Source of the DNA: Nitrososphaeraceae archaeon
GTDB taxonomy: Archaea > Thermoproteota > Nitrososphaeria > Nitrososphaerales > Nitrososphaeraceae
Direction: 5' to 3'
Assembly: GCA_031316115.1 (NCBI GenBank)
Contig: JALDRC010000001.1
Location: 1-64,000, forward strand
DNA: 64,000 nt
Part shown: piece by piece, positions 1 to 64,000 of the stretch
How the letters are laid out: each line of letters starts with the position of its first letter
How positions within the stretch are numbered: position 1 is the first letter of the stretch
Made by a program: the position numbers and the translations under genes
The notes under the pieces: generated by a model
Databases searched by the model: none
Seen by the model: the letters and a program-made list of their open reading frames with translations, nothing else
What the model was told of the DNA's origin: nothing

Positions 1-485
1 TATCTTCAAGAGAAAGAAGTGGATTTCTGCAGATAAAAGACCAATAGTTACAGTTACAGTCGGTTGTCGTAAAAAGACTATTGTATTTGGTTGTTTATCT
101 ATAGAAGGTGAACAACTATTTTTACAATATGATAAATTTAACAGCTGTATATTTGTTGATTATCTGTAATATGTACAGAATAAATTTGGTAAATGTATCA
201 TATTTAATGATAGAGCAACTACCACATTGTTCAAAGATAACAAAACAATTTCTTGCACAACATAAGGATTCTATCAGATTAGAATATCTTTCTGTTGGTT
301 GTCCCGAGTATAATGCAGTAGAAGAATGTTGGAGACGCGGTAAGTATCATATACTTTCTATTTATCATAGAACATTTGATTCTTTAAAATACAATATTTG
401 TTTTTACTACAGGAATACACGATTCAATCTGGATGTTGTAAAGTTATTGATGAGAAAAATGGATTAGCGAAATTATGTTAGTCAG
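1..485 (+). pseudogene. IS630-type transposase, 3' part, decayed (copy 1)
   Basis: The window opens inside an IS630/Tc1-mariner-type transposase gene. The catalytic half is recognisable by comparison with the better copy at 53853-54919: a block around residues LEYLSVGCPEYNAVEECWR that holds the last catalytic Glu (VEECW). The first catalytic Asp region (VDRATPH in the better copy) is destroyed, and the reading frame breaks near position 100. The right end is gttagtcag at 477-485 followed by TA, as expected for a family that targets TA. It shares inactivating changes with the copy at about 1795-2484. Confidence 0.8.
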
Positions 486-658
486 TATAGTTAATCCCAT
501 ACCTTAACAACACCTTTATAATTTCAATTGTTTTATTTTTAAAAACTACTATTAGACACATTTATATCATTTATCAAAGATTTTAATTTAGCTAGAAACA
601 TTATTCTTAAAGACTTAATAACAGGAAACTATAAAAGGATGATCTATATACCTTTATT

Positions 659-1312
659 ATGAAATTATTTGGATTGGTTTTAATTACCACTGGAATTGTT
701 GTTATCTCTTCTTTATCGATACCTATGCTTCCTGTATTTGGTGGTCAATCAAATGCAACAATTATATATTATGAGAATCCTTTTCTTGGTATCAATTTTC
801 AACATCCTGATTCGTGGCAAAAAGTGAGTCCCTCATCATTTGAAGACAATAATTGTAACATATTTGGATGTATTGTTGTATTCAAACTAAATGATAATAA
901 TAAAAATATAGATTCATTCTTTTCAATAAGATCATATGATCATGATAGCATTAAAGGTGAATGTAAATGTTCGAATTTAATTGACTTCATGACCTGGAAG
1001 TATGAAAATTTAGTAGATGTCCCTGGTTTCTTATTCATAGATGACGAGGAATTAATTATTCCAGGAAATCAATCTGCTGGTATGATGGAATATCTTTCTC
1101 TATCAAATAATGAAGGATTTAACTATAATTATGATGGATCACTACAGTATTTTGATAAATTTTATGATATTAGATTTGAATCTCCTTCTAAAACATTTTT
1201 TAAGCAACATCTTCCAGAAATAAAAAATGTTATAGGATCTATTGAATTTTTGGAAATAAATCAAGAGCAAAATATTGACCAACCATCATTTTTGATGCAA
1301 GGTTTAAAATAG
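659..1312 (+). CDS. secreted PsbP-like protein
   Basis: A 217-residue protein with an N-terminal hydrophobic signal segment (about residues 4-28). The mature part starts with a pattern typical of PsbP-like secreted proteins (YENPFLGINFQHPDSW) followed by mixed beta segments. Four Cys lie in two close pairs (CNIFGC and CKCS), suggesting disulfides outside the cell. The ATG start directly precedes the signal peptide. The gene stands alone between two decayed IS630 pieces in the same orientation. The fold assignment rests only on the motif and general shape; the function is unknown. Confidence 0.7.
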   Translation: MKLFGLVLITTGIVVISSLSIPMLPVFGGQSNATIIYYENPFLGINFQHPDSWQKVSPSSFEDNNCNIFGCIVVFKLNDNNKNIDSFFSIRSYDHDSIKGECKCSNLIDFMTWKYENLVDVPGFLFIDDEELIIPGNQSAGMMEYLSLSNNEGFNYNYDGSLQYFDKFYDIRFESPSKTFFKQHLPEIKNVIGSIEFLEINQEQNIDQPSFLMQGLK

Positions 1313-1794
1313 AATATTGATTTCAGTTATATCTTTATATCCATAAAAATAGATCTTATATTTTAACTTGTTAGTGATAAAATGCTATCTTTGTTATCTC
1401 ACTCAACTGTACAAACAGAACCTATATTTTTAGATAGAGGGGAAAGACAACTAATTGCTTTTTGTTGAAATAAAAAAATAATACATAATTTGCTTCAATT
1501 GGCCTGATTCTTTCTATTTCTCCTTTTGTAATTATTTTTTAGGAAATTTTTCAAATCTACCATTGAGTCTATTTGGTAATAACAAGATCATTACAATTTT
1601 CTAGTCATGAAAACTAACAATATATATCAATATTTGTAGTACTTGAAAGAATAACTGTTCCAATCAAGTAACTTCATTGGTTATTTTAGAATATACTTAA
1701 TTAATTTTGATTTTCCGTATTGTCCTTATTGACATAAATTAATACTATTATCTGGTTATTATTACCATAACTAATTTAGCTTCCTAATATATAG
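1313..1794. other. intergenic, no gene seen
   Basis: About 480 bp of AT-rich DNA between the PsbP-like gene and the start of a decayed IS630. All frames are broken by stops, and I see no RNA-like or repeat structure. Confidence 0.6.
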
Positions 1795-2484
1795 TCAGTT
1801 TTACTAAATGTGGTAATCAATATTATTACTGTTCTAAATAATACATACAAAGAAGAAAAAGTCATTAATGTAAAGGAAAGAATACTACTTGTAAGAACTG
1901 TCAAGATAGACAAATAATAACAATCATCGGTACCAGAAAAAGAATTAAACAGATCCAGATGTTGGGCTTACAAGTGGTAACATAGTTCTCACAAACAAGG
2001 ACTGGATCGACTGAAAGATAAGGAAAGAAGTGGTAGACTACCAGATGTACCTAAAGATATACTGATATAAATATATCTTCAAGAGAAAGAAGTGGATTTC
2101 TCCAGATAAAAGACCAATAGTTACAGTTACAGTCGGTTGTCGTAAAAAGACTATTGTCTTTGGTTGTTTATCTATAGAATGTAAACAATATTCTTACAAT
2201 ATGATTAATTTAACAGTAGTACACTTATTGATTATCTGTAACATGTACAGAATAATTTTGGTAAATGTATCATATTTAATGATAGAGCAGCTACCCATTG
2301 TTCAAAGATAACAAAATAATTTCTTGCACAACATAAGGATTCTATCAGATTAGAATATCTTTCTGTTGGTTGTCCCGAGTATAATGCAGTAGAAGAATGT
2401 TGGAGACGCGGTAAGTATCATATACTTTCTATTTATCATAGAACATTTGATTCTTTAAAATACAATATTTGTTGTTACTACATG
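1795..2484 (+). pseudogene. IS630-type transposase, decayed and 3'-truncated (copy 2)
   Basis: An IS630 copy that retains traces of the N-terminal helix-turn-helix half (about 1860-2050) fused by internal deletion to the catalytic half (2063-2484). From about 2070 it is almost identical to positions 1-440, including decayed positions. It stops abruptly at about 2484 (after tactacatgg), so the 3' end and right terminus are missing. The left edge is approximate, judged from weak similarity to the ctgactaacta terminus of other copies. Confidence 0.7.
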
Positions 2485-2655
2485 GACTTGAAACTAACAG
2501 ATTGGAATTCCAATTTATTAGAATAACAGAAAACCTTAGATAATATAAAATAAAATATAAAATAGAAAAGATTGGTCTGGACCCATTAAAAATGAGAACA
2601 CCTTGTAATGGAGACTTTTTTACTCCTAACAGTGTTAATAGAGGAGGTCAGACAG

Positions 2656-2986
2656 ATGCAAGGTGTTAGTAAAAACAATAACCACAACAGCAATACTAAT
2701 AGTAGAAGATGGACACCAGAAGACAAGACAAGGATTGTAATGGAATCACTATTACGTATCACAGTAGCAGAACTATGTAGAAAGTACATCTAAATCCAAA
2801 TGTGTTCTATAACTGGAAACAGAAATTCATAGAAGGAGGTAGAGTGCATTGTCAGGTACCAGTAAAGATACAATAACCAAGGATCTGGAAACAGAAAATG
2901 AGCGTCTAAAGAGGATCATTGGTGAACAGACAATAGCAATAGATGCTTTTAAAAAAACGTTAGAAACAGGAAGGAGGAAAGGTTAG
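2656..2986 (+). pseudogene. IS3 orfA (HTH protein), frameshifted
   Basis: OrfA of the IS3 element. The helix-turn-helix start is clear (SRRWTPEDKTRIVMESLLR), then the frame shifts near 2790 (LNPNVFYNWKQKFIEGG in another frame) and again near 2850. The last part is a leucine-zipper-like segment (DLETENERLKRIIGEQTIA) ending at TAG about 2986. Two frameshifts mean no full OrfA. The start is taken at the ATG of MQGVSKN. Confidence 0.75.
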
Positions 2987-2988
2987 CA

Positions 2989-3918
2989 GTGGTAAGGACA
3001 ATAATAAACAACAATAACACCACAACAAGAAGAATTAGCATTAGAAAGGCACTGAGATATTCTGGCTGTAGTAAAAATATGTACTACGGAAATAAAGGTA
3101 ACAGATATGCTATTGCTACTGCTGCAGTAACTGCAGTAACTGCAGTAGTAATACCATCAACAACAAGGATAGAACAAGAGATACAAAAAATTTCCCTACA
3201 AAGACCAACTTATGGTACCAGAAGAATGGCTGCTATGCTGACAAGAATCCTTGGAATACCTGTTAACAGGAAGAGGGTACAAAGAATCTTCAGAAAGATG
3301 GGTTACATTACGCCATCTAAAAGGAAGAAGGAAATCCTTCGTTCAAAAGTACCCAATGTAAAAGCAAATAGACCAAATCAAGTATGGGAAGCAGATCTTA
3401 CCTATGTGCATTGTGGTATTGATGGATGGGGCTACCTTTTCAATGTGTTTGATATATTTACAAGAGAATGGGTTGGCTACTGTTTTGATCTGTCTGCAGT
3501 CAAGGAAAATGCAATAATTGCGATAGAAAATGCTCTTGTAACACATAAAGGTATAGTACCTGAAAACCTGGTTATCAGAACAGACAACGGTTCACAATAT
3601 ACAAGCAAAGCATTTAGAAAATCTATATCTGTACTTGGATTGAAACTGGAACATATCTACTACAACACACCAGAACAAAATGGACACATTGAATCGTTTC
3701 ACAAGACACTAAAGAAAGAATACATCTGGTCAAATGATTTCCAAAACTATCAGGAAGCAGAATCAGCAATCAAGGATGCGTTCACTGATTACAACCAGAA
3801 CAGAATACATTCTTCATTGGGATATCTAACACCATATGAGTTTATTTCAAAATTGAAAGGGCAACATGAGAAAGAAAAGGAGAAGGTGATAAATATTGGT
3901 AATGAAAGAAAATATTAG
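2989..3918 (+). CDS. IS3-family transposase OrfB (DDE)
   Basis: A 309-residue transposase catalytic subunit with a full DDE set: Asp in VWEADLTYV, Asp in IRTDNGSQYT, and Glu in NGHIESFHKTLKKEY. The N-terminal HTH_21-like region (RPTYGTRRMAAMLTRI) is present. The start is GTG, right after the orfA stop, as in IS3 elements where OrfB is normally made by frameshift fusion. A CAG/TGC-rich microrepeat encodes an Ala/Val/Thr run near residues 40-55. The reading frame is intact. Confidence 0.9.
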   Translation: MVRTIINNNNTTTRRISIRKALRYSGCSKNMYYGNKGNRYAIATAAVTAVTAVVIPSTTRIEQEIQKISLQRPTYGTRRMAAMLTRILGIPVNRKRVQRIFRKMGYITPSKRKKEILRSKVPNVKANRPNQVWEADLTYVHCGIDGWGYLFNVFDIFTREWVGYCFDLSAVKENAIIAIENALVTHKGIVPENLVIRTDNGSQYTSKAFRKSISVLGLKLEHIYYNTPEQNGHIESFHKTLKKEYIWSNDFQNYQEAESAIKDAFTDYNQNRIHSSLGYLTPYEFISKLKGQHEKEKEKVINIGNERKY

Positions 3919-3980
3919 TATCTATATGAAAATGGGAAAAGTGTTCCCAAAAACATGGGTCCAGTCCAAGATTTCTATGG

Positions 3981-4358
3981 TTATTCAACCGTTCTTGTCA
4001 AATCTCCAAGTATTGGCACTTTTTCTTGATCATTAAAATTGAGATTGAGGCATATATTTAATAGATTTTTGTCTATGTTAAGACCATCGTTACCAAACAT
4101 TCCATTACCAGTACCATCTCTTATACCATGTTCGTCTCCTTGTAATCCTTGTGCTGTTGCTGCATCACCGGTCATCTCTCTAGGTATTTTGTTAATGTCT
4201 ATTCCATTTATATTGGCATTGAAATTGACACATTTGATTTCCTGGATATTCACACCTGGTTCTGCGAAGGACTTTGGAATAGTAGTTATTAATATTGTAC
4301 CCACTGCCATTATTGTTGCTAATAAGAACATTGAACAAATTTTTGTTTTAGTGTTCAT
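3981..4358 (-). CDS. small secreted protein of the 4-8 kb paralogous family
   Basis: A 125-residue protein with a clear signal peptide (MNTKTKICSMFLLATIMAVG, cleavage after SFAEP). The mature part has the family pattern VNIQEIKCVNF and DKNLLNICLNLN, each with one Cys that could pair, plus a Gly/Asp-rich middle (DGTGNGMFGNDG). It is the shortest member of the family at 4665-5348 and 6739-7785 and lacks their QQQYKGYEDSYG repeat and C-terminal domain. Its stop lies 18 bp from the IS3 right end. Function unknown; a cell-surface or extracellular role is inferred. Confidence 0.7.
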   Translation of the reverse strand: MNTKTKICSMFLLATIMAVGTILITTIPKSFAEPGVNIQEIKCVNFNANINGIDINKIPREMTGDAATAQGLQGDEHGIRDGTGNGMFGNDGLNIDKNLLNICLNLNFNDQEKVPILGDLTRTVE

Positions 4359-4664
4359 TATTTTATTAACTTCAAATTTAGTATATCTGTGGTACTAACA
4401 AACCTTAGATATTGTTTGAATATAATGTAATAATATAATGTTTTTTAGGAATTTGAAAATATTAGATAATTAGATATGTTGTTTTATAAAATATGAATAT
4501 AAGTTATGTGTACCTTCTTTTAACAAAAGGAATAACACTCGCGTAATCAATTTAATTTTTATGTATGTAAGGGATCATATTTCTATTATATATCATAATT
4601 CTAATAGATTAATTATTTATCAAGATACTTAAAAAAAATATAAGATAAGATTTCTATCTATATA

Positions 4665-5348
4665 TTATGATGGCTCGACAATTATTCCCAAATCTTCCAA
4701 GCATTGTAGTATATTGTCTATCGTTGGACGAGGTAATGATTCACTACCTAATGCTGTGTTTAATAGTTGCCATTTCTCACCAGATGATATTTGTGTTGAT
4801 GTCTCTAGAAAGTTACAAAGATCTTCAAGTGTATTGATTTGTGCATCTACTTCTAAGCTGTCAAGAATAGAGTCAACAGTCATCAAGAATCTATTGATAA
4901 CTTGTTCATCTAAACTTGAAAAACAATCTTCACAATCTTGATTTACAACTAGTGGTTGTTCTATTATTGTATTCTTATTTATACAAATATTGACTATATT
5001 TTTGTCGATGCTGTTTGATCCTTTTTGACCATCACCTAGCCATTGACCATCTTCTGTCCATGCTCCATCAGCTTCGTCAGCTGTTCCGTCCATTATACCT
5101 CCTGGGGAAGAACTAGCTTTATCGACTCCATTAACAATAATATTGTTACATTTTACTTTTTGTATATTTACCTCTGAAGCTTTTTTCTTATCATAGTCTT
5201 TTCCATACGAGTCTTCATATCCTTTGTATTGTTGTTGTCCATAGTATGGTTGTGCAAATGATGCTGGAACAGTCATAGAAATGGTTCCTGCAACAAGGAT
5301 TGCTGCTAACAAGAACATAGAACCAATATTGGTTTTATTACTATTCAT
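4665..5348 (-). CDS. secreted modular protein, paralogue A (one repeat)
   Basis: A 227-residue secreted protein. I chose the ATG at 5348 because MNSNKTNIGSMFLLAAIL aligns with the starts of both paralogues; an upstream ATG would add 11 residues. After the signal peptide (cleavage after SFAQ) comes one copy of a Tyr/Gln-rich unit (YYGQQQYKGYEDSYGKDYDK). Next is a conserved core with two Cys (KVKCNNIIVNG and NIVNICINKN), then a C-terminal part with CEDC and LEDLCNFLE. The signal, repeat and core are almost identical in DNA to 6739-7270 on the other strand, while the C-terminal parts are only distantly similar. Function unknown. Confidence 0.8.
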   Translation of the reverse strand: MNSNKTNIGSMFLLAAILVAGTISMTVPASFAQPYYGQQQYKGYEDSYGKDYDKKKASEVNIQKVKCNNIIVNGVDKASSSPGGIMDGTADEADGAWTEDGQWLGDGQKGSNSIDKNIVNICINKNTIIEQPLVVNQDCEDCFSSLDEQVINRFLMTVDSILDSLEVDAQINTLEDLCNFLETSTQISSGEKWQLLNTALGSESLPRPTIDNILQCLEDLGIIVEPS

Positions 5349-5585
5349 TGTACCATTAAATTCAAATTTAGTATATCTCAAATGCTAACAAGCATTAGAT
5401 AATGTTTGACTATAATGTAGTAGTATAATTTTGTTAGGAATTTCAGAATATTAGATATTTAATATTGATTGTTCGATAAAATTAGTAAATTATCCTGATA
5501 GGATAACTAATTCTTAGTATTATTTTTACACAAATAAAATGATAGTTTTAGTATTAAATCATTATGATTTAATTTTTAGTTACTT

Positions 5586-6047
5586 TTAACCCAAACCAAA
5601 TCCTGCACCTATGATAACCAACAGTATGAAAAGTACTATAATTAATACAAAACCTGCTCCATAACCCCAAGAATCTTCTCACAAATATTCATTTAAATGA
5701 CCTAAATCAACATCATATTCATCCAACAGGTTCAGAGCATTATTTACAAAACGTTCTTTATCTATCCCTTCAAATAATTTATCTTCGATCTCTTTAAGTT
5801 GTTCTCTATCCATGCCTTTCAAAATATTGCCACTAAGTACTCCTATAGACCCAGCAGACAATGGTGATTCTTTATCATATTGGGAATAGTCCTCTTGATA
5901 ATAACTATTGTCTCTTTCTTCTTCTATGCTTGCCAAAACCTGACCTTTCAACACTCCTGAGGATGCAGTAAACAATATGCTGAAAGTTAAAATTATACCA
6001 AATGTTATAACAGACTTGATTTTTAATTGAAATATTAAATCAAATAT
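5586..6047 (-). pseudogene. secreted protein with YjcZ-like Gly-rich membrane tail, interrupted by in-frame TGA
   Basis: The open frame reads a signal-like segment (KSVITFGIILTFSILFTASS), then acidic DYSQYDKESPLSAGSIG and helical DREQLKEIEDKLFEGIDKE parts, and meets TGA at 5679-5681. The same frame continues without interruption as EDSWGYGAGFVLIIVLF... to a TAA at 5586-5588. That tail resembles the small YjcZ-type Gly/hydrophobic membrane segment. No ATG, GTG or TTG precedes the signal segment; the first in-frame TTG (5975) lies inside it. A nonsense mutation plus lost start is the simplest reading. Non-canonical start or readthrough would be the alternative. Confidence 0.6.
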
Positions 6048-6738
6048 ATTCTAAAATGGTTGAGATGTTATCCACTATGATAAAGATCTTGTATAATTTA
6101 AGGTGAATAAATTATGATCAAATATTAGATATGTTAATTAGTATAAATATACTACTGACGTTATTTTATAGTATTATAAACCAACTATTTTCTTCTACAT
6201 ATATTTTTATCATTTAAATAGATAGATAGAAACTGAAGACTCTTATTCCTCAGTAAAGATAGAGAACTAGATCTAAATCTTTTATAGTTCTTTAAACTAA
6301 TAAACATTATAATAACTTTATTAGCAAGATAAATAATATCAACAAAAGAAAAATTCCAAAAAATTAGTTAAAAAATTTAAACTGGATACAATAAATAAAG
6401 AATTTGTTAAAGAAAAAATAGTAATATCAGAAGATGTTAGGTTTTTTGTCCTGCTAGTAGTATATTTTATATTAGTAATATTAAGTATTGTCTTGGAGAT
6501 AATATTATCTTAAGTATATTCAATAACATTTTTTAATACTTAATTAGATTATTATTATGATAATCAATATACTAGGAATAATTAGTTATATAAATTAGGA
6601 TACTTTAGTTTTATAATAAAATTATCTAATTTTCAAATTAACATTGATTTTTAATTATCTAATACAAATATATTATATAGAAAATGTAGATAATGATCTC
6701 TCCTACCTCACAAATATATTGTTGAATTAAATATACTC
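6048..6738. other. intergenic, no gene seen
   Basis: About 690 bp, very AT-rich, upstream of the large secreted protein. There are no convincing ORFs; the tract probably includes the promoter of the 6739 gene close to its 3' end. Confidence 0.6.
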
Positions 6739-7785
6739 ATGCACAATTCAAAAATCCGAACAGGTACAATGCTAATGGTGGCTGCAATCCTTGTTGCAGG
6801 AACCATTTCTATGACTGTTCCGGCATCATTTGCACAACCATACTATGGACAACAACAATACAAAGGATATGAAGACTCGTATGGAAAAGACTATGATAAG
6901 AAAAAGCAATCATACGATGGACAACAACAATACAAAGGATATGAAGACTCGTATGGAAAAGACTATGATAAGAAAAAGCAATCATACTATGGACAACAAC
7001 AATACAAAGGATATGAAGACTCGTATGGAAAAGACTATGATAAGAAAAAAGCTTCAGAGGTAAATATACAAAAAGTAAAATGTAACAATATTATTGTTAA
7101 TGGAGTCGATAAAGCTAGTTCTTCCCCAGGAGGTATAATGGACGGAACAGCTGACGAAGCTGATGGAGCATGGACAGAAGATGGTCAATGGCTAGGTGAT
7201 GGTCAAAAAGGATCAAACAGCATCGACAAAAATATAGTCAATATTTGTATAAATAAGAATAATATAGTAGAAGTAAATCAGGATGAAGATAACGTAAACG
7301 ATCCATGTATTAATTGTATTAATGAAGTCTTAAACAATGGACAACAAAATGTTGCAAATATGAATTTGGAAAATTTCTGTGGGTCTAGTGCTGGGTGTTT
7401 ACAAGTACATGACGAAGATGTAAGAAGTTTAGCAGACTTATGTAGAATAATTAATCAATATGCAGGTTCAAGTGAACCAGTAACATCAGATGAAGTAAGA
7501 AATCTACTAAATGAGGTACTTCCAGGAGGAGGAAATGATCAAGCAAAGGAAAGACGAATAAATCAAATCATCGACTGTCTTATATCAAATAATCTAATAG
7601 AAGAGGTTGTTGACGATGCTTCAGATGACTTAAACCAATCAGTAGCTCAACAAAATAGTACACAACAAATTAGTACACAACAAAATATTATACAACAAAA
7701 TACAGAAGAATCTAACCCACAATTAGCACAGTTACAGGAACTCCAGAAACTACAAACACAAAAATTAAGTCAAAAGTTAGAATAA
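6739..7785 (+). CDS. secreted modular protein, paralogue B (three 24-residue repeats)
   Basis: A 348-residue secreted protein. The signal peptide is at residues 1-33 (MTVPASFAQ). Three tandem 24-residue units YYGQQQYKGYEDSYGKDYDK.. follow, encoded by near-perfect 72-bp DNA repeats at 6841-7056. Then come the conserved two-Cys core shared with 4665-5348 and a Cys-containing C-terminal domain (CINCINEVLN, LADLCRIINQ, INQIIDCLI). The end is a low-complexity Gln/Asn/Ser tail (STQQISTQQNIIQQN). The repeat and tail suggest an extracellular or surface protein of elongated form; no enzyme motif is visible. Confidence 0.85.
   Translation: MHNSKIRTGTMLMVAAILVAGTISMTVPASFAQPYYGQQQYKGYEDSYGKDYDKKKQSYDGQQQYKGYEDSYGKDYDKKKQSYYGQQQYKGYEDSYGKDYDKKKASEVNIQKVKCNNIIVNGVDKASSSPGGIMDGTADEADGAWTEDGQWLGDGQKGSNSIDKNIVNICINKNNIVEVNQDEDNVNDPCINCINEVLNNGQQNVANMNLENFCGSSAGCLQVHDEDVRSLADLCRIINQYAGSSEPVTSDEVRNLLNEVLPGGGNDQAKERRINQIIDCLISNNLIEEVVDDASDDLNQSVAQQNSTQQISTQQNIIQQNTEESNPQLAQLQELQKLQTQKLSQKLE
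6841..7056 (+). repeat. three tandem 72-bp coding repeats
   Basis: Units start at 6841, 6913 and 6985. Each begins tac(t/g)atggacaac and encodes 24 residues. They differ at very few positions, the clearest being Tyr to Asp (tat/gat) at the start of unit 2. Paralogue A has one unit, so copy number differs between the two genes, as expected for slippage or unequal recombination. Confidence 0.95.
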
Positions 7786-7786
7786 A

Positions 7787-7828
7787 TTTCCTTTGAAATA
7801 TAAGGAAACAATACATCCTTTTTTATTT
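7787..7828 (+). terminator. hairpin plus T-run after the secreted protein
   Basis: Stem tttcctt (7787-7793) and aaggaaa (7802-7808) with an 8-base loop, followed by a T-rich stretch from about 7815. Placed 2 bp after the stop of the 6739 gene, it is a plausible transcription terminator. Confidence 0.5.
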
Positions 7829-7951
7829 TGTTAATGTTATCCAAATAAAAACAAATAACTTTTTCAATAAAATTATTTCGAAATTATATATGCGGTTAAC
7901 AAGTAACAAATTTTAGTTCAAAAAGATGTCATGAAGTTTTTGAAAAAGATT

Positions 7952-8503
7952 TTATTTCAGATTGTAGTAATACTTTAAAAGTCCATTTAATGATTTACCT
8001 GACGAATGTATATTCGAAACAATTATATCATTTATTAGGTGAGAGGTGTTGTTAACATTCTCAGAAATTTGTTTATTCATATTTTTATAGACATTTAAAT
8101 ATTTTTCAAAAACAAAAGTGTCCTTCCAAAAAGATGAGTATTCGTCAAGCATTTTAAAATATGACTCTCTATAAATATTTATTAAATTTTTTTGATATTC
8201 TAGAAAATTTAGATATATAGTTTGAAGGTTCTTTATTGATTGTTTGCTATAGTGTTCTGTACCATCAAAATATCTTGGAGGTATTCGTTGGTTTGGTGAA
8301 GAATTAGGAGAAGTAGAACCAATGGAAATAGGATCGTCATGTATGCTAGTATCTTTTGAATGATATTTATATTTAGTAGAAATTTGCCTATCTTGATTTA
8401 AAGATTGTACAATATCTTTTTTTTGGGTTAGATTGGTTGTACGTTTCTTACCAGAAGAATGTTTTTTTGTTTTTATTTTATGAGTTCGTGAAGTCGTTGG
8501 CAT
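7952..8503 (-). CDS. helical protein, paralogue of 38998-39543
   Basis: A 183-residue protein. The first 80 residues are basic and disordered-looking (Lys/Ser/Thr rich). Residues about 85-180 are predicted helical with a regular aromatic pattern (NLQTIYLNFLEYQKNLINIY, FEKYLNVYKNMNKQISENVN). The helical half resembles the protein at 38998-39543 in length and pattern. The layout recalls phasin/PhaE-like helical proteins that bind polyhydroxyalkanoate granules, but I see no diagnostic motif, so this is only a suggestion. Confidence 0.6.
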   Translation of the reverse strand: MPTTSRTHKIKTKKHSSGKKRTTNLTQKKDIVQSLNQDRQISTKYKYHSKDTSIHDDPISIGSTSPNSSPNQRIPPRYFDGTEHYSKQSIKNLQTIYLNFLEYQKNLINIYRESYFKMLDEYSSFWKDTFVFEKYLNVYKNMNKQISENVNNTSHLINDIIVSNIHSSGKSLNGLLKYYYNLK

Positions 8504-8922
8504 AATGGGTTAATATGGTTTTAATCTATTTAAATAAGTGTACCTAAATTTATTGATCTATTCTGATCATCATTGACAATTACTAATTTCTTAATTATTC
8601 CTGGAGATGAGAGATTTTCTTGGGATGATTTTTTGTTTTATGGTTATTGGATGAATAGATTGGATTCTTTTGTTTTGTTGCCTTATTCACTTGAGTTTTT
8701 GAATTTTTTCGTACCAGACAATTTGCAAAATACATAAAAAATGTATTTTGAACGAGTTTTGAGAATTTTGCAAATAAAATTTAGTAAAACAATTAAAGAT
8801 TTGTTAAAACTATATTTTTAATTCTTCATTGTATATCATAAATAAATAACTAATAGTCATCATTATTAGTTAGGCACTATCATTGTCCAAAAAAATAATT
8901 TATAGGTTGTCTTGATTATATA
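8504..8922. other. intergenic, no gene seen
   Basis: About 420 bp between divergent genes at 8503 (minus) and 8923 (plus). It presumably contains both promoters; no conserved operator or RNA structure stands out. Confidence 0.5.
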
Positions 8923-9240
8923 ATGAGTATGAATTATGACGAGATAAGTCCATCTTCCAATGATGAAGGTTTATCAATGAAACACATTAAAATAATATTT
9001 ATTATTGCCATAGTGGGAATTTTTCTCCTATTTGCACTATTTATCACTCCTATTCAAAATTTAATTAGAGAACCTGTGAGTGAAGAAGTAACAGTAATTA
9101 GTAAAAGTGATGGAAAATGTGTAGTAGATAGTAAAGATCATCCAAGAAGTATTGACAATTGTGAATATGAAATAGGTGATAAACTTGAGATAACCTATGA
9201 TCAAGGTACAGCTCCTATTACCTCCCATAAAAAGAGATGA
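8923..9240 (+). CDS. single-pass membrane protein with small beta domain
   Basis: A 105-residue protein with a short hydrophilic N-terminus, one transmembrane helix (about residues 23-43, IIFIIAIVGIFLLFALFI), then an outside beta-rich part with two Cys (GKCVVDSKD and DNCEYEIGDK). A CEYEIGDKLEITYDQGTA stretch looks OB/NfeD-like in pattern. The ATG start is clear. Function unknown. Confidence 0.65.
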   Translation: MSMNYDEISPSSNDEGLSMKHIKIIFIIAIVGIFLLFALFITPIQNLIREPVSEEVTVISKSDGKCVVDSKDHPRSIDNCEYEIGDKLEITYDQGTAPITSHKKR

Positions 9241-9359
9241 TATAAATATCTAAATAATAAATCAAATTTTATGATGATTTAATTTTTCTTTTTCTAGTTT
9301 TAAATAAAGTATATTCTACTAGATAATCTTATAATTAAAGCAGGGATATAATTTAGGAA

Positions 9360-9650
9360 ATGTTAGAAGATGAGTTAAATAAAAAATTACTGGATAAAAT
9401 TATACAAAATGTTATTTCCTGCGTTCCAATTATAGAAAAAATGTGTAATGTTCAAGAGGAAGATATGAAAAAAAATCTAAGCCTTACCAGCAAAAGAGAT
9501 TTTATTGTAGGTGCAGTTTGGTGTACCATACTAGAGAAATTTCTCGTTTCCTCGTATCTTTTTACCGGAAAAACTATATCTTATGACCAAGGATTAGAAT
9601 TAAGTCAATACATTTTAGATAAAATATCTAAATCTTCTAGTATCAAATAA
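9360..9650 (+). CDS. hypothetical helical protein
   Basis: A 96-residue, mostly helical protein with two or three Cys (ISCVPIIEKMCNVQEED, VWCTILEK). No domain recognised. The start codon is ATG, and the gene is 119 bp downstream of the membrane protein on the same strand. Composition is like its neighbours, so it is probably real, but no function can be offered. Confidence 0.55.
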   Translation: MLEDELNKKLLDKIIQNVISCVPIIEKMCNVQEEDMKKNLSLTSKRDFIVGAVWCTILEKFLVSSYLFTGKTISYDQGLELSQYILDKISKSSSIK

Positions 9651-10063
9651 ACGTAGTTTTTCTTGTAATTACTCCAATAGTGACAAAGATGTGGCTTTTA
9701 GTTCTGGAGTTAGGAGGATATTGTATTGAAAATATTTTGCGATCATCTTATTTCTTTTAATAATCTAAAACTAAATATATATAACAAATATTTGATTAAT
9801 AACTTTAAATATTCAATCGATAGATGTTTTTGAATTGGCTAAACTAAATTAAATTGAAAAAAATCTAGTTTGATAACTGTTAACAATATAAAAAGTTGTG
9901 TCTAAAATATAATCATTAACAACTATATGAAATATTAGTATCATATTTTTTTCGAGCTGATTATTTAAAATTAAATGTATTCTTTGGCGCTAATTACAAC
10001 CTAATTATCCTTAAAATAATAAAAAAGAATAAATCTATTTTTTGTTAAATACTCAAAGATATA
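9651..10063. other. intergenic, no gene seen
   Basis: About 410 bp, AT-rich, with no open frame of note and no clear structure. The promoter of the 10064 gene probably lies near its right end. Confidence 0.5.
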
Positions 10064-10375
10064 ATGTCTGAAAATCTCGAAAAGAGTGTAAGAATTAAAC
10101 AATTTCAAGCTTCTGCATTTGGTCAGTTGATTGATCAGGTAAATGATTGGCTAAAGGATAATCAACAGAAAAATAATGAAACATTTGAATTTATAGATAT
10201 GAAATATCAATGTGAACCACCACTTGATGCTAATGGAAATCTGGAATATACCGCTATAGCAATCTACAAAGATTCACTTGAAAATTTGTCAAAAGAAGAA
10301 AATGAAGAAATAAGAACAAGCGAGGAAAATCAATTTATAAAAGAAAAAAAGGAAATAGAATATAAACAATCATAA
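10064..10375 (+). CDS. Cse60-like small protein
   Basis: A 103-residue protein. The arrangement RIKQFQASAFGQLIDQVNDW ... IDMKYQ ... AIAIYKDS matches the pattern of the Cse60-type family (beta strand, amphipathic helix, two further strands). A charged Glu/Lys tail follows (residues 80-103). The family is known from sporulating bacteria but the fold is widespread; a role in this archaeon is unknown. Standalone gene with ATG start. Confidence 0.55.
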   Translation: MSENLEKSVRIKQFQASAFGQLIDQVNDWLKDNQQKNNETFEFIDMKYQCEPPLDANGNLEYTAIAIYKDSLENLSKEENEEIRTSEENQFIKEKKEIEYKQS

Positions 10376-11048
10376 GATATCGGTTATCCTTTCAATTTAG
10401 GACAGTTTTATAAATTATATCAATTTCAAAAAGCATTATCCTAGTTGTTTACTACTTGGAATTGAAAAGAAAAGTGAGTGTAGCATTTTCGAAAGTTTTG
10501 CCACCTTGAGACTTTGAACTGGTGAATGAAAATGAAATTTTCAAATTTTTTAAAAAAATATTTTGAGAATAAAATGGAAAAATATCACATTTCATTTAAA
10601 AGTTATAGGAATAAACTAGAGTTGATTAATTGACAACTCGATTTCTTTTCTTGATCATCTATGTTGTAGTTAAAAAATAAAGAATTTTTAAAAAAAACTT
10701 GTAAAAGAGATCATACAACTAAAGATAGAACTAATTAGGTAATAGGAAAATTGATTTGTTTTAGATTTTATATATATCTACACTTGTTAGATGCTTTATG
10801 GCTTTGATATTATTGACTTATTTTACCAGACTAATCACCTGGCAACAGCATTGGATATGAACGATCAAATCATTAGATTTGAGAAATTGAATTTGAATTT
10901 TCTAGTATTTACAATCTATCGGAGATAATTGTATTGTCATTCCTTTAACATAATACTATAAAAACCACACATACAAATAAAGAAGATAAAATATCTAGAT
11001 CGGCATAGACAAGAAATTTTATTAAATTGAAAATTTATAACGATTGTA
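10376..11048. other. intergenic, no gene seen
   Basis: About 670 bp without a supportable gene. A leftward open frame at 10937-11134 overlaps the start of the ligase gene and has no features of a real protein. The ligase promoter must lie in the right part. Confidence 0.5.
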
Positions 11049-12353
11049 TTGTCTACCAATATTATTAACAATAAACATGATGATAATTTCTTAAAACAAA
11101 TTACAGTATTAAAAGAGCGTATAAGAGACGACAAAACTCGTTTTGATCCGTTGTTTCAAGTGGGAACAGAAATAGAAGCGTGTTTACTTGATTCCAATGC
11201 TCAACCAGTTCATGCCAAGAGTTTGATTAACGAATTGTCCGAGTTTCCTTTTTTTAAAAAAACCGGATGTATGATTGATTACGAATATGGAACATGTCAA
11301 TTTGAATTTAAAACACCTCCTCTTTCCTTTTCGGATTTATCAAATTTAGAATCACTTTATGAGGAATTTATCTTAGACAATTTGACTAAATCTGTAAAGA
11401 GAGTCTATCCAAATAAAGAAGTTATTCCAGTTTTTCTTGGGGCTAATCCCTCTCCTTCAGTGCTTGATGATAAAATAGTTAATGATTTTGCTAGATATCG
11501 CGAACTTTTTGATTGGCAAAATAAATTCCAAGATATAGAACTAGAAGGTAACTATTTTCGTCCTCCACACATACCTGCTGCAATTCAAGGATTCCATTTT
11601 CACTTACAAGGAAGAAATCCTAATCATGTTAGTAAGATGTTTAACCACATATTAAATTTAATTCCATCTGTCATAGTTCTCGGAGCAAGCAGTAAACTTT
11701 TTGCTGGAAAAATCTATTCTTATCATGAACCTAGGATATATCTATATGATCATTCCGAACAGCAAAATTCTGGATTTCCATCGATACCAAGATACCTAGA
11801 CAGTTTAGAAGATTATATCAATTACATAATCTCAAAAAAAGGAATATTGGCGAAAGACTACTTTGACCTTGAAAAGGATAGACATGATGATGTTAGAATT
11901 AGATTAAATTCCAAATTTTATAGAGTTGAAACAAGAATTGCCTCGGTTCAAGCATCTCCAAAAGCCCTTATGGCAATGATAGAATTTTTTGTAGGTTATA
12001 TATATTACGCCATAATGGCAGAGGAACAAGGTAACCAACTTCTTCGCCCACTTCAAGCCTTAAGAGAAGAACGAACCATGGCTGTTATTTCAGGATATGA
12101 AGCAAAATCTCATTATAATATAACAGATACGATAGAGTTACAACTTGATTATGCAAAAAAGGGATTGAATGAATTGAACTTAAAACCGGATTTTCTCGAT
12201 ATTTTAGATAGGCGGTTAAAAAACAAAGTTTCTCCAAGTGAATTTGTAGCTAATAAATGGTACGAAACATTTGATGGTTCAATAGAAAAAACAATCTATA
12301 AAATAATCACAGAGATCTGGGAAAGAACTAAAAATAATAATCCGATTTATTAA
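11049..12353 (+). CDS. GCS2-family glutamate-cysteine ligase-like enzyme
   Basis: A 434-residue protein of the carboxylate-amine ligase GCS2 (YbdK/GshA-2) type. The N-terminal core motif VGTEIEACLLD, the DYEYGTCQFEFKTPP strand, and a late FYRVETRIAS segment with active-site-like Arg/Glu residues support this. Such enzymes join glutamate to an amine through gamma-glutamyl phosphate with ATP. The TTG at 11049 is chosen because no ATG lies before the conserved start. An M20 peptidase follows 90 bp downstream on the same strand, so the two may act in gamma-glutamyl compound metabolism. The amine substrate cannot be read from sequence. Confidence 0.85.
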   Translation: MSTNIINNKHDDNFLKQITVLKERIRDDKTRFDPLFQVGTEIEACLLDSNAQPVHAKSLINELSEFPFFKKTGCMIDYEYGTCQFEFKTPPLSFSDLSNLESLYEEFILDNLTKSVKRVYPNKEVIPVFLGANPSPSVLDDKIVNDFARYRELFDWQNKFQDIELEGNYFRPPHIPAAIQGFHFHLQGRNPNHVSKMFNHILNLIPSVIVLGASSKLFAGKIYSYHEPRIYLYDHSEQQNSGFPSIPRYLDSLEDYINYIISKKGILAKDYFDLEKDRHDDVRIRLNSKFYRVETRIASVQASPKALMAMIEFFVGYIYYAIMAEEQGNQLLRPLQALREERTMAVISGYEAKSHYNITDTIELQLDYAKKGLNELNLKPDFLDILDRRLKNKVSPSEFVANKWYETFDGSIEKTIYKIITEIWERTKNNNPIY

Positions 12354-12443
12354 AGTCAAGAAAAAAGCAAAATCTAAAAAATTTAAGAGATAAACAATAA
12401 TATTAAAATATATATAAAAAACTATATTTTGAGATGTGGTTAG

Positions 12444-13919
12444 TTGAATAGAAAATCGCATAATGACTTTAAAATCAATCAGGTGGATTTGATCACTGAT
12501 TTACAAACTTTGATTCGTCAACCAAGTGTTTCTGCAAAAAATATTGGTATGACAGAATGTGCAATTAAATTACAAAACATAATGACAAAGGCAGGGATAG
12601 CAACTAAACTTATATATCCTGACCAGAATTCAAATGAATTTATTAATATAAAATCTGAATCAAAATTGGGTTATTCTCCTGATTTAAAAAATGATGCTAT
12701 CCCGCCTATAGTATATGGTGAAATTCGTTCTAAGAAAAATCCAGATGGAAAGACAATTCTTTTTTACAACCATTATGATGTCCAGCCTGAGGACCCGGTA
12801 GATCTTTGGGAAAATAAGGATCCTTTTAGCGGAAAGATACATGGCAATTTTATTTATGGTCGTGGATCTTCTGATGACAAAGGTGAAATTATGACAAGAA
12901 TTAAAGCTGTAGAGTATTTGCTGAAAAAATATGGAGACATTCCTTGTAATGTTAAATTTTTGATAGAAGGGGAAGAAGAAATAGGTAGTCCACATATAAA
13001 GGCTTTTTTAAATCAATATAAAGAATTACTACATTGTGATGGAGTAATATGGGAATTTGGTTATTTTGATGAAAAAGATAGACCTCTTATTATTTTGGGC
13101 GTAAAAGGGATATTGTATGTAGAAATAGTTACAAAAGGAGGGCCAAGCCGTGATGTACATTCGAGTCTTGCTTCTTTGATAGAAAACCCGGCTTGGATAA
13201 TGGTTAACGTTTTAAAAAATATAAGGTCAGATAGTGGAAGAATATTAATCCCAGACTGGTACAGGGAAATGAGACCGTTTTCTAATTACGAAATAACTAT
13301 TTTACAAGAACAACCATTTGATGAAGAATTCTTTAAAAAAGAGTATGGAATTGATAAATTTTTAAATAATCTAAATGGTTTTGAAGCAAAAAAGTATTAC
13401 GAAGGGATGCCTACATGTAATATAAGTGGATTATATTCGGGTTTTTCTGGTAAAGGTTCAAAAACTGTTTTACCTAATAAAGCTGTTGCAAAAATAGATT
13501 TTCGTCTTGTTCCTGATATGGATCCTGATTTACAATTTAAACGACTTTGTGATCACTTGGAACAATGTGGATTTACTCAAGATATGTTAGAAATAAAGCT
13601 AGTGCACAAAACACCTCCTGCAAGAAATTCATCTATAAACAACCAATTTATTTCAGTAGTAGAGGAAACAGCAAAAAATATTTTTGATACTGCAATTAAA
13701 TGTATTTCTTCTGCGGCTACTGGACCTATGTATTATTTTATGAATATTTTAGATGCTCCATGTGTATGTATTGGAAGTTCGTACAAATATGGAAAAGCAC
13801 ATGCCCCAAATGAATATGCAAGATTAGATCTGCTTTTGAAAACTACAGAATATATAAGTGCGATAATAGAAAATTTTGGAAAAATTAATAGAAAAAAACT
13901 AAATCAAAGCAAAATATAA
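12444..13919 (+). CDS. M20-family metallopeptidase (dipeptidase-like)
   Basis: A 491-residue zinc peptidase of the M20 family, closest in layout to cytosolic dipeptidases (CNDP type). Visible metal and catalytic motifs are HYDVQP (first His), GRGSSDDKG (bridging Asp), EGEEEIGS (catalytic base and Glu ligand), and late HAPNEYARL (last His). A dimerisation insert with PSRDVHSS lies in the middle. The start is TTG at 12444, preceded closely by gatgtggt. Likely cytoplasmic, hydrolysing short peptides or gamma-glutamyl/N-acyl amino acids. Probably cotranscribed with the ligase. Confidence 0.88.
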   Translation: MNRKSHNDFKINQVDLITDLQTLIRQPSVSAKNIGMTECAIKLQNIMTKAGIATKLIYPDQNSNEFINIKSESKLGYSPDLKNDAIPPIVYGEIRSKKNPDGKTILFYNHYDVQPEDPVDLWENKDPFSGKIHGNFIYGRGSSDDKGEIMTRIKAVEYLLKKYGDIPCNVKFLIEGEEEIGSPHIKAFLNQYKELLHCDGVIWEFGYFDEKDRPLIILGVKGILYVEIVTKGGPSRDVHSSLASLIENPAWIMVNVLKNIRSDSGRILIPDWYREMRPFSNYEITILQEQPFDEEFFKKEYGIDKFLNNLNGFEAKKYYEGMPTCNISGLYSGFSGKGSKTVLPNKAVAKIDFRLVPDMDPDLQFKRLCDHLEQCGFTQDMLEIKLVHKTPPARNSSINNQFISVVEETAKNIFDTAIKCISSAATGPMYYFMNILDAPCVCIGSSYKYGKAHAPNEYARLDLLLKTTEYISAIIENFGKINRKKLNQSKI

Positions 13920-13975
13920 TCAATTAAACCGTGTGTATTAATCGTAAACGGTTAATTAATTAATTAATTAATTGA
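13920..13975. repeat. small hairpin and TTAA microrepeat
   Basis: After the peptidase stop there is an inverted pair aaccgt/acggtt (about 13926-13952), directly followed by a run of about six ttaa/attaa units to about 13974. It could act as a terminator or be simple slippage sequence. Confidence 0.4.
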
Positions 13976-14093
13976 GACTGGGTCATAATTCAGTTAGCAA
14001 ATATTGGAATGTAAGCAGTATTGTATTATCAATTTTTATGTTGCTAACATGTATTTGATTGCCATTGGATTATCTCTGTAGTTAGTTTTACAG

Positions 14094-14279
14094 TTATAGT
14101 ATAAGTAACTGGTATAGCAGGACCGATAGCAGTACTATAGCACAAACTTTACCGTATCCTCTAACATGTACTGGATCTATCCTGAATGCAGATTTGATAT
14201 GCTCAATCAAAGGTTCTATAGATGTACTTATCAATGAATAGATTGCCTGTCCAACACTTGATCCATAAGATTCTATCAA
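14094..14279 (-). pseudogene. transposase C-terminal fragment (IS4/IS5-like)
   Basis: A 61-residue fragment (IEPLIEHIKSAFRIDPVHVRG followed by a hydrophobic end) matching the C-terminal end typical of IS4/IS5-type transposases, with the catalytic Glu-containing helix reduced to SIEPLIEHIK. There is no upstream transposase sequence and no inverted repeats, so only a remnant remains. The family is judged from motif alone. Confidence 0.5.
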
Positions 14280-14428
14280 TTTCTCGCTTATATACTTAAG
14301 TGGAATAACAAAAATAAAACCATAAATAGCGTTTTAATTTAATCCTAACTATTTCTCTTAACATTTTGCTTGCTTTATTAGCACTGAATATTAGTCAAAA
14401 ATAAGCAATGATAATATTTATAGCTCAT

Positions 14429-14950
14429 TTAACCATGCCAAGCTCCTCGTTTATCAATTTTTATGTCTACCGATCCATCATATTTTGGTTTTACTGCCAA
14501 TTGGGCTGGTGTATAGATAAGATGTTCTTTAGTAAATGATGATAATTCAAAATCGTTAGTCATAAATAAGGCATAGAAAGGGCAAGCATCTACACATAAT
14601 CCACAAAAAACACATTTCCCATAATCAATTTGTGGCATAATACTTTTTTTGTTTTGCTTCCATTTTTCATTGACTTTAACCATTGCTATAGCCTCTGCAA
14701 TCCCTTCACAGGTAATTGCACATAATTGACATCCAGTACATTTTTCATGAAAAAGGATATGTCTACCACGAGCACCTGCTATCCCCACCCCCCTTTTAGG
14801 ATCGAATTGATATCCATCTCCTACGAACTTTAATTTTTGTTCGGGAAATCGTAAGGTAAATCGCTTAAGTAGGAGATGTTTTGAGCCAGATTCTATTGCT
14901 TTTATAAAACCAGTGGCTGTGGTTGTTTTTTTAATGATTGATGAAGACAT
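14429..14950 (-). CDS. nuoI: NADH-quinone oxidoreductase subunit I (2x[4Fe-4S]), solitary
   Basis: A 173-residue ferredoxin-type subunit of complex I. There are two cluster motifs: CTGCQLCAITC (residues about 72-82, with Glu instead of the usual Pro after the last Cys) and CVFCGLCVDACP. The N-terminal KRFTLRFPEQKLKF and the GRHILFHEKCTGC approach are typical of NuoI. It would bridge electrons towards the quinone site on the cytoplasmic face of the membrane. It is odd that no other nuo gene is present here and that the gene is flanked by transposase remnants; it may be a displaced or second copy. Confidence 0.88.
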   Translation of the reverse strand: MSSSIIKKTTTATGFIKAIESGSKHLLLKRFTLRFPEQKLKFVGDGYQFDPKRGVGIAGARGRHILFHEKCTGCQLCAITCEGIAEAIAMVKVNEKWKQNKKSIMPQIDYGKCVFCGLCVDACPFYALFMTNDFELSSFTKEHLIYTPAQLAVKPKYDGSVDIKIDKRGAWHG

Positions 14951-15147
14951 TATAAATATAAATTCCCCGTAATCTTCATTTTATTGATTTTTATTAAATT
15001 CAAATTTAAAATCACAATTTTATTCCTATTTATACAATACCCAAATTATTATTATACCTTTTCTATCTATGATGTGATTTCTTCTTTTATCCTAAGTATA
15101 TAATTCTCAATATAGTATAATTATAAAACAACAAACATCTATGTATA

Positions 15148-16910
15148 CTAGCTAACATAATTTCGCTAATCAATTGTTCTCATAAAATACCTTACTATAG
15201 CCAGAATAAATCTTGTATTCCTGTATGAACAACAAATATTGTATTTTAGAGCATCACATGTACTATGATAAGTAGAAAGTATATGATACTTACCTTGTCT
15301 CCAACATTCCTCTACTGGATTAAACTCAGGACAACCAACAGGAAAATATTCTAATCTAATAGTATCCTTGTGTTGTGCAAGATATTGTTTTGTTCTCTTT
15401 GAATGGGGAGTTGCTCTATCAACAAATATCATAATGTTCAAAAAAGTATTTTATAGAGTTGTTTTAGATAACCTACAAACATCTTGCTATTAAATTCATA
15501 GTATTGTTTGAATAACTGTCTGCATTCAAGAGATAAACATCCAAAGACAATAGTCTTTTTACAACGTCTAGTAGTAACTGTAACTATTGGTCTTTTTTCT
15601 GCAGAAATCGACTTCTTTCACATTAAGATATAATCTTACAAATATTTATTTATCTTGTATTATCAGATTCCAATACTTCCTTCTGTTTTTGAGAATATGG
15701 TTTGCTCTTTTTTGAATTGGTACCTTGGATTTGAATCCCCAATTCTGTAATAATCTGTATATATATATATCTAATTCATGGCTCTGTTAAGATAAGATAA
15801 TATTCACCTCCTTTAACCAAAAATTATTGTTATTATTTGTTATTACATCGTTATACATAGAAGTAAAGAATTGTATCCAGTTATGAACATGAAATAGATT
15901 ACATTCAATTTGCTTACAAGGATAGTAATCATCAAATGATTCAATTCTATCTTTAAAATACTGGTTTGCTCTTTCCATCAAACTTTTTCTATTGAAGAAT
16001 GTAGATAGTGTTTTAATTCAATTACATGACACGCTTCCTCGTACTATACCGCCATCTGTATAGACAGTATGTTTTCCATATTTTGTAACTAATGATCTAA
16101 TGAATTTTTCTGCAACAAGCATGTTTCTCTCTTCAGAAATATAGATTCCAAGCACCGAAGAGTTAATTGGTTCTATACATATCCATAACCAATAATGTTG
16201 GTTACCAATCTGAATAATTGTTTCATCTATAATAAAAGCAGTTACTCTTTTTCTTTTGTAGATCTGACAGGAACCAAACCTTTGTATCCAATTCCAAACA
16301 GAAACATGACTCCTTTTATCATCTCTAAATACTACTAATGCTTTAGATGTACTGCGTAGGCTCAAACCAAGAAAGTACAGATAAAGAGAATACATTACAA
16401 TAAAAGAAGCTGTTCTATTTCTTTCAAATTTGATTTGATTCATACGATAAATATAAAGTTCTTAGCTATAGCTGTTTCTGCTTAAGTTAACAGAACCTAA
16501 TTCATGATATCTTCTTCCTGTCTTTGTGTAGATAACATCCATAACCTGGCTGAAATCCCATCCTGTTTTGCTTTCTGCTAATTTCAGTCTTGTTTTTAGC
16601 ATTACATCGTTTGGTACATCTGGAGGTCTTCCTGTTCTTTGTCGGTTGGTCTCGCAACTCATCTAATCCATTTTCATTGTATCTTTTGTGCCATTTGTAA
16701 GCCCATGCTCTAGATCTAGGTAATTCTTTTCCTACATCTTCTATCTGTTGTTTATCATGTGTTATACGTCTTATAGATTGTATTGTTTCTTTGATGTCTT
16801 CCTTAGATTCCTTGTTTGTATAAATTCTCTAGTTTACTAATACTATGCAATTATAGTGATGTGTATGAAACTGTTAGCTAAAAATCTATTTACCAACTTT
16901 AGTTAGTCAG
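15148..16910 (-). mobile_element. IS630-type element, decayed, split by an IS6-type insertion
   Basis: The right part (15148-15779) encodes the catalytic half (FVDRATPHSKRTKQYLAQHK, NPVEECWRQG), and the left part (16498-16910) encodes the HTH half (RTGRPPDVPNDVMLKTRL). Removing 15780-16497 plus one copy of the 8-bp target repeat restores the frame through GRRYHEL...LLQNWGFKS, which matches the copy at 53853-54919. The ends are ctagctaac (15148) and gttagtcag (to 16910). Other frameshifts are present, so it is inactive. Confidence 0.85.
15780..16497 (-). mobile_element. IS6-family element with 8-bp target duplication
   Basis: Terminal inverted repeats ggctctgttaa (15780-15790) and ttaacagaacc (16487-16497). 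It is flanked by the perfect 8-bp repeat taattcat (15772-15779 and 16498-16505), the length expected for IS6. The transposase reads [19 protein letters not shown] and VYTDGG, then is broken between 15981 and 16018 by a small lesion, so the element is probably inactive. It is inserted into the IS630 element around it. Confidence 0.9.
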
Positions 16911-17065
16911 GTTATTATACAAGTACAAAATCTAGATTTTGTTTTTAACAGTCCAATCTAATTTGTCTTTATAACTATAATCAAATGAGTCTAATAATTA
17001 TAATAACAGGGCCTTTCCATTAATATATAAAAAAAATTTAAGTATTATGTTTGTAAAATAATAGT

Positions 17066-17236
17066 ATGAGAGATGAGTTAAAAAAAAATAATAAAACAGG
17101 TTTTTATGATGATGATACATTATCTAAAATGAGAAATTATTATAATATAGAAGATCATACAGACCTCCTGAAATTTATAAAAAATAATGGGTTACATAAC
17201 AATGACGATTTAGATACTGACCATAGGGATAAATAA
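17066..17236 (+). CDS. small hydrophilic protein
   Basis: An ATG-started frame of 56 residues (MRDELKKNNKTGFYDDD ... LKFIKNNGLH ... TDHRDK). It is Asn/Asp/Lys rich with no Cys and no membrane segment. The charge pattern and its own ATG make a real gene possible, but composition is also close to what AT-rich DNA gives by chance. Confidence 0.35.
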   Translation: MRDELKKNNKTGFYDDDTLSKMRNYYNIEDHTDLLKFIKNNGLHNNDDLDTDHRDK

Positions 17237-17261
17237 ATAAAAAAAGAATAGAAGTAGATAG

Positions 17262-17597
17262 TTAATTCTGTCTTTCTCTATGTCTGTTTTGAATAACACA
17301 TATGGCAAAACCTGTATGAGCACAATCATCTGTCTTGCATAAAGTACAAACCGGAAAACCATTACTGATAATCACTTCAATGTCTGTATTTTGTAAATTG
17401 TCGTGAATAATTAATCTGTCATTGTCTTTATTATATTCTAATTGCTTTAATTCAAGTTGCACAGGTATATCTGTCTCATGATTACCTTCTTCCACTGAAA
17501 GCCAATGACTATAGCATTCTACTCCTTCCTCTAATACGTTATTGCGTATCTCCGGTTTGTTTTGATTTATCGGATCCTGTTGCCTATCTACTGACAT
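17262..17597 (-). CDS. small Cys/His protein, putative zinc-binding
   Basis: A 111-residue cytoplasmic protein. The C-terminal region has VCTLCKTDDCAHTGFAIC, a compact set of four Cys and one His that could hold one metal. The N-terminal part is acidic. It ends close to the convergent small frame at 17066-17236. The compact C-x2-C-x4-C-x-H pattern is what makes me call it real; function unknown. Confidence 0.65.
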   Translation of the reverse strand: MSVDRQQDPINQNKPEIRNNVLEEGVECYSHWLSVEEGNHETDIPVQLELKQLEYNKDNDRLIIHDNLQNTDIEVIISNGFPVCTLCKTDDCAHTGFAICVIQNRHRERQN

Positions 17598-18155
17598 TCG
17601 ATATGGATTCCTCTCTTCCTTTTTATCAAAAAGAAATCATTTTGGTACAAGTATTGTAAATCAATATTCAAATAAGATATATTTTAAAATATCTCTTAAA
17701 ATTTATAAACGAATGAACGAATTAATTAAATATAATATTTTTAGCGAAATATTTAAATTCTTAAAATCTATTCTATTAGGACCCATGTCGAAGCTAGTAT
17801 ATAAACATGCTATTGTTAATTATTAAATAAACGACAATCAATATAGATCTTGTCAACATAAATCTATCTTACTCCTTACTTAAAAAAAGGCATTAATACC
17901 TGATAAAATAGTGCTTATTAATAGAGTTTTTTACTCATACAAATCTATTTCAAAAAATTATTCGGTAAATAATCTCTGATATGACATGTGCATAAATGAG
18001 TTCTCTTCAAAAAATGAGTTAATCAAAAACTAAAATTTGTTAAAGGTTAAAAAAATTAAGTGGATATAGATATATTGATGTGATTTGTAAAGCTCTCCTT
18101 GTCTTCATGATATTTTTCCGAGATGAATTACTGCCAGAAATTTAATATTGTCATT
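17598..18155. other. intergenic, no gene seen
   Basis: About 560 bp of AT-rich DNA upstream of the minus-strand 17262 gene and downstream of the RTX gene. No ORF or repeat of note. Confidence 0.5.
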
Positions 18156-18917
18156 CTAAAAATTTTCACAATCTGACTCCTTAGTATCCATATCACTAAA
18201 ATCTACTATTTTATCATCTCCTCTCCCACATGTAAAATGATCCATACCAGGACCTCCTGTCAGTATATCGTTCCCTTCATCTCCGTAAAGATTGTCATCA
18301 CCATTATCTCCATTAATTACATCATCACCATCACCGCCATAAATCTCATCTTTACCCTCACCGCCGTAAAATTCATCATTGCCAGAGAAGCCAAACATCT
18401 CGTCATCACCAGAGTCGCCATGGAGGACGTCATCACCAGAGTCGCCATGGAGGACGTCATCACCAGAATCGCCATGCAGTGTATCAATATCTCCTCCTCC
18501 ATAAAGAATATCGGCTCCTTCACCTCCATGAAGTGCATCTTTACCTTCACCTCCATAAAGCTCATCATCACCATCACCTCCGTAAAGCTCATCATCGCCA
18601 TTACCGCCAAATAGTCCATCCGTTCCTATCTCCCCATACAGCTGATCATTACCATCACCGCCAAAAATTCCATCGTTACCAGGTCCTCCATAAATTACAT
18701 CATTGCCTAAACCACCTTCCAAATTGTCATTTCCTCGAAATCCACGTAAAGTATCTGCTAAATCAGAACCAACTAAGTAATCATCTCCATTTGTTCCGTT
18801 AATCATAGAGCCCCAGACATTAATTCCTACAAAACTAAAACTAAAAATAGTGATCAATATAAGGGAACACCCCAATAACAATGACCAGTAATCAATACCA
18901 TTCCTATAACGTAGCAT
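18156..18917 (-). CDS. RTX-type calcium-binding repeat protein, membrane-anchored or secreted
   Basis: A 253-residue protein. Residues about 12-36 form a hydrophobic signal or anchor (SLLLGCSLILITIFSFSFVG). The remainder is about 18 RTX nonapeptides of the GGxGxDxhx type (GGLGNDVIYGGPGNDGIFGG), the beta-roll repeat that binds calcium. It ends with a capping segment (DMDTKESDCENF). Three units are perfect 27-bp DNA repeats. There is no protease or haemolysin domain, so it is a bare beta-roll. The role is probably cell surface, and the family is known mostly from bacteria. Confidence 0.9.
   Translation of the reverse strand: MLRYRNGIDYWSLLLGCSLILITIFSFSFVGINVWGSMINGTNGDDYLVGSDLADTLRGFRGNDNLEGGLGNDVIYGGPGNDGIFGGDGNDQLYGEIGTDGLFGGNGDDELYGGDGDDELYGGEGKDALHGGEGADILYGGGDIDTLHGDSGDDVLHGDSGDDVLHGDSGDDEMFGFSGNDEFYGGEGKDEIYGGDGDDVINGDNGDDNLYGDEGNDILTGGPGMDHFTCGRGDDKIVDFSDMDTKESDCENF
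18405..18476 (-). repeat. 27-bp tandem repeats in the RTX gene
   Basis: Near-identical 27-bp units (core gtcgccatggaggacgtca) encoding three HGDSGDDVL-type nonapeptides. The DNA identity exceeds that of the neighbouring units, which suggests recent expansion. Confidence 0.8.
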
Positions 18918-19585
18918 GTTTTATAATACTAAAATCAGGTTAATAAAAGAATTTTCCATCAGATAAAGAAAATACTAATTATCATCATTATATGGATTAA
19001 CTTAGAATGGCGAAATGGGATGTTAAGGTCAATCTGTATTCCTAAAGTATTTATGAAAATCATAATATTAATACATTTGAATTGGAGAAAATGCTATGGA
19101 TTGCTTATTAACAATATGAAAAACATATAGGATAATTTTGAAGATATGTAATTTTAAAAATAGAAGCATAAAGAGGATTTGTGAATAAATTACATTATCG
19201 ACCGGATTTTCATGGATATTTTTATTTTAATGCAAACGTTTGCTTTATTTCTAACTCAAAATATTAGAATATATGAGAAAATTTTAACAACTCTTCAAAA
19301 CTTGTATCTAAAATTCGTTAAAAGACTGGATTCTATTTAATTTCGATAATCCTCAATATAGTAGAGATGGGTATGATTTCTAAGTAAAAACAGATGCCTG
19401 TTATTAATAATCTCAAAAAAGTATTGATGTTAATTGTATTAATTAACTGGAAAACTTTGTTCTCTATTGAAGATCACTTTGAGTACTTTGGTTCTATTTG
19501 AGTCGGTTTGAATTTTGTTAGTCACACTTCGTATTTGATTTATCGATTTGATAAAAATTTATATCTAAATGACTTTCTATAAAAA
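18918..19585. other. intergenic, no gene seen
   Basis: About 670 bp between the divergent RTX gene and the 19586 gene. No ORF, repeat or RNA-like element noticed. Confidence 0.5.
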
Positions 19586-19957
19586 TTGATGAAAAAATAT
19601 TGGGGATTAATTTCTGTCTCAATAATGTTGACAGTTCTTGTGACTACTCAATCTTCTTTTGGAGGAAAACTCGAATCATTTATTGGTAAGGGTGAATTTG
19701 TTACTGCAATATGCGGTACTGATGAGATAGGAGGAGACTCTTTCAATATAGAATTGGATATCAATGAAGTAGTTCAAATAAACTGCGGAAGCGAAAAGTC
19801 ATCTCAGGCAGATGTTGGGACTAACATTACGATCACTGAAGGAGATTCAGTCAAAATAACATGTGTTCCACCCGGTATATCTGGTCAAGTAATTGTACCG
19901 ATATCATTGAATAACACACAAAAAGTTTTGTGTACAACCACAGCAACTACAGATTAA
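19586..19957 (+). CDS. small secreted Cys-containing beta protein
   Basis: A 123-residue protein with a signal peptide (MKKYWGLISVSIMLTVLVTT, end about residue 27) and a mature part with four Cys (AICGTDE, INCGSEK, ITCVPPG, VLCTTT) spaced as two likely disulfides in a beta-sandwich-like protein. The start may be the ATG at 19586 or the following one. Function unknown; export is inferred from the signal. Confidence 0.65.
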   Translation: MMKKYWGLISVSIMLTVLVTTQSSFGGKLESFIGKGEFVTAICGTDEIGGDSFNIELDINEVVQINCGSEKSSQADVGTNITITEGDSVKITCVPPGISGQVIVPISLNNTQKVLCTTTATTD

Positions 19958-20059
19958 CAAAATTCATGGTATTACAAAAGATTCAACTAAATTTTTTATT
20001 TTTTATATAAAAAAAATAGTTAGTTTAACTTTAAATAATATTAGCAGAATTATTGCATT

Positions 20060-20449
20060 ATGAAAAATTTATTTTTATTACCAAAAATTTGGGTCTTGCT
20101 AACAAATCTTTTGCTTGTAACGAGTATTTCCCTAATATCTTTTTACATCGGTGAGAGTTATGGTATAGAAGATAACAATTTTACAAATCAAGATATCAAT
20201 GAATTAGAGATAATAGCCTCAAAAGTAAAAATGGCCATGCCTGGCACTAACATGACCTTTGGTGTTCCACTTGATAATGCAAAGATGCATCTCTTAGAAG
20301 CAGAAATGGATTTAAAAGAAGACAACATTGATGGAGCTCTAATACAATTAAATCTTACAAGCAAAGCAATAAAGATGCATGAAAAAGAATTAGCCGATAT
20401 TGTAGAAATGGTTGAAATGATTGAGAAAATGAATTATACTAAACAGTAA
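20060..20449 (+). CDS. small exported helical protein
   Basis: A 129-residue protein with an N-terminal hydrophobic segment (residues 10-35) and a mature helical part with a repeated helix pattern (ELEIIASKVKMAMPG, KMHLLEAEMDLKEDN, ALIQLNLTSKAIKMHEKELA). This looks like one helical-repeat unit. It lies between the secreted 19586 protein and the molybdoenzyme on the same strand; no enzyme motif. Confidence 0.6.
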   Translation: MKNLFLLPKIWVLLTNLLLVTSISLISFYIGESYGIEDNNFTNQDINELEIIASKVKMAMPGTNMTFGVPLDNAKMHLLEAEMDLKEDNIDGALIQLNLTSKAIKMHEKELADIVEMVEMIEKMNYTKQ

Positions 20450-20567
20450 TAAAAATAATTTTAAAATTTATTATTATATTAATTACAGCATTTTTTCACA
20501 ATGAATAGAGTTTAAGTATATCTCATAATCGAGAAAACCTTAAATCATTTATTCGATATTAAAATTC

Positions 20568-22214
20568 GTGGATACAGAGTCCAAAAACATCCTATATTTC
20601 TTTACGTTAGGAATTGTTGCTGGTCTTGCTTCTTTATCTGTATCTATTTTGCTCAGGGAATTTGTTGGAGCGTTATTTATTCCAGAGATTGCCTCGAACT
20701 TGTTGTTTTCTTTAACACCAGGAGAATTTGAATCTCAGGCAATAGAAACATTAGGACCTGTGGCAAAGTATTCTGCATTTATAGGATCTATCATAGTAAC
20801 CACAATAGTATTCGGTTTAATAGGAGTATTATTGGGAAAAATGTTCTCCAAGTTTAAAATAAATAAATATCTAGTTAAATTTTTCGTGTCCTTGTCATCC
20901 GGATTTATAATTTTTGTATTGATTTCGATAACAATAGAAATTATAGCTCAGTCAAGAAGTGGAGCTCAAATAATCCCAATTCAAAGTATAATTTTATCCC
21001 TTATTCTTCCTCAGATAGTTTTTGCTCTAATTTTTTCATCCTTCACAGAGAAAATAAGAAAAGAAGAAAAAAAAGAATTCAACCTACCGGAAAAAATACC
21101 ACCAACTGATATTCTTTATTCAAGAAAAGAATTCCTTCGATTAATTGGGGTGACTGCAATTTCTCTTCCAATACTATTCTTTGGATTAACTCGATTATTT
21201 TCTACTACAGAGGGAATAAATGACGAAATACAAACTGATACGCGTAACCTATTGCCAAGCTCTAGAACAATAAAACAGGAATTTAAAGACCCTAAATTAG
21301 AACCATTACTTGCTTCTGAAATAACTCCAACGTACCTTTTTTACAGGATTGATATAAATCCAATTGTACCTGAAGTAGATGTAAATTCTTGGAAGTTAAA
21401 GTTAAAGGGTATTGTTGATAATCCGATAGAATTAAACTACAATGAAATTAAATCTATGCCCTCTATTGAAGAATATGTAACTCTTGAATGTATAAGTAAT
21501 AAAATAGGCGGAGAACTTATTAGTACTGCCCTTTGGAAAGGAGTACGTCTCAAAGATATTTTAGAAAAAGCAAAAACCGGTCCTAATGTCAAATATATAG
21601 TTTTTAGATGTATTGATGGCTATGATGTAGGAATTCCATTGGAAAGAGGTCTTTTGGATAGTACAATATTGGCTTATGAAATGAATAGAGCCCCCTTGAA
21701 TAATAAGCATGGTTTTCCAGTAAGGGCAATAGTACCTGGCCTATATGGAATGATGAATCCAAAGTGGATTACCGAAATAGAGTTAGTTGATAAAGTTTAT
21801 GAAGGATATTGGCAGAGAAATGGGTGGGACAATACTGCTGAAGACAATACTGGTTCTTCCATTGTAATTCCGGGAAATGCTCCAATCAGAAATAGATTTA
21901 GAGGTTTAAATGAAACTCAATCTTCTTCATCAGATGAAAGTATACCTATTGCAGGAATAGCTTTTGGTGGCGATAGAGGAATCTCTAAGGTAGAGGTGAG
22001 CTTAGATGGAGGTAACACATGGAAAACAGCTCAAATAAAAGATCCACTATCCAAATATACCTGGGTATTATGGACAGGAGGTTATATCCCTCCTGGTGTA
22101 GAAAATTATAAAATTGTTGTAAGAGCAACTGATAAATTTGGCAATACACAAACATCAGAAATGAATAAACCATTTCCAAACGGATCTACTGGATATCATT
22201 CTATAAGTATTTAG
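20568..22214 (+). CDS. sulfite-oxidase-like molybdoenzyme with N-terminal membrane domain
   Basis: A 548-residue protein. About 205 N-terminal residues hold five hydrophobic helices, the last preceded by SRKEFLRLIG, which resembles a twin-arginine signal with one Arg replaced by Lys. Then comes an oxidoreductase molybdopterin-binding domain (about 245-430) with the single Cys expected to bind Mo (VTLECISN, Cys308) and the HGFPVRAIVPGLYGM motif. The end is an Ig-like Mo-cofactor dimerisation domain (GDRGISKVEVSLDGGNTW). It would act on the outer face of the membrane, oxidising sulfite or a related substrate. GTG start. Confidence 0.88.
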   Translation: MDTESKNILYFFTLGIVAGLASLSVSILLREFVGALFIPEIASNLLFSLTPGEFESQAIETLGPVAKYSAFIGSIIVTTIVFGLIGVLLGKMFSKFKINKYLVKFFVSLSSGFIIFVLISITIEIIAQSRSGAQIIPIQSIILSLILPQIVFALIFSSFTEKIRKEEKKEFNLPEKIPPTDILYSRKEFLRLIGVTAISLPILFFGLTRLFSTTEGINDEIQTDTRNLLPSSRTIKQEFKDPKLEPLLASEITPTYLFYRIDINPIVPEVDVNSWKLKLKGIVDNPIELNYNEIKSMPSIEEYVTLECISNKIGGELISTALWKGVRLKDILEKAKTGPNVKYIVFRCIDGYDVGIPLERGLLDSTILAYEMNRAPLNNKHGFPVRAIVPGLYGMMNPKWITEIELVDKVYEGYWQRNGWDNTAEDNTGSSIVIPGNAPIRNRFRGLNETQSSSSDESIPIAGIAFGGDRGISKVEVSLDGGNTWKTAQIKDPLSKYTWVLWTGGYIPPGVENYKIVVRATDKFGNTQTSEMNKPFPNGSTGYHSISI

Positions 22215-22280
22215 TTTCTAAACTTTTATTTTATATTATAATTAGACATTTTATAGAAATAATTATTAATACATTTTAAA

Positions 22281-22924
22281 GCTCTGTTAATTTAAGCAGA
22301 AACAGATATAGCTAAGAAGATTCTAAATATTGTATGAATAAAATTCAATTTGAAAGGAATAAAACCTCTTTTATTGTAATGTATTCTCTTTGTCTATACT
22401 TTCTTGGTTTATGTTTACGTAATACAGCTTGGGCATTGATTATATTTAAAGATGAGAAAAGAAGTAACGTGTCTGTTTGGAACTGGATTCAAAGAATTGA
22501 TTCCTGTCAGATCTATAAAAGAAAAAGTGTAGCTGCTTTTATCATAGATGAAACAATTATTCAGATCGGTAACCAGCATTTCCGATTATGGGTTTGTATT
22601 GAACCTATCTGTTATTTAGCACGTGGAATATATATTTCTGAAGAGAGAAACATGCGTGTAGCAGAGAATTTTATTAGATCTCTTGTATCAAAATATGGAA
22701 AACATGCCATCCATACAGACGGTGGTAACTGGTATGATCAAGCATGCAATGTAATTGGATTAAAACACTATTTTCATTCTTCAATAGAGAAAAGTTTGAT
22801 GGAAAGAGTAAACCAGTTTTTGAAAGATAGAATAGAAAGTTTTGATGATTATTATCATATCAAAGAAGAGTGTAATCTATTTCGTATATATTTTTGGAAT
22901 CTGTTCTATGTTTTAGGGAATTAA
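22281..22924 (+). mobile_element. IS6-family element, 3'-truncated
   Basis: Left terminus gctctgttaa at 22281, then a transposase frame (22334-22924) with [20 protein letters not shown] and LMERVNQFLKDR, so all three catalytic acids are present. After ECNLFRIYF the sequence diverges from the complete copy at 48141-48861. About 30 C-terminal residues and the right inverted repeat are missing. Probably inactive. Confidence 0.85.
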
Positions 22925-23033
22925 ACCTGTTACTAAAAATATAAAATTTACTTGAATTTAATGTATCTTTTTTCTAACAAAATAATGTGAAGTACCAACA
23001 TTACTAAAAAAAATAGGAAAAAGATTGAATTAT

Positions 23034-23642
23034 CTAATTATCGTCGTCGTCATTTGAATCGTCATTATTGTCTTTATTATCAGTAATTTCTTGATTTTGA
23101 ATTTTTACTTGAGAGATTTGACTTTGGATTTTAACCACATCTTCTACAGCTTTTTCTATGTCATTGTTAGATAATGAATCCTTTATATTTTTGATATCTT
23201 GTAAAATCTTTGGCTGTTTTTCCATTGTGGACAATGAGTTTTCAATTTTACTTATTGAATCTAACGCACTGAGAGTATCGGCCTTAGCAAGAGCTTTTTG
23301 AATGTCATCGACATTACCTTCAATTTCGTCTAGGTCAAGGGCCATTAAAGCGAGTTCGCCTGCCATGTCTGCACTTTCGCCAGATTTGCTACTAGACATG
23401 TTAGAAGACTGATTGTCTGACATGTTAGAAGATGAGCTAGACACGTTAAAAGATGGGCTAGACATATTAGAAGATGAGCTTGAAAAGCTAGAAGGCTGGT
23501 TGTCTGACATGTTAGTAGTAGTTATTTGTTCTTGCTGTGTCTGGTTGATTTGTGAATATCCAGTTTGTAAAACCCCGGATATACTCATGCTCAAAACCAA
23601 TATCCCAACTATACCAATTAATGAGTAATTTATTTTTCTCAT
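23034..23642 (-). CDS. secreted Ser/Asn-rich protein with helical domain
   Basis: A 202-residue protein. The signal peptide is in residues 1-30 (SLIGIVGILVLSMSISGVL). A low-complexity Ser/Asn/Met linker with repeated SSSSNMS units (about 45-85) and a helical region (DLDEIEGNVDDIQKALAKAD) follow, ending in an Asp/Asn tail (DNNDDSNDDDDN). The linker could be glycosylated. Function unknown. Confidence 0.7.
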   Translation of the reverse strand: MRKINYSLIGIVGILVLSMSISGVLQTGYSQINQTQQEQITTTNMSDNQPSSFSSSSSNMSSPSFNVSSSSSNMSDNQSSNMSSSKSGESADMAGELALMALDLDEIEGNVDDIQKALAKADTLSALDSISKIENSLSTMEKQPKILQDIKNIKDSLSNNDIEKAVEDVVKIQSQISQVKIQNQEITDNKDNNDDSNDDDDN

Positions 23643-23870
23643 CTATCTTGCTAATACACTATACTATATATTGATTATACTTTATTGAGGACACATATAA
23701 AATGTTAAATATTAAAATACTTAAATATTATGAAGACCATAATATCTAAATTTTAAGTAACATAAGAGAAAATAATAAATAGTAGACAAGACATATGAAG
23801 GTTTCAAACCATTAAAACTTAAAAATTCATCAATACATAGAAGCAGAATAGAAAAAAGATAAAACCCAAA

Positions 23871-24090
23871 GGTGTTGTTAAGTTAAGAGTATTTTACATC
23901 CAATTTTCAATACAATAATATTTCTAACTTTTGAAATATAGAGAAAACAAATAACTTCATCGAATTGTATACATGCTGTAGCTCCCATTTTATGCTACCA
24001 TTCTTGATACATGGATAGTAATCGTCAAAACATTCTGTTCTATGCAAAGTACTGCATCACACTTTTAATCAGACTTTTCTCAAATGGAAG
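23871..24090 (-). pseudogene. IS6-type remnant
   Basis: Terminus ggtgttgttaagttaag at 23871 and about 200 bp matching the C-terminal coding end of the element at 36696-37414 (e.g. the aattgtatac..atg and gatagtaatc(g/a)tcaaaac segments). The rest of the element is missing. Confidence 0.7.
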
Positions 24091-24189
24091 CATCTTTTAG
24101 GATAAACGTCCGTATTGTAATCGTATAATCCTTTGATCGCAATTGGCTATTAATAAGAAGACTAAAAAAAAATTTGAATATTTTTTATG

Positions 24190-24639
24190 TTATTGTCCGA
24201 ATGGGAGTTTCAGTTTTGCAGCTGCTAATACATCTGATGGATTAGGATCTGGATCATTAACTGGTTCTGCAGTTACATAAAATATTGTATAAGTGTATGG
24301 ATTTACCATCGTTTGGTTTGCTATCAGTTTATTCGTTTCATCAAATTTACCTAAACTAAGGGAATAACCTGATGCATCTCCTTTATCCTCTAACCAACCC
24401 TCGTATACCTCATCACCAGTAGGTGATTCATTCATCGATGCTTCAATTATAACGGTTCCATTTTGTACTGAGATATCAAATTTACCCTTTTCTTCTCCAC
24501 CGTACAATGCTGACAAGGTTGGAGCAGTTAGATCATCTGATATAGTTTGTCCTAGAGATTGTTGCAGAGTTAGCAATGAGAAAGAAAAAGTTCCCAATAC
24601 AACTAATATAAGTAAATGATTTGTTTTCAAATTCTTCAT
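24190..24639 (-). CDS. secreted protein with anti-sigma-K-like domain
   Basis: A 149-residue protein with a signal peptide (HLLILVVLGTFSFSLLTL) and a mature beta-sandwich-like part (EVYEGWLEDKGDASGYSLS, YTIFYVTAEPVNDPDPNPSD). This pattern recalls the outside domain of anti-sigma-K proteins and related thaumarchaeal secreted proteins. There is no transmembrane helix besides the signal and no zinc-finger partner, so regulation is unlikely; surface role inferred. Confidence 0.6.
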   Translation of the reverse strand: MKNLKTNHLLILVVLGTFSFSLLTLQQSLGQTISDDLTAPTLSALYGGEEKGKFDISVQNGTVIIEASMNESPTGDEVYEGWLEDKGDASGYSLSLGKFDETNKLIANQTMVNPYTYTIFYVTAEPVNDPDPNPSDVLAAAKLKLPFGQ

Positions 24640-24849
24640 AATAACAATTGTCTTTATACTATATAACAGTATTCATAATAATAATTGTCCTTATAATGTA
24701 AAATAAGAATATTTTTTTAATAAAGTTTTTACAGTAAGTCTTTAATTTCAAATTATATTATATATGTTTTTTAAAATAATTTTAATTATTTTAGCTTTAA
24801 TGAATTTGACAACTTGAACATATGCATATATCAAATTATAGGCTCTTGA

Positions 24850-25450
24850 TATAACTAGGAAATGTTACAGCTAAGAATGCTCTAAATATCATATGAAAAT
24901 TAAGTTGGAAAGAAATAAAATATCTACTTTTGTAGTAATGTATACTCTCCATCTCTATTTTCTGGAATAAACTAATTTTACGTAATACTGCAAAAGCAAT
25001 AATAATATTTCCAACTGAGATAACAAGTTATGTATCTAAATAGAATTAAATTCAAAGATCGGGTTCATCCCAAATATAGCCCAAGTATAGATTAATTTTT
25101 ACATTCATGATCGATATGAAGTTGTGATATAAATAACAAATAAACATTTTTGGTTGTCGGTTTGTATCCAACCAAGACATAAAACGTTTATCTAATCTGG
25201 ATTTCAAAAGAAAGGAACAAGTTTGTTGCCGAAAATTTCATTAAGTTGGGAAAAATGGAAAAACATTTTTTCTACTGATGGTAATACATGGTACCTAAAA
25301 ACATTCAATTTCTAAATAGATATATATATTAAATTTACTTTGAGAAGAACCTGATTGAAAGAATGGTACGATACTTCAAAGACAGGACTGAATTTTTTGA
25401 TGATTACTATATTTCTATCAACATTTGAAATAGAAATTGTGATCTACTAA
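24850..25450 (+). pseudogene. IS6-type element, strongly decayed
   Basis: Recognisable by order of short matches to IS6-type copies: agctaagaatgctctaaat, then ATG with KIKLERNK-like codons at 24893, the atgtatactctccatctctat helix, a ttttggttgtcggtttgtat..ccaa stretch, and gatgattactat near 25400. It is broken by many stops and indels. Confidence 0.65.
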
Positions 25451-27040
25451 TTGTATACAATTAGATCAATTTCTTTATTTATTTATATCGCAATTGCCTC
25501 CAATGTACAATCTAATAAAAGACATTGTATTTATATTAAATTAACAACGCCTGATTCTTTTGCGACCAAATATTATCAAACTAATAATTCTGATACCAAC
25601 ACTTTCTTAAACTATATGGCGATTATAAACTTAAGATTACAATCAACTCAACACCAATTGAATTTGGACTTTACAAGAAAATACATGTAAGAAGTCTTCT
25701 TACTTTGATCAAAATATTAAACATTATAGTTGGAGAGTGGTTTTTTGAATTCACTAACGATATCTGCAATGCCGCAAATGTAGATACCTTTCAGCCTGTA
25801 TAACCACAGTCGTTCTCTCCAACGCCACTGCATTGGATACTAGATTAAGATTCTCTATAGCCGATTTTGTAGACTTATGTTGGCATTAGATTGTCGGATA
25901 CTCGTTCAATTTTGCTATAGAGAATAATGGATCAGTGGTAATTATAATATATCAATAGAGATACTTAAATGTTGATAAAAGGGTATTTTTTGCTATACAA
26001 TTTAAACTTTATTATAAAAAATGCCGTTTACAATAAATGTAGATTGATTAATCTTCATAAATAAACATATTAAATTTTACAGGTTTAGTATAAGTAAATG
26101 TTTCGTAAATGATATTTTGAATTAAAATTATCTTTGAAACAATAAATATACAAAATGAATGATGAGTAGAAAACTTATTTGGTAAATAGAAGACATTTAC
26201 AACAATAATTACATATTATGACCAGCTCAATATATTCCTCCTCAGATTATCTATACTGACTATTTTGTTTACAATAAAAAATCTTTATCCTATAAAAACA
26301 ATAAAGAACGAAAACCCATTACAAAATCGAGTACCAGATTGTTGAAAATTAATACTCATTTTAATAACTGTTAATATTTTTACTACTTCTAGTATATTAT
26401 TGAATGCGAAATTATATTTTACTATAACTAAATTTAAATTAATAATAAGATGTAAAGAGTAAACACATAAGACCAAAGTAAGGATTATAAAAAAATAGAT
26501 ATTTAGATTATATGGATCAAAATAATTAAAATACAGAATAAACGTAATGGATCTTTCTTCGAAATAGAATATATATTATATTTCAAACCAATCATAATAT
26601 AAAATATCAAAAATAAACTCATTGCAGAGATTATTTGGAGATAAATAATGCATAGTGTATCTCAGACAACTACTATGTTCAGGTAAGATGGATATTAGAT
26701 AGATATACTAATGTGATGGTTCAGAAATATGACGAGCTACCAGTATGATATAATTTCGATAGATCAATAAAGAGCATGAAAAAAGAACCAACAAAATCCT
26801 ATAAAAACGTAAAAACAAGAATGAACTCTTTTTGGTACAAGTTAAAAAGGATCGTAGAACACATAATAATATTCTTTGAAGAACATATTACATCTCTATT
26901 CATAATACTACAGAAATTGATTTTAATAGATATTTCTTACAATATACAAGGATTACGAAAGATTTTTGTTCTGATTATACTTTATACATATAGTATTCAA
27001 TTATAACAATTTAAATACGTTATATTCATATCATATATTA
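25451..27040. other. gene-poor tract
   Basis: About 1.6 kb with only short, low-complexity open frames (25451-25690, 26285-26476, 26776-27006), none of which I would call. The part at about 25720-25900 has higher GC than its surroundings and may be a remnant of a further mobile element, but I cannot assign it. Confidence 0.5.
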
Positions 27041-27493
27041 ATGAGAAAAAATATGATAAATTTAGGCGGATTTAAGAAGACAGTATTTCTTTCGGTATTA
27101 CCACTGATTTCTCTTGGTGTAGTATCTTATGGTTTAGAAATAGATGCCCAAACTGAATCTCCACCCGTTAAAAATTCAACTAACTCTAATTCACAAAATC
27201 AGGTAACCTTTTTAGAAATACGAGATTTGACAATAGAGAGAAGTCCTACTAATTTATTGGAAGTAAAAGGCAATGTATATAATAATAGTACATCTGAATT
27301 ACACGATATCAAATTAACTATGAAATTTTTTGATAAGGAAGGATCTCCATTAGTAAAAAATGAATATTTCATTACTGCACCATCGTATGTAATGAAAACT
27401 GACGATCAACTATCTTTTGATAAGCTAGAGGTAGTAAATTTTCAGAAGTTAGGTGATTCAGAGATAATTGCAACTGGGAAACCAATAAGTTAA
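27041..27493 (+). CDS. secreted FxLYD-type domain protein
   Basis: A 150-residue protein with a signal peptide (KTVFLSVLPLISLGVVSYGL) and a Ser/Asn linker. A C-terminal beta-sandwich has the pattern of FxLYD domains: LEVKGNVYNNSTSELHDIKL, KFFDKEGSPLVKNEYFI, and PSYVMKTDDQLSFDKLEV. These domains are common on exported proteins with binding or scaffolding roles. A single gene with its own upstream region. Confidence 0.7.
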   Translation: MRKNMINLGGFKKTVFLSVLPLISLGVVSYGLEIDAQTESPPVKNSTNSNSQNQVTFLEIRDLTIERSPTNLLEVKGNVYNNSTSELHDIKLTMKFFDKEGSPLVKNEYFITAPSYVMKTDDQLSFDKLEVVNFQKLGDSEIIATGKPIS

Positions 27494-27623
27494 AAGGTTT
27501 CTAAAACTTTTTTTGTTAAAATATTATAGTTCTATATTTTTACTACTTAATTACATTGGTTAGATTTTTTGTGATTCTGTTACTAGATTTATATATATTT
27601 ATTTATTCGAGAAAAAAGAAGAA

Positions 27624-29393
27624 TTAGAATGATATTTTTGGTTGATATCTCCCAAACACGGATTGGAAAGCATTGCTTATTTCTCCTAATGTTACCTTGT
27701 TTTTTACAGCATTTATTATATGTGGCATCAAATTAGAGTCTTCTTTTTCTGCGTTACTTATTAATATAGATACTGCATGTTCTACTTTTATATTATCTCT
27801 TGAGTTTTTAAATTCTTTTAATCTTGCTATTTGTCTTTCTTCAATTGATTGATCTATAACGTTTAGTTTTGGTTCGATATCATGTTGATCTTTGTATTTG
27901 TTAACACCAACTATGACTCTCTTTTGCTCATCAATTTCCTTTTTTAAACTATAAGCATTTTTCCTTATTTCATCTTGGAAAAAACCCTTTTCAACGGCTT
28001 TCAGAGCTCCGCCCATTCTATCTATTTTTTTGAGATAATTCTCAACTTCGTCTTCTATCTTGTTTGTTAAATAATCCACATAATACGATCCCGCCAATGG
28101 ATCTACAGTTTTAGTTACCCCTGTTTCTGTAGCTATTATTTGTTGAGTTCTCAAAGCTATTTTTACAGATTCCTCAGTAGGCAACGCTAATGCTTCATCC
28201 CTAGAATTGGTATGCAGTGATTGGCATCCTCCAAGGACTGCCGACATAGCTTCTGTTGCAACTCGTACTATGTTATTGTCCACCTGTTGAGCAGTTAATG
28301 ATTCACCACTTGTTTGAACATGAAATCTTAATGTACATGATTTTGGATCTTTTGCATGAAACCTTTCTTTCATTATTCGAGCATAAATACGTCTTGCGGC
28401 CCTGAATTTTGCAATTTCTTCAAAAAATTCCATAGTACAGCAGAAAAAAAAGGATAATCTAGGTGCAAAGTCATCTATCTTCATACCGCGATCTATACAT
28501 GTGTTTATATATTCTATGGCATCTGCGAATGTAAAAGCAAGTTCTTGAACTGCGTTTGAACCAGCTTCGCGCATATGATATCCTGAAATACTTATTGGAT
28601 ACCATTGAGTAACATATTTCGAACAATACTGAATCATATCTCCTATTAATCGCATAGAAGGTTTTGGCGGATAAATGTAGGTATTTCTGGCAATGTATTC
28701 TTTTAGAATATCATTTTGTGTGGTACCTCTCAAAGACGAAGGTGAAACACCTTGAGATTCTGCAACAGTAATATATAGAGCCAAAAGCGTAGAAGCAGTT
28801 GAATTGATTGTCATAGAAGTACTTACTTTATCCAATGGAATTCCATTAAAACATGTGAGCATATCATCTATGGAACTTATAGCAACTCCTGTTCTCCCTA
28901 CTTCCCCTTCAGATTGTGGATTATCTGAATCTCTCCCTGTCTGTGTCGGGAGATCAAATGCAAGTGAAAGTCCAGTTTGACCATGTTCTAAAAGAAACTT
29001 GAATCTTTCATTTGTCTCTTCTGCACTCCCAAAACCACTATATTGTCTCATAGTCCAAAAACGAGAACGATACATGGTCTCATGAATTCCTCTTGTAAAT
29101 GGATATTTTCCTGGCTTTTCATCCTTGATATTTCTTCTAGAAATATCAGTTCTAAAATATGAAACCTTAACTGGTATTTTAGAATCAGTTACAATTCCAT
29201 CAAGTTTTTCTGGTTTTATTGTCGATTTAGATATACTTTTTACTTGTTTTGGATTTTTTAATTTTATCTTAGTTGAACGATTCGGTTTTTTGGTTTGCTT
29301 TTGTATCACTTTTTTCTGTTTTAAATTTGCAGTTTTTTGTCTTGGTTTTTTTTGACCCTTTGATCCTCCTTTACCAATCTTTCGAGCTGTCAT
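27624..29393 (-). CDS. mcmA1: methylmalonyl-CoA mutase, catalytic large subunit
   Basis: A 589-residue TIM-barrel subunit of the B12-dependent mutase that converts (R)-methylmalonyl-CoA to succinyl-CoA, a step of the thaumarchaeal 3-hydroxypropionate/4-hydroxybutyrate CO2-fixation cycle. Clear motifs: YRSRFWTMRQYSGFGSAEE, LSLAFDLPTQTGRDSDNP, RFHVQTSGESLTAQQ and GGCQSLHTNSRDEALALP. The B12-binding domain is on a separate protein (30582-31028). The first 65 residues are an unusual Lys-rich tail. The start overlaps the meaB stop by 4 bp (ATGA), supporting it. Confidence 0.96.
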   Translation of the reverse strand: MTARKIGKGGSKGQKKPRQKTANLKQKKVIQKQTKKPNRSTKIKLKNPKQVKSISKSTIKPEKLDGIVTDSKIPVKVSYFRTDISRRNIKDEKPGKYPFTRGIHETMYRSRFWTMRQYSGFGSAEETNERFKFLLEHGQTGLSLAFDLPTQTGRDSDNPQSEGEVGRTGVAISSIDDMLTCFNGIPLDKVSTSMTINSTASTLLALYITVAESQGVSPSSLRGTTQNDILKEYIARNTYIYPPKPSMRLIGDMIQYCSKYVTQWYPISISGYHMREAGSNAVQELAFTFADAIEYINTCIDRGMKIDDFAPRLSFFFCCTMEFFEEIAKFRAARRIYARIMKERFHAKDPKSCTLRFHVQTSGESLTAQQVDNNIVRVATEAMSAVLGGCQSLHTNSRDEALALPTEESVKIALRTQQIIATETGVTKTVDPLAGSYYVDYLTNKIEDEVENYLKKIDRMGGALKAVEKGFFQDEIRKNAYSLKKEIDEQKRVIVGVNKYKDQHDIEPKLNVIDQSIEERQIARLKEFKNSRDNIKVEHAVSILISNAEKEDSNLMPHIINAVKNKVTLGEISNAFQSVFGRYQPKISF

Positions 29394-30358
29394 TTTTTGT
29401 TTACCCTCTTATTTTTTTTTAGTTTATTGTTATTTTTGAAAATATCTGCGGATATATTTTCTGCTGCTTTAAATGGATCGATTTTTTTAGTTTGAACCAT
29501 TTCTATAGCATTATTAAATGACTTGTTGTCATCCAACATTGATATTATTTTCTTTTGTATGATATTTAAAATCATATCTTTTAATTCCATTTCTAACATC
29601 AAACGTTCCCTGTATTGAAAAATCCTCATCCTATCTTTTAAAATTTCATCTATCTTTTGGGCAAATTCTTTGACTCCTTTACCAGTTTTAGCGGATACTT
29701 TAACCACTATTGGTTTCCTATCTGTTTCACCAATTAAATCCCTTAAAGTAAGATATAACGAATTTGCTCCGTCTAAATCCGCTTTATTGATAATATATAC
29801 ATCACCTATTTCGGTTAATCCTGCTTTGACGGCTTGAATTTTATCTCCTGTATTAGGTGTAAATAGAACCAATGTGAGATTAACAACTTTAGATACTTCG
29901 ATTTCGAGTTGTCCTGCTCCCACACTTTCAACGATTATCAGTCTGTATCCAGCTGCATCCAAAATTCTTATTATATTTCTAAGTGATTTGGAGATCCCAC
30001 CAACTGCACCTCTTGATGCGACACTGCGCATAAATACATCGGAATTTTCAATAATATTACTCTGCATTCTTACTCTATCTCCTAAAATTGCACCTCCGGT
30101 AATTGGACTAGTAGGATCTACTGCAATTATAGCAACCTTATAACCTAGTTTTTCAAATTCCGGTACCAACTTGCCTATTAATGTGCTTTTTCCTGCACCA
30201 CCAGGACCTGTAAATCCAAGAGTTAATGCTTTTCCTGTTTTTTTAAAAATCTCTCGGATTATTTCTTGGTGATGATCTTCCTCATTATCAATTATAGAGA
30301 TTGCTCTAGATAAAGAACGTCTATCTCCTTTGATAATACCCTCAACTATTTTCAGCAA
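29390..30358 (-). CDS. meaB: MeaB/ArgK-type GTPase, mutase chaperone
   Basis: A 322-residue G3E-type P-loop GTPase. Walker A GFTGPGGAGKSTLIGKL (residues about 48-64), IIAVDPTSPITGGAILGDR and the NKADLDG guanine-recognition motif are visible. MeaB loads and protects methylmalonyl-CoA mutase during cobalamin delivery and repair. It is upstream of and translationally coupled to mcmA1. The Lys/Asn-rich C-terminus (KNNNKLKKNKRVNKK) is a local feature like the basic start of McmA1. Confidence 0.95.
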   Translation of the reverse strand: MLKIVEGIIKGDRRSLSRAISIIDNEEDHHQEIIREIFKKTGKALTLGFTGPGGAGKSTLIGKLVPEFEKLGYKVAIIAVDPTSPITGGAILGDRVRMQSNIIENSDVFMRSVASRGAVGGISKSLRNIIRILDAAGYRLIIVESVGAGQLEIEVSKVVNLTLVLFTPNTGDKIQAVKAGLTEIGDVYIINKADLDGANSLYLTLRDLIGETDRKPIVVKVSAKTGKGVKEFAQKIDEILKDRMRIFQYRERLMLEMELKDMILNIIQKKIISMLDDNKSFNNAIEMVQTKKIDPFKAAENISADIFKNNNKLKKNKRVNKK

Positions 30359-30581
30359 ATATGACGCATCTTAATCGATTTGATATTAATAGTTATATTT
30401 AGAATAATATCTAGATCTAAAAATTCTATGAATAAATTATCAATCATTATTTTAGTAAATGAAAAAAAATCAAATTGATTATAAACTTGAATCTATGACA
30501 ATCGTTAATAATAATTAAAACTTGGGATATTAGGGATTCAAATCAGTAAAGTTCTTTAGATAACAGTACATTAAAATCACA
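30359..30581. promoter_or_regulatory. divergent intergenic region of the mutase genes
   Basis: 223 bp between meaB-mcmA1 (leftward) and mcmA2 (rightward). Both promoters must be here, which would let one signal control both subunits. I see AT-rich boxes but no clear operator. Confidence 0.4.
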
Positions 30582-31028
30582 ATGACCACAACATCTTCCC
30601 TCGAAGGTCAAAATCAACAACAATTAAAGCGAATAAGAGTGCTTGTTGCAAAATTAGGCTTGGACGGTCATGATAGAGGAGCACTTGTTATTTGTAGAGC
30701 ACTAAGAGATGCAGGAATGGAAGTTATCTACTCAGGTTTGTTCTGTACTCCCGAACAGGTAGCAAAAACTGCAATTGATGAAGATGTAGATGCGATAGCG
30801 ATGAGTCTTTTAAATGGCGCTCACCTGACTCTTTTTCCTAAAGTAGGCAAGATATTACAAACTCAAGGAATTGACGATATTCTTCTAGTTGGCGGTGGAG
30901 TAATACCAGAAAGTGACAAGAAGAAATTGGAAGAACAAGGAATCACTGGAAACTTTGGTCCTGGCACCGCTTTAAATGATATTATTGAACATATCACAAA
31001 TAACATAAAAAAGAAAAGAATATTGTAG
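30582..31028 (+). CDS. mcmA2: methylmalonyl-CoA mutase, B12-binding small subunit
   Basis: A 148-residue cobalamin-binding subunit. It has the base-off signature LGLDGHDRGA (His30 is the lower axial Co ligand), then AMSLLNGAHL and VGGGVIPESD, all typical of the B12 Rossmann domain. It forms the active mutase with the subunit at 27624-29393. The start ATG gives a short Gln-rich lead (MTTTSSLEGQNQQQ). Divergent from its partner genes. Confidence 0.95.
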   Translation: MTTTSSLEGQNQQQLKRIRVLVAKLGLDGHDRGALVICRALRDAGMEVIYSGLFCTPEQVAKTAIDEDVDAIAMSLLNGAHLTLFPKVGKILQTQGIDDILLVGGGVIPESDKKKLEEQGITGNFGPGTALNDIIEHITNNIKKKRIL

Positions 31029-31035
31029 ATAAATA

Positions 31036-31057
31036 ACATAAATAAAATTATTTATGT
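31036..31057 (+). terminator. hairpin after mcmA2
   Basis: A perfect 9-bp stem, acataaata (31036-31044) and tatttatgt (31049-31057), with a 4-base loop, 7 bp after the mcmA2 stop. It is all A/T except one pair, so moderate as a terminator. Confidence 0.4.
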
Positions 31058-31243
31058 ATATGACATAGTCATAAAATTTCATTTACTCTCAATTTTTAGT
31101 TTTATTAATTTAAAGATGATAGTATTTACATTCTGATTAATTCTCAGTCACTTTATACAATTGAGTTATCTTTATATTAAAACTATAAAAGTAGTAATAA
31201 ATAAAACAAAAAAAAGAAAAGAATTTTGATTTTTTCTGCTTTT

Positions 31244-32368
31244 CTACCCTGCGGGCATTGCTGTTGACATAGATGTTGAATTAGCCCTTTGACTTTGACC
31301 GTACTGCTCCGTGGGTATTTCGATGAATGGAGTGATACCACTAGCTCCGGGTCCTCCTCCCGATGTAACGAGGGGTAATTTACCATCCCATCTTTGTGTC
31401 TTTAACCATTCAAGATAAGTTGGATTATCTCGGAGTTGTTTATCAATTATTTGTATGGCTTCGGCCTCTCCTTGCGCTTTTAGAATGTTTGCCTGTCGGA
31501 GACCAGTAGCTTGTGCAATAGCTGCACGTTGCTCACCTATGGCTTTTGCCTCAGTTTGATTCGCCTCAATTCTAATTCGAAGTAACTCATTCTGTGCCTG
31601 AAGTGCTCTCTGTTGTGCTTCAACCTTTGCTTCTACTGCTTTTGTAAATTGTTGTGAAAATCTAAATTCAGTAATAGATAATGATTCTACGTCAATGAAG
31701 TATATTCCTAACCTTTGTTTGATTTGCTCTTCAATCTGACCCTTTACTATTTCTCTTTTTGTAATTAATTCTTCAGCATTAAACCTAGCCGTTACCTGTT
31801 TGACTGATTCTTGAATGGCAGGCTGAATAACCCTGTTCGCATATTCATAGCCTAATTGCTGATAAAGCAATTGAGCAGCGTCTGGTCTAAGGTGGTAGTT
31901 TAATGCTACTTCAGTACTCACATCCTGTAAGTCTTTGGATGCAGACGTTGCACTAACCACTACCTTTTGAGTTCTCACTTCCATTTGAATGACATTATCT
32001 CTAAATGGTACTACAAAATGTAGCCCTTCATCCAATGACCCTGAAGTGTCCACCGCTCCAAAATGTAATAATATACCTCTATATCCTGCATCTACTATCT
32101 TAACACTTGATGTTAAGACAACTATTACCACTATAATAGCAATGATGGCAGGAATAATAACTTTCATCACGGATGTGTTAAAACTCATAGGAGAATATGA
32201 TTCTAGCGGTTCACCCTCCGGCGTAACTTTGTCAGGGGAATATCTTCTTCCAAACCCCCCTCCCATTGGACTTCTCATTCCGTATCTTCGTCTATAAATC
32301 TGAAGACCAATCACAGCAATCATTATAATAGTAAATACTAAACCAATTATTGTGCTAATTTCTACCAT
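31244..32368 (-). CDS. SPFH/prohibitin-family membrane protein
   Basis: A 374-residue protein with an N-terminal helix (residues 5-24), a Gly/Arg-rich linker and a second hydrophobic helix (about 68-88, VIIPAIIAIIVVIVVLTSS). The SPFH domain (GYRGILLHFGAVDTSGSLDEG, VVPFRDNVIQMEVRTQKVVV) and a long Ala/Glu/Gln coiled coil (KAVEAKVEAQQRALQAQNEL, KAQGEAEAIQIIDKQL) follow. Prohibitin-like proteins form large membrane rings that organise or protect membrane complexes. The Gly/Pro-rich end is disordered. Confidence 0.9.
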   Translation of the reverse strand: MVEISTIIGLVFTIIMIAVIGLQIYRRRYGMRSPMGGGFGRRYSPDKVTPEGEPLESYSPMSFNTSVMKVIIPAIIAIIVVIVVLTSSVKIVDAGYRGILLHFGAVDTSGSLDEGLHFVVPFRDNVIQMEVRTQKVVVSATSASKDLQDVSTEVALNYHLRPDAAQLLYQQLGYEYANRVIQPAIQESVKQVTARFNAEELITKREIVKGQIEEQIKQRLGIYFIDVESLSITEFRFSQQFTKAVEAKVEAQQRALQAQNELLRIRIEANQTEAKAIGEQRAAIAQATGLRQANILKAQGEAEAIQIIDKQLRDNPTYLEWLKTQRWDGKLPLVTSGGGPGASGITPFIEIPTEQYGQSQRANSTSMSTAMPAG

Positions 32369-33448
32369 TGTTCCTAACCATTCCTAAACAAATAATCCTT
32401 ATATTATCATATTTTTTTGAACAATATAAATACTTATTTTAAGTTGGTTTATTTCCATTTGTATTTTTTTATATTTATATTTAAAAAAAATTTTTTAAAG
32501 AATTTTTGTAAAATCTCATACATCAGAAATAAGATCCAGTTTCTAGTATTTTTTAAATCATCTTGCTAAATAAAGAAAAACCTTCTTTGATTGAGATGAA
32601 ACTAATACATTTTAGACCTTTCCTGAAAATTACAGAATTAATAAAATAATGAGGAGAGTGAAATCTAAAAAATACAAACAATAAGAAAACAGGGAGAAAA
32701 TTTCCATCTTTCAATAATATTGAAATATTTTTTTGATGCCTTAATGACTGTTAGATCCTGACTTTGCAATAATTGCAATCGCAAGAATAGAATTTGCAAA
32801 ATATACCAAAAAAGATTAATAATTTAGCCTATTCCCTAAAACTATTTAGCAATTGTATACAGATTTTAAAATTGTATATAATACTAATATCAAGAGTGTT
32901 AGCTGATAAACGGTTTGATATGAGGAATCGATATTCTCATATCAACCAACTGTAATTAGACTTTATGTAAATTTAAGATATAATCCATAACATCTAAAAG
33001 TACAGTAAGTCTTAACAAATTTCATAATACCAAGTTTAAATTTATAGTTATAAAATAATAAATTTCTGAACATTAGAAAATGGCAAAAAGTTGTGTTGAT
33101 AAAGTAACCAAATATACTTTTAGTATTAAATTTCAGAACGAATTGAATATAATTACAATAATTTAAATTCAAACAAATGCTAACTAAACTATATAAAAAT
33201 CCAATTTAGAAAATTAAATATTGGATTCTATAATTTTAAGAAATAAAAGTAACTAGATAAATATCTGATATGGATATAACAATCTTGTCAACATTAAAAA
33301 GACAATTAAGAGAAAGTTGACTATCAAAGAAACAAGAGACCAAAAAAAAATTGTTCTCAAAATAATGTTGTATGATATATTCAATTCATTTTAGTATTAA
33401 TATGATATTCCCACATTATCTCAATGTTGTAATGTACTCGATTGCATA
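32369..33448. other. intergenic, no gene seen
   Basis: About 1.08 kb between prohibitin and ilvC. Only a short leftward frame (32963-33172) occurs, with no protein features. No repeat or RNA-like structure noted. Confidence 0.5.
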
Positions 33449-34450
33449 TTAAGTTAAATCGAGGTCTGGCCACATCATTTTTCGCATGTCTTTTCCTACC
33501 TGTTCCACTTGATGATTTTCGATCTGATCCATAAATATATTGAATGCATTTTTTCCATCTTTTTGATATCTACTTACCCATTCGTCAGCGAATTCACCAG
33601 ATTGAATATCCTGAAGAACTCGTTTCATCTTTTCCTTTACAGATTCATCTATAACTTGAGGACCTCGAGTCAAACCCCCGTAACGTGCTGTTTCACTAAC
33701 TCTGTTGTACATACCGGTGATTCCATATTTTTGAATAAGGTCTACGATAAGTTTTAGTTCGTGTAAACATTCAAAATATGCAACTTCTGGTTGATAGCCA
33801 GCTTCCACTAAAGTTTCGAATGCTTTCATAACAAGAGAATGAGCTCCTCCACAAAGGTCAACTTGTTCGCCGAACCAATCAGTTTCGACTTCTTCCTTGA
33901 ATGTTGTTTCCAAAACGCCAGGTCTTGTGCTCCCAATTCCTTTGGACAAAGCAAGGACTCTATCCAAAGCTGTTTTAGTATAATCTTGAAAAACAGCAAT
34001 AAGTGATGGAGTTCCAAATCCCTCTTTGTATAGTTCTCTTACTCTTTGACCTGGACCTTTCGGAGCTACCATAATTACATCAACATTTTTAGGAGGTTCT
34101 ATCCATTTCCAATGAATTGCAGCACCGTGTGAAAAGCAAACTGCCTTATTTTCAGTGACATGCTGGCTGATCTCTTTTTTATAGAGATAAGCTTGTTCCA
34201 TATCAGGTACAAGAATGTGAATAATATCTGCTTTTTTTGCTGCCTCTTGAATTTCCATTACCGATTGACCATCATTCTTTGCTAATGTCCAAGATTTTCC
34301 TCCATTTCTCAAACCTACAACGACATCAAGTCCCGAATCCTTTAAATTATTAGCTTGTGCTCTTCCCTGAATGCCATAACCTATAACTGCAATGGTCTGA
34401 TCTTCGAGTATATCAAGATTAACATCTGCATCATTCCATCTTTTAACCAT
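33449..34450 (-). CDS. ilvC: ketol-acid reductoisomerase
   Basis: A 333-residue class I KARI, second step of valine/isoleucine/leucine synthesis (acetolactate to dihydroxyisovalerate with NADPH and Mg). The Rossmann motif GYGIQGRAQANN, the HILVPDMEQAYLY stretch, KGPGQRVRELYKEG, and the metal-binding EVETDWFGEQVDLCGG and CLHELKLIVDLI segments are all present. Length is normal. It stands alone here, with no ilvB/ilvN next to it. Start ATG at 34450. Confidence 0.97.
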   Translation of the reverse strand: MVKRWNDADVNLDILEDQTIAVIGYGIQGRAQANNLKDSGLDVVVGLRNGGKSWTLAKNDGQSVMEIQEAAKKADIIHILVPDMEQAYLYKKEISQHVTENKAVCFSHGAAIHWKWIEPPKNVDVIMVAPKGPGQRVRELYKEGFGTPSLIAVFQDYTKTALDRVLALSKGIGSTRPGVLETTFKEEVETDWFGEQVDLCGGAHSLVMKAFETLVEAGYQPEVAYFECLHELKLIVDLIQKYGITGMYNRVSETARYGGLTRGPQVIDESVKEKMKRVLQDIQSGEFADEWVSRYQKDGKNAFNIFMDQIENHQVEQVGKDMRKMMWPDLDLT

Positions 34451-34674
34451 GTTACATATTTAATTTGAGAGTTAAATAAATACCTGTTTTAAATTGAAGT
34501 GTAGAAATATGTTTTGTATGATTTAAGTTAGCCTATGTACAAATACTTAATCTAATTTTTATTTTTCATTTAGAAAACAAAGATACATGTTGAAATACTA
34601 TTCCGGTAAGATACTATTGTGGACGAAAAATTAGTAGTTATCCACGATACCATAAGGCAAAGGGAAAAGAAAAA

Positions 34675-35067
34675 ATGATTATAGAACATGAAATCGACGA
34701 TGATGAAGATGTAGAAGTCCTTTGTAAAAATTGTCAGCATAGAATTTCACTCCATGATCCCGTATGTGGTTTTGTCTTGGAAGATGATAATGAACATGAA
34801 AATGCCGAGAAAAAACCAATTGAAATGACTAAACATCTTCAAGACGACTTAGATAGAAAAGGAGACAAAGAACAAAAATCAGAAAGAAAATGTTGCGAAT
34901 GTGATAATCCAGAATTTTATAATGCTGTAATTTCAGGGAAGTATATCGGATGGACAGAGATTCATTGTAATAATTGTGGTAAATTATTGTGCTATATCGA
35001 TAGCTCAAGTGAGAATGTTTATGATTTTGTAATATTATGTAAAAAATGCATAGTTAAAAAACATTAG
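34675..35067 (+). CDS. putative zinc-binding protein with several CxxC pairs
   Basis: A 130-residue cytoplasmic protein with CKNCQHR at the start, KCCECDNPE in the middle, HCNNCGKLLC and LCKKCIVKKH at the end, enough ligands for two zinc ribbons. The middle is charged and probably flexible. It lies upstream of the transporter on the same strand, 141 bp apart. DNA/RNA or protein binding is plausible; no family recognised. Confidence 0.65.
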   Translation: MIIEHEIDDDEDVEVLCKNCQHRISLHDPVCGFVLEDDNEHENAEKKPIEMTKHLQDDLDRKGDKEQKSERKCCECDNPEFYNAVISGKYIGWTEIHCNNCGKLLCYIDSSSENVYDFVILCKKCIVKKH

Positions 35068-35208
35068 ATACATAATATTGTAAGCTCAAAAATTAATTTT
35101 TTGCTTTCTAGTTCCTGATTGGAAAAATGTGTACGTTTTTATAATCATGCAAATTTAATATTCTTATTTAAAATTAGGTATAAACAAAAAGAGGGTAAAT
35201 GATGAAAA

Positions 35209-36630
35209 ATGGTAAAAACATATCTTTCAAAAAAAAATGTATTAGCCCTCGTTATGATATTATCTTTTTCATTTCTTATTTTTACGATTCCTTTAATACT
35301 CGGAAAACAAGTCAACCCTGCGATGTTATTTTCTGCAGCGCTGATGATAATAATTTACATTGTATTATCTTTTGAGTTACTTCATAGAACATCATTAGCA
35401 TTAGTTGGAGCATTATCTATAGTTGCTACAGGTATATATTTTGAAATTGTCCAACCAGCAGAAACACTAGATGTAATAATAGAGTTAGTAGATTTTAACA
35501 CTATTGGGCTTCTTCTTGGAATGATGATAATTGTTGCCATTATAGGAGAAACGGGTGTCTTTAACTGGGTTGGAGTTAAAGCTACAAAATTAAGCAAGGG
35601 AAATTTGTGGAAGCTAATGATCATTCTGTGTGTTTTTACTGCTGTGACTTCTATGTTTGTAGATAATGTTACTATTATTCTACTTATGGTCCCAGTAACC
35701 ATATCAATCTTTAGGGCTTTAGATATATCACCAGTGCCTTTTATTTTGGCACAAACATTATCGTCAAATATAGGAGGAGCTGCCACCTTGATTGGAGATC
35801 CTCCAAATATTATTATAGGTTCTGGAGCTAATATTGATTTTAATTCTTTTTTAATCCATATGGGTCCACCTGCTGCGATTACTTTTGTTGTAGGTCTCAT
35901 TCTAATACGCCTGATTTTTAGAAAAGATCTCTCTGGAACAATCAACCTAGCAACAAAGTTCAAAACTGTAGATGAGGAAACTTTAATACGAGATAAACCA
36001 TTATTACAAAAAAGCCTTGCAGTTCTTTTCGGTGTAATTGTGCTTTTTTCTGCTCATGGGCTTCTTCATATAGAGGTTTCGGTAATTGCTCTAGGAGGTG
36101 CAGCTGTTCTTTTAGCGATTAGTAGATCACATGTAGAAAAAATTCTTCAGGAAGTAGATTGGTCTACTCTGCTCTTTTTTGCAGGATTGTTTATAGTGGT
36201 AGGTATTGCAGAAAAATCCGGATTGATAGAGACTCTTGCTGTTGTTACATTAGAAATTACTGGAGGTGATCCATGGATAACAATACATTCTATCGTTTGG
36301 TTATCTGCAATTGCGAGTGCTTTCGTAGATAACATTCCCTTTACAACAACAATGGTTCCAATAATACATACTTTGAATGCAAATTTAAATATGGATCAGA
36401 TATACAGTAACATGCAATATAGTCCTTTGTGGTGGGCTCTTGCGATAGGAGCTGATCTAGGTGGGAATGGAACTCTTATTGGATCTAGCGCGGGCGTAGT
36501 AGCTGCTGGAATATCCTTAAAATACGGAAACAAAATTAGCTTCCTTAAATGGTTCAAAATAGGATTTCCTTTTATGTTAATAACAGTGGCAGTAGGATCT
36601 CTTGTTTTAACTGCAATGATTCTTTTATAA
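35209..36630 (+). CDS. ArsB/NhaD-type ion transporter
   Basis: A 473-residue integral membrane protein of the ion-transporter superfamily that includes ArsB, NhaD and P protein. About 11 hydrophobic segments are present. The two halves carry matching signature loops: SMFVDNVTIILLM with GGAATLIGDPPNIIIGSG, and AFVDNIPFTTTMVPI with GADLGGNGTLIGSSAGVV. These reentrant Asp/Asn loops bind the substrate. The arsenite versus Na+/H+ choice cannot be settled from motifs, and no ars genes are nearby. Start ATG at 35209. Confidence 0.9.
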   Translation: MVKTYLSKKNVLALVMILSFSFLIFTIPLILGKQVNPAMLFSAALMIIIYIVLSFELLHRTSLALVGALSIVATGIYFEIVQPAETLDVIIELVDFNTIGLLLGMMIIVAIIGETGVFNWVGVKATKLSKGNLWKLMIILCVFTAVTSMFVDNVTIILLMVPVTISIFRALDISPVPFILAQTLSSNIGGAATLIGDPPNIIIGSGANIDFNSFLIHMGPPAAITFVVGLILIRLIFRKDLSGTINLATKFKTVDEETLIRDKPLLQKSLAVLFGVIVLFSAHGLLHIEVSVIALGGAAVLLAISRSHVEKILQEVDWSTLLFFAGLFIVVGIAEKSGLIETLAVVTLEITGGDPWITIHSIVWLSAIASAFVDNIPFTTTMVPIIHTLNANLNMDQIYSNMQYSPLWWALAIGADLGGNGTLIGSSAGVVAAGISLKYGNKISFLKWFKIGFPFMLITVAVGSLVLTAMILL

Positions 36631-36695
36631 TTTATATTTATATTAATAATTATAATAGGAAACGATCTAAATCAAATATTTAAGATAGAAAAAAG

Positions 36696-37414
36696 GGTGC
36701 TGTTAAGTTAAGGGTATTTCACCTCCAATTTTGGAAAAAATAATATTTCTAACTTTTGAATTATATAGATAAACAAACAATTTCATCCAATTGTATACAT
36801 GGTGAAGATCACATTTTATACCATTATTCTTGGTACACGGATAGTAATCATCAAAACCTTCTGTTCTGTCCTTAAAATACTGCATCACTCTTTCAATCAG
36901 ACTTTTCTCAAAAGGTGAATGTAATCTATGTTTTAGGTGTAAAAAGTTACATGCTTGTGGATACCATGTACCTCCATCAGTGTAAATTGTATGTCTACCA
37001 TATTTGGATACAAGAGAACTGATAAAATTCTCTGCTACAAACATGTTTCTCTCTTTGGATATATGGATTCCAAGCACAGATCTCTGAACTGGTTCAATAC
37101 AAATCCATAACCAAAAATGCTGATCACCAATCTGAATAATTGTTTCATCTATAATAAAAGCAGTTACTCTTTTTCTCTTAAAAATCTGCAATGAACCAAA
37201 ACGTTGAATCCACTCCCAAATTGCAACATAACTTCTTTTTTGATCCTTGAACAGTTCCAATGCTTTAGACGTATTTCGTAGACTGAGACCAAGAAAGTAC
37301 AAATACAAAGAATACATTACTATACATGTGGATGTTCTGTTTCTTTCAAATAATCTAATGACCATCGATTAGAAATAGAACATTCACAGCTTCTTTCGTT
37401 AACTTAACAGCACC
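36696..37414 (-). mobile_element. IS6-family element, apparently complete
   Basis: Inverted repeats ggtgctgttaagttaa (36696-36711) and ttaacttaacagcacc (37399-37414). Flanks gaaaaaag and gaaaaagg are an 8-bp near-repeat with one difference in an A-run, so probably a target duplication. The transposase frame is 36703-37365. The ends belong to a different subtype (ggtgctg) from the ggctctg copies at 15780 and 48141. Confidence 0.88.
36703..37365 (-). CDS. IS6-family transposase
   Basis: A 220-residue DDE transposase: [20 protein letters not shown] (first Asp), YTDGGTWYPQACN (second Asp) and LIERVMQYFKDR (Glu). The N-terminal HTH (LGLSLRNTSKALELFKDQKR) is present. The frame is uninterrupted and the length matches the copy at 48195-48854, so it may be functional. 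Its stop codon lies close inside the right inverted repeat. Confidence 0.88.
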   Translation of the reverse strand: MVIRLFERNRTSTCIVMYSLYLYFLGLSLRNTSKALELFKDQKRSYVAIWEWIQRFGSLQIFKRKRVTAFIIDETIIQIGDQHFWLWICIEPVQRSVLGIHISKERNMFVAENFISSLVSKYGRHTIYTDGGTWYPQACNFLHLKHRLHSPFEKSLIERVMQYFKDRTEGFDDYYPCTKNNGIKCDLHHVYNWMKLFVYLYNSKVRNIIFSKIGGEIPLT

Positions 37415-38482
37415 GAAAAAGGTAATTTACAATTATTTTTTTTTATTTCTGCATTTTATAAAAAGACATTTATTGAATAATATTTTTGAACATATTTTTG
37501 AGTGATTAAATTTTATTACACTAAACATTTATTCACTGATATAAAAATAAAAAAATAACTCACAATAATTAAACCAATAGATAATAAGTTTAAGGGGAAT
37601 TTATACGATTAATATAAAAAATTAGGGTATATAAAATTATTAATAATTTATGCCAAATTGCAGACTAACAATGATTATTTTAATTAAAAGGCAGATTAAC
37701 AATTATTGTAACTTTTAGAAAATTCCAAATGACGTTAATTATCCAGATTTTTTATTTTTATCTTATTATTTCCTACAAAAAGAAAAAATATTATCTAAAT
37801 TGACATGTGATATCCCATTTTATAACTTATTTATCTAACAAAATTAATATTCCTAATCTTAAACTAACCTTTGAAAAGATAACAAAGAAAAATAAATCTT
37901 CACTTGACTTAGAATGGTTTACCAGGTTATTATCATCCATAAAATTAATCAAATATTAACATAAAATATACTGAATGATTTCATTGAATAACTATGTATA
38001 TTTACATACAACTTACTTTTGTTGATGTAGATCTTTGTGCCATGGATCTTCTCTACATTGGAATGTTTGATAGATAATCAATGCTTGCTAATAGCATGTA
38101 TATCATGTTACTTTTCATAAGTATCATTTATTTATAAAACATACTTCAGACCAGAATTTCGAGGGTCTTAAGTTTCAAAAAACTATTGATTATGGGATGA
38201 TTTTGGATAATCTGGAAATGCTTGGATCTATATGTCACTTTTGCTGAAAACAAGTTTTTGATAACTACAAATCGATTATTTCAAATCCATACATTTCGAT
38301 AAGAAATGAAAATTCATATAATTTGAGTCTCTTGATGTTATTATCTAAAGCCGAAATTGGAAAGAATTTTCTTATTTTATTATAGAATATTTTTTAAAAA
38401 CTTAATTTTATCAATTAATAGTCCCTCTGTGGATTATGACATTTATTAAACTGTTGATAAAAATAGAAATTATCCAAAATGT
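37415..38482. other. intergenic, no gene seen
   Basis: About 1.07 kb, highly AT-rich, with stops in all frames. No RNA gene or repeat recognised. Confidence 0.5.
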
Positions 38483-38635
38483 TCAGATTAGAACTGTTAC
38501 ACTTCCACAGTTGAGGCATTGAATCTTTACCTGTTGTTGTACATTCCCTTTTTCTTCGTGTTTTAACACTTTAAATTTTCTATTCCCACATTTTTGACAA
38601 ATTGGACATTTTCTTTTTTGATAGATCTTATTCAA
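38483..38635 (-). CDS. very small zinc-ribbon protein
   Basis: A 50-residue frame from a TTG start (MNKIYQKRKCPICQKCGNR) to TGA at 38483-38485. It has CPICQKCG at the N-terminus and CLNCG near the C-terminus, the layout of a complete zinc ribbon, and the linker KFKVLKHEEKGNVQQQVKIQ is strand-like. The conserved metal-site spacing is the main argument that it is real. The start codon is uncertain. Confidence 0.55.
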   Translation of the reverse strand: MNKIYQKRKCPICQKCGNRKFKVLKHEEKGNVQQQVKIQCLNCGSVTVLI

Positions 38636-38997
38636 ATGTTGTTAACTACATCTCTAGCACTATTAATATAAATTAGCAAAAACAAAATAAATGATTTTAT
38701 GTTTCATATTAAATCTTTGAACCTTTCATGAAATGGTTATATAATGTCATTAGTTAGTAAATATTTTAGATAATGAACTTTGGTCTAATGCTCGATCTTT
38801 TATTTATCACTTTAGATCATGTATGTTATTTATTTTTAAATATTTTTAGTCATAGAATATAATTTTGCTGATAAATGAAAAATCTTAATGCATGCAAAAG
38901 AAAAGACCTAACTCTAATCTAAATAATTGTGATACTTATTACAACAGAAATTTATCCAGTAAAAATAATTCAACAATGAGTAGATTTTTAATCACTC
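38636..38997. other. intergenic, no gene seen
   Basis: About 360 bp upstream of the helical protein at 38998. No supportable feature. Confidence 0.5.
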
Positions 38998-39543
38998 TTG
39001 AATGTTTTTAAGCTAGAAAGTAGCATAATGAGTATGTATTTCGATGATGAACTAAAATCTAAAAAAATGCTCTCAAAAAAAGAAGAAAAAATTAGTATAT
39101 CATCTATCGAAGCAAGCTTTACTAATATAGTTTCTCCTGTTAAGCAGGATCAACAAATTGGTAATTATCCTCCAAAAAATATCGATGAGTTGGTGGATTA
39201 TATACCAACCATAGAAACCATGAAAAGCATAAAATACAATTTCTTGGAAGAACACAGAAATATAGTAAATACCTATTGTTCTGTTTATTCTAGAATCTTA
39301 GATGATATTTTATATTCTAACTTAACTAATTTAAAAAATCTTCAGAAATGTTCAGAAATTTATCTTAATATAAACCGAAAAATAAGGAATACTCAACGTG
39401 AAAATGAAATAATAATTAATCACATCATGGGTAAAAATATGGATACATGTATAAAATCGCTTGAATTAACACGAAAATTTTACTTGGATGTAATAAATAG
39501 TTATTGTAATTATTTCAAACTATTAAAAAAATCCAATATATGA
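38998..39543 (+). CDS. helical protein, paralogue of 7952-8503
   Basis: A 181-residue protein, or 171 if the ATG at 39028 (MSMYFDDEL) is used instead of TTG 38998; I favour the ATG as more usual. The N-terminal half is Lys/Ser-rich. The C-terminal half is long helices (IKYNFLEEHRNIVNTYCSVY, KLLK end) of the same pattern as the 7952 protein. The phasin-like idea applies here with the same caution. Confidence 0.6.
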   Translation: MNVFKLESSIMSMYFDDELKSKKMLSKKEEKISISSIEASFTNIVSPVKQDQQIGNYPPKNIDELVDYIPTIETMKSIKYNFLEEHRNIVNTYCSVYSRILDDILYSNLTNLKNLQKCSEIYLNINRKIRNTQRENEIIINHIMGKNMDTCIKSLELTRKFYLDVINSYCNYFKLLKKSNI

Positions 39544-39789
39544 ATAATATGCTCTATTCATTATTTTTTATTAATAGTCTAACCCGTAAGGATAATATCA
39601 AGAAATGATCTGATTTACCAAATGTATTAAACAAATATAGAATACATTTATTAAAAAACAGAATTTTGCATTTTGATACTATAATTTTAATTCAGATTGA
39701 TATTCATATTAATCATGTTAATTTAAATTAATATTTGCGCCTTTCCTAAATCATGATTATTATTAAAAATGTACATTTATGCATTGATA
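39544..39789. other. intergenic, no gene seen
   Basis: Short AT-rich spacer before a decayed IS6-type copy. Confidence 0.4.
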
Positions 39790-40416
39790 CAAATAATTGT
39801 ATTCTGTTAGATATATGAAATAGATTGTAACCTTGTCTTCTATGCTATTGATAGTAATTATCAAAAAATTCAGTCCTGTCTTTAAAGTATCATATCATTA
39901 TTTCAATCAGGTTCTTCTCAAAAGGAAAATTTAATCTATATACCGTATTCAGAAAATTGAATTCTGTTAGATACCACGTATACCCATCAGTGTAAACTGT
40001 ATGTTTTCCATATTTGGATACCAGAGATATGATACAATTCTATCCTTCAGACGTGTTCCTTTCTTCAGATATATATTAAGGATAGATCTTTTAACAGGTC
40101 AAGACATATCCGCAATCAAATATGATAATCTCATTTTTGAATTATAGTTCCCTATAATATGAGTGCGGATATTCTTATTGAAATTCTGTAAAGAACTAAA
40201 TCGTTGAATCCACTCACAAATTGCGAGATAATTTCTTTTTTGATCTTTAAACAGTTTCACTATTTTAGATGTATTTCATAAACTCAAAACAAGAAAATGT
40301 AAATAAATAGAATATAATAATATAAAATATGAGATTTTATTTCTTTCAAATTTTATTTTATTCGTAATATAAATAGAATGTTATTAGCATATTTTTCACT
40401 GCTTGCTTTTAGAGCC
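39790..40416 (-). pseudogene. IS6-type element, strongly decayed
   Basis: It follows the order of the element at 36696-37414: aattgtat..atg, the tagtaattatcaaaaaattc segment (DDYY region), ataccacgt..cccatcagtgtaaactgta (the TDGG region), the aaatcgttgaatccactcac segment, and a terminal agagcc at 40411. Stops and indels in every frame. Confidence 0.65.
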
Positions 40417-40568
40417 ATTGAACTAATAATAATTTATATGATAATAAAATAAATATACTAAAAAATAATCTCATGTGTTTGTAATAAAATAATTTAAAAA
40501 ATCCATTATAAATATAAAATGTTATGCTGTGGTTCCATAGGTCACGAAGAATATTTGATATGCTATAA

Positions 40569-41207
40569 TTAATTACCGAAAACGCGGTAGTCTTCTAGCA
40601 CAAAGTCAAAATTAGCATACTTAGTACCATTTTTTTCATTAAGATTAATTATTAATGGTTCTTTAACGAATTGATCCATATTTGGGTCTCCTTTAAAATA
40701 TAATTGTGTTACTAAGGAGGGGTTTCCAGGATTTTCGGGAATCCAGGCCTTCACATGTATGTGAGATGGTCTAACTAAATTTCCATCAGAATAGCTACCC
40801 GGAAATATCGTTTTCAACGTATAATTTCCATTTACATCGGAAATCACCTTTCCTCTTAAATTAAAATTGACATTATCATATTCTCCCTGTGAATCTGCTT
40901 GCCAAAAATCTAAAATTGCCCCTTTTATAGGTTCACAATTAAAATTCATTACTTTTCCAGAAACTACTAATTTATCGCCTTCTGTTCCTTTCGCCAAGTC
41001 TTGTTTAAAAGGCGAATTTTCTTTATAATAAGGTCCCTGCACTGTAGAAGGAGTTAATTCACAGGATTGTTCGATCTGTTTATTCTCGTTTAGCCTTATA
41101 CTATCCTGAGAAAATACATTGGAGGGTAGTGTCAGTAAAGTAAATAAAATCAAAATTACAAGAAAAAAAGATTTCAACAAAGTTTGTGATAAAATTTTAT
41201 TAAACAT
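40569..41207 (-). CDS. secreted intradiol-dioxygenase-like protein
   Basis: A 212-residue protein with a signal peptide (residues 10-33, SFFLVILILFTLLTLPSNVF) and an intradiol ring-cleavage dioxygenase fold. The STVQGPYYKENSPF start (Tyr ligand), the GDKLVVSGKVMNFNCEPIKG strand pair, GSYSDG and RPSHIHVKAW (second Tyr and the His-x-His iron ligands) are visible. Family members use non-haem Fe(III) to cleave catechols, but secreted archaeal ones have no proven substrate. The gene is isolated from other aromatic-degradation genes. Confidence 0.85.
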   Translation of the reverse strand: MFNKILSQTLLKSFFLVILILFTLLTLPSNVFSQDSIRLNENKQIEQSCELTPSTVQGPYYKENSPFKQDLAKGTEGDKLVVSGKVMNFNCEPIKGAILDFWQADSQGEYDNVNFNLRGKVISDVNGNYTLKTIFPGSYSDGNLVRPSHIHVKAWIPENPGNPSLVTQLYFKGDPNMDQFVKEPLIINLNEKNGTKYANFDFVLEDYRVFGN

Positions 41208-42139
41208 CTATTAATTATATTATGTCTTTATGTGTTTAAATGTTACTATTTATTGAAATATTGTAAGAAAATTAACTCAATGAAATTTTAAAGGTATCCC
41301 AATGATTGGAGTGTTTATGAAAAAACAAAAAAAAGGAATAAAAATTCAGTATTGGTCTAAGTTGGAGGATGAAATCTAATTTTAAATATTTCTACTTGAA
41401 AAGATAACATGCGTCCAAAATCTAAAGAAATTGATATCCCTAATTTGAGATAATATTTTGTGTTATCGATATTATATTGTATTTACAATTAAAGTTTTTT
41501 AGATTATTGATGGAAATTAGGGTTCTGTTAATATAATGAAGTGATTGAGATTTTAGTTGAAAAAATATATGAAATTGAGCACATAACAATATAAAAAAAA
41601 TAGTAGATTTATTACTATATCATTATCTAAACAAAGCCTAAATTAGTTATTATCATCTATATCTAATAGGTTTTTAAGTCCAATGCAATAATTGTACTTT
41701 CCTCTTTGTCATAATAGTATAAAGGGAAAGATGACATAAACCGATGGTATTATTTTCACACAAGGTTAATAGTTAATTTACTTGTTGATAGTAATAACTT
41801 TCAAAGTGAACTGAAAATCATTGATATATGGTTTTTGATACTATCGAATTCTACTATGTAGTTCCAGATAAAGAAATGAAAGCATATTTGAGATCTAGGC
41901 GTATATAATATTAGAAGAACAAATGTTGGTAATATTTAGATCTATAATCTAATAATACTTTAATACTTTTTATATTTGTGCTTTCATGTTCGAGTCCGCA
42001 AAATAACTAAAGGATCATATTTATTTATTGATCAGGAGACATGTTTCTAAAGGGGAATATATTAGAATTTTAGATTACAAACTTTTTTTTGAAAGAACAT
42101 TTTGTTACATCATTATAGGTCGAAATTATACTTAAAATA
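41208..42139. other. intergenic, no gene seen
   Basis: About 930 bp with no open frames of interest. A short tgttcgagtccgc match near 41988 resembles a tRNA T-arm but has no surrounding cloverleaf. Confidence 0.5.
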
Positions 42140-42430
42140 AAAAACTAACATTTTTTTGGCAACTGGTCTGTATTCAACCTATCCTAAAAACCGTATTTTA
42201 TACACTTCTATCTGAAAAATAGGTTTATGGATCTAGGTTAAGATCTCTTATAATCATCTAAACATACAATATATATAAATAATGTTTGCAATGGCCATAG
42301 GCAGATAAGTTTTATCGCCAAAATATGTAAATTTGTATTCCATTTTCAAAATGGTTGTAATAGAAAATATAAAGAAATTATTTTAATGAGAGAAGAAGAA
42401 GGTTTTGATTACTACTATACACATATCGCT
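42140..42430 (+). pseudogene. IS6-type remnant
   Basis: Matches parts of IS6-type copies in order: ttttttggcaactggtctgtattcaacc (LWxCIEP region), acacttctatctgaaaaatag (ISEER region), attccattttcaaaatgg and gaaggttttgattactactat (FDDYY). No intact frame. Confidence 0.55.
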
Positions 42431-43346
42431 AAAAATAGTAACAATTGTGCCCTACAACATACAGACAATTGAATTTAAATACTTGCCTAATTTGGCAATA
42501 TAAAAGTTATATGGTATTATTTGATATAGGATCTGAAATAATATCACTTTTACTGATAATATCAGTAGCATAAATCACCAATTTGATTGATTTATGGTTC
42601 AATCTTATTTTTTTATAGCATCAAAATTGAAGGTTTCTTGATAAATCATTTCGGTTTTATAAGAAAAAGGTAGTCTCTTCCCCCTATCTTCTAGAAATTT
42701 GCTTAGAATTTCCGCTACTATTCTCCAGGCTTTAGAAACATTTCTTTTAAATTATCAGAAATTCTCCGTCGCTCTCAATATGAAAATAATCTACTATTCA
42801 TCTTTTACCTATCTCAAATAGTTCTATTTTATTTTGAGTTAATAAATTTAAGATCCTTGATAACATGAATCCGTTATATTTGAGAGTAGGAATGTCTAGA
42901 CCAATCAATATCAGGTAATATCGAAATAAGAGAGGTACAATATAATATTTGTTCATATTTTTTTAATATAATAAGACCTAGGACTTAATGCCTCGCGGAA
43001 ATAAGTTGATAGTGTTTTACTCATGTTAAATCAACTCTTTACAATGAAATATCTTTAAAGGTATATTATATCATGTCTATTGAGATCATGAGGAGGAGAA
43101 TCATACTTAATACAACCATTTTAGAAGATAGATTGTCTAATCATTCTTGAATGTATTTATCTCATGAATGATGAGGATGATCTGAAATCCATATATATTA
43201 TAAAAACCACATGTATTGCTAAATATACGGGGATGAAAAGCAAAATTTCAATAAGATCCTAAAATTAAGTTTTTATATTTGTTATTAATAAATGAAACAA
43301 ATATTTTTATATGGCAATATATTATAAGGACTTAATGGAATATAAG
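42431..43346. other. intergenic, no gene seen
   Basis: About 900 bp of AT-rich DNA ahead of the 43347 gene. No structure recognised. Together with 41208-42139 it forms one of the longest gene-free tracts of the window. Confidence 0.5.
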
Positions 43347-43586
43347 ATGAAATATCTAGCAGCTTCGATATTATTTGCGACAATACTGGCACTATCTGCC
43401 TACGCACTTCCGGTTTATTCTCAATCAGAAGAAGTGAATCAAACTCTTCAAGATGCAGGACAGGCGGCAAATCAAACAGGTGAAGAAATCCAAAGTGAAG
43501 CAACTGATTTAGGATCAAATATTACTGAAGGTGCAAAGAACGTAGTAGAAAATATTGGTGAAGGTCTAGCCAATTTAACAAAATAA
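43347..43586 (+). CDS. small secreted amphipathic protein
   Basis: 79 residues from the ATG at 43347, chosen because it gives a clean signal peptide (MKYLAASILFATILALSAYA). The mature part (SEEVNQTLQDAGQAANQTG, ITEGAKNVVENIGEGLANLT) is an amphipathic helix with an 11-residue-like repeat, reminiscent of LEA/YtxH-type helical proteins. A role in envelope stress is possible, but there is no direct evidence. Confidence 0.6.
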   Translation: MKYLAASILFATILALSAYALPVYSQSEEVNQTLQDAGQAANQTGEEIQSEATDLGSNITEGAKNVVENIGEGLANLTK

Positions 43587-44279
43587 AGGTAAACTAACAC
43601 TTATTTTTTTTATATTTTTACATTCCTTAACAATGTGCTCTAAGGTGTATTTTTAATCCAAACAATAATTATATCATTTTAAATAATCATATTTCCAATT
43701 AAATTATTTATTTAGAATATAGTAGTAGTGTAAATACTCATAATTGACTCTATCATTTCTAAAATTAATTTTATGCATATTTTTTTTAAGGAATGGACAC
43801 CAGCTGATTTGAATAACCAATCATTTATCGATAAATTAATGGTTGCGTATCTAATAGTTCCACCAAAAATAGTATAACAAATATTATGACCATCATACAT
43901 GTAAAACATTGAAAATGCCAATTCTAGGATTATGGGGTTGAAAATAGCAAATAACCATCAGTTAAATAAGTGAAGGTTTTTGAAATCTGAAAAGAAAACT
44001 AAACTAATCAGAAATTAGTTAACTTATGAACTTTTACATTATTGTATTGAAATTCTCAACCTATGACAAAGGAATATCCTGATCTATAAAATCCATTGGT
44101 AGTAGTATAATAATGTTATTATTTAGACAATAAAATAATTATTTTTTAAATATAGAGAAAAATAATTATGATATTGAATTAAAGGAGGTTAGATTTATCT
44201 TGAATTAACAGATCCTAGAAAGATTAGTGATTTCCAAATACAATGGATGTTTTAACACATATATGTATTATTATATTTA
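43587..44279. other. intergenic, no gene seen
   Basis: About 690 bp between the secreted protein and the IS5-type element. A short leftward frame (43712-43921) has no protein features. Confidence 0.5.
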
Positions 44280-45156
44280 GAGCCTATCCCAAAAATAGAT
44301 AGGAATATAGCTCGTCACTTTCCTATCATGTCCAATAATGCTAAAAAGTAAAAAACACTTTACAACTATTACACATATTCCAGATGATTTATGGAGTGAA
44401 ATTAAAAATATTCTACCAGATGAGAAACCAGAGAATACAATAGGAAGACCAATAGTCAAGTACAGAAAAGTCCTTGATGGCATAGTATTTGTTCTGCCAA
44501 CTGGATGTCAATGGAAAATGTTATCCAAAGAATATGGTTCAGGTTCAACATGCCATAGAAGATTTCAAGAATGGATACGATTAGGTATATTTGATCTAAT
44601 CTGGACCAGATTACTAAAATTATATGATAAAAAGATAGGAATCAAATGGAACTGGCAATCACTTGACAGTATTTCTATAAAATCACCTTTAGGGGGGCGA
44701 TGACTGGTCATAATCCAACTGATAGGAGTAAATTAGGCAGTAAAAGACATATTTTAACAGATCAAGATGGTATTCCTCTGTCTACTTTTATAACATCTGC
44801 AAATACTCACGATGTTACTGTTGCAACAAATACAATTGACAATATTGTTATTAAAAGACCATCTAAATACAAACATAAACAAAATCTATGTCTTGATAAA
44901 GCATATCATTCCAAAGAGGTAGAACAAGAAATCATCAAAAGAGGATACATTCCACATATACGTCATAGAAGAGAGGGAAAATTATTTCCTAGAAAACATC
45001 CTGCAAGAAGATGGGCAGTAGAGAGAACAAATTCTTGACATAACAGATTTAGGAAATTGTTTACAAGGTATGAAAAGAAAGATGAGAACTACTTCGGTCT
45101 TGTGGAATTAGCAAATAGTCTTATTATTTACAGGAGGTTAATTTTGGGATATGCTC
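44280..45156 (+). mobile_element. IS5-family (IS427-like) element, copy 1
   Basis: Ends gagcctatcccaaaa (44280) and ttttgggatatgctc (to 45156), with one mismatch to perfect inverted repeats. Two overlapping frames: 44338-44703 (HTH and first Asp, SLDSISIKSP) and 44700-45038 (TGHNPTDRSKLGSKRHILTD). They are joined at a ttt agg ggg gcg run where a -1 shift would fuse them, as in IS427-type elements. A TGA replaces a Trp codon (TNS*HNRFRK) at about 45037. It carries TA on both sides. Confidence 0.85.
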
Positions 45157-45409
45157 TAAATATAAATAACAATAATGTGATTTTAAAACAGAATAGCATG
45201 GAATATAGATCTTCCATTCCTTTAACAACGCCATATAATGTTTAAGAACATAAAGGTATTTTAAAATATTTATAATTTGGATAAAAGAAATGGGAAATTT
45301 TTTAATTCTGAAATTTGGTAGTGCCTTAATAACCTGAATGTTCTAATATTTTGTTATTTGCATGATTTTATTTTGAAAACATCATCCATCAGATTTGTCT
45401 AGTCGATGT

Positions 45410-45757
45410 TTATTCATTTCTGTGTCGAAGTATTTCTTCAAACCATTTTTCGTTCTCTGCGATTCGTTTAAGAACATTTTCTCGCCATTTTGTTTCATCC
45501 ATACTAAATAAATTCTTGACAAAGAGGTCATAATCCTTGTCTGTCCAAGCCTTTGTTTCTTTTACAAAGTTTATTTCTATGCCACGATTGCCAGGTCTTT
45601 TCAAGACCTTAATCAGAGAATTTTTTTCCTTAGTATAGTTATCCAACAACCTCTTTATAACATCTTCACATGTTTCTTTGATCTTTTCAATGGATTGTAA
45701 TTTTTTATGAGTTTCATCACTTATCTTAATTGATTTAAACACTATAGGATATTTCAT
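45410..45757 (-). CDS. ribbon-helix-helix-like protein
   Basis: 115 residues if started at the ATG that gives MKYPIVFKSIKISDETHK; an upstream ATG adds six residues. The pattern KSIKISDETHKKLQSI ... ETCEDVIKRLLDNYT is that of VapB/CopG-type DNA-binding proteins, with a C-terminal helical tail (ETKWRENVLKRIAENEKWFE). No toxin gene is next to it. It lies between two direct copies of an IS5-type element. Confidence 0.7.
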   Translation of the reverse strand: MKYPIVFKSIKISDETHKKLQSIEKIKETCEDVIKRLLDNYTKEKNSLIKVLKRPGNRGIEINFVKETKAWTDKDYDLFVKNLFSMDETKWRENVLKRIAENEKWFEEILRHRNE

Positions 45758-45775
45758 TTGTGTTTTTCTATACAT

Positions 45776-46340
45776 TATTAGGTAATTATTACTTTACTTA
45801 TTTTTATCAAGACTTCAATTCTTTCGATGCTTAAAATATCTCGCAAATAACTATGTATTAATTTATTGATATTCAAATGAATTACCATTCTTCTTATATT
45901 TTTTTGGCAGTAATTTTAGTAGATTTTCACTTCGAATTGTTTTTTTCCAGTGTTAAGATATTAAATAGGGGAAAACATAAAATAGTAAAAAAAAATCGCG
46001 AATTTGCTTATTTTATAGAAACCATTATGAATTAAATCAACATATTTCAACTTTTTAGGAGAAAGGTTTAAAATGAGATATTGTGATAATTTCTATGTTA
46101 TTTTTAGGATATCTTAATAAATGAAGATTTTAAATTAGACGTTTTTATCGATAAGATTTATACAAATAGAAAAACAATTCGAACAAATATAAAAATGAAA
46201 ATTTTTAAAAATATTAAAAAAATGAATAGCAAAATATCAAGTTCAAATAACACCTCTGAGAAGAGTTTAAAAGGCTGACCTGCAAAAATAGTTGAGACAA
46301 TTATTCAAAATAACTCATATAATCCAAAATAGGATATTTA
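45776..46340. other. intergenic, no gene seen
   Basis: About 560 bp of AT-rich DNA between the RHH gene and the second IS5-type copy. No feature noticed. Confidence 0.5.
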
Positions 46341-47229
46341 GAGCCTATCCCAAAAATAGATAGGAATATATTCGTTTTTTTATATCATATCTATTAATGT
46401 TAAAAATTAAAGAACATCTTAGGACTATTACAAGTATTCCCGATGATTTATGGAGTGAAATCAAAAATATTCTGCCAGATGAGAAACCAGAGAATACAAT
46501 AGGAAGACCAATAGTCAAGTACAGAAAAGTCCTTGATGGCATAGTATTTGTATTGAGAACTGAATGTCAATGGAAAAAGTTACCCAAAGAATATGGGTCT
46601 GGTTCTACATGTCATAGAAGATTTCAAGAATGGATGTGATTAGGTATATTTGATCTAATCTGGACCAGATTACTAAAATTATATGATAAAAAGATAGGAA
46701 TCAAATGGAACTGGCAATCCCTTGATAGTATATCGATAAAATCACCTTTAGGGGGGCGATGACTGGACATAATCCTACAGATAGGAGTAAATTAGGTAGT
46801 AAAAGACATATTTTAACAGATAAAAATGATATTCCTCTTTATACTTTTATAACATCTGCAAATACTCACGATGTTACTGTTGCAACAAATACAATTGATA
46901 ATATTGTTATTAAACGACCATCAACATCATCCATATACAAGCATAAACAGAATTTATGTCTTGATAAATGATATCACTCCAAGGAAGTAGAACAAGAAAT
47001 CATCAAAAGATGATATATTCGACATATACGTCATAGAAGAGAGGAAGAAGACCAATTATTGCACAAAAAATATCCTGCAAGAAGATGGGTTGTAGAGAGA
47101 ACAAATTCATGGCATAATAGATTCAGGAATTATTTACAAGGTATGAAAAGAAATATGAGAACTACTTTGGTCTTGTGGAATTAGCAAATAGTCTTATTAT
47201 TTACAGGAGGTTAATTTTGGGATAGGCTC
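46341..47229 (+). mobile_element. IS5-family (IS427-like) element, copy 2, decayed
   Basis: Perfect inverted ends gagcctatcccaaaa (46341) and ttttgggataggctc (to 47229), flanked by tta on both sides. Same two-frame design as copy 1, with the identical ggggggcgatgac junction, but broken by TGA (EWM*LGIF), TGA (LDK*YHSK) and further lesions. The Trp codon lost in copy 1 (TNSWHNRF) is intact here. Confidence 0.85.
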
Positions 47230-48140
47230 TTAGTATTGATGTATTATTAAATTATAAGATAAAATCAATATATTATATTAATTTATCTTTCATTTCGGTG
47301 AATTTTTATTGGATTATGAACTGAGAAAATTTTAGTTCCTTTTATAGGGTTATTTTTTTAATTTAGTTTTTACCTTAGTTTTTCACCTCACATACATAAA
47401 AAAAATTTCTTAAAATAAACCTATCTAGTCACTTCAAATAGAGAAATTATTAAGTTTTCTGATATAATTTTTATTTTTACTGATATTTATAACGAAAACA
47501 ACTATTTTCTTAAAACAGAATAATATGAAAATTCATAGTAATAAATTCAGTGTCAAAATAATCATAAATAAAATAATATTAAAACATATATACAACTAGA
47601 ATTACTCGCTACCTGAAATTAATTTTTACAATAGAATAATTTTTTTGATATTTTATATTGTTTCTAAATAATATCTCTTAATATTATCGAACTAATTTAA
47701 TATGGTCAATATTTTGTAATGATTTATTAACTATAAATAATTGTTAAAATTAAAAACAATACAATTTTTAATATTTATAGTGGATTATGATAAGTTATCT
47801 GGCCTGATTTATTTAATATAAATAAATATTAATATCCATGAATGGATATATCAGTATTATTTTTGATTTCAGATTCATTTCCTCTAAGATTTCTTAACTT
47901 TTAAGCATTCATAAATATATGTAAATATTTGAAATATTCATAAATGCTGGAATTGATTATTTAAAATGATATAAAATAATTTTAATTTTGTATCCTCCTA
48001 CCATAGGAATTTACGAAATAAAAATTATTTATACTTTCTAACAATTGTTTTTGATTACATAAATAATGCTTTGATATTAAATGAGAATTTTAGAGATTTA
48101 AAAAAATGAGTAAAATATTTGATAATTTAAATCTATTTTG
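47230..48140. other. intergenic, no gene seen
   Basis: About 910 bp, very AT-rich, with many short A/T inverted repeats but no gene. The last 8 bp (ctattttg) are the target copy of the IS6-type insertion. Confidence 0.5.
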
Positions 48141-48861
48141 GGCTCTGTTAACTTACGCAGAAACAGCTATAGCTAAGAACATTCTATTTATCATATGAAT
48201 CAAATCAAATTTGAAAGAACTAGAACATCTAACTATATTGTAATGTATTCTCTTTATCTGTACTTTCTTGGTTTGAGTTTGCGGAATACATCTAAAGCAT
48301 TGACTATATTTAGAGATGATAAAAGAAGTTATGTTTCTGTTTGGAATTGGATACAAAGATTTGGTTCCTCCCGGATCTACAAAAGAAAAAGAGTAACTGC
48401 TTTTGTTATAGATGAAACAGTTATTCAGATTGGTAACCAGCATTTTTGGTTATGGATTTGTATTGAACCAATTAACTCTTCAGTGCTTGGAATCTATATT
48501 TCTGAAGAGAGAAACATGTTTGTGGCAGAGAATTTTATCAGATCATTAGTTTCAAAATATGGAAAACATACTGTCTATGCAGATGGTGGTACCTGGTATA
48601 ATCAAGCATGCAATGTAATTGGATTAAAACACTATCTACATTCACCAATTCAGAAAAGTTTGATGGAAAGAGTAAACCAGTATTTGAAGGACAGAATTGA
48701 ATCATTTGATGATTACTATCCATGTAGACAACAGGAATGCAATCTATTTCATGTACATAACTGGATACAATTCTTTATCTCTATGTACAATGATACCATA
48801 GCAAATAATAATCATTTTGAGTTAGAAAAGGAGGTGAATATTATTTTATCTTAACAGAGCC
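48141..48861 (+). mobile_element. IS6-family element, complete with 8-bp target duplication
   Basis: Perfect inverted repeats ggctctgttaa (48141-48151) and ttaacagagcc (48851-48861), flanked by the perfect direct repeat ctattttg (48133-48140 and 48862-48869). The element is 721 bp with an intact transposase, so it appears recent and possibly active. The right target copy overlaps the stop codon of the neighbouring gene without changing it. Confidence 0.95.
48195..48854 (+). CDS. IS6-family transposase
   Basis: 219 residues, uninterrupted. HTH LGLSLRNTSKALTIFRDDKR. Catalytic acids in VTAFVIDETVIQIGNQHF, VYADGGTWYNQACN and LMERVNQYLKDR. The last codons run into the right inverted repeat (the stop TAA forms part of ttaacagagcc). 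This is the best-preserved copy and was used here as reference for the decayed ones. Confidence 0.92.
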   Translation: MNQIKFERTRTSNYIVMYSLYLYFLGLSLRNTSKALTIFRDDKRSYVSVWNWIQRFGSSRIYKRKRVTAFVIDETVIQIGNQHFWLWICIEPINSSVLGIYISEERNMFVAENFIRSLVSKYGKHTVYADGGTWYNQACNVIGLKHYLHSPIQKSLMERVNQYLKDRIESFDDYYPCRQQECNLFHVHNWIQFFISMYNDTIANNNHFELEKEVNIILS

Positions 48862-49482
48862 CTATTTTGGATGCAAAAACTCTCCTTTCTCTTCTTGGTC
48901 GTCTCTCGGGCCATGGTAATATTCGGGATATGGTTCATCATTTAATTTTTCAAGCGATTCGCCGGTCGGTAGAGGTGTATTCTTATCAACTTTATATTTA
49001 AAAATTTCTGGAAAATCTATTCCTAAAATTACGTTCATACCAACCGCTATTATCTCAGATTTTGGTATATCGAATCTATAGTCAAAATGACCAAAAACTA
49101 CTATTTTATCATTGGTTTCTTTCATAACATGTCCTACTGAGTCTTCGTTTTTAGCCCTTACACCTTTATTAAATAGCGATTGAGGATATCTTCCTTCATA
49201 AGTTGCTAAATCAATCTGATTGTCTGAACTTCCCCAAGGGTCTTTCCTACTTGTCGGTAAAGGAGAATCCCTATCGATGCTGTACTGACTATTTATCTCG
49301 TCATGATTTAGACCAATAAGTACATTAGCTCCTACCTGTTGTATTTTTGAAATAGGAATATCATACCTCTTGTTTTTTCCTCCAAATACAATTATTTTAT
49401 CTGGAGTTTCCCTAACAACGTGTCCTAGATCTGGCTCATCCAATGCTTTTACTCCTTTATTAAAATATTTTCCGGATACCAT
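48862..49482 (-). CDS. tandem PRC-barrel-like protein
   Basis: A 206-residue cytoplasmic protein made of two similar about 80-residue units: unit 1 KYFNKGVKALDEPDLGHVV / KIIVFGGKNKRYDIPISKI and unit 2 LFNKGVRAKNEDSVGHVM / KIVVFGHFDYRFDIPKSEI. Each ends in DxxxPLPT. The beta-rich pattern starting with GxVxA and GHV fits PRC-barrel domains, which take part in RNA processing or photosynthetic assembly elsewhere. The TAG stop is within the IS6 target site. Confidence 0.75.
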   Translation of the reverse strand: MVSGKYFNKGVKALDEPDLGHVVRETPDKIIVFGGKNKRYDIPISKIQQVGANVLIGLNHDEINSQYSIDRDSPLPTSRKDPWGSSDNQIDLATYEGRYPQSLFNKGVRAKNEDSVGHVMKETNDKIVVFGHFDYRFDIPKSEIIAVGMNVILGIDFPEIFKYKVDKNTPLPTGESLEKLNDEPYPEYYHGPRDDQEEKGEFLHPK

Positions 49483-49655
49483 ATGTAAATATGGGCGATA
49501 ACAACTACTTAAAGGTAAATAATGGATAGAGTAAATAAAATGACCTGTAAAAAACTATTCTTTTTCTCCTTTTATCATCCTTTTCTGATATGTTTTCATA
49601 TTGAAAAGATATATTATCAATATATACAACTTGTAGGTAACATAGCCTAATAGTA

Positions 49656-52520
49656 ATGCAAAGGCAACAGGAAGGGGCTCAAGAGCAACAGAATAACCAG
49701 GATCGATATTATTATTCTAACTTTATCAATTCACTCAAATCTAAAGATACCAAATCTGTTTATATAAGAAGAGTTGGGTATTTCATGAGTTTTCTAGGAA
49801 TCATGGAAGGAGAATATTCTAAACTTGTAGATGAACTTGATAAGAAAACCATAGATGATAATATCAAATCTTTTCTTGTATATTTGAGGCAGGAGAGAGG
49901 TGGAGTATCTTACAGGTCAGCGTCTTTCTATCTGGATTCAATAAAGAAATTCTACTACGTTAATTCCGATTATGAATTCAAATGGAAGTTGATAAAGATG
50001 TATCTTGGTGATGATGATGTGGACTGGACCCATGTTTTTGGGAACACTTTTCCCATTTTCATATAGATACTAATATTTTCTTCATTACCAATATTTATCA
50101 CCTTCTCCTTCTCATTCTCAATGTCAATAATTTGTTGTTGCAGTTTCCATTTTGAAATAAACTCATAGGGTGTAAGATACCTTAGTGCAGAGTGTATTCT
50201 GTTCTTGGTTGTAATCAGTGAATGCATCTCTGATTGCTGATTCTGCTTCCTGATAGTTCTGGAAATCATTTGACCAAATATACTCCTTCTTCAGTGTCTT
50301 GTGGAATGATTCAATGTGTCCGTTTTGTTCTGGTGTATTGTAGTAGATATGTTCCAGTTTCAATCCTAGACAGATATAGCTTTTCTAAATGCTTTGCTTG
50401 TATACTGAACTGCTGTCTGTTCTGATAACCAGGTTTTCAGGTGTTATACCTTTATGTGTTACAAGAGCATTTTCATCGCTATTATTGCATTTTCTTTTAC
50501 TGCAGACAGATCAAAAACAGTAGCCAACCCATTCCCTTGTAAATACATCAAACACATTGAATAGGTAGCCCCATCCATCAATACTCACCATGTATGTTAG
50601 ATCTTGGTTTCCCATACTTGGTTTGGTCTATTTGCTTTTACATTGGGCATTTCTTGAACGAAGGATTTCCCTCTTACTTTTAGATGGCGTAATGTAACCC
50701 ATCTTTCTGAAGATTCTTTGTACCCTCTTTCTGTTGATGGGTATTCCTAATGCTCTTGTCAGCATTGGAGCCATTCTTCGGGTACCATAAGTTGGTCTTT
50801 GTAGGGAGATTCTTTGTATCTCTTTTTCTATCGTTTTTGTTGTTGATGGTATTTCTGCAGTAACTGGTTACTGCATTAGCAATAGCATATCTGTGAATTT
50901 TATTTCGGTAGCATATATTTTTACTACATCCAGAATATCTCAATGCCTTTCTAATGCTAATTCTTCTTGTTGTGCTGTTATTGTTGTTTATTATTGTCCT
51001 TACCACTGCTAACCTTTCCTTCCTGTTTCTAACGTTTTTTTAAAAGCATCTATTGCTATTGTCTGTTCACCGATGATCCTCTTTAGACGTTCATTTTCTG
51101 TTTCCATAATTCTGTTGATGTTATCTTTACCGTACCTGACAATGCAATCTTATTCTCCTTCTATGAATTTCTGTTTCCAGTTATAGAACACATTTGGATT
51201 TAGATTAAAGACTTTCTACATAGTTCATACTGTGATGTTTGTAGTCAAAGATTCCATTACAATCCTTGTCTTGTCTTCTGGTGTCCATCTTCTACTCTTA
51301 GTATTTCTGTTGTGGTTATTGTTTTTACTAACACCTTGCATCTGTCTGACCTCCTATTCTATTAACACTGTTAGAAGTAAAAAAGTCTCCATTACAAGGT
51401 GTTCTCATTTTTAATGGGTCCAGACCAGATGACGATACTACTACTGCAGACACATAGGCAGTAGTAGAAGAGGACAGGCCCTATACTAGAGAGGAAATTC
51501 ATACCATGTTAAAAAGTGCTAACGATATCAGGACCAAGATAATCATATTGCTTATAGCGTCTTCTGGAATGCGAATGGGTGCTATTGCTGCTATAAAGAT
51601 AAGAAATCTAGTCAAAAATCCAGAAACTAGGAATTTATCAGATATCAAGTTTATGAAGGTTCCAGGAAATCTAACTATAAAATATTTTAAAATTCTGAAT
51701 TTTACTAATATTATAGATTCATATCTGGACTATAGAAAAACATGCTGGTGAACAATTAAAGGATGCAAGTCCATTAATCAGAGAACAATTTGATTCTACT
51801 GATATGTTCAAAGTCAATAATCCAAGACACATTGGAACTGACTTGTAAAATATCTGGTTAATGAAGTATTGGTCAAATATTCTACATTAAAGGAGAAACA
51901 TGAATACGATTATGAAAAGAGGAGAATGATTGGTAGAAACCCAACTATGCTGACACTGCCTTACGCAAGTTCTTTGATACAGAGTGTAGAAAGGCAGGCG
52001 TATATCCAGACTTTGTTGAATTGCTAATGGGTCATAAATTACCAGGTGTGAAAAGTCATTATTTCATTGGATATGAATACGTTGTTGGAAGCGCATAGGA
52101 GAATGCAAAGGCTATAAGCAAGGCCGCTATCAATGACCTAACAATAAACGAAGAATTTCGCTTGTCAAAGCAGGTCAAAGAACTAAATGAAAGTATGAAT
52201 ATCAAAATTATGTAATTGATAAGAAACTAAAAATCAATGGAAGATTTCATCCTACAAATTTCTTGACAAGTATGAAAAGGTAGATAGAATAGAACACCAG
52301 AAGGAATTGCAGAAACTAACAGAGACGAAAGAAAGTATTATGCAATGTTTCCAAATGGTGAACCATTATCAGAGTCATTAGAGAAAATACAATACAGAAG
52401 GAAATGAATGAAGATATCTACAAACAATGGTTTTTGCTTATTAAGGATAGACCAGATTTACAACAGAAATATGGAGTTAAGTTTGTAGATAATGGTAGGA
52501 ATATAATGAAAAATAAATGA
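49656..52520 (+). pseudogene. tyrosine recombinase (integrase) interrupted by IS3 and decayed
   Basis: The N-terminal SAM-like DNA-binding part is intact (49656-50024; DTKSVYIRRVGYFMSFLG). After the IS3 insertion (50025-51422) the catalytic domain continues: RPYTREEIHTMLKSANDIR, the first catalytic Arg in SSGMRMGAIAAIK, then in other frames ELLMGHKLPGVKSHYF with the His and nucleophilic Tyr. Frameshifts and stops remain even after removing the IS. It is the likely integrase of the element that fills the rest of the window. Left att site not identified. Confidence 0.85.
50025..51422 (-). mobile_element. IS3-family element, copy 2, decayed
   Basis: Ends tggacccat (50025) and atgggtcca (to 51422), flanked by gac on both sides (50022-50024 and 51423-51425), the 3-bp target repeat. 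It has the same organisation as 2578-3963 but orfB is split into several frames (pieces in 49970-51006), so it is inactive. It sits inside the integrase gene. Confidence 0.9.
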
Positions 52521-52572
52521 ATATCAACAATTTTTATATATTTAAGTCACTAATAAAATATCTTATTAATAC

Positions 52573-52776
52573 ATGATACACAATATATTAACCAGCTTAC
52601 AAGCATTCAGAAATCTACTACATGGAAAGCCAACATCAAAGAACCATAGCATTCAATCAACTCGATCCAAGTCAGCATCTTATTCTATATTAGATCATGA
52701 TATAGTTATGATTGACAAGATTCAACAACTTTTATCTGAAATGAATAATATCAATAGCAAGTACACAAAAAACTAG
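52573..52776 (+). CDS. short hypothetical protein of the element
   Basis: 67 residues from ATG, Ser/Ile/Asn rich, with a helical second half (DHDIVMIDKIQQLLSEMNN). It lies 50 bp after the integrase remnant, preceded by tatttaagtcac that may include a promoter. No family recognised; it could be a leftover. Confidence 0.35.
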   Translation: MIHNILTSLQAFRNLLHGKPTSKNHSIQSTRSKSASYSILDHDIVMIDKIQQLLSEMNNINSKYTKN

Positions 52777-52899
52777 CAAGTAAATCAGCATCTAAAATAT
52801 CCGTAGTTAATGAATACAATTATTCAGAAAATATCTGATTGGTAATAAATAAATAAACAGATTATTGTTTCTGTTGCTTGAGAGTAGTTAAACATCCTT

Positions 52900-53563
52900 T
52901 GCTTTTTCTGCTGTTGATCGTGTAGCTACATTGCTGGACCGCCATCTGTCCTTAGAGCAGTATAACATTCTTCAATGAAGTTCGTAAACTGATCATAGGA
53001 ATAATCTCCATTTCTTAATCCGTCTTGGGAACTTTACATAGAATTTGATTTCATGCTTATTATCCATAGCATTTAGAAATAATATCGTCTACTGTCTTTT
53101 TGCTAAAATGGAACATACGGTATTTCATGTTGTCCTGATCTATTATGACCCATTAATTTCTGTCGTCTCTCAAACACCTGTTCACTCTCTTGTTTCATAT
53201 ATTTGCTTTCTACATGACTTGCCATAAGGTGCAACCTTTCTCCCTAAATAGCCTTTACTAATGCCAATTTTCCCACCAATAAACATATTCTTTCAGTTCC
53301 TGTCTCTTGGCTGAGTAGTCTTTTGCCTTTATACGAAATATGTGAGTAACTTCTTTCTCTTATAGGAAATTCTCAGTATCTACGTCTTTCAAAAAGCGTC
53401 TCTGTTCTTCGTCTAGTCTATCAGGAATTTCAAACCCTTTTTTTGTATGATTCACTGGTCTTTTGATTCCAGTCTTTTATAACGTCTGGAATTTCTTTGG
53501 TTTTTGTTCTATTAATGAATCTGAAGCTGTTGGATTGTTATGCTGATCTTTTTTGTTAGCCAT
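52900..53563 (-). pseudogene. decayed gene of the integrated element
   Basis: From ATG 53563 one frame reads MANKKDQHNNPTASDSLIEQ, then passes four in-frame stops (TAA, TAA, TAG, TAA) while keeping protein-like text (GFEIPDRLDEEQRRFLKDV, KAKDYSAKRQELKEYVYWWE). After further shifts YSYDQFTNFIEECYTALRTD is readable. No family recognised. The pattern of mostly point-mutation stops points to loss of selection. Confidence 0.55.
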
Positions 53564-53678
53564 TTTCTTTTCTGTGTGACTTTATACCATATCCAAAATA
53601 TTTATGTACTTCTATCGAATATTTGTGCATTTGAATAAGTGAATATTTATTAATGATAGATAATGATATAATGGTAAT

Positions 53679-53862
53679 ATGTCTGAAATTAATAAAGAAA
53701 CACTTCCATTAAATGAGATAATAACAAAACTAGTTTTCACCTGAGTTATGACTTGCTAAAGAAGTTAAAGTGTCATGCAATTGATAGCGATCAGACTTTG
53801 TCTGGAGTGATCAATGACGTATGTTATGAATATCTTGATAAGAGAACCTATACTGACTAACT
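53679..53862 (+). pseudogene. RHH-type regulator, frameshifted and cut by IS630
   Basis: ATG 53679 gives MSEINKETLPLNEIITKLV. A one-base shift then leads to FHLSYDLLKKLKCHAIDSD and QTLSGVINDVCYEYLDKRTY, the usual RHH helix pair. The C-terminus runs into the IS630 element beginning at 53853. Likely a regulator of the element, now dead. Confidence 0.6.
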
Positions 53863-54919
53863 AAACTTCGTAGATACATTTTTGTTAACCAGCATCCTAC
53901 ACATATCATAATTGCGTCATTATACTAAACTAGATAAGATTTACAACCAAGAATCTAATGCAGATATTAAAGAAAGAATACAACTTGTAAGACGTATAAC
54001 ACAAGATAAACAACACATAGAAGATGTAGCAAAAGAATTACACAGATGTAGAGCATGGGCTTACAAATGCAAGTACAAACGATACAACGAAAAATGGATT
54101 AGAAGGATTGAAAGACCAACCAAGAACAGGTATTTCCAGATGTACCAAAAGAAACAATGCTAAAATAAAAAAATGAACTAGCAGAAAAAAGCAATGCAGG
54201 ATGGGATTTCAGACAAGTGATGGATCTTATCTACAACAAAACCGAGTAAGATATCATGAGCTTACATATCCATCGTTTGTTACACAAGTGGGGATTCAAA
54301 TCAAGCGCACAAAGAAAGATTTGTTAATACTGTTTCTACAAAGGAAAAGAAGAGTTTCAAAAAAGAGTAAACCATATTCTGAAAAATAAACGATGATTGG
54401 AATATAATAAAGATAAGATGAATCAATATTTTGTTTATGATTATATCTTCAAGCGAAAGAAGTGGATTTCTGCAGATAAAAGACCAATAGTTACAGTTAC
54501 AGCTGGTTATCGTAAAAAGACTATTGTCTTTGGTTGTTTATCTATAGAAGGTAAGCAATTATTTTTACAATATGATAATTTTAACAGTATTACATTTGTT
54601 GATTATCTGAAACAAATACAAAAGCAATTTGGTAGATCCATTGTGTTTGTTGATAGAGCAACACCTCATTGTTCTAAGATAACAAAACAATATCTTGCAC
54701 AACACAAGGATGCTATCAGATTAGAATATCTTCCTGTTGGTTCCCCAGAATTTAATGCAGTAGAAGAATGTTGGAGACAGGGAAAGTACAACATACTTTC
54801 TTGTTATTATAATACATTTGATTCTTTAAAGGATGTAATTTCTAGTTACTATAGAACAAGAAGATTTAATCTAGATGTTATAAAGTATCTCACAAGGTCT
54901 ACGGATTAATGTTATTCAG
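53853..54919 (+). mobile_element. IS630-type element, most complete copy
   Basis: Ends ctgactaac (53853) and gttattcag (to 54919), with TA on both sides (53851-53852 and 54920-54921), as expected for IS630/Tc1. The HTH half is broken (53912-54163, then 54201-54389 in other frames). The catalytic half 54397-54909 is a continuous frame with Asp in FVDRATPHCSK and Glu in FNAVEECWRQ. Inactive as a whole. Confidence 0.88.
54397..54909 (+). pseudogene. IS630 transposase catalytic half
   Basis: 170 residues of the DDE domain without interruption: KRKKWISADKRPIVTVTAGY, IVFGCLSIEGKQLF, VDRATPH, and VEECWRQGKYN. It lacks the N-terminal DNA-binding part because of upstream frameshifts, so it cannot act as a normal transposase. 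Confidence 0.8.
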
Positions 54920-55000
54920 TATAATATTATTATTTATTATACTATCTTACTTTCCAATTTTCACTAACTTTTATCGACAAGTGATAAGTATAATGATTCC

Positions 55001-55206
55001 CATAATTTTATACCGTATAGTGTTCCTTAAAATGGAGAGTTATGGTAGAAGTTTAGCCTCCTCTTCTCTTCTACCGCTCTCCATTATTACACTCGGAATG
55101 TTTCCCAATACTGGAGAAACGATAAAAGGGATGTGCAAAAGGAAAGATAAGGGATAAGGAAGTGCGCCATGTTCTTACTTATTCCCTAATCTCTCCGATT
55201 TTTATC
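55001..55206 (+). ncRNA. candidate structured RNA, unit A of a tandem pair
   Basis: A TATA-like box cataattttataccg (55001-55015) is followed about 15 bp later by hairpin 1: aatggagag (55031-55039) with ctctccatt (55077-55085), and inside it ggtagaag (55044-55051) with cttctacc (55068-55075). Hairpin 2 is agataagggataaggaag (55145-55162) with cttacttattccctaatct (55174-55192), ending before a T-rich stretch. The same design recurs at 55230. With an archaeal box-to-start spacing, transcription would begin at hairpin 1. The plus strand is inferred only from the box; a DNA-level site is the alternative. Confidence 0.5.
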
Positions 55207-55229
55207 CAACTTATAAATATTATATTTAC

Positions 55230-55460
55230 CATAATATTATACCGCAAATCAAAAAGACCTCCTTGGAGAGTAAAACCTTGGTAGAAATAGCCTCAATCTC
55301 CTGTTTTCTACCTCCTCTCCAACTGTAGTTTGATATATCATGCTCGCATCGTTTCCAAATACATGAGACAAATTGAAGGAACAGTGTCATAGGGGAGAGT
55401 AGGGCGAAAAAACGAACTTACCGGATTCGTGATTCATTTCCTACTCTCTCAGTTTTATAT
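55230..55460 (+). ncRNA. candidate structured RNA, unit B of a tandem pair
   Basis: Box cataatattataccg (55230-55244). Hairpin 1: ttggagag (55263-55270) with ctctccaa (55315-55322) and inner ggtagaa (55280-55286) with ttctacc (55306-55312). The loop again contains tagcctc. Hairpin 2: gagagtagg (55395-55403) with cctactctc (55440-55448), followed by a short T-run. The outer A-T pair of unit A is T-A here, so the base changes on both sides keep the stem. The unit ends at the stop codon of the convergent zinc-ribbon gene. Confidence 0.5.
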
Positions 55461-55463
55461 TAT

Positions 55464-55922
55464 TTATTCTAAGTCTGCACTATTATCAGAATAACTGATT
55501 AATTTAGCACCTCTATCAATTCGATCCCGTATAAACTCTAATTCTTCTGGTTCCTTTCTTAGGTTTCCATTTATCTTGCTTTTTCTGTTTCTTCTGCTCT
55601 GGGTGAAAGGTTCAACATACAATTTCTTGCTGTCATGAATTGTTTCTGGTACTTCCTTGAAACCTGCTATAGTACTTTCTTGTTTGCCATGCTCTACTGG
55701 ATATATTGTACCGCATTCATAGCATTGCAACCAACTTTCAGAGTCTTGAGGAATAGCGCCATTGATGTATTCATGTGGTTGATACACTCTAGGTTTAAGT
55801 TCCTTGTATGGAAAACCAAAGGATTCACAGTGGACACAATATCTTTTGTCTTCTGGGTCTGAATTGTAATAATTATCAGTTATCGAAGTAAAATAAGCCC
55901 TTCTAGTTTTTATGTGTACCAT
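55464..55922 (-). CDS. zinc-ribbon protein at the end of the terminase operon
   Basis: A 152-residue protein with YCVHCESFGFPYKE and LQCYECGTIYPVEHG, two CxxC pairs that together make one zinc ribbon. The C-terminus is basic then acidic (RRNRKSKINGNLRKEPEELE). It begins 16 bp after the terminase stop on the same strand, so it is cotranscribed. It may help the terminase bind DNA, but that is only context. Confidence 0.7.
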   Translation of the reverse strand: MVHIKTRRAYFTSITDNYYNSDPEDKRYCVHCESFGFPYKELKPRVYQPHEYINGAIPQDSESWLQCYECGTIYPVEHGKQESTIAGFKEVPETIHDSKKLYVEPFTQSRRNRKSKINGNLRKEPEELEFIRDRIDRGAKLISYSDNSADLE

Positions 55923-55938
55923 TTCTAAGTCTATGTAA

Positions 55939-57561
55939 TTAGTTGTTAGTCTTAAATATCACGCCTTTTAGGGCTAGCCTTAGAGCGTCAATAGAGTCGT
56001 CTTCCAGGGTCTGGTCCTTGTCCAAGTCCCAACCATTTGTTGCCCATGCTGTACGTAATGCTGTCTCCAGTCTGCTGTATTGTTTGGGTATTGCTAGTTT
56101 ATGTTTTACCAGTAAATGATATGTGTGTTCTAGCATTGACTTGTGGTATTTTGTGAAGTTAACTGGCAATATGTGATTGTCATCTGGGTTTATATCCTCT
56201 GCCTTATCCCATTCCAATGACTCACCAAACTTTGACTTGCATTCATTGACTGCACCTCTGTTTGCACCGTCCAGGAAGAACGAACAGAATCGAATTTCAG
56301 TATGTAACTTAAACAGAATGTCAGCAATAAATGAAGGTGTTTTCTTGTCATAGGTTTGTTCCCTGATAACCCTAACTATTTGGTTCTCTGTATCCAATTC
56401 ACAGATACAAATACTAGTTACTGAACTTGAGAAACCAAAGTCTACACCTACAAAATGCAGTGCATAATTATTGATTGGCAAGTCTTTGTATTTCTCTCCT
56501 AAATCTAAAGCGTAGTCAATGTAGTCATTTGGTAATACATTACCACCAATAGACAGAAATTCTGCTTCATAAAATTGACTGTACAATGGGCCTAGTCTCT
56601 CTCGTTCAGCGTCCAGGAACTCCTTAGTTATTAGGCCAGCGTTTACTGCTTGCTGTGCTTTTACGATATAAACTTTGAATAGTTCATTGCTATCTTTAGA
56701 TATTTGCGGAACAGTTCCGCTATTGAATGTCTCATTTGAGACATTTGATATAATATTTACATTATTTTCTGGTGTTTGTTGTAAATCTAAATCATTGTCA
56801 TTTGACAATCCTTTTGTTGTAGAAGAATGTTTATGATACTTTTCATACAACTCGAATACCTTGCCCTTTGGTCTTCTGGGAGGTGTCTCTATCAGCATGG
56901 TTCCGTCTGTATTCGCTAGTCTACTGAATGCAGCAGCAAACAATGACTCGTCATTAACTAACTTGGAAGCAGTAATATCAGAAAAGTGAATGTGTCCAAC
57001 TTGCTTCCAGGACCAAATCTGGGTTTCACTACTACCAAGCGCTATTATTGTGCCTGGTTGCAACTGGTTGTTTGGGTTCTTGATGTATGCAACTCCAACC
57101 TTCGTTTTCTCTTCTGCTAGTGATAGTTCTGAGGGTTTGGTTATCAGAAAGTGTCTATATTTCTCTGAATTAAGTATCAGGTTCTTCAGTGTTCGTAGGT
57201 GTTCGTTAGCATGTGCTTGACTCTGTGCTATGATAAGGATGTCTTTGCCCTTGCATGTTGTAAGTGCTTTCTGGAAGTCTTCTAGCAGTGCTGAAATGCT
57301 TAAACCAACCTTCTGTGACTTTACTACCAGTCTGTACTTGGTTTTATCATTCCAAATGTCGTACTGATATGGTGTTAGTTCTGGTACTGGTTCTCCAGTC
57401 TTGGGATGCAATAGGTAACCGAAATCAGTATAGAATTCTTGTGGATCTAGTGGAATGTTTATGTTACTAATTAATGACTGCTTACTATCTTTAGCATTAT
57501 CTCTATCCTTAACAGTATCTAAGGATAATAAATTATTGAGTCTCTGATATGCTTTCAGCAT
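55939..57561 (-). CDS. large terminase subunit (TerL-like packaging motor)
   Basis: 540 residues. The ATPase part has a terminase-type Walker A, VVKSQKVGLSIS (residues 79-90), a hydrophobic strand ending in Asp (GHIHFSDI, to 195) as a possible Walker B, and a coupling-like TMLIETPPRRPKGKVFELYE. The nuclease part is RuvC-like: VGVDFGFSSS (Asp374), FFLDGANRG (Asp431) and LEDDSIDALRLAL (Asp525). A variable acidic/Asn-rich linker (250-295) lies between. TerL packages DNA into viral capsids and cuts it. The start overlaps the small-subunit candidate by 29 bp. Confidence 0.85.
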   Translation of the reverse strand: MLKAYQRLNNLLSLDTVKDRDNAKDSKQSLISNINIPLDPQEFYTDFGYLLHPKTGEPVPELTPYQYDIWNDKTKYRLVVKSQKVGLSISALLEDFQKALTTCKGKDILIIAQSQAHANEHLRTLKNLILNSEKYRHFLITKPSELSLAEEKTKVGVAYIKNPNNQLQPGTIIALGSSETQIWSWKQVGHIHFSDITASKLVNDESLFAAAFSRLANTDGTMLIETPPRRPKGKVFELYEKYHKHSSTTKGLSNDNDLDLQQTPENNVNIISNVSNETFNSGTVPQISKDSNELFKVYIVKAQQAVNAGLITKEFLDAERERLGPLYSQFYEAEFLSIGGNVLPNDYIDYALDLGEKYKDLPINNYALHFVGVDFGFSSSVTSICICELDTENQIVRVIREQTYDKKTPSFIADILFKLHTEIRFCSFFLDGANRGAVNECKSKFGESLEWDKAEDINPDDNHILPVNFTKYHKSMLEHTYHLLVKHKLAIPKQYSRLETALRTAWATNGWDLDKDQTLEDDSIDALRLALKGVIFKTNN

Positions 57562-57988
57562 GTTCTAACTTTGCTTTTAGTTGTGCTAATACTGGTGTTC
57601 CCAAGGAGACTTCTTCTATTAGTTTTACGTTCTCTCTAATCTGATATGCTAATTGCTGAACCTTTGCTTCATTCCTTTTCTCTGGAGGTTTATTGTATTC
57701 AATCATATAATCTCTAAAGGTATTTTTTTGTAGGGTTTGCAGTATCTGGAGTTGTTCCTGGTGTGATACAATAAATCCTATCTTTGTAAATTGGTTTAGC
57801 CAGTCTTTAGCATATTCTCCAGTATCAACTAACTCTTTACGACGATAATAGGTTTCAGGACTTATTTTTCTACCAAGTCTTACTTCAATGTATTTTAGTG
57901 CGTCTTTCTCAGACAATTCTAAATAAACGCAATCTGCAATTAATGGATTTAATACCTTAACTTCATGTGCTTTGAAATTTCCACCCAT
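57533..57988 (-). CDS. small terminase subunit candidate
   Basis: A 151-residue protein. The N-terminal HTH-like region (LSEKDALKYIEVRLGRKISP ... YYRRKELV) is followed by long helices (IVSHQEQLQILQTLQKNTFR, QQLAYQIRENVKLIEEVSLG). The size, DNA-binding start plus oligomerising helices, and position just before and overlapping the large subunit all fit TerS. No sequence signature proves it. Confidence 0.6.
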   Translation of the reverse strand: MGGNFKAHEVKVLNPLIADCVYLELSEKDALKYIEVRLGRKISPETYYRRKELVDTGEYAKDWLNQFTKIGFIVSHQEQLQILQTLQKNTFRDYMIEYNKPPEKRNEAKVQQLAYQIRENVKLIEEVSLGTPVLAQLKAKLEHAESISETQ

Positions 57989-58120
57989 TTAGTTTATCTC
58001 CTCTCCATACAGCGAAATTTTAGTAGTCTCTGTGTTTAATAACAGCATTATTATAATATAATTAAAACACAATAATTATTATTAACTTTTAGGGTATTTG
58101 TTAATAACTTTTTAGTGTTG

Positions 58121-58327
58121 TTATTGACTTTCTTGCCTGTATTCAGTCCACCTTAGAAATATCGGTTCTCCCTTCCAATTGCTGTTTTTACTTCGTTCAT
58201 GTAAACGTGAACACATGGTCCAATAACAACGATCACATAACAGAGTAGTGTCATTAACCAAGAATGCACTAACTAAGCCTTTATGTTCGAAGAACCTATT
58301 GCCACAATGTTCACAAGTTGTATGCAT
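58121..58327 (-). CDS. small zinc-finger protein
   Basis: 68 residues, MHTTCEHCGNRFFEHKG then LLCDRCYWTMCSRLHERS, i.e. CxxC ... CxxC with 24-26 residues between, a small treble-clef or ribbon. Basic and aromatic C-terminus (GEPIFLRWTEYRQESQ). Fourteen bp after the preceding small gene, in the same operon. Confidence 0.65.
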   Translation of the reverse strand: MHTTCEHCGNRFFEHKGLVSAFLVNDTTLLCDRCYWTMCSRLHERSKNSNWKGEPIFLRWTEYRQESQ

Positions 58328-58341
58328 ATCTGGTGATCGAG

Positions 58342-58464
58342 TTAACCGTCTTCTTGATCACCAATAAACATGTCGGTGGCTATTCGTTTACCTTCTGCTT
58401 CAATCTCTTCGTCTGTGACTTCTGCTTCGTCGTCGTCTCCTTGTAAGATAGTAATCATTCCCAT
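58342..58464 (-). CDS. very small acidic protein
   Basis: 40 residues from ATG 58464 (MGMITILQGDDDEAEVTDEE), Asp/Glu rich, ending TDMFIGDQEDG. It is preceded by ccaaggaaatcc, a Shine-Dalgarno-like site 5-6 bp before the ATG. It fills the gap between the ATPase and the zinc-finger gene with 14 bp to the latter, so operon membership supports it. It could be a DNA-mimic or inhibitor; no evidence of function. Confidence 0.5.
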   Translation of the reverse strand: MGMITILQGDDDEAEVTDEEIEAEGKRIATDMFIGDQEDG

Positions 58465-58496
58465 GGATTTCCTTGGGGTTCAATGTCGGTTCTTCC

Positions 58497-60500
58497 TCAT
58501 TTCTCTTGCATGGTCCTAATCATTTCTAGGTCTGGTCGGGCAGGTTCCTTAGGGTGTTTATTTAGTGAATGTTTTCGGTGTTCTTCTGACGTACTAAAGA
58601 CTTCAGGACAGTAATAGCATTTACATTCTTGAATTTGGGACGCTTGGGACGCTTGGGACACATTATTAGAACAGTCCCGATCATTATCATTATTTTCAGT
58701 AATATTTTGAGTCAAATCTTCACTATTTGGACTGCTTTCTTCTTCTGGACAAGGCATTGGACTAGAATTATCACTGTTTTCCTGGATATTTTCGGGATTT
58801 TCAGTAGATTTATCCTCAAATTCGGTAGTTTCTTCCAGTTCAGTATCATAAATATGAGAATCTAGTCCGGTACCGTTCCTAAAAAGCGTCCCATGTGTCC
58901 CATGTGTCCCATTTTCTAAATCTGCTGCTGTCTTTCTCCTGACTTTGACATTGATATCTAAATCATATATCTGTCCCAACTTTTCCAATATAGTCAAGTC
59001 GAATACCAGGCTTCTTGCATTACCATGTCGTTTAGGTGGTTTTGCCTTGAATACGTCTTTGAGTATCTGAATAATCATTTTTTTGGATATTATTCCAAAT
59101 TCAGGAGTCTGTATTGTTTGAGCCTTGATATCTTTTCCTTCTAATTCTTTTTTTACTTTATCCCATATTTTACCAGATTCTAATTGGGAAGAATTTGTAT
59201 CCTTGATCATAGTTTTTATGATTTGATATATACGAGCAGTTAGAGTATCTGCATTACTTTCCCTTTTCTGACTTACATAATTACTGATAACTGGTAGTAG
59301 TTCATCTAATACTTCGTTAGAGTCTTGGAATATTCTGATGATTGGTTTGAATAATTGTTTCTCTCTATTCTCTATGTTTAGTTTGATATCTGGGATTTTA
59401 TCATGGATATGTAATAACCTATAGATAAGCAGTTTATTTCTTGTTTCCAATAATATGTTTGACAATTCTTCATGTTCTGTTTCACCTGCAGGATTAATAA
59501 CTTCAGAAATATCGTATTTAGGAAATCCTGGAGAACAATGCAGTTCTAATATACGTTGATTAAATCCTTTACCTTTTACGGAATCAGGTGTCTTTTCTGC
59601 TGCAAATGCCTTTACACAATATGTAAAATATCTATATTGTTTCCTTCCAAAGGTAGTATCTGTTCTAAATACTGGAAATCCGCTTGCATAACCATTTTTA
59701 TAGATTCTCATTTTATCAGTATTAGTGTCTATATTGTCTGCTTCATCTTTACATATAGTACCAATTCCTTCCTGCAGACTTCCCAAATACTGGTAAATAT
59801 TTGCTGCTGTTACATCTGTAGACATCATATTTCTATAACCCAAATAATGAAAAATTACCAGGTTGTTGGATTTACCAGATCCGTTATTTCCAATGAAAAA
59901 CAGGTAATGAGTTAATCCAATCTTATCTTGTAGATATGAAAATATTGTATCTGCTGCACAAATAGAAATATGAAAATCATCTGCATCAATATATCTTTTC
60001 CAGATTGACTTTACATGCTTGAATAATGAATATAGATCTTCAGTGTTCTTAACGTCTTCAACATATTTGTAAAATTCATCTTTGGATTCAAAAACATAGG
60101 GTTTATTTAGATATGACATTAGTTCTGGAGGTTTTAGAATAGTATTTTCATCCAATGGTATAGATTCAAGTAAAACTATGGAAGGAAAATCGGTAATATC
60201 ACTTAGTTTTGTGCTGACTGCAAAATATGGTTTACTTCCAATTAAAACTGCTTCTGAAAGATAATCGCTTCCTGAATATTTCTGACTGTATACTTCTTTT
60301 GGTGTCTCTTCTTTATCACTTTGTCGTTTACTTGACTTATCTCCATTACCATATTTATTGAAGTTTGGAATTTGTCCTGTGTTGTATAGATTTTGAATAT
60401 CTTGTTGCTGTCTTTCATCCAAGTATGTTGATATGTCGTTAGTATATTGTTGCTCTTCCTCATCCTCTTCAATATCAAAATCAGAATTATGTAAAGTCAT
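58497..60500 (-). CDS. P-loop replication-type ATPase with C-terminal C2H2 finger
   Basis: 667 residues. The acidic N-terminus is followed by a helical region, then Walker A FFIGNNGSGKSNN (residues about 202-213) and Walker B GTICKDEADNI (247-257). An arginine-containing FGRKQYRYFTYCVKAFAAEK region comes next, a layout seen in plasmid and virus helicases. The middle is wHTH-like, and residues about 545-620 are disordered with short repeats (THGTHGT, SQASQASQ). A classical C2H2 finger (CYYCPEVFSTSEEHRKHSLN KH) lies near the end. No primase motif is seen. Its ATG overlaps the TGA of the small upstream gene. Confidence 0.75.
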   Translation of the reverse strand: MTLHNSDFDIEEDEEEQQYTNDISTYLDERQQQDIQNLYNTGQIPNFNKYGNGDKSSKRQSDKEETPKEVYSQKYSGSDYLSEAVLIGSKPYFAVSTKLSDITDFPSIVLLESIPLDENTILKPPELMSYLNKPYVFESKDEFYKYVEDVKNTEDLYSLFKHVKSIWKRYIDADDFHISICAADTIFSYLQDKIGLTHYLFFIGNNGSGKSNNLVIFHYLGYRNMMSTDVTAANIYQYLGSLQEGIGTICKDEADNIDTNTDKMRIYKNGYASGFPVFRTDTTFGRKQYRYFTYCVKAFAAEKTPDSVKGKGFNQRILELHCSPGFPKYDISEVINPAGETEHEELSNILLETRNKLLIYRLLHIHDKIPDIKLNIENREKQLFKPIIRIFQDSNEVLDELLPVISNYVSQKRESNADTLTARIYQIIKTMIKDTNSSQLESGKIWDKVKKELEGKDIKAQTIQTPEFGIISKKMIIQILKDVFKAKPPKRHGNARSLVFDLTILEKLGQIYDLDINVKVRRKTAADLENGTHGTHGTLFRNGTGLDSHIYDTELEETTEFEDKSTENPENIQENSDNSSPMPCPEEESSPNSEDLTQNITENNDNDRDCSNNVSQASQASQIQECKCYYCPEVFSTSEEHRKHSLNKHPKEPARPDLEMIRTMQEK

Positions 60501-60616
60501 ATCTTCAAACTCCCGTCCAGGCCGGTAGGAAGGTTACTAGAGTCACTATCTAGTCGAACTCGTCCAACTATTGAGCAAGTTGAACAGTTACAAAAAATAG
60601 GTTTATGAATTGGCAA
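60497..60616 (-). CDS. very small Cys-motif protein, coupled to the ATPase
   Basis: 39 residues from TTG 60616 (MPIHKPIFCNCSTCSIVGRV), with a CxCxxC motif that could bind metal. The TGA overlaps the ATG of the ATPase gene (ATGA), and the TTG is 2 bp after the stop of the upstream gene, preceded by aaaggaaatatt. The exact fit between two genes is the main support. Confidence 0.5.
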   Translation of the reverse strand: MPIHKPIFCNCSTCSIVGRVRLDSDSSNLPTGLDGSLKI

Positions 60617-60618
60617 TT

Positions 60619-60945
60619 CTAATATTTCCTTTGTGGAATACCACGGCCATCAAACCCTAGTTTTCTGGCGATCTTCAACTGCAAACTGTACTTTTCGAAT
60701 ATCCTAGGATCTAGTAATGCGTTGTAAATATTGAAGAATGATTGCATTGTCAATTCTTCAAGATTTGCCTGTACATCCTTGGACAATATTCGTATTTCAC
60801 GTTTTTTGGAAGGATTATTACCTTTATACAATAGTAAAGCCTTTAAGTTCTGTTCGAACTGCGAAACGCTTAATAGCAAAGAAGAGTAAAATAAAACCGA
60901 GTGCTCGTCTTTGTCTGGTTGTTTGGTGTCTCTTGCCGGAGGCAC
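60619..60945 (-). CDS. hypothetical helical protein of the element
   Basis: 108 residues from GTG 60945 (MPPARDTKQPDKDEHSVLFY), mainly helical (LLLSVSQFEQNLKALLLYKG, MQSFFNIYNALLDPRIFEKY) with a basic end (GIPQRKY). A ggaggcac site lies around the start. Second gene of the operon, 11 bp after the RHH protein. No family recognised. Confidence 0.6.
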   Translation of the reverse strand: MPPARDTKQPDKDEHSVLFYSSLLLSVSQFEQNLKALLLYKGNNPSKKREIRILSKDVQANLEELTMQSFFNIYNALLDPRIFEKYSLQLKIARKLGFDGRGIPQRKY

Positions 60946-60956
60946 TTTAACAGCAG

Positions 60957-61091
60957 TTATATTTTTTCAGCCTCCTTTTGTTCCAGCAGTTTCTTTATCA
61001 CGCTATCAAAAGAGTCGTGTAAATTCCCTTTGCTGGCAAGTTTGTCATGAGTTTCTTTTGAAACCCTTATGAGTTTGTAAGTTGTTGACAT
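60957..61091 (-). CDS. small ribbon-helix-helix regulator, first gene of the operon
   Basis: 44 residues (MSTTYKLIRVSKETHDKLAS, SFDSVIKKLLEQKEAEKI): a short beta strand followed by two helices with the THDKLA/VIKKLL spacing of RHH proteins. ATG at 61091, TAA at 60957-60959. Located at the head of the leftward operon next to the dyad at 61126-61139, so autoregulation of the operon is a reasonable inference. Confidence 0.65.
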   Translation of the reverse strand: MSTTYKLIRVSKETHDKLASKGNLHDSFDSVIKKLLEQKEAEKI

Positions 61092-61162
61092 TGATTTTGT
61101 TTATATTGTATAAAACATTTAAATAAGCGGTAATCCGCTATTTACATTGTTTACAGTATAGA
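61092..61162. promoter_or_regulatory. divergent control region with dyad
   Basis: 71 bp between the two divergent regulators. It has the exact inverted repeat agcgg-taat-ccgct (61126-61139). A box tatattgtataaaa (about 61102-61115) is suited to the leftward gene, giving a near-leaderless mRNA. A second box catttaaataa (61116-61126) is suited to the rightward gene. The dyad overlaps the likely rightward promoter, the right place for repression by either regulator. Confidence 0.55.
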
Positions 61163-61837
61163 ATGGCGGATTTTAGAACTAAACGGAAAAATACAAAGAC
61201 TCAACGCATGATTTTGGATATTCTGAATAGAAGTGGTCCACAAACTACTAGGGAATTAAAAGATAGTATTGATTGCGATGATGAAACTATACTTATTAAC
61301 TGCAGGAAACTAGTCAAACAGGGCTGGATTTACGATAAAGAAAACAAGCATGGTAAATATAGACTGGCCGAAGAATCTAAAGTTCCAGCCTTTGTGAAAT
61401 ATCAGTCACGTAATATCTTGTTTAGCAAGCGAATGCTAGATTTTATGTTCAAACTTAATAGCAAGAAGGATAATGGATTGAAAAACCTAGCCAATGAGAT
61501 CGGTTCCTATGTTTTATATGTTCTTATCGAATCGTTGAATACAGAAGGCCCATGGACTGCCAAACACTTGAATTCCAAAGACCCTAGAAGGTTTGATAAG
61601 AATAAGGAAAAGATACTGATGAATGAAGCCTGGTTACAAGAGTTAAAAGAGAACTGGTTAAAACATACTGTGGACATAAATTATATTTTGAATCTGTTTA
61701 TGGAATATTATGGCAAATCTTACGAATATAATGAACTTATAAAGATGTTTGAAGTTAATTGTCCTAAAGTGTTTAATGGAATTACATTTCACAAGGGAAT
61801 TGCAGAAACTAGAAATACAAGAATTAGTCAGAAGTAG
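61163..61837 (+). CDS. winged-helix regulator
   Basis: A 224-residue protein. The N-terminal wHTH is MILDILNRSGPQTTRELKD ... ETILINCRKLVKQGWIYDKE with wing NKHGKYRLAEE (residues 15-72). A C-terminal helical part of about 140 residues (LKNLANEIGSYVLYVLIESL) may dimerise or bind partners. It is divergent from the terminase operon. Likely a lysogeny-type or copy regulator; the target is inferred from position. Confidence 0.75.
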   Translation: MADFRTKRKNTKTQRMILDILNRSGPQTTRELKDSIDCDDETILINCRKLVKQGWIYDKENKHGKYRLAEESKVPAFVKYQSRNILFSKRMLDFMFKLNSKKDNGLKNLANEIGSYVLYVLIESLNTEGPWTAKHLNSKDPRRFDKNKEKILMNEAWLQELKENWLKHTVDINYILNLFMEYYGKSYEYNELIKMFEVNCPKVFNGITFHKGIAETRNTRISQK

Positions 61838-62132
61838 AGTCATAATATTTTCCATATTCACGATATACATTTTCTCTGAAGTGCTTTACCATGGTTTGAA
61901 TAATATCATCGTATGAAGCCATGTTGAAATATTCTGTCACAGAACCTAATGCCTTATAGGTTTCAATTGATATTTGTATGGTTTTAAAGTCTGGTTGTCT
62001 TATTTGTCGCTGTTGCCTATCAAACTCTTTAATTACTTCTGGGTTCTTTATATTCACTGCATTTTGAGCAGTTGATGGTGTTATAGGGTTCAGGCGTACT
62101 CTATTACCAAGATTAGGGAATTTTCGTGACAC
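61824..62132 (-). CDS. RHH-like protein with basic N-terminus
   Basis: 102 residues. A basic, proline-containing start (MSRKFPNLGNRVRLNPITPS) is followed by TIQISIETYKALGSVTEYFN / SYDDIIQTMVKHFRENVYRE, again strand-helix-helix of RHH type. It overlaps the wHTH gene end to end by 14 bp. The third DNA-binding protein of the element. Confidence 0.6.
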   Translation of the reverse strand: MSRKFPNLGNRVRLNPITPSTAQNAVNIKNPEVIKEFDRQQRQIRQPDFKTIQISIETYKALGSVTEYFNMASYDDIIQTMVKHFRENVYREYGKYYDSTSD

Positions 62133-62220
62133 TACAATATGGAATATGTAGTAGAATAATAAAAGGTTTAGGAGAATTCTGATAGATAGGTTGTACCCTT
62201 GGATAGAACATATTTAGTTT

Positions 62221-62427
62221 TTGATTGCGGAAATCATTTCCGCACTTATTTTTGGTCTTATTCGAAATATTCTTTCGTATAAGATAGATTGGTACGAACT
62301 TAGGAAGCATGTTCCTAAGTTATTTCAAACCCAACAGGAATCTAGATTTTACCAGTTCCATATTATCTCTTTCTACACTAGCACCAATAGAAGGAACTTC
62401 ATAATATACAATTATACGAAGTTCTAA
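62221..62427 (+). CDS. possible small membrane protein
   Basis: TTG-started frame, 68 residues; the first 20 (MIAEIISALIFGLIRNILSY) form a hydrophobic helix and the rest is basic/aromatic. Its start is inside the perfect palindrome at 62226-62244, and its end overlaps the 3' end of the opposite gene, so it is doubtful. Confidence 0.3.
   Translation: MIAEIISALIFGLIRNILSYKIDWYELRKHVPKLFQTQQESRFYQFHIISFYTSTNRRNFIIYNYTKF
62226..62244. promoter_or_regulatory. perfect palindrome tgcggaaa-tca-tttccgca
   Basis: 8-bp arms with a 3-bp centre. It is GC-richer than the surroundings and lies in the spacer between minus-strand genes (62132 and 62320). It could be an operator of one of the regulators or a terminator hairpin. 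Confidence 0.5.
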
Positions 62428-62862
62428 ACCATTATTAACAAAGTGTGACTGACTGCCATGTATCTTACCTCCCAATTCTTGTACAATATCAGATAACTTC
62501 TCATACTGCTTCTGTACTTCCAATTCAGTTGCACCTTTTAGGACCTGGATAGAATTCTTTGTTGGTTGCTTTGATTTCACACCTGATGTGTGAATTTGCT
62601 GAGGCAAGGGCTTTCCTGAACCAGTTGTAAAGGTAGGCCTATATTGTTGAGTAGTTGGTTTACCCTCAAATGATTTGTGGGTAGTGTTTGACCTTTCCAC
62701 AAATGACTTGTGGAAAGTATCAGACTTTCTAGTCTGGCAAAAGTGTTTATTCCCAGTCTCAACTTCTACAAAGGTCCCTTTAGAATTATTCCAGTATATT
62801 TGAACCTTGTTACAATATTTGCAAAGTCTGGAATTAGTGATACTATTAGAAGATTGGGTCAT
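62320..62862 (-). CDS. hypothetical protein with N-terminal zinc motif
   Basis: 180 residues. The start LCKYCNKVQIYWNNSKGTFV ... KHFCQTR has CxxC plus a later His/Cys, the look of a small zinc site. The middle is Ser/Thr/Lys/His rich with SFVERSNTTHKSFEGKP repeats. The C-terminal ferredoxin-like half (VQKQYEKLSDIVQELGGKIH, LELRIIVYYEVPS) looks folded. No function assigned. Confidence 0.6.
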   Translation of the reverse strand: MTQSSNSITNSRLCKYCNKVQIYWNNSKGTFVEVETGNKHFCQTRKSDTFHKSFVERSNTTHKSFEGKPTTQQYRPTFTTGSGKPLPQQIHTSGVKSKQPTKNSIQVLKGATELEVQKQYEKLSDIVQELGGKIHGSQSHFVNNGLELRIIVYYEVPSIGASVERDNMELVKSRFLLGLK

Positions 62863-62868
62863 TATGGT

Positions 62869-63030
62869 TTAATCCTGTTTCAATGGGATAACGGATTCAA
62901 AATTACATGTAATGCATTTTGCTAACTTGACCTTTGTCGTATTACTCACTTTAGATTTCTCACTGTCTTTAGTCAGATATTGTTCTTGGTCAGTAAAGTC
63001 TCGACCGCCACACTTAGGACATCTAAACAT
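62869..63030 (-). CDS. small zinc-ribbon protein
   Basis: 53 residues (MFRCPKCGGRDFTDQEQYLT ... VKLAKCITCNFESVIPLKQD): CxxC at both ends of a beta hairpin pair, a complete zinc ribbon. ATG at 63030, TAA at 62869-62871. It lies 6 bp upstream of the 62862 gene, so it is in the same transcript. Too short for usual gene callers. Confidence 0.65.
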   Translation of the reverse strand: MFRCPKCGGRDFTDQEQYLTKDSEKSKVSNTTKVKLAKCITCNFESVIPLKQD

Positions 63031-63129
63031 ACATTATATTCTCACTAACAAAAATAAATGTTTGATTACCTTTCCCATTAATATAAAACTCCAAATATTT
63101 AATCTATGGATAATTCTGCTCATTTCAGA

Positions 63130-63291
63130 TTAATCTACAATCTCTTCAACTGTAACTTTCAATGGGTTTTTTAGTTTCTGGATAGAAGAATGTTCAACCT
63201 TTGGAACTATAATTATAATTTTATCACCTTGAGGACTGTACTTGGCTACAAACACCATTTTCTTTCCCATTGCTAATGTATACTTTGACAT
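63130..63291 (-). CDS. small beta-rich protein
   Basis: 53 residues (MSKYTLAMGKKMVFVAKYSP, GDKIIIIVPKVEHSSIQKLK), strand-rich, ending VTVEEIVD. The pattern recalls small AbrB/Alba-like or archaeal virus beta proteins, but no motif is decisive. ATG at 63291, in line with the leftward small-gene group. Confidence 0.5.
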   Translation of the reverse strand: MSKYTLAMGKKMVFVAKYSPQGDKIIIIVPKVEHSSIQKLKNPLKVTVEEIVD

Positions 63292-63371
63292 ACGTAATAT
63301 TATGTTTAACTTCTAGTTAGGTATACTATAGGACACGAAGGTATATATAATAGGGACACGTTAGTATACCT

Positions 63372-63872
63372 ATGAAAACAACAAGTATTGTATCCAAACA
63401 AACAAAATTAGTAAACAATGAACAGATAATGATCCGAGAGGCCCGCGGACGAAGGCTGGCCTTACTCGGAAAGGTCTTCATGATACAGAACTCCAAAACA
63501 AATATGAACGGTTATTATGTAGAATCAGAGTTTGCAAGTAATAGATACTATTACGTGCAATATAAAGAGAACGATGATTCCTGGTGTTCATGTCCAGATT
63601 TTAGTTCAAACAAAGTAGAGAATTGTAAGCACCTGTATGCAGTGCAATATGCTTTACACTTAGGACTAGTGCAGCAGATAGGCCATAAGTTACCAATCAG
63701 CCAGAAAACGTAACAATATTCCGTTTCCTCTGACAAACCAAATTCAATAGCAGAACAATACAAGAACCTATCTATCGCAACACTGAACGAACTGGAGAAA
63801 GCAGACATTGAAGCAGAGAACTACCACAGCAAGCGAGTACAAAGATGGGAAGATGATTCCTACGACTTTTAA
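63372..63872 (+). CDS. SWIM zinc-finger protein, frame continues past TAA
   Basis: ATG 63372 to TAA 63711-63713 gives 113 residues. The SWIM motif is CSCPDFSSNKVENCKHLY (CxCx..CxH) preceded by the NGYYVESEFASNRYYYVQY strand pair. SWIM domains bind DNA or proteins. After TAA the same frame goes on for 52 protein-like codons (NSIAEQYKNLSIATLNELEK ... VQRWEDDSYDF) to TAA at 63870-63872. It is likely a longer gene shortened by a nonsense mutation; readthrough or a separate downstream start is less likely. Confidence 0.65.
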
Positions 63873-63879
63873 TTCTAGA

Positions 63880-64000
63880 ATGGAAGTGATGTGTGTCAAG
63901 ATGGAACCAGTTGTAATTGTAACTTCTATTGCTGTGAATGCTTTAACCTGGTTGTTTATCCTCAAAACGGACTATTGTATTTCTAAAGGTAGGAGACTAG
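63880..64000 (+). CDS. small membrane protein, cut by window edge
   Basis: ATG 63880 (MEVMCVKMEPVVIVTSIAVN) with a hydrophobic helix of about 20 residues (VVIVTSIAVNALTWLFIL), then a basic part. It starts 8 bp after the SWIM frame's end. The C-terminus lies outside the window. Confidence 0.45.
   Translation, partial: MEVMCVKMEPVVIVTSIAVNALTWLFILKTDYCISKGRRL

Follow-up and report, generated by a model that had tools for sequence, protein, structure and literature searches.

Integron attC arrays consist of tandem imperfect hairpins with variable inner stems, in which RYYYAAC/GTTRRRY boxes are present and gene cassettes lie between the sites, and intergenic repeats of the REP/MITE type are dispersed, multi-copy, and hairpin-forming. 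In Listeria, LhrC1-5 comprise several similar copies of a hairpin sRNA, which are used additively and carry C-rich loop motifs (PMC4132741). Racrs are solitary small noncoding RNAs that are carried by viruses and mimic CRISPR repeats (PMC10651486). The locus analyzed here lies in the window, a 64,000-nucleotide stretch of contig JALDRC010000001.1 from a Nitrososphaeraceae archaeon. As in an LhrC-like system, it is made up of similar structured units, each with a promoter and a terminator of its own, both predicted by sequence only. Tandem imperfect hairpins with variable inner stems are also shared with attC arrays. However, the stem ends are TGGAGAG/CTCTCCA or CATAGCC/GGCTATG rather than RYYYAAC/GTTRRRY, no genes lie between the units, and the units have their own promoter-like elements; an integron attC array was thus rejected.

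The initial annotation described two tandem modules, each composed of a box and two hairpins, and both were found at the positions given. As a count of units, two proved too low: the 3′ arm of a further unit was identified at 54941–54975. The features of the region are as follows (C20, most intact copy of the surrounding element).

49656–52511, + strand: tyrosine integrase of the element, in fragments (tblastn with the C20 integrase as query)
53726–53845, + strand: what remains of the element's RHH (CopG-like) gene (85% identity with the element protein of C20)
about 53849–54923, + strand: IS630-family insertion (many same-end copies in the genome, inverted ends TATACTGA..TCAGTATA, DDE_3 domain)
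54941–54975, + strand: remains of one more unit, class A and truncated, comprising its 3′ arm and T-run (almost the same sequence as the 3′ portion of the C3:28559 unit)
54981–55017, + strand: putative promoter region of unit 1, with TATA-like TAAGTA at 54985–54990 and a predicted start at ~55012 (37-nt profile score 38, TATA-N20-TAC geometry)
55031–55085, + strand: hairpin 1 of unit 1 (fold, covariation)
55141–55196, + strand: hairpin 2 of unit 1, then TTTTT at 55199–55203 (fold)
55210–55246, + strand: putative promoter region of unit 2, with TATA-like TAAATA at 55214–55219 and a predicted start at ~55241 (37-nt profile score 44)
55264–55321, + strand: hairpin 1 of unit 2 (fold, covariation)
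55393–55450, + strand: hairpin 2 of unit 2, the terminal hairpin, kept beside gp7 in other copies, then TTTT (fold, alignment of copies)
55464–55922, − strand: gp7, 152 aa, containing two CxxC motifs and facing the array in convergent orientation (homologues beside most clusters)
55939–57561, − strand: terminase large subunit, TerL (weak PHROG match here; the PHROG match of the C20 homologue is clear, 1.3e-22)
57533–57988, − strand: small ORF before TerL, placed where a terminase small subunit would be expected (judged by position only; HTH in its C20 counterpart)

The boxes were located as described (cataatTttataccg at 55001–55015 and cataatAttataccg at 55230–55244), TAGCCTC was common to the hairpin 1 loops of both units, the outer pair beyond TGGAGAG/CTCTCCA switched from A-T in unit 1 to T-A in unit 2, and hairpin 2 was followed by a T-rich end in both. 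Compared with dinucleotide shuffles, unit 1 folded with a z score of −5.3 (0 of 200 shuffles as good) and unit 2 with a moderate z score of −2.4 (3 of 200). The general plan of a unit is a TATA-like box, a conserved start region, a leader of ~20 nt, and a hairpin, after which the unit ends with a T-run either directly or behind a second hairpin. The window feature is the surviving 3′ end of a longer tandem array. Both the array and the RHH gene were cut by the IS630 insertion, which now occupies the place of the rest of the truncated unit and of the end of the RHH gene. An explanation of the units as ends of a known transposon was excluded, and a MITE found no support, because the sole transposon here is this IS630 element, which has its own ends and interrupts the array.

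Next to these confirmed features, the assignment of the box as a TATA element, with transcripts starting exactly at hairpin 1, did not hold. The conserved stretch consists of TAAATA (TAAGTA in unit 1), 20 nt, and TAC; counted from the first base of TAAATA, strong conservation in this genome was seen for CAT (+16 to +18) and TAC (+26 to +28). The hexamers lie ~16 bp upstream of the box, and the distance from TAAATA to TAC is the usual archaeal distance from TATA to start; therefore, the box was read as a start region rather than as a TATA box. The predicted starts (~55012 and ~55241, with rightward transcription) would fall inside the box, ~20 nt before hairpin 1. The profile scores of 38 and 44 come from units that are both among the seeds of the profile, and Markov sequence of window size gave 0–2 matches above 12. 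The TATA-N20-TAC spacing was common to two unrelated hairpin classes, with a noisy set in the relatives. A generic stable-RNA promoter was rejected: the upstream region of one tRNA-Ser looked alike by eye, but across 28 tRNA upstream regions the 37-mer scored no better than shuffles, suggesting that it is a dedicated element. A dispersed motif of promoter-like pattern, TAGATGGTATGTTTTCCATATTTTGATAC, was observed at window positions 16057, 22717, 36979, 39989, and 48581; it is unrelated and overlaps or adjoins coding regions of IS240-like transposases.

A blastn search of the region against its own genome returned seven other places; on inspection these proved to be tandem units built from the 37-nt conserved stretch, followed by a leader and a hairpin and, in many cases, by a T-run. 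A covariance model, a check of the kind proposed in the initial annotation, was built from 18 units; it detected 32 places in ~11 clusters in this genome, whereas no match was obtained in 69 other genomes of the family Nitrososphaeraceae. The units took two forms, one with a single hairpin closed by a T-run of at least four, the other with two hairpins, as in both window units. Among 22 scored units, 12 were followed by a T-run of at least four, compared with 11% of the 12-mers of the window. The second hairpin of the two-hairpin units was conserved next to gp7 in several copies, and copies of gp7 or TerL adjoined most clusters in this genome.

In the unit alignment, 88.3% of the cells of the outer 9-bp stem were paired, compared with 80.3% in shuffled and 43–51% in slid alignments, and double changes occurred in 16 cells compared with 5.3 in shuffles (0 of 500); the structure was derived from the same alignment, which gives it an advantage in the count of paired cells and a smaller one in the count of double changes. 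Depending on the unit, this helix closes with C-G, U-A, or A-U as its outermost pair, and the two arms of one unit paired better with each other than with the arms of other units (p 0.004). No covariance model of Rfam 15 matched the window region or eight array-bearing loci at or above its gathering score, a pattern scan of viral_contigs gave 7 matches that all lacked hairpins and were taken as chance, and the papers searched yielded no description of such a hairpin-RNA family and no small-RNA studies for this group of soil archaea. The covariation observed here and in the relatives described below, together with the absence of an Rfam match, supports the proposal of a so far undescribed family of structured RNAs.

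On C20, which has the most intact element copy, a D5/DUF5906 primase-helicase, an HTH protein (likely TerS), TerL (PHROG terminase, 1.3e-22), and gp7 were found together with a single terminal hairpin, an RHH protein, a protein of 233 aa, and a tyrosine integrase; a host Nre gene lies beyond the element. The stretch concerned (G000:C20:12216-22247) is a nearly intact integrated element; no capsid gene was recognized in the part read, which would fit either a satellite-like element or a provirus covered only in part. On the far side of the array, homologues of RHH, the 233-aa protein, or the integrase were found in the window and at several other clusters, and most arrays in this genome lie between the TerL-gp7 terminase operon and the RHH/integrase module. 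As element genes flank them on both sides, most arrays of this genome lie within integrated virus-like elements. The TerL of the window seems to be a mosaic: its C-terminal half resembles the C20 TerL (52%), whereas its N-terminal half matches other genera and further copies, among them C1:182497 (76%). A search of viral_contigs with gp7 found nothing, phage records held nothing relevant for TerL and the array, and TerL had no match in PDB.

In another species of the genus (G002, matching CRAIB_MAG96), the corresponding position next to TerL-gp7 is also occupied by an array, with stems of the form CATAGCC..GGCTATG that are unrelated to those of the window. This class gave 8–11 matches in each of five other genomes of the genus (5/5). 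The stems of the relatives were paired in 86.7% of cells compared with 76.7% in shuffles, with 54 double-change cells compared with 30 (0 of 500). A third genus (g6) has a further multi-copy class, ACTGGTGGG..CCCACCAGT. In this class (L159, L160, and loci L225-L244), a conserved loop, TTGTTCATTCAATCAA, was observed in multiple copies across the genus. What ties the classes together is their synteny and architecture rather than any similarity in sequence. From species to species the stem sequences appear to be replaced, whereas the architecture is retained.

Unit anatomy, covariation, copy number, and syntenic position are firm as features read from the DNA, and the best reading of them is a putative, fast-diverging, multicopy family of hairpin sRNAs, which is element-borne here. 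We consider it probable that genes for small hairpin RNAs are arranged in tandem at this locus and that every one of them has its own promoter. Each unit would be transcribed rightward from an archaeal-type promoter (TATA-like hexamer, 20 nt, TAC start). A single-hairpin product would comprise a leader of ~20 nt and one long hairpin, end at the T-run, and measure about 80–110 nt, and the two-hairpin products of the window units would measure about 190–220 nt. The carriers in this genome would be integrated virus-like elements (TerS-TerL-gp7, array, RHH, integrase) that are now mostly decayed. More tentatively, and with less than even confidence, the products might be trans-acting small RNAs, with many slightly different copies acting at once, that regulate mRNAs of the element or the host or bind a partner protein. 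No antisense targets above chance were found within the window. A C-rich loop motif, of the kind that in an LhrC-like system would pair with the SD region of an mRNA, was enriched here (6 of 29 loops compared with 1.0 expected, a post hoc count) but not in the relatives (4 of 38 compared with 1.9).

The main rival that remains, which we regard as unlikely, is that the units are tandem repeats of a selfish or neutral kind, resembling REP or MITE cassettes, which spread in the genome and merely fold well, with no function for the carrier. The copies are indeed many and dispersed, with one sequence class per genome and other classes in other species. However, promoter geometry, T-runs, and covariation are all kept, five relatives retain a hairpin whose loop is conserved, and the unit has no transposase or terminal repeats of its own; compared with REP/MITE repeats, the units have a TATA-to-start element, a single polarity, and no transposase-linked ends. 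The array next to the terminase genes, with an RHH gene adjacent, could also be a DNA-level site of the element, that is, a packaging site, replication origin, or partition site of repeated hairpins, and the RHH class is frequent at partition or operator sites. This possibility, raised in part by the initial annotation, is disfavored and appears very unlikely, because the CATAGCC-class arrays in the five relatives mostly adjoin ordinary host genes with no terminase near (contigs short), the C20 element retains only the terminal hairpin of the array, and the polarity of TATA, start, and T-run fits transcription. Hardly probable at all are RNA decoys against host defense (RNA anti-CRISPRs) or sponges for a host defense protein, which would agree with an element-borne, multi-copy, structured family whose stems vary by host species and which, like Racrs, would be small, noncoding, and virus-borne, but Racrs are solitary CRISPR-repeat units (PMC10651486) whereas the arrays here are tandem, similar arrays occur at host loci, and in this genome an intact Cas1 is missing, the one Cas1-like fragment (G000:C18:12789-12890) being short, below threshold, and interrupted by a stop, so that CRISPR adaptation seems to be lacking.

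If the hairpin-RNA reading is right, a major group of soil archaea gains a multicopy RNA family that is apparently undescribed, and the terminase operon of integrated thaumarchaeal elements has an RNA component beside it. The predicted start sites and probes are concrete, making expression directly testable. A bolder extension, which we hold to be quite improbable, is that of a diversifying arsenal, in which soil ammonia-oxidizing archaea, together with the elements integrated in their genomes, maintain dozens of hairpin RNAs, each under a promoter of its own, with stems rewritten between species and a persistent promoter and architecture, as if co-evolving with a fast-changing partner. If true, this could mean, for example, a conflict between element and host run by RNA without CRISPR.

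For trans regulation, LhrC1-5 (PMC4132741) offer the nearest working analogy, as multiple similar hairpin units. LhrC is bacterial, has tested targets, and is unrelated in sequence, whereas the family proposed here is archaeal and element-borne, with ~30 units and a weak C-rich loop signal. Multicopy sRNAs are already known, and it is the element-borne tandem array with lineage-specific stems in ammonia-oxidizing archaea that appears to be new.
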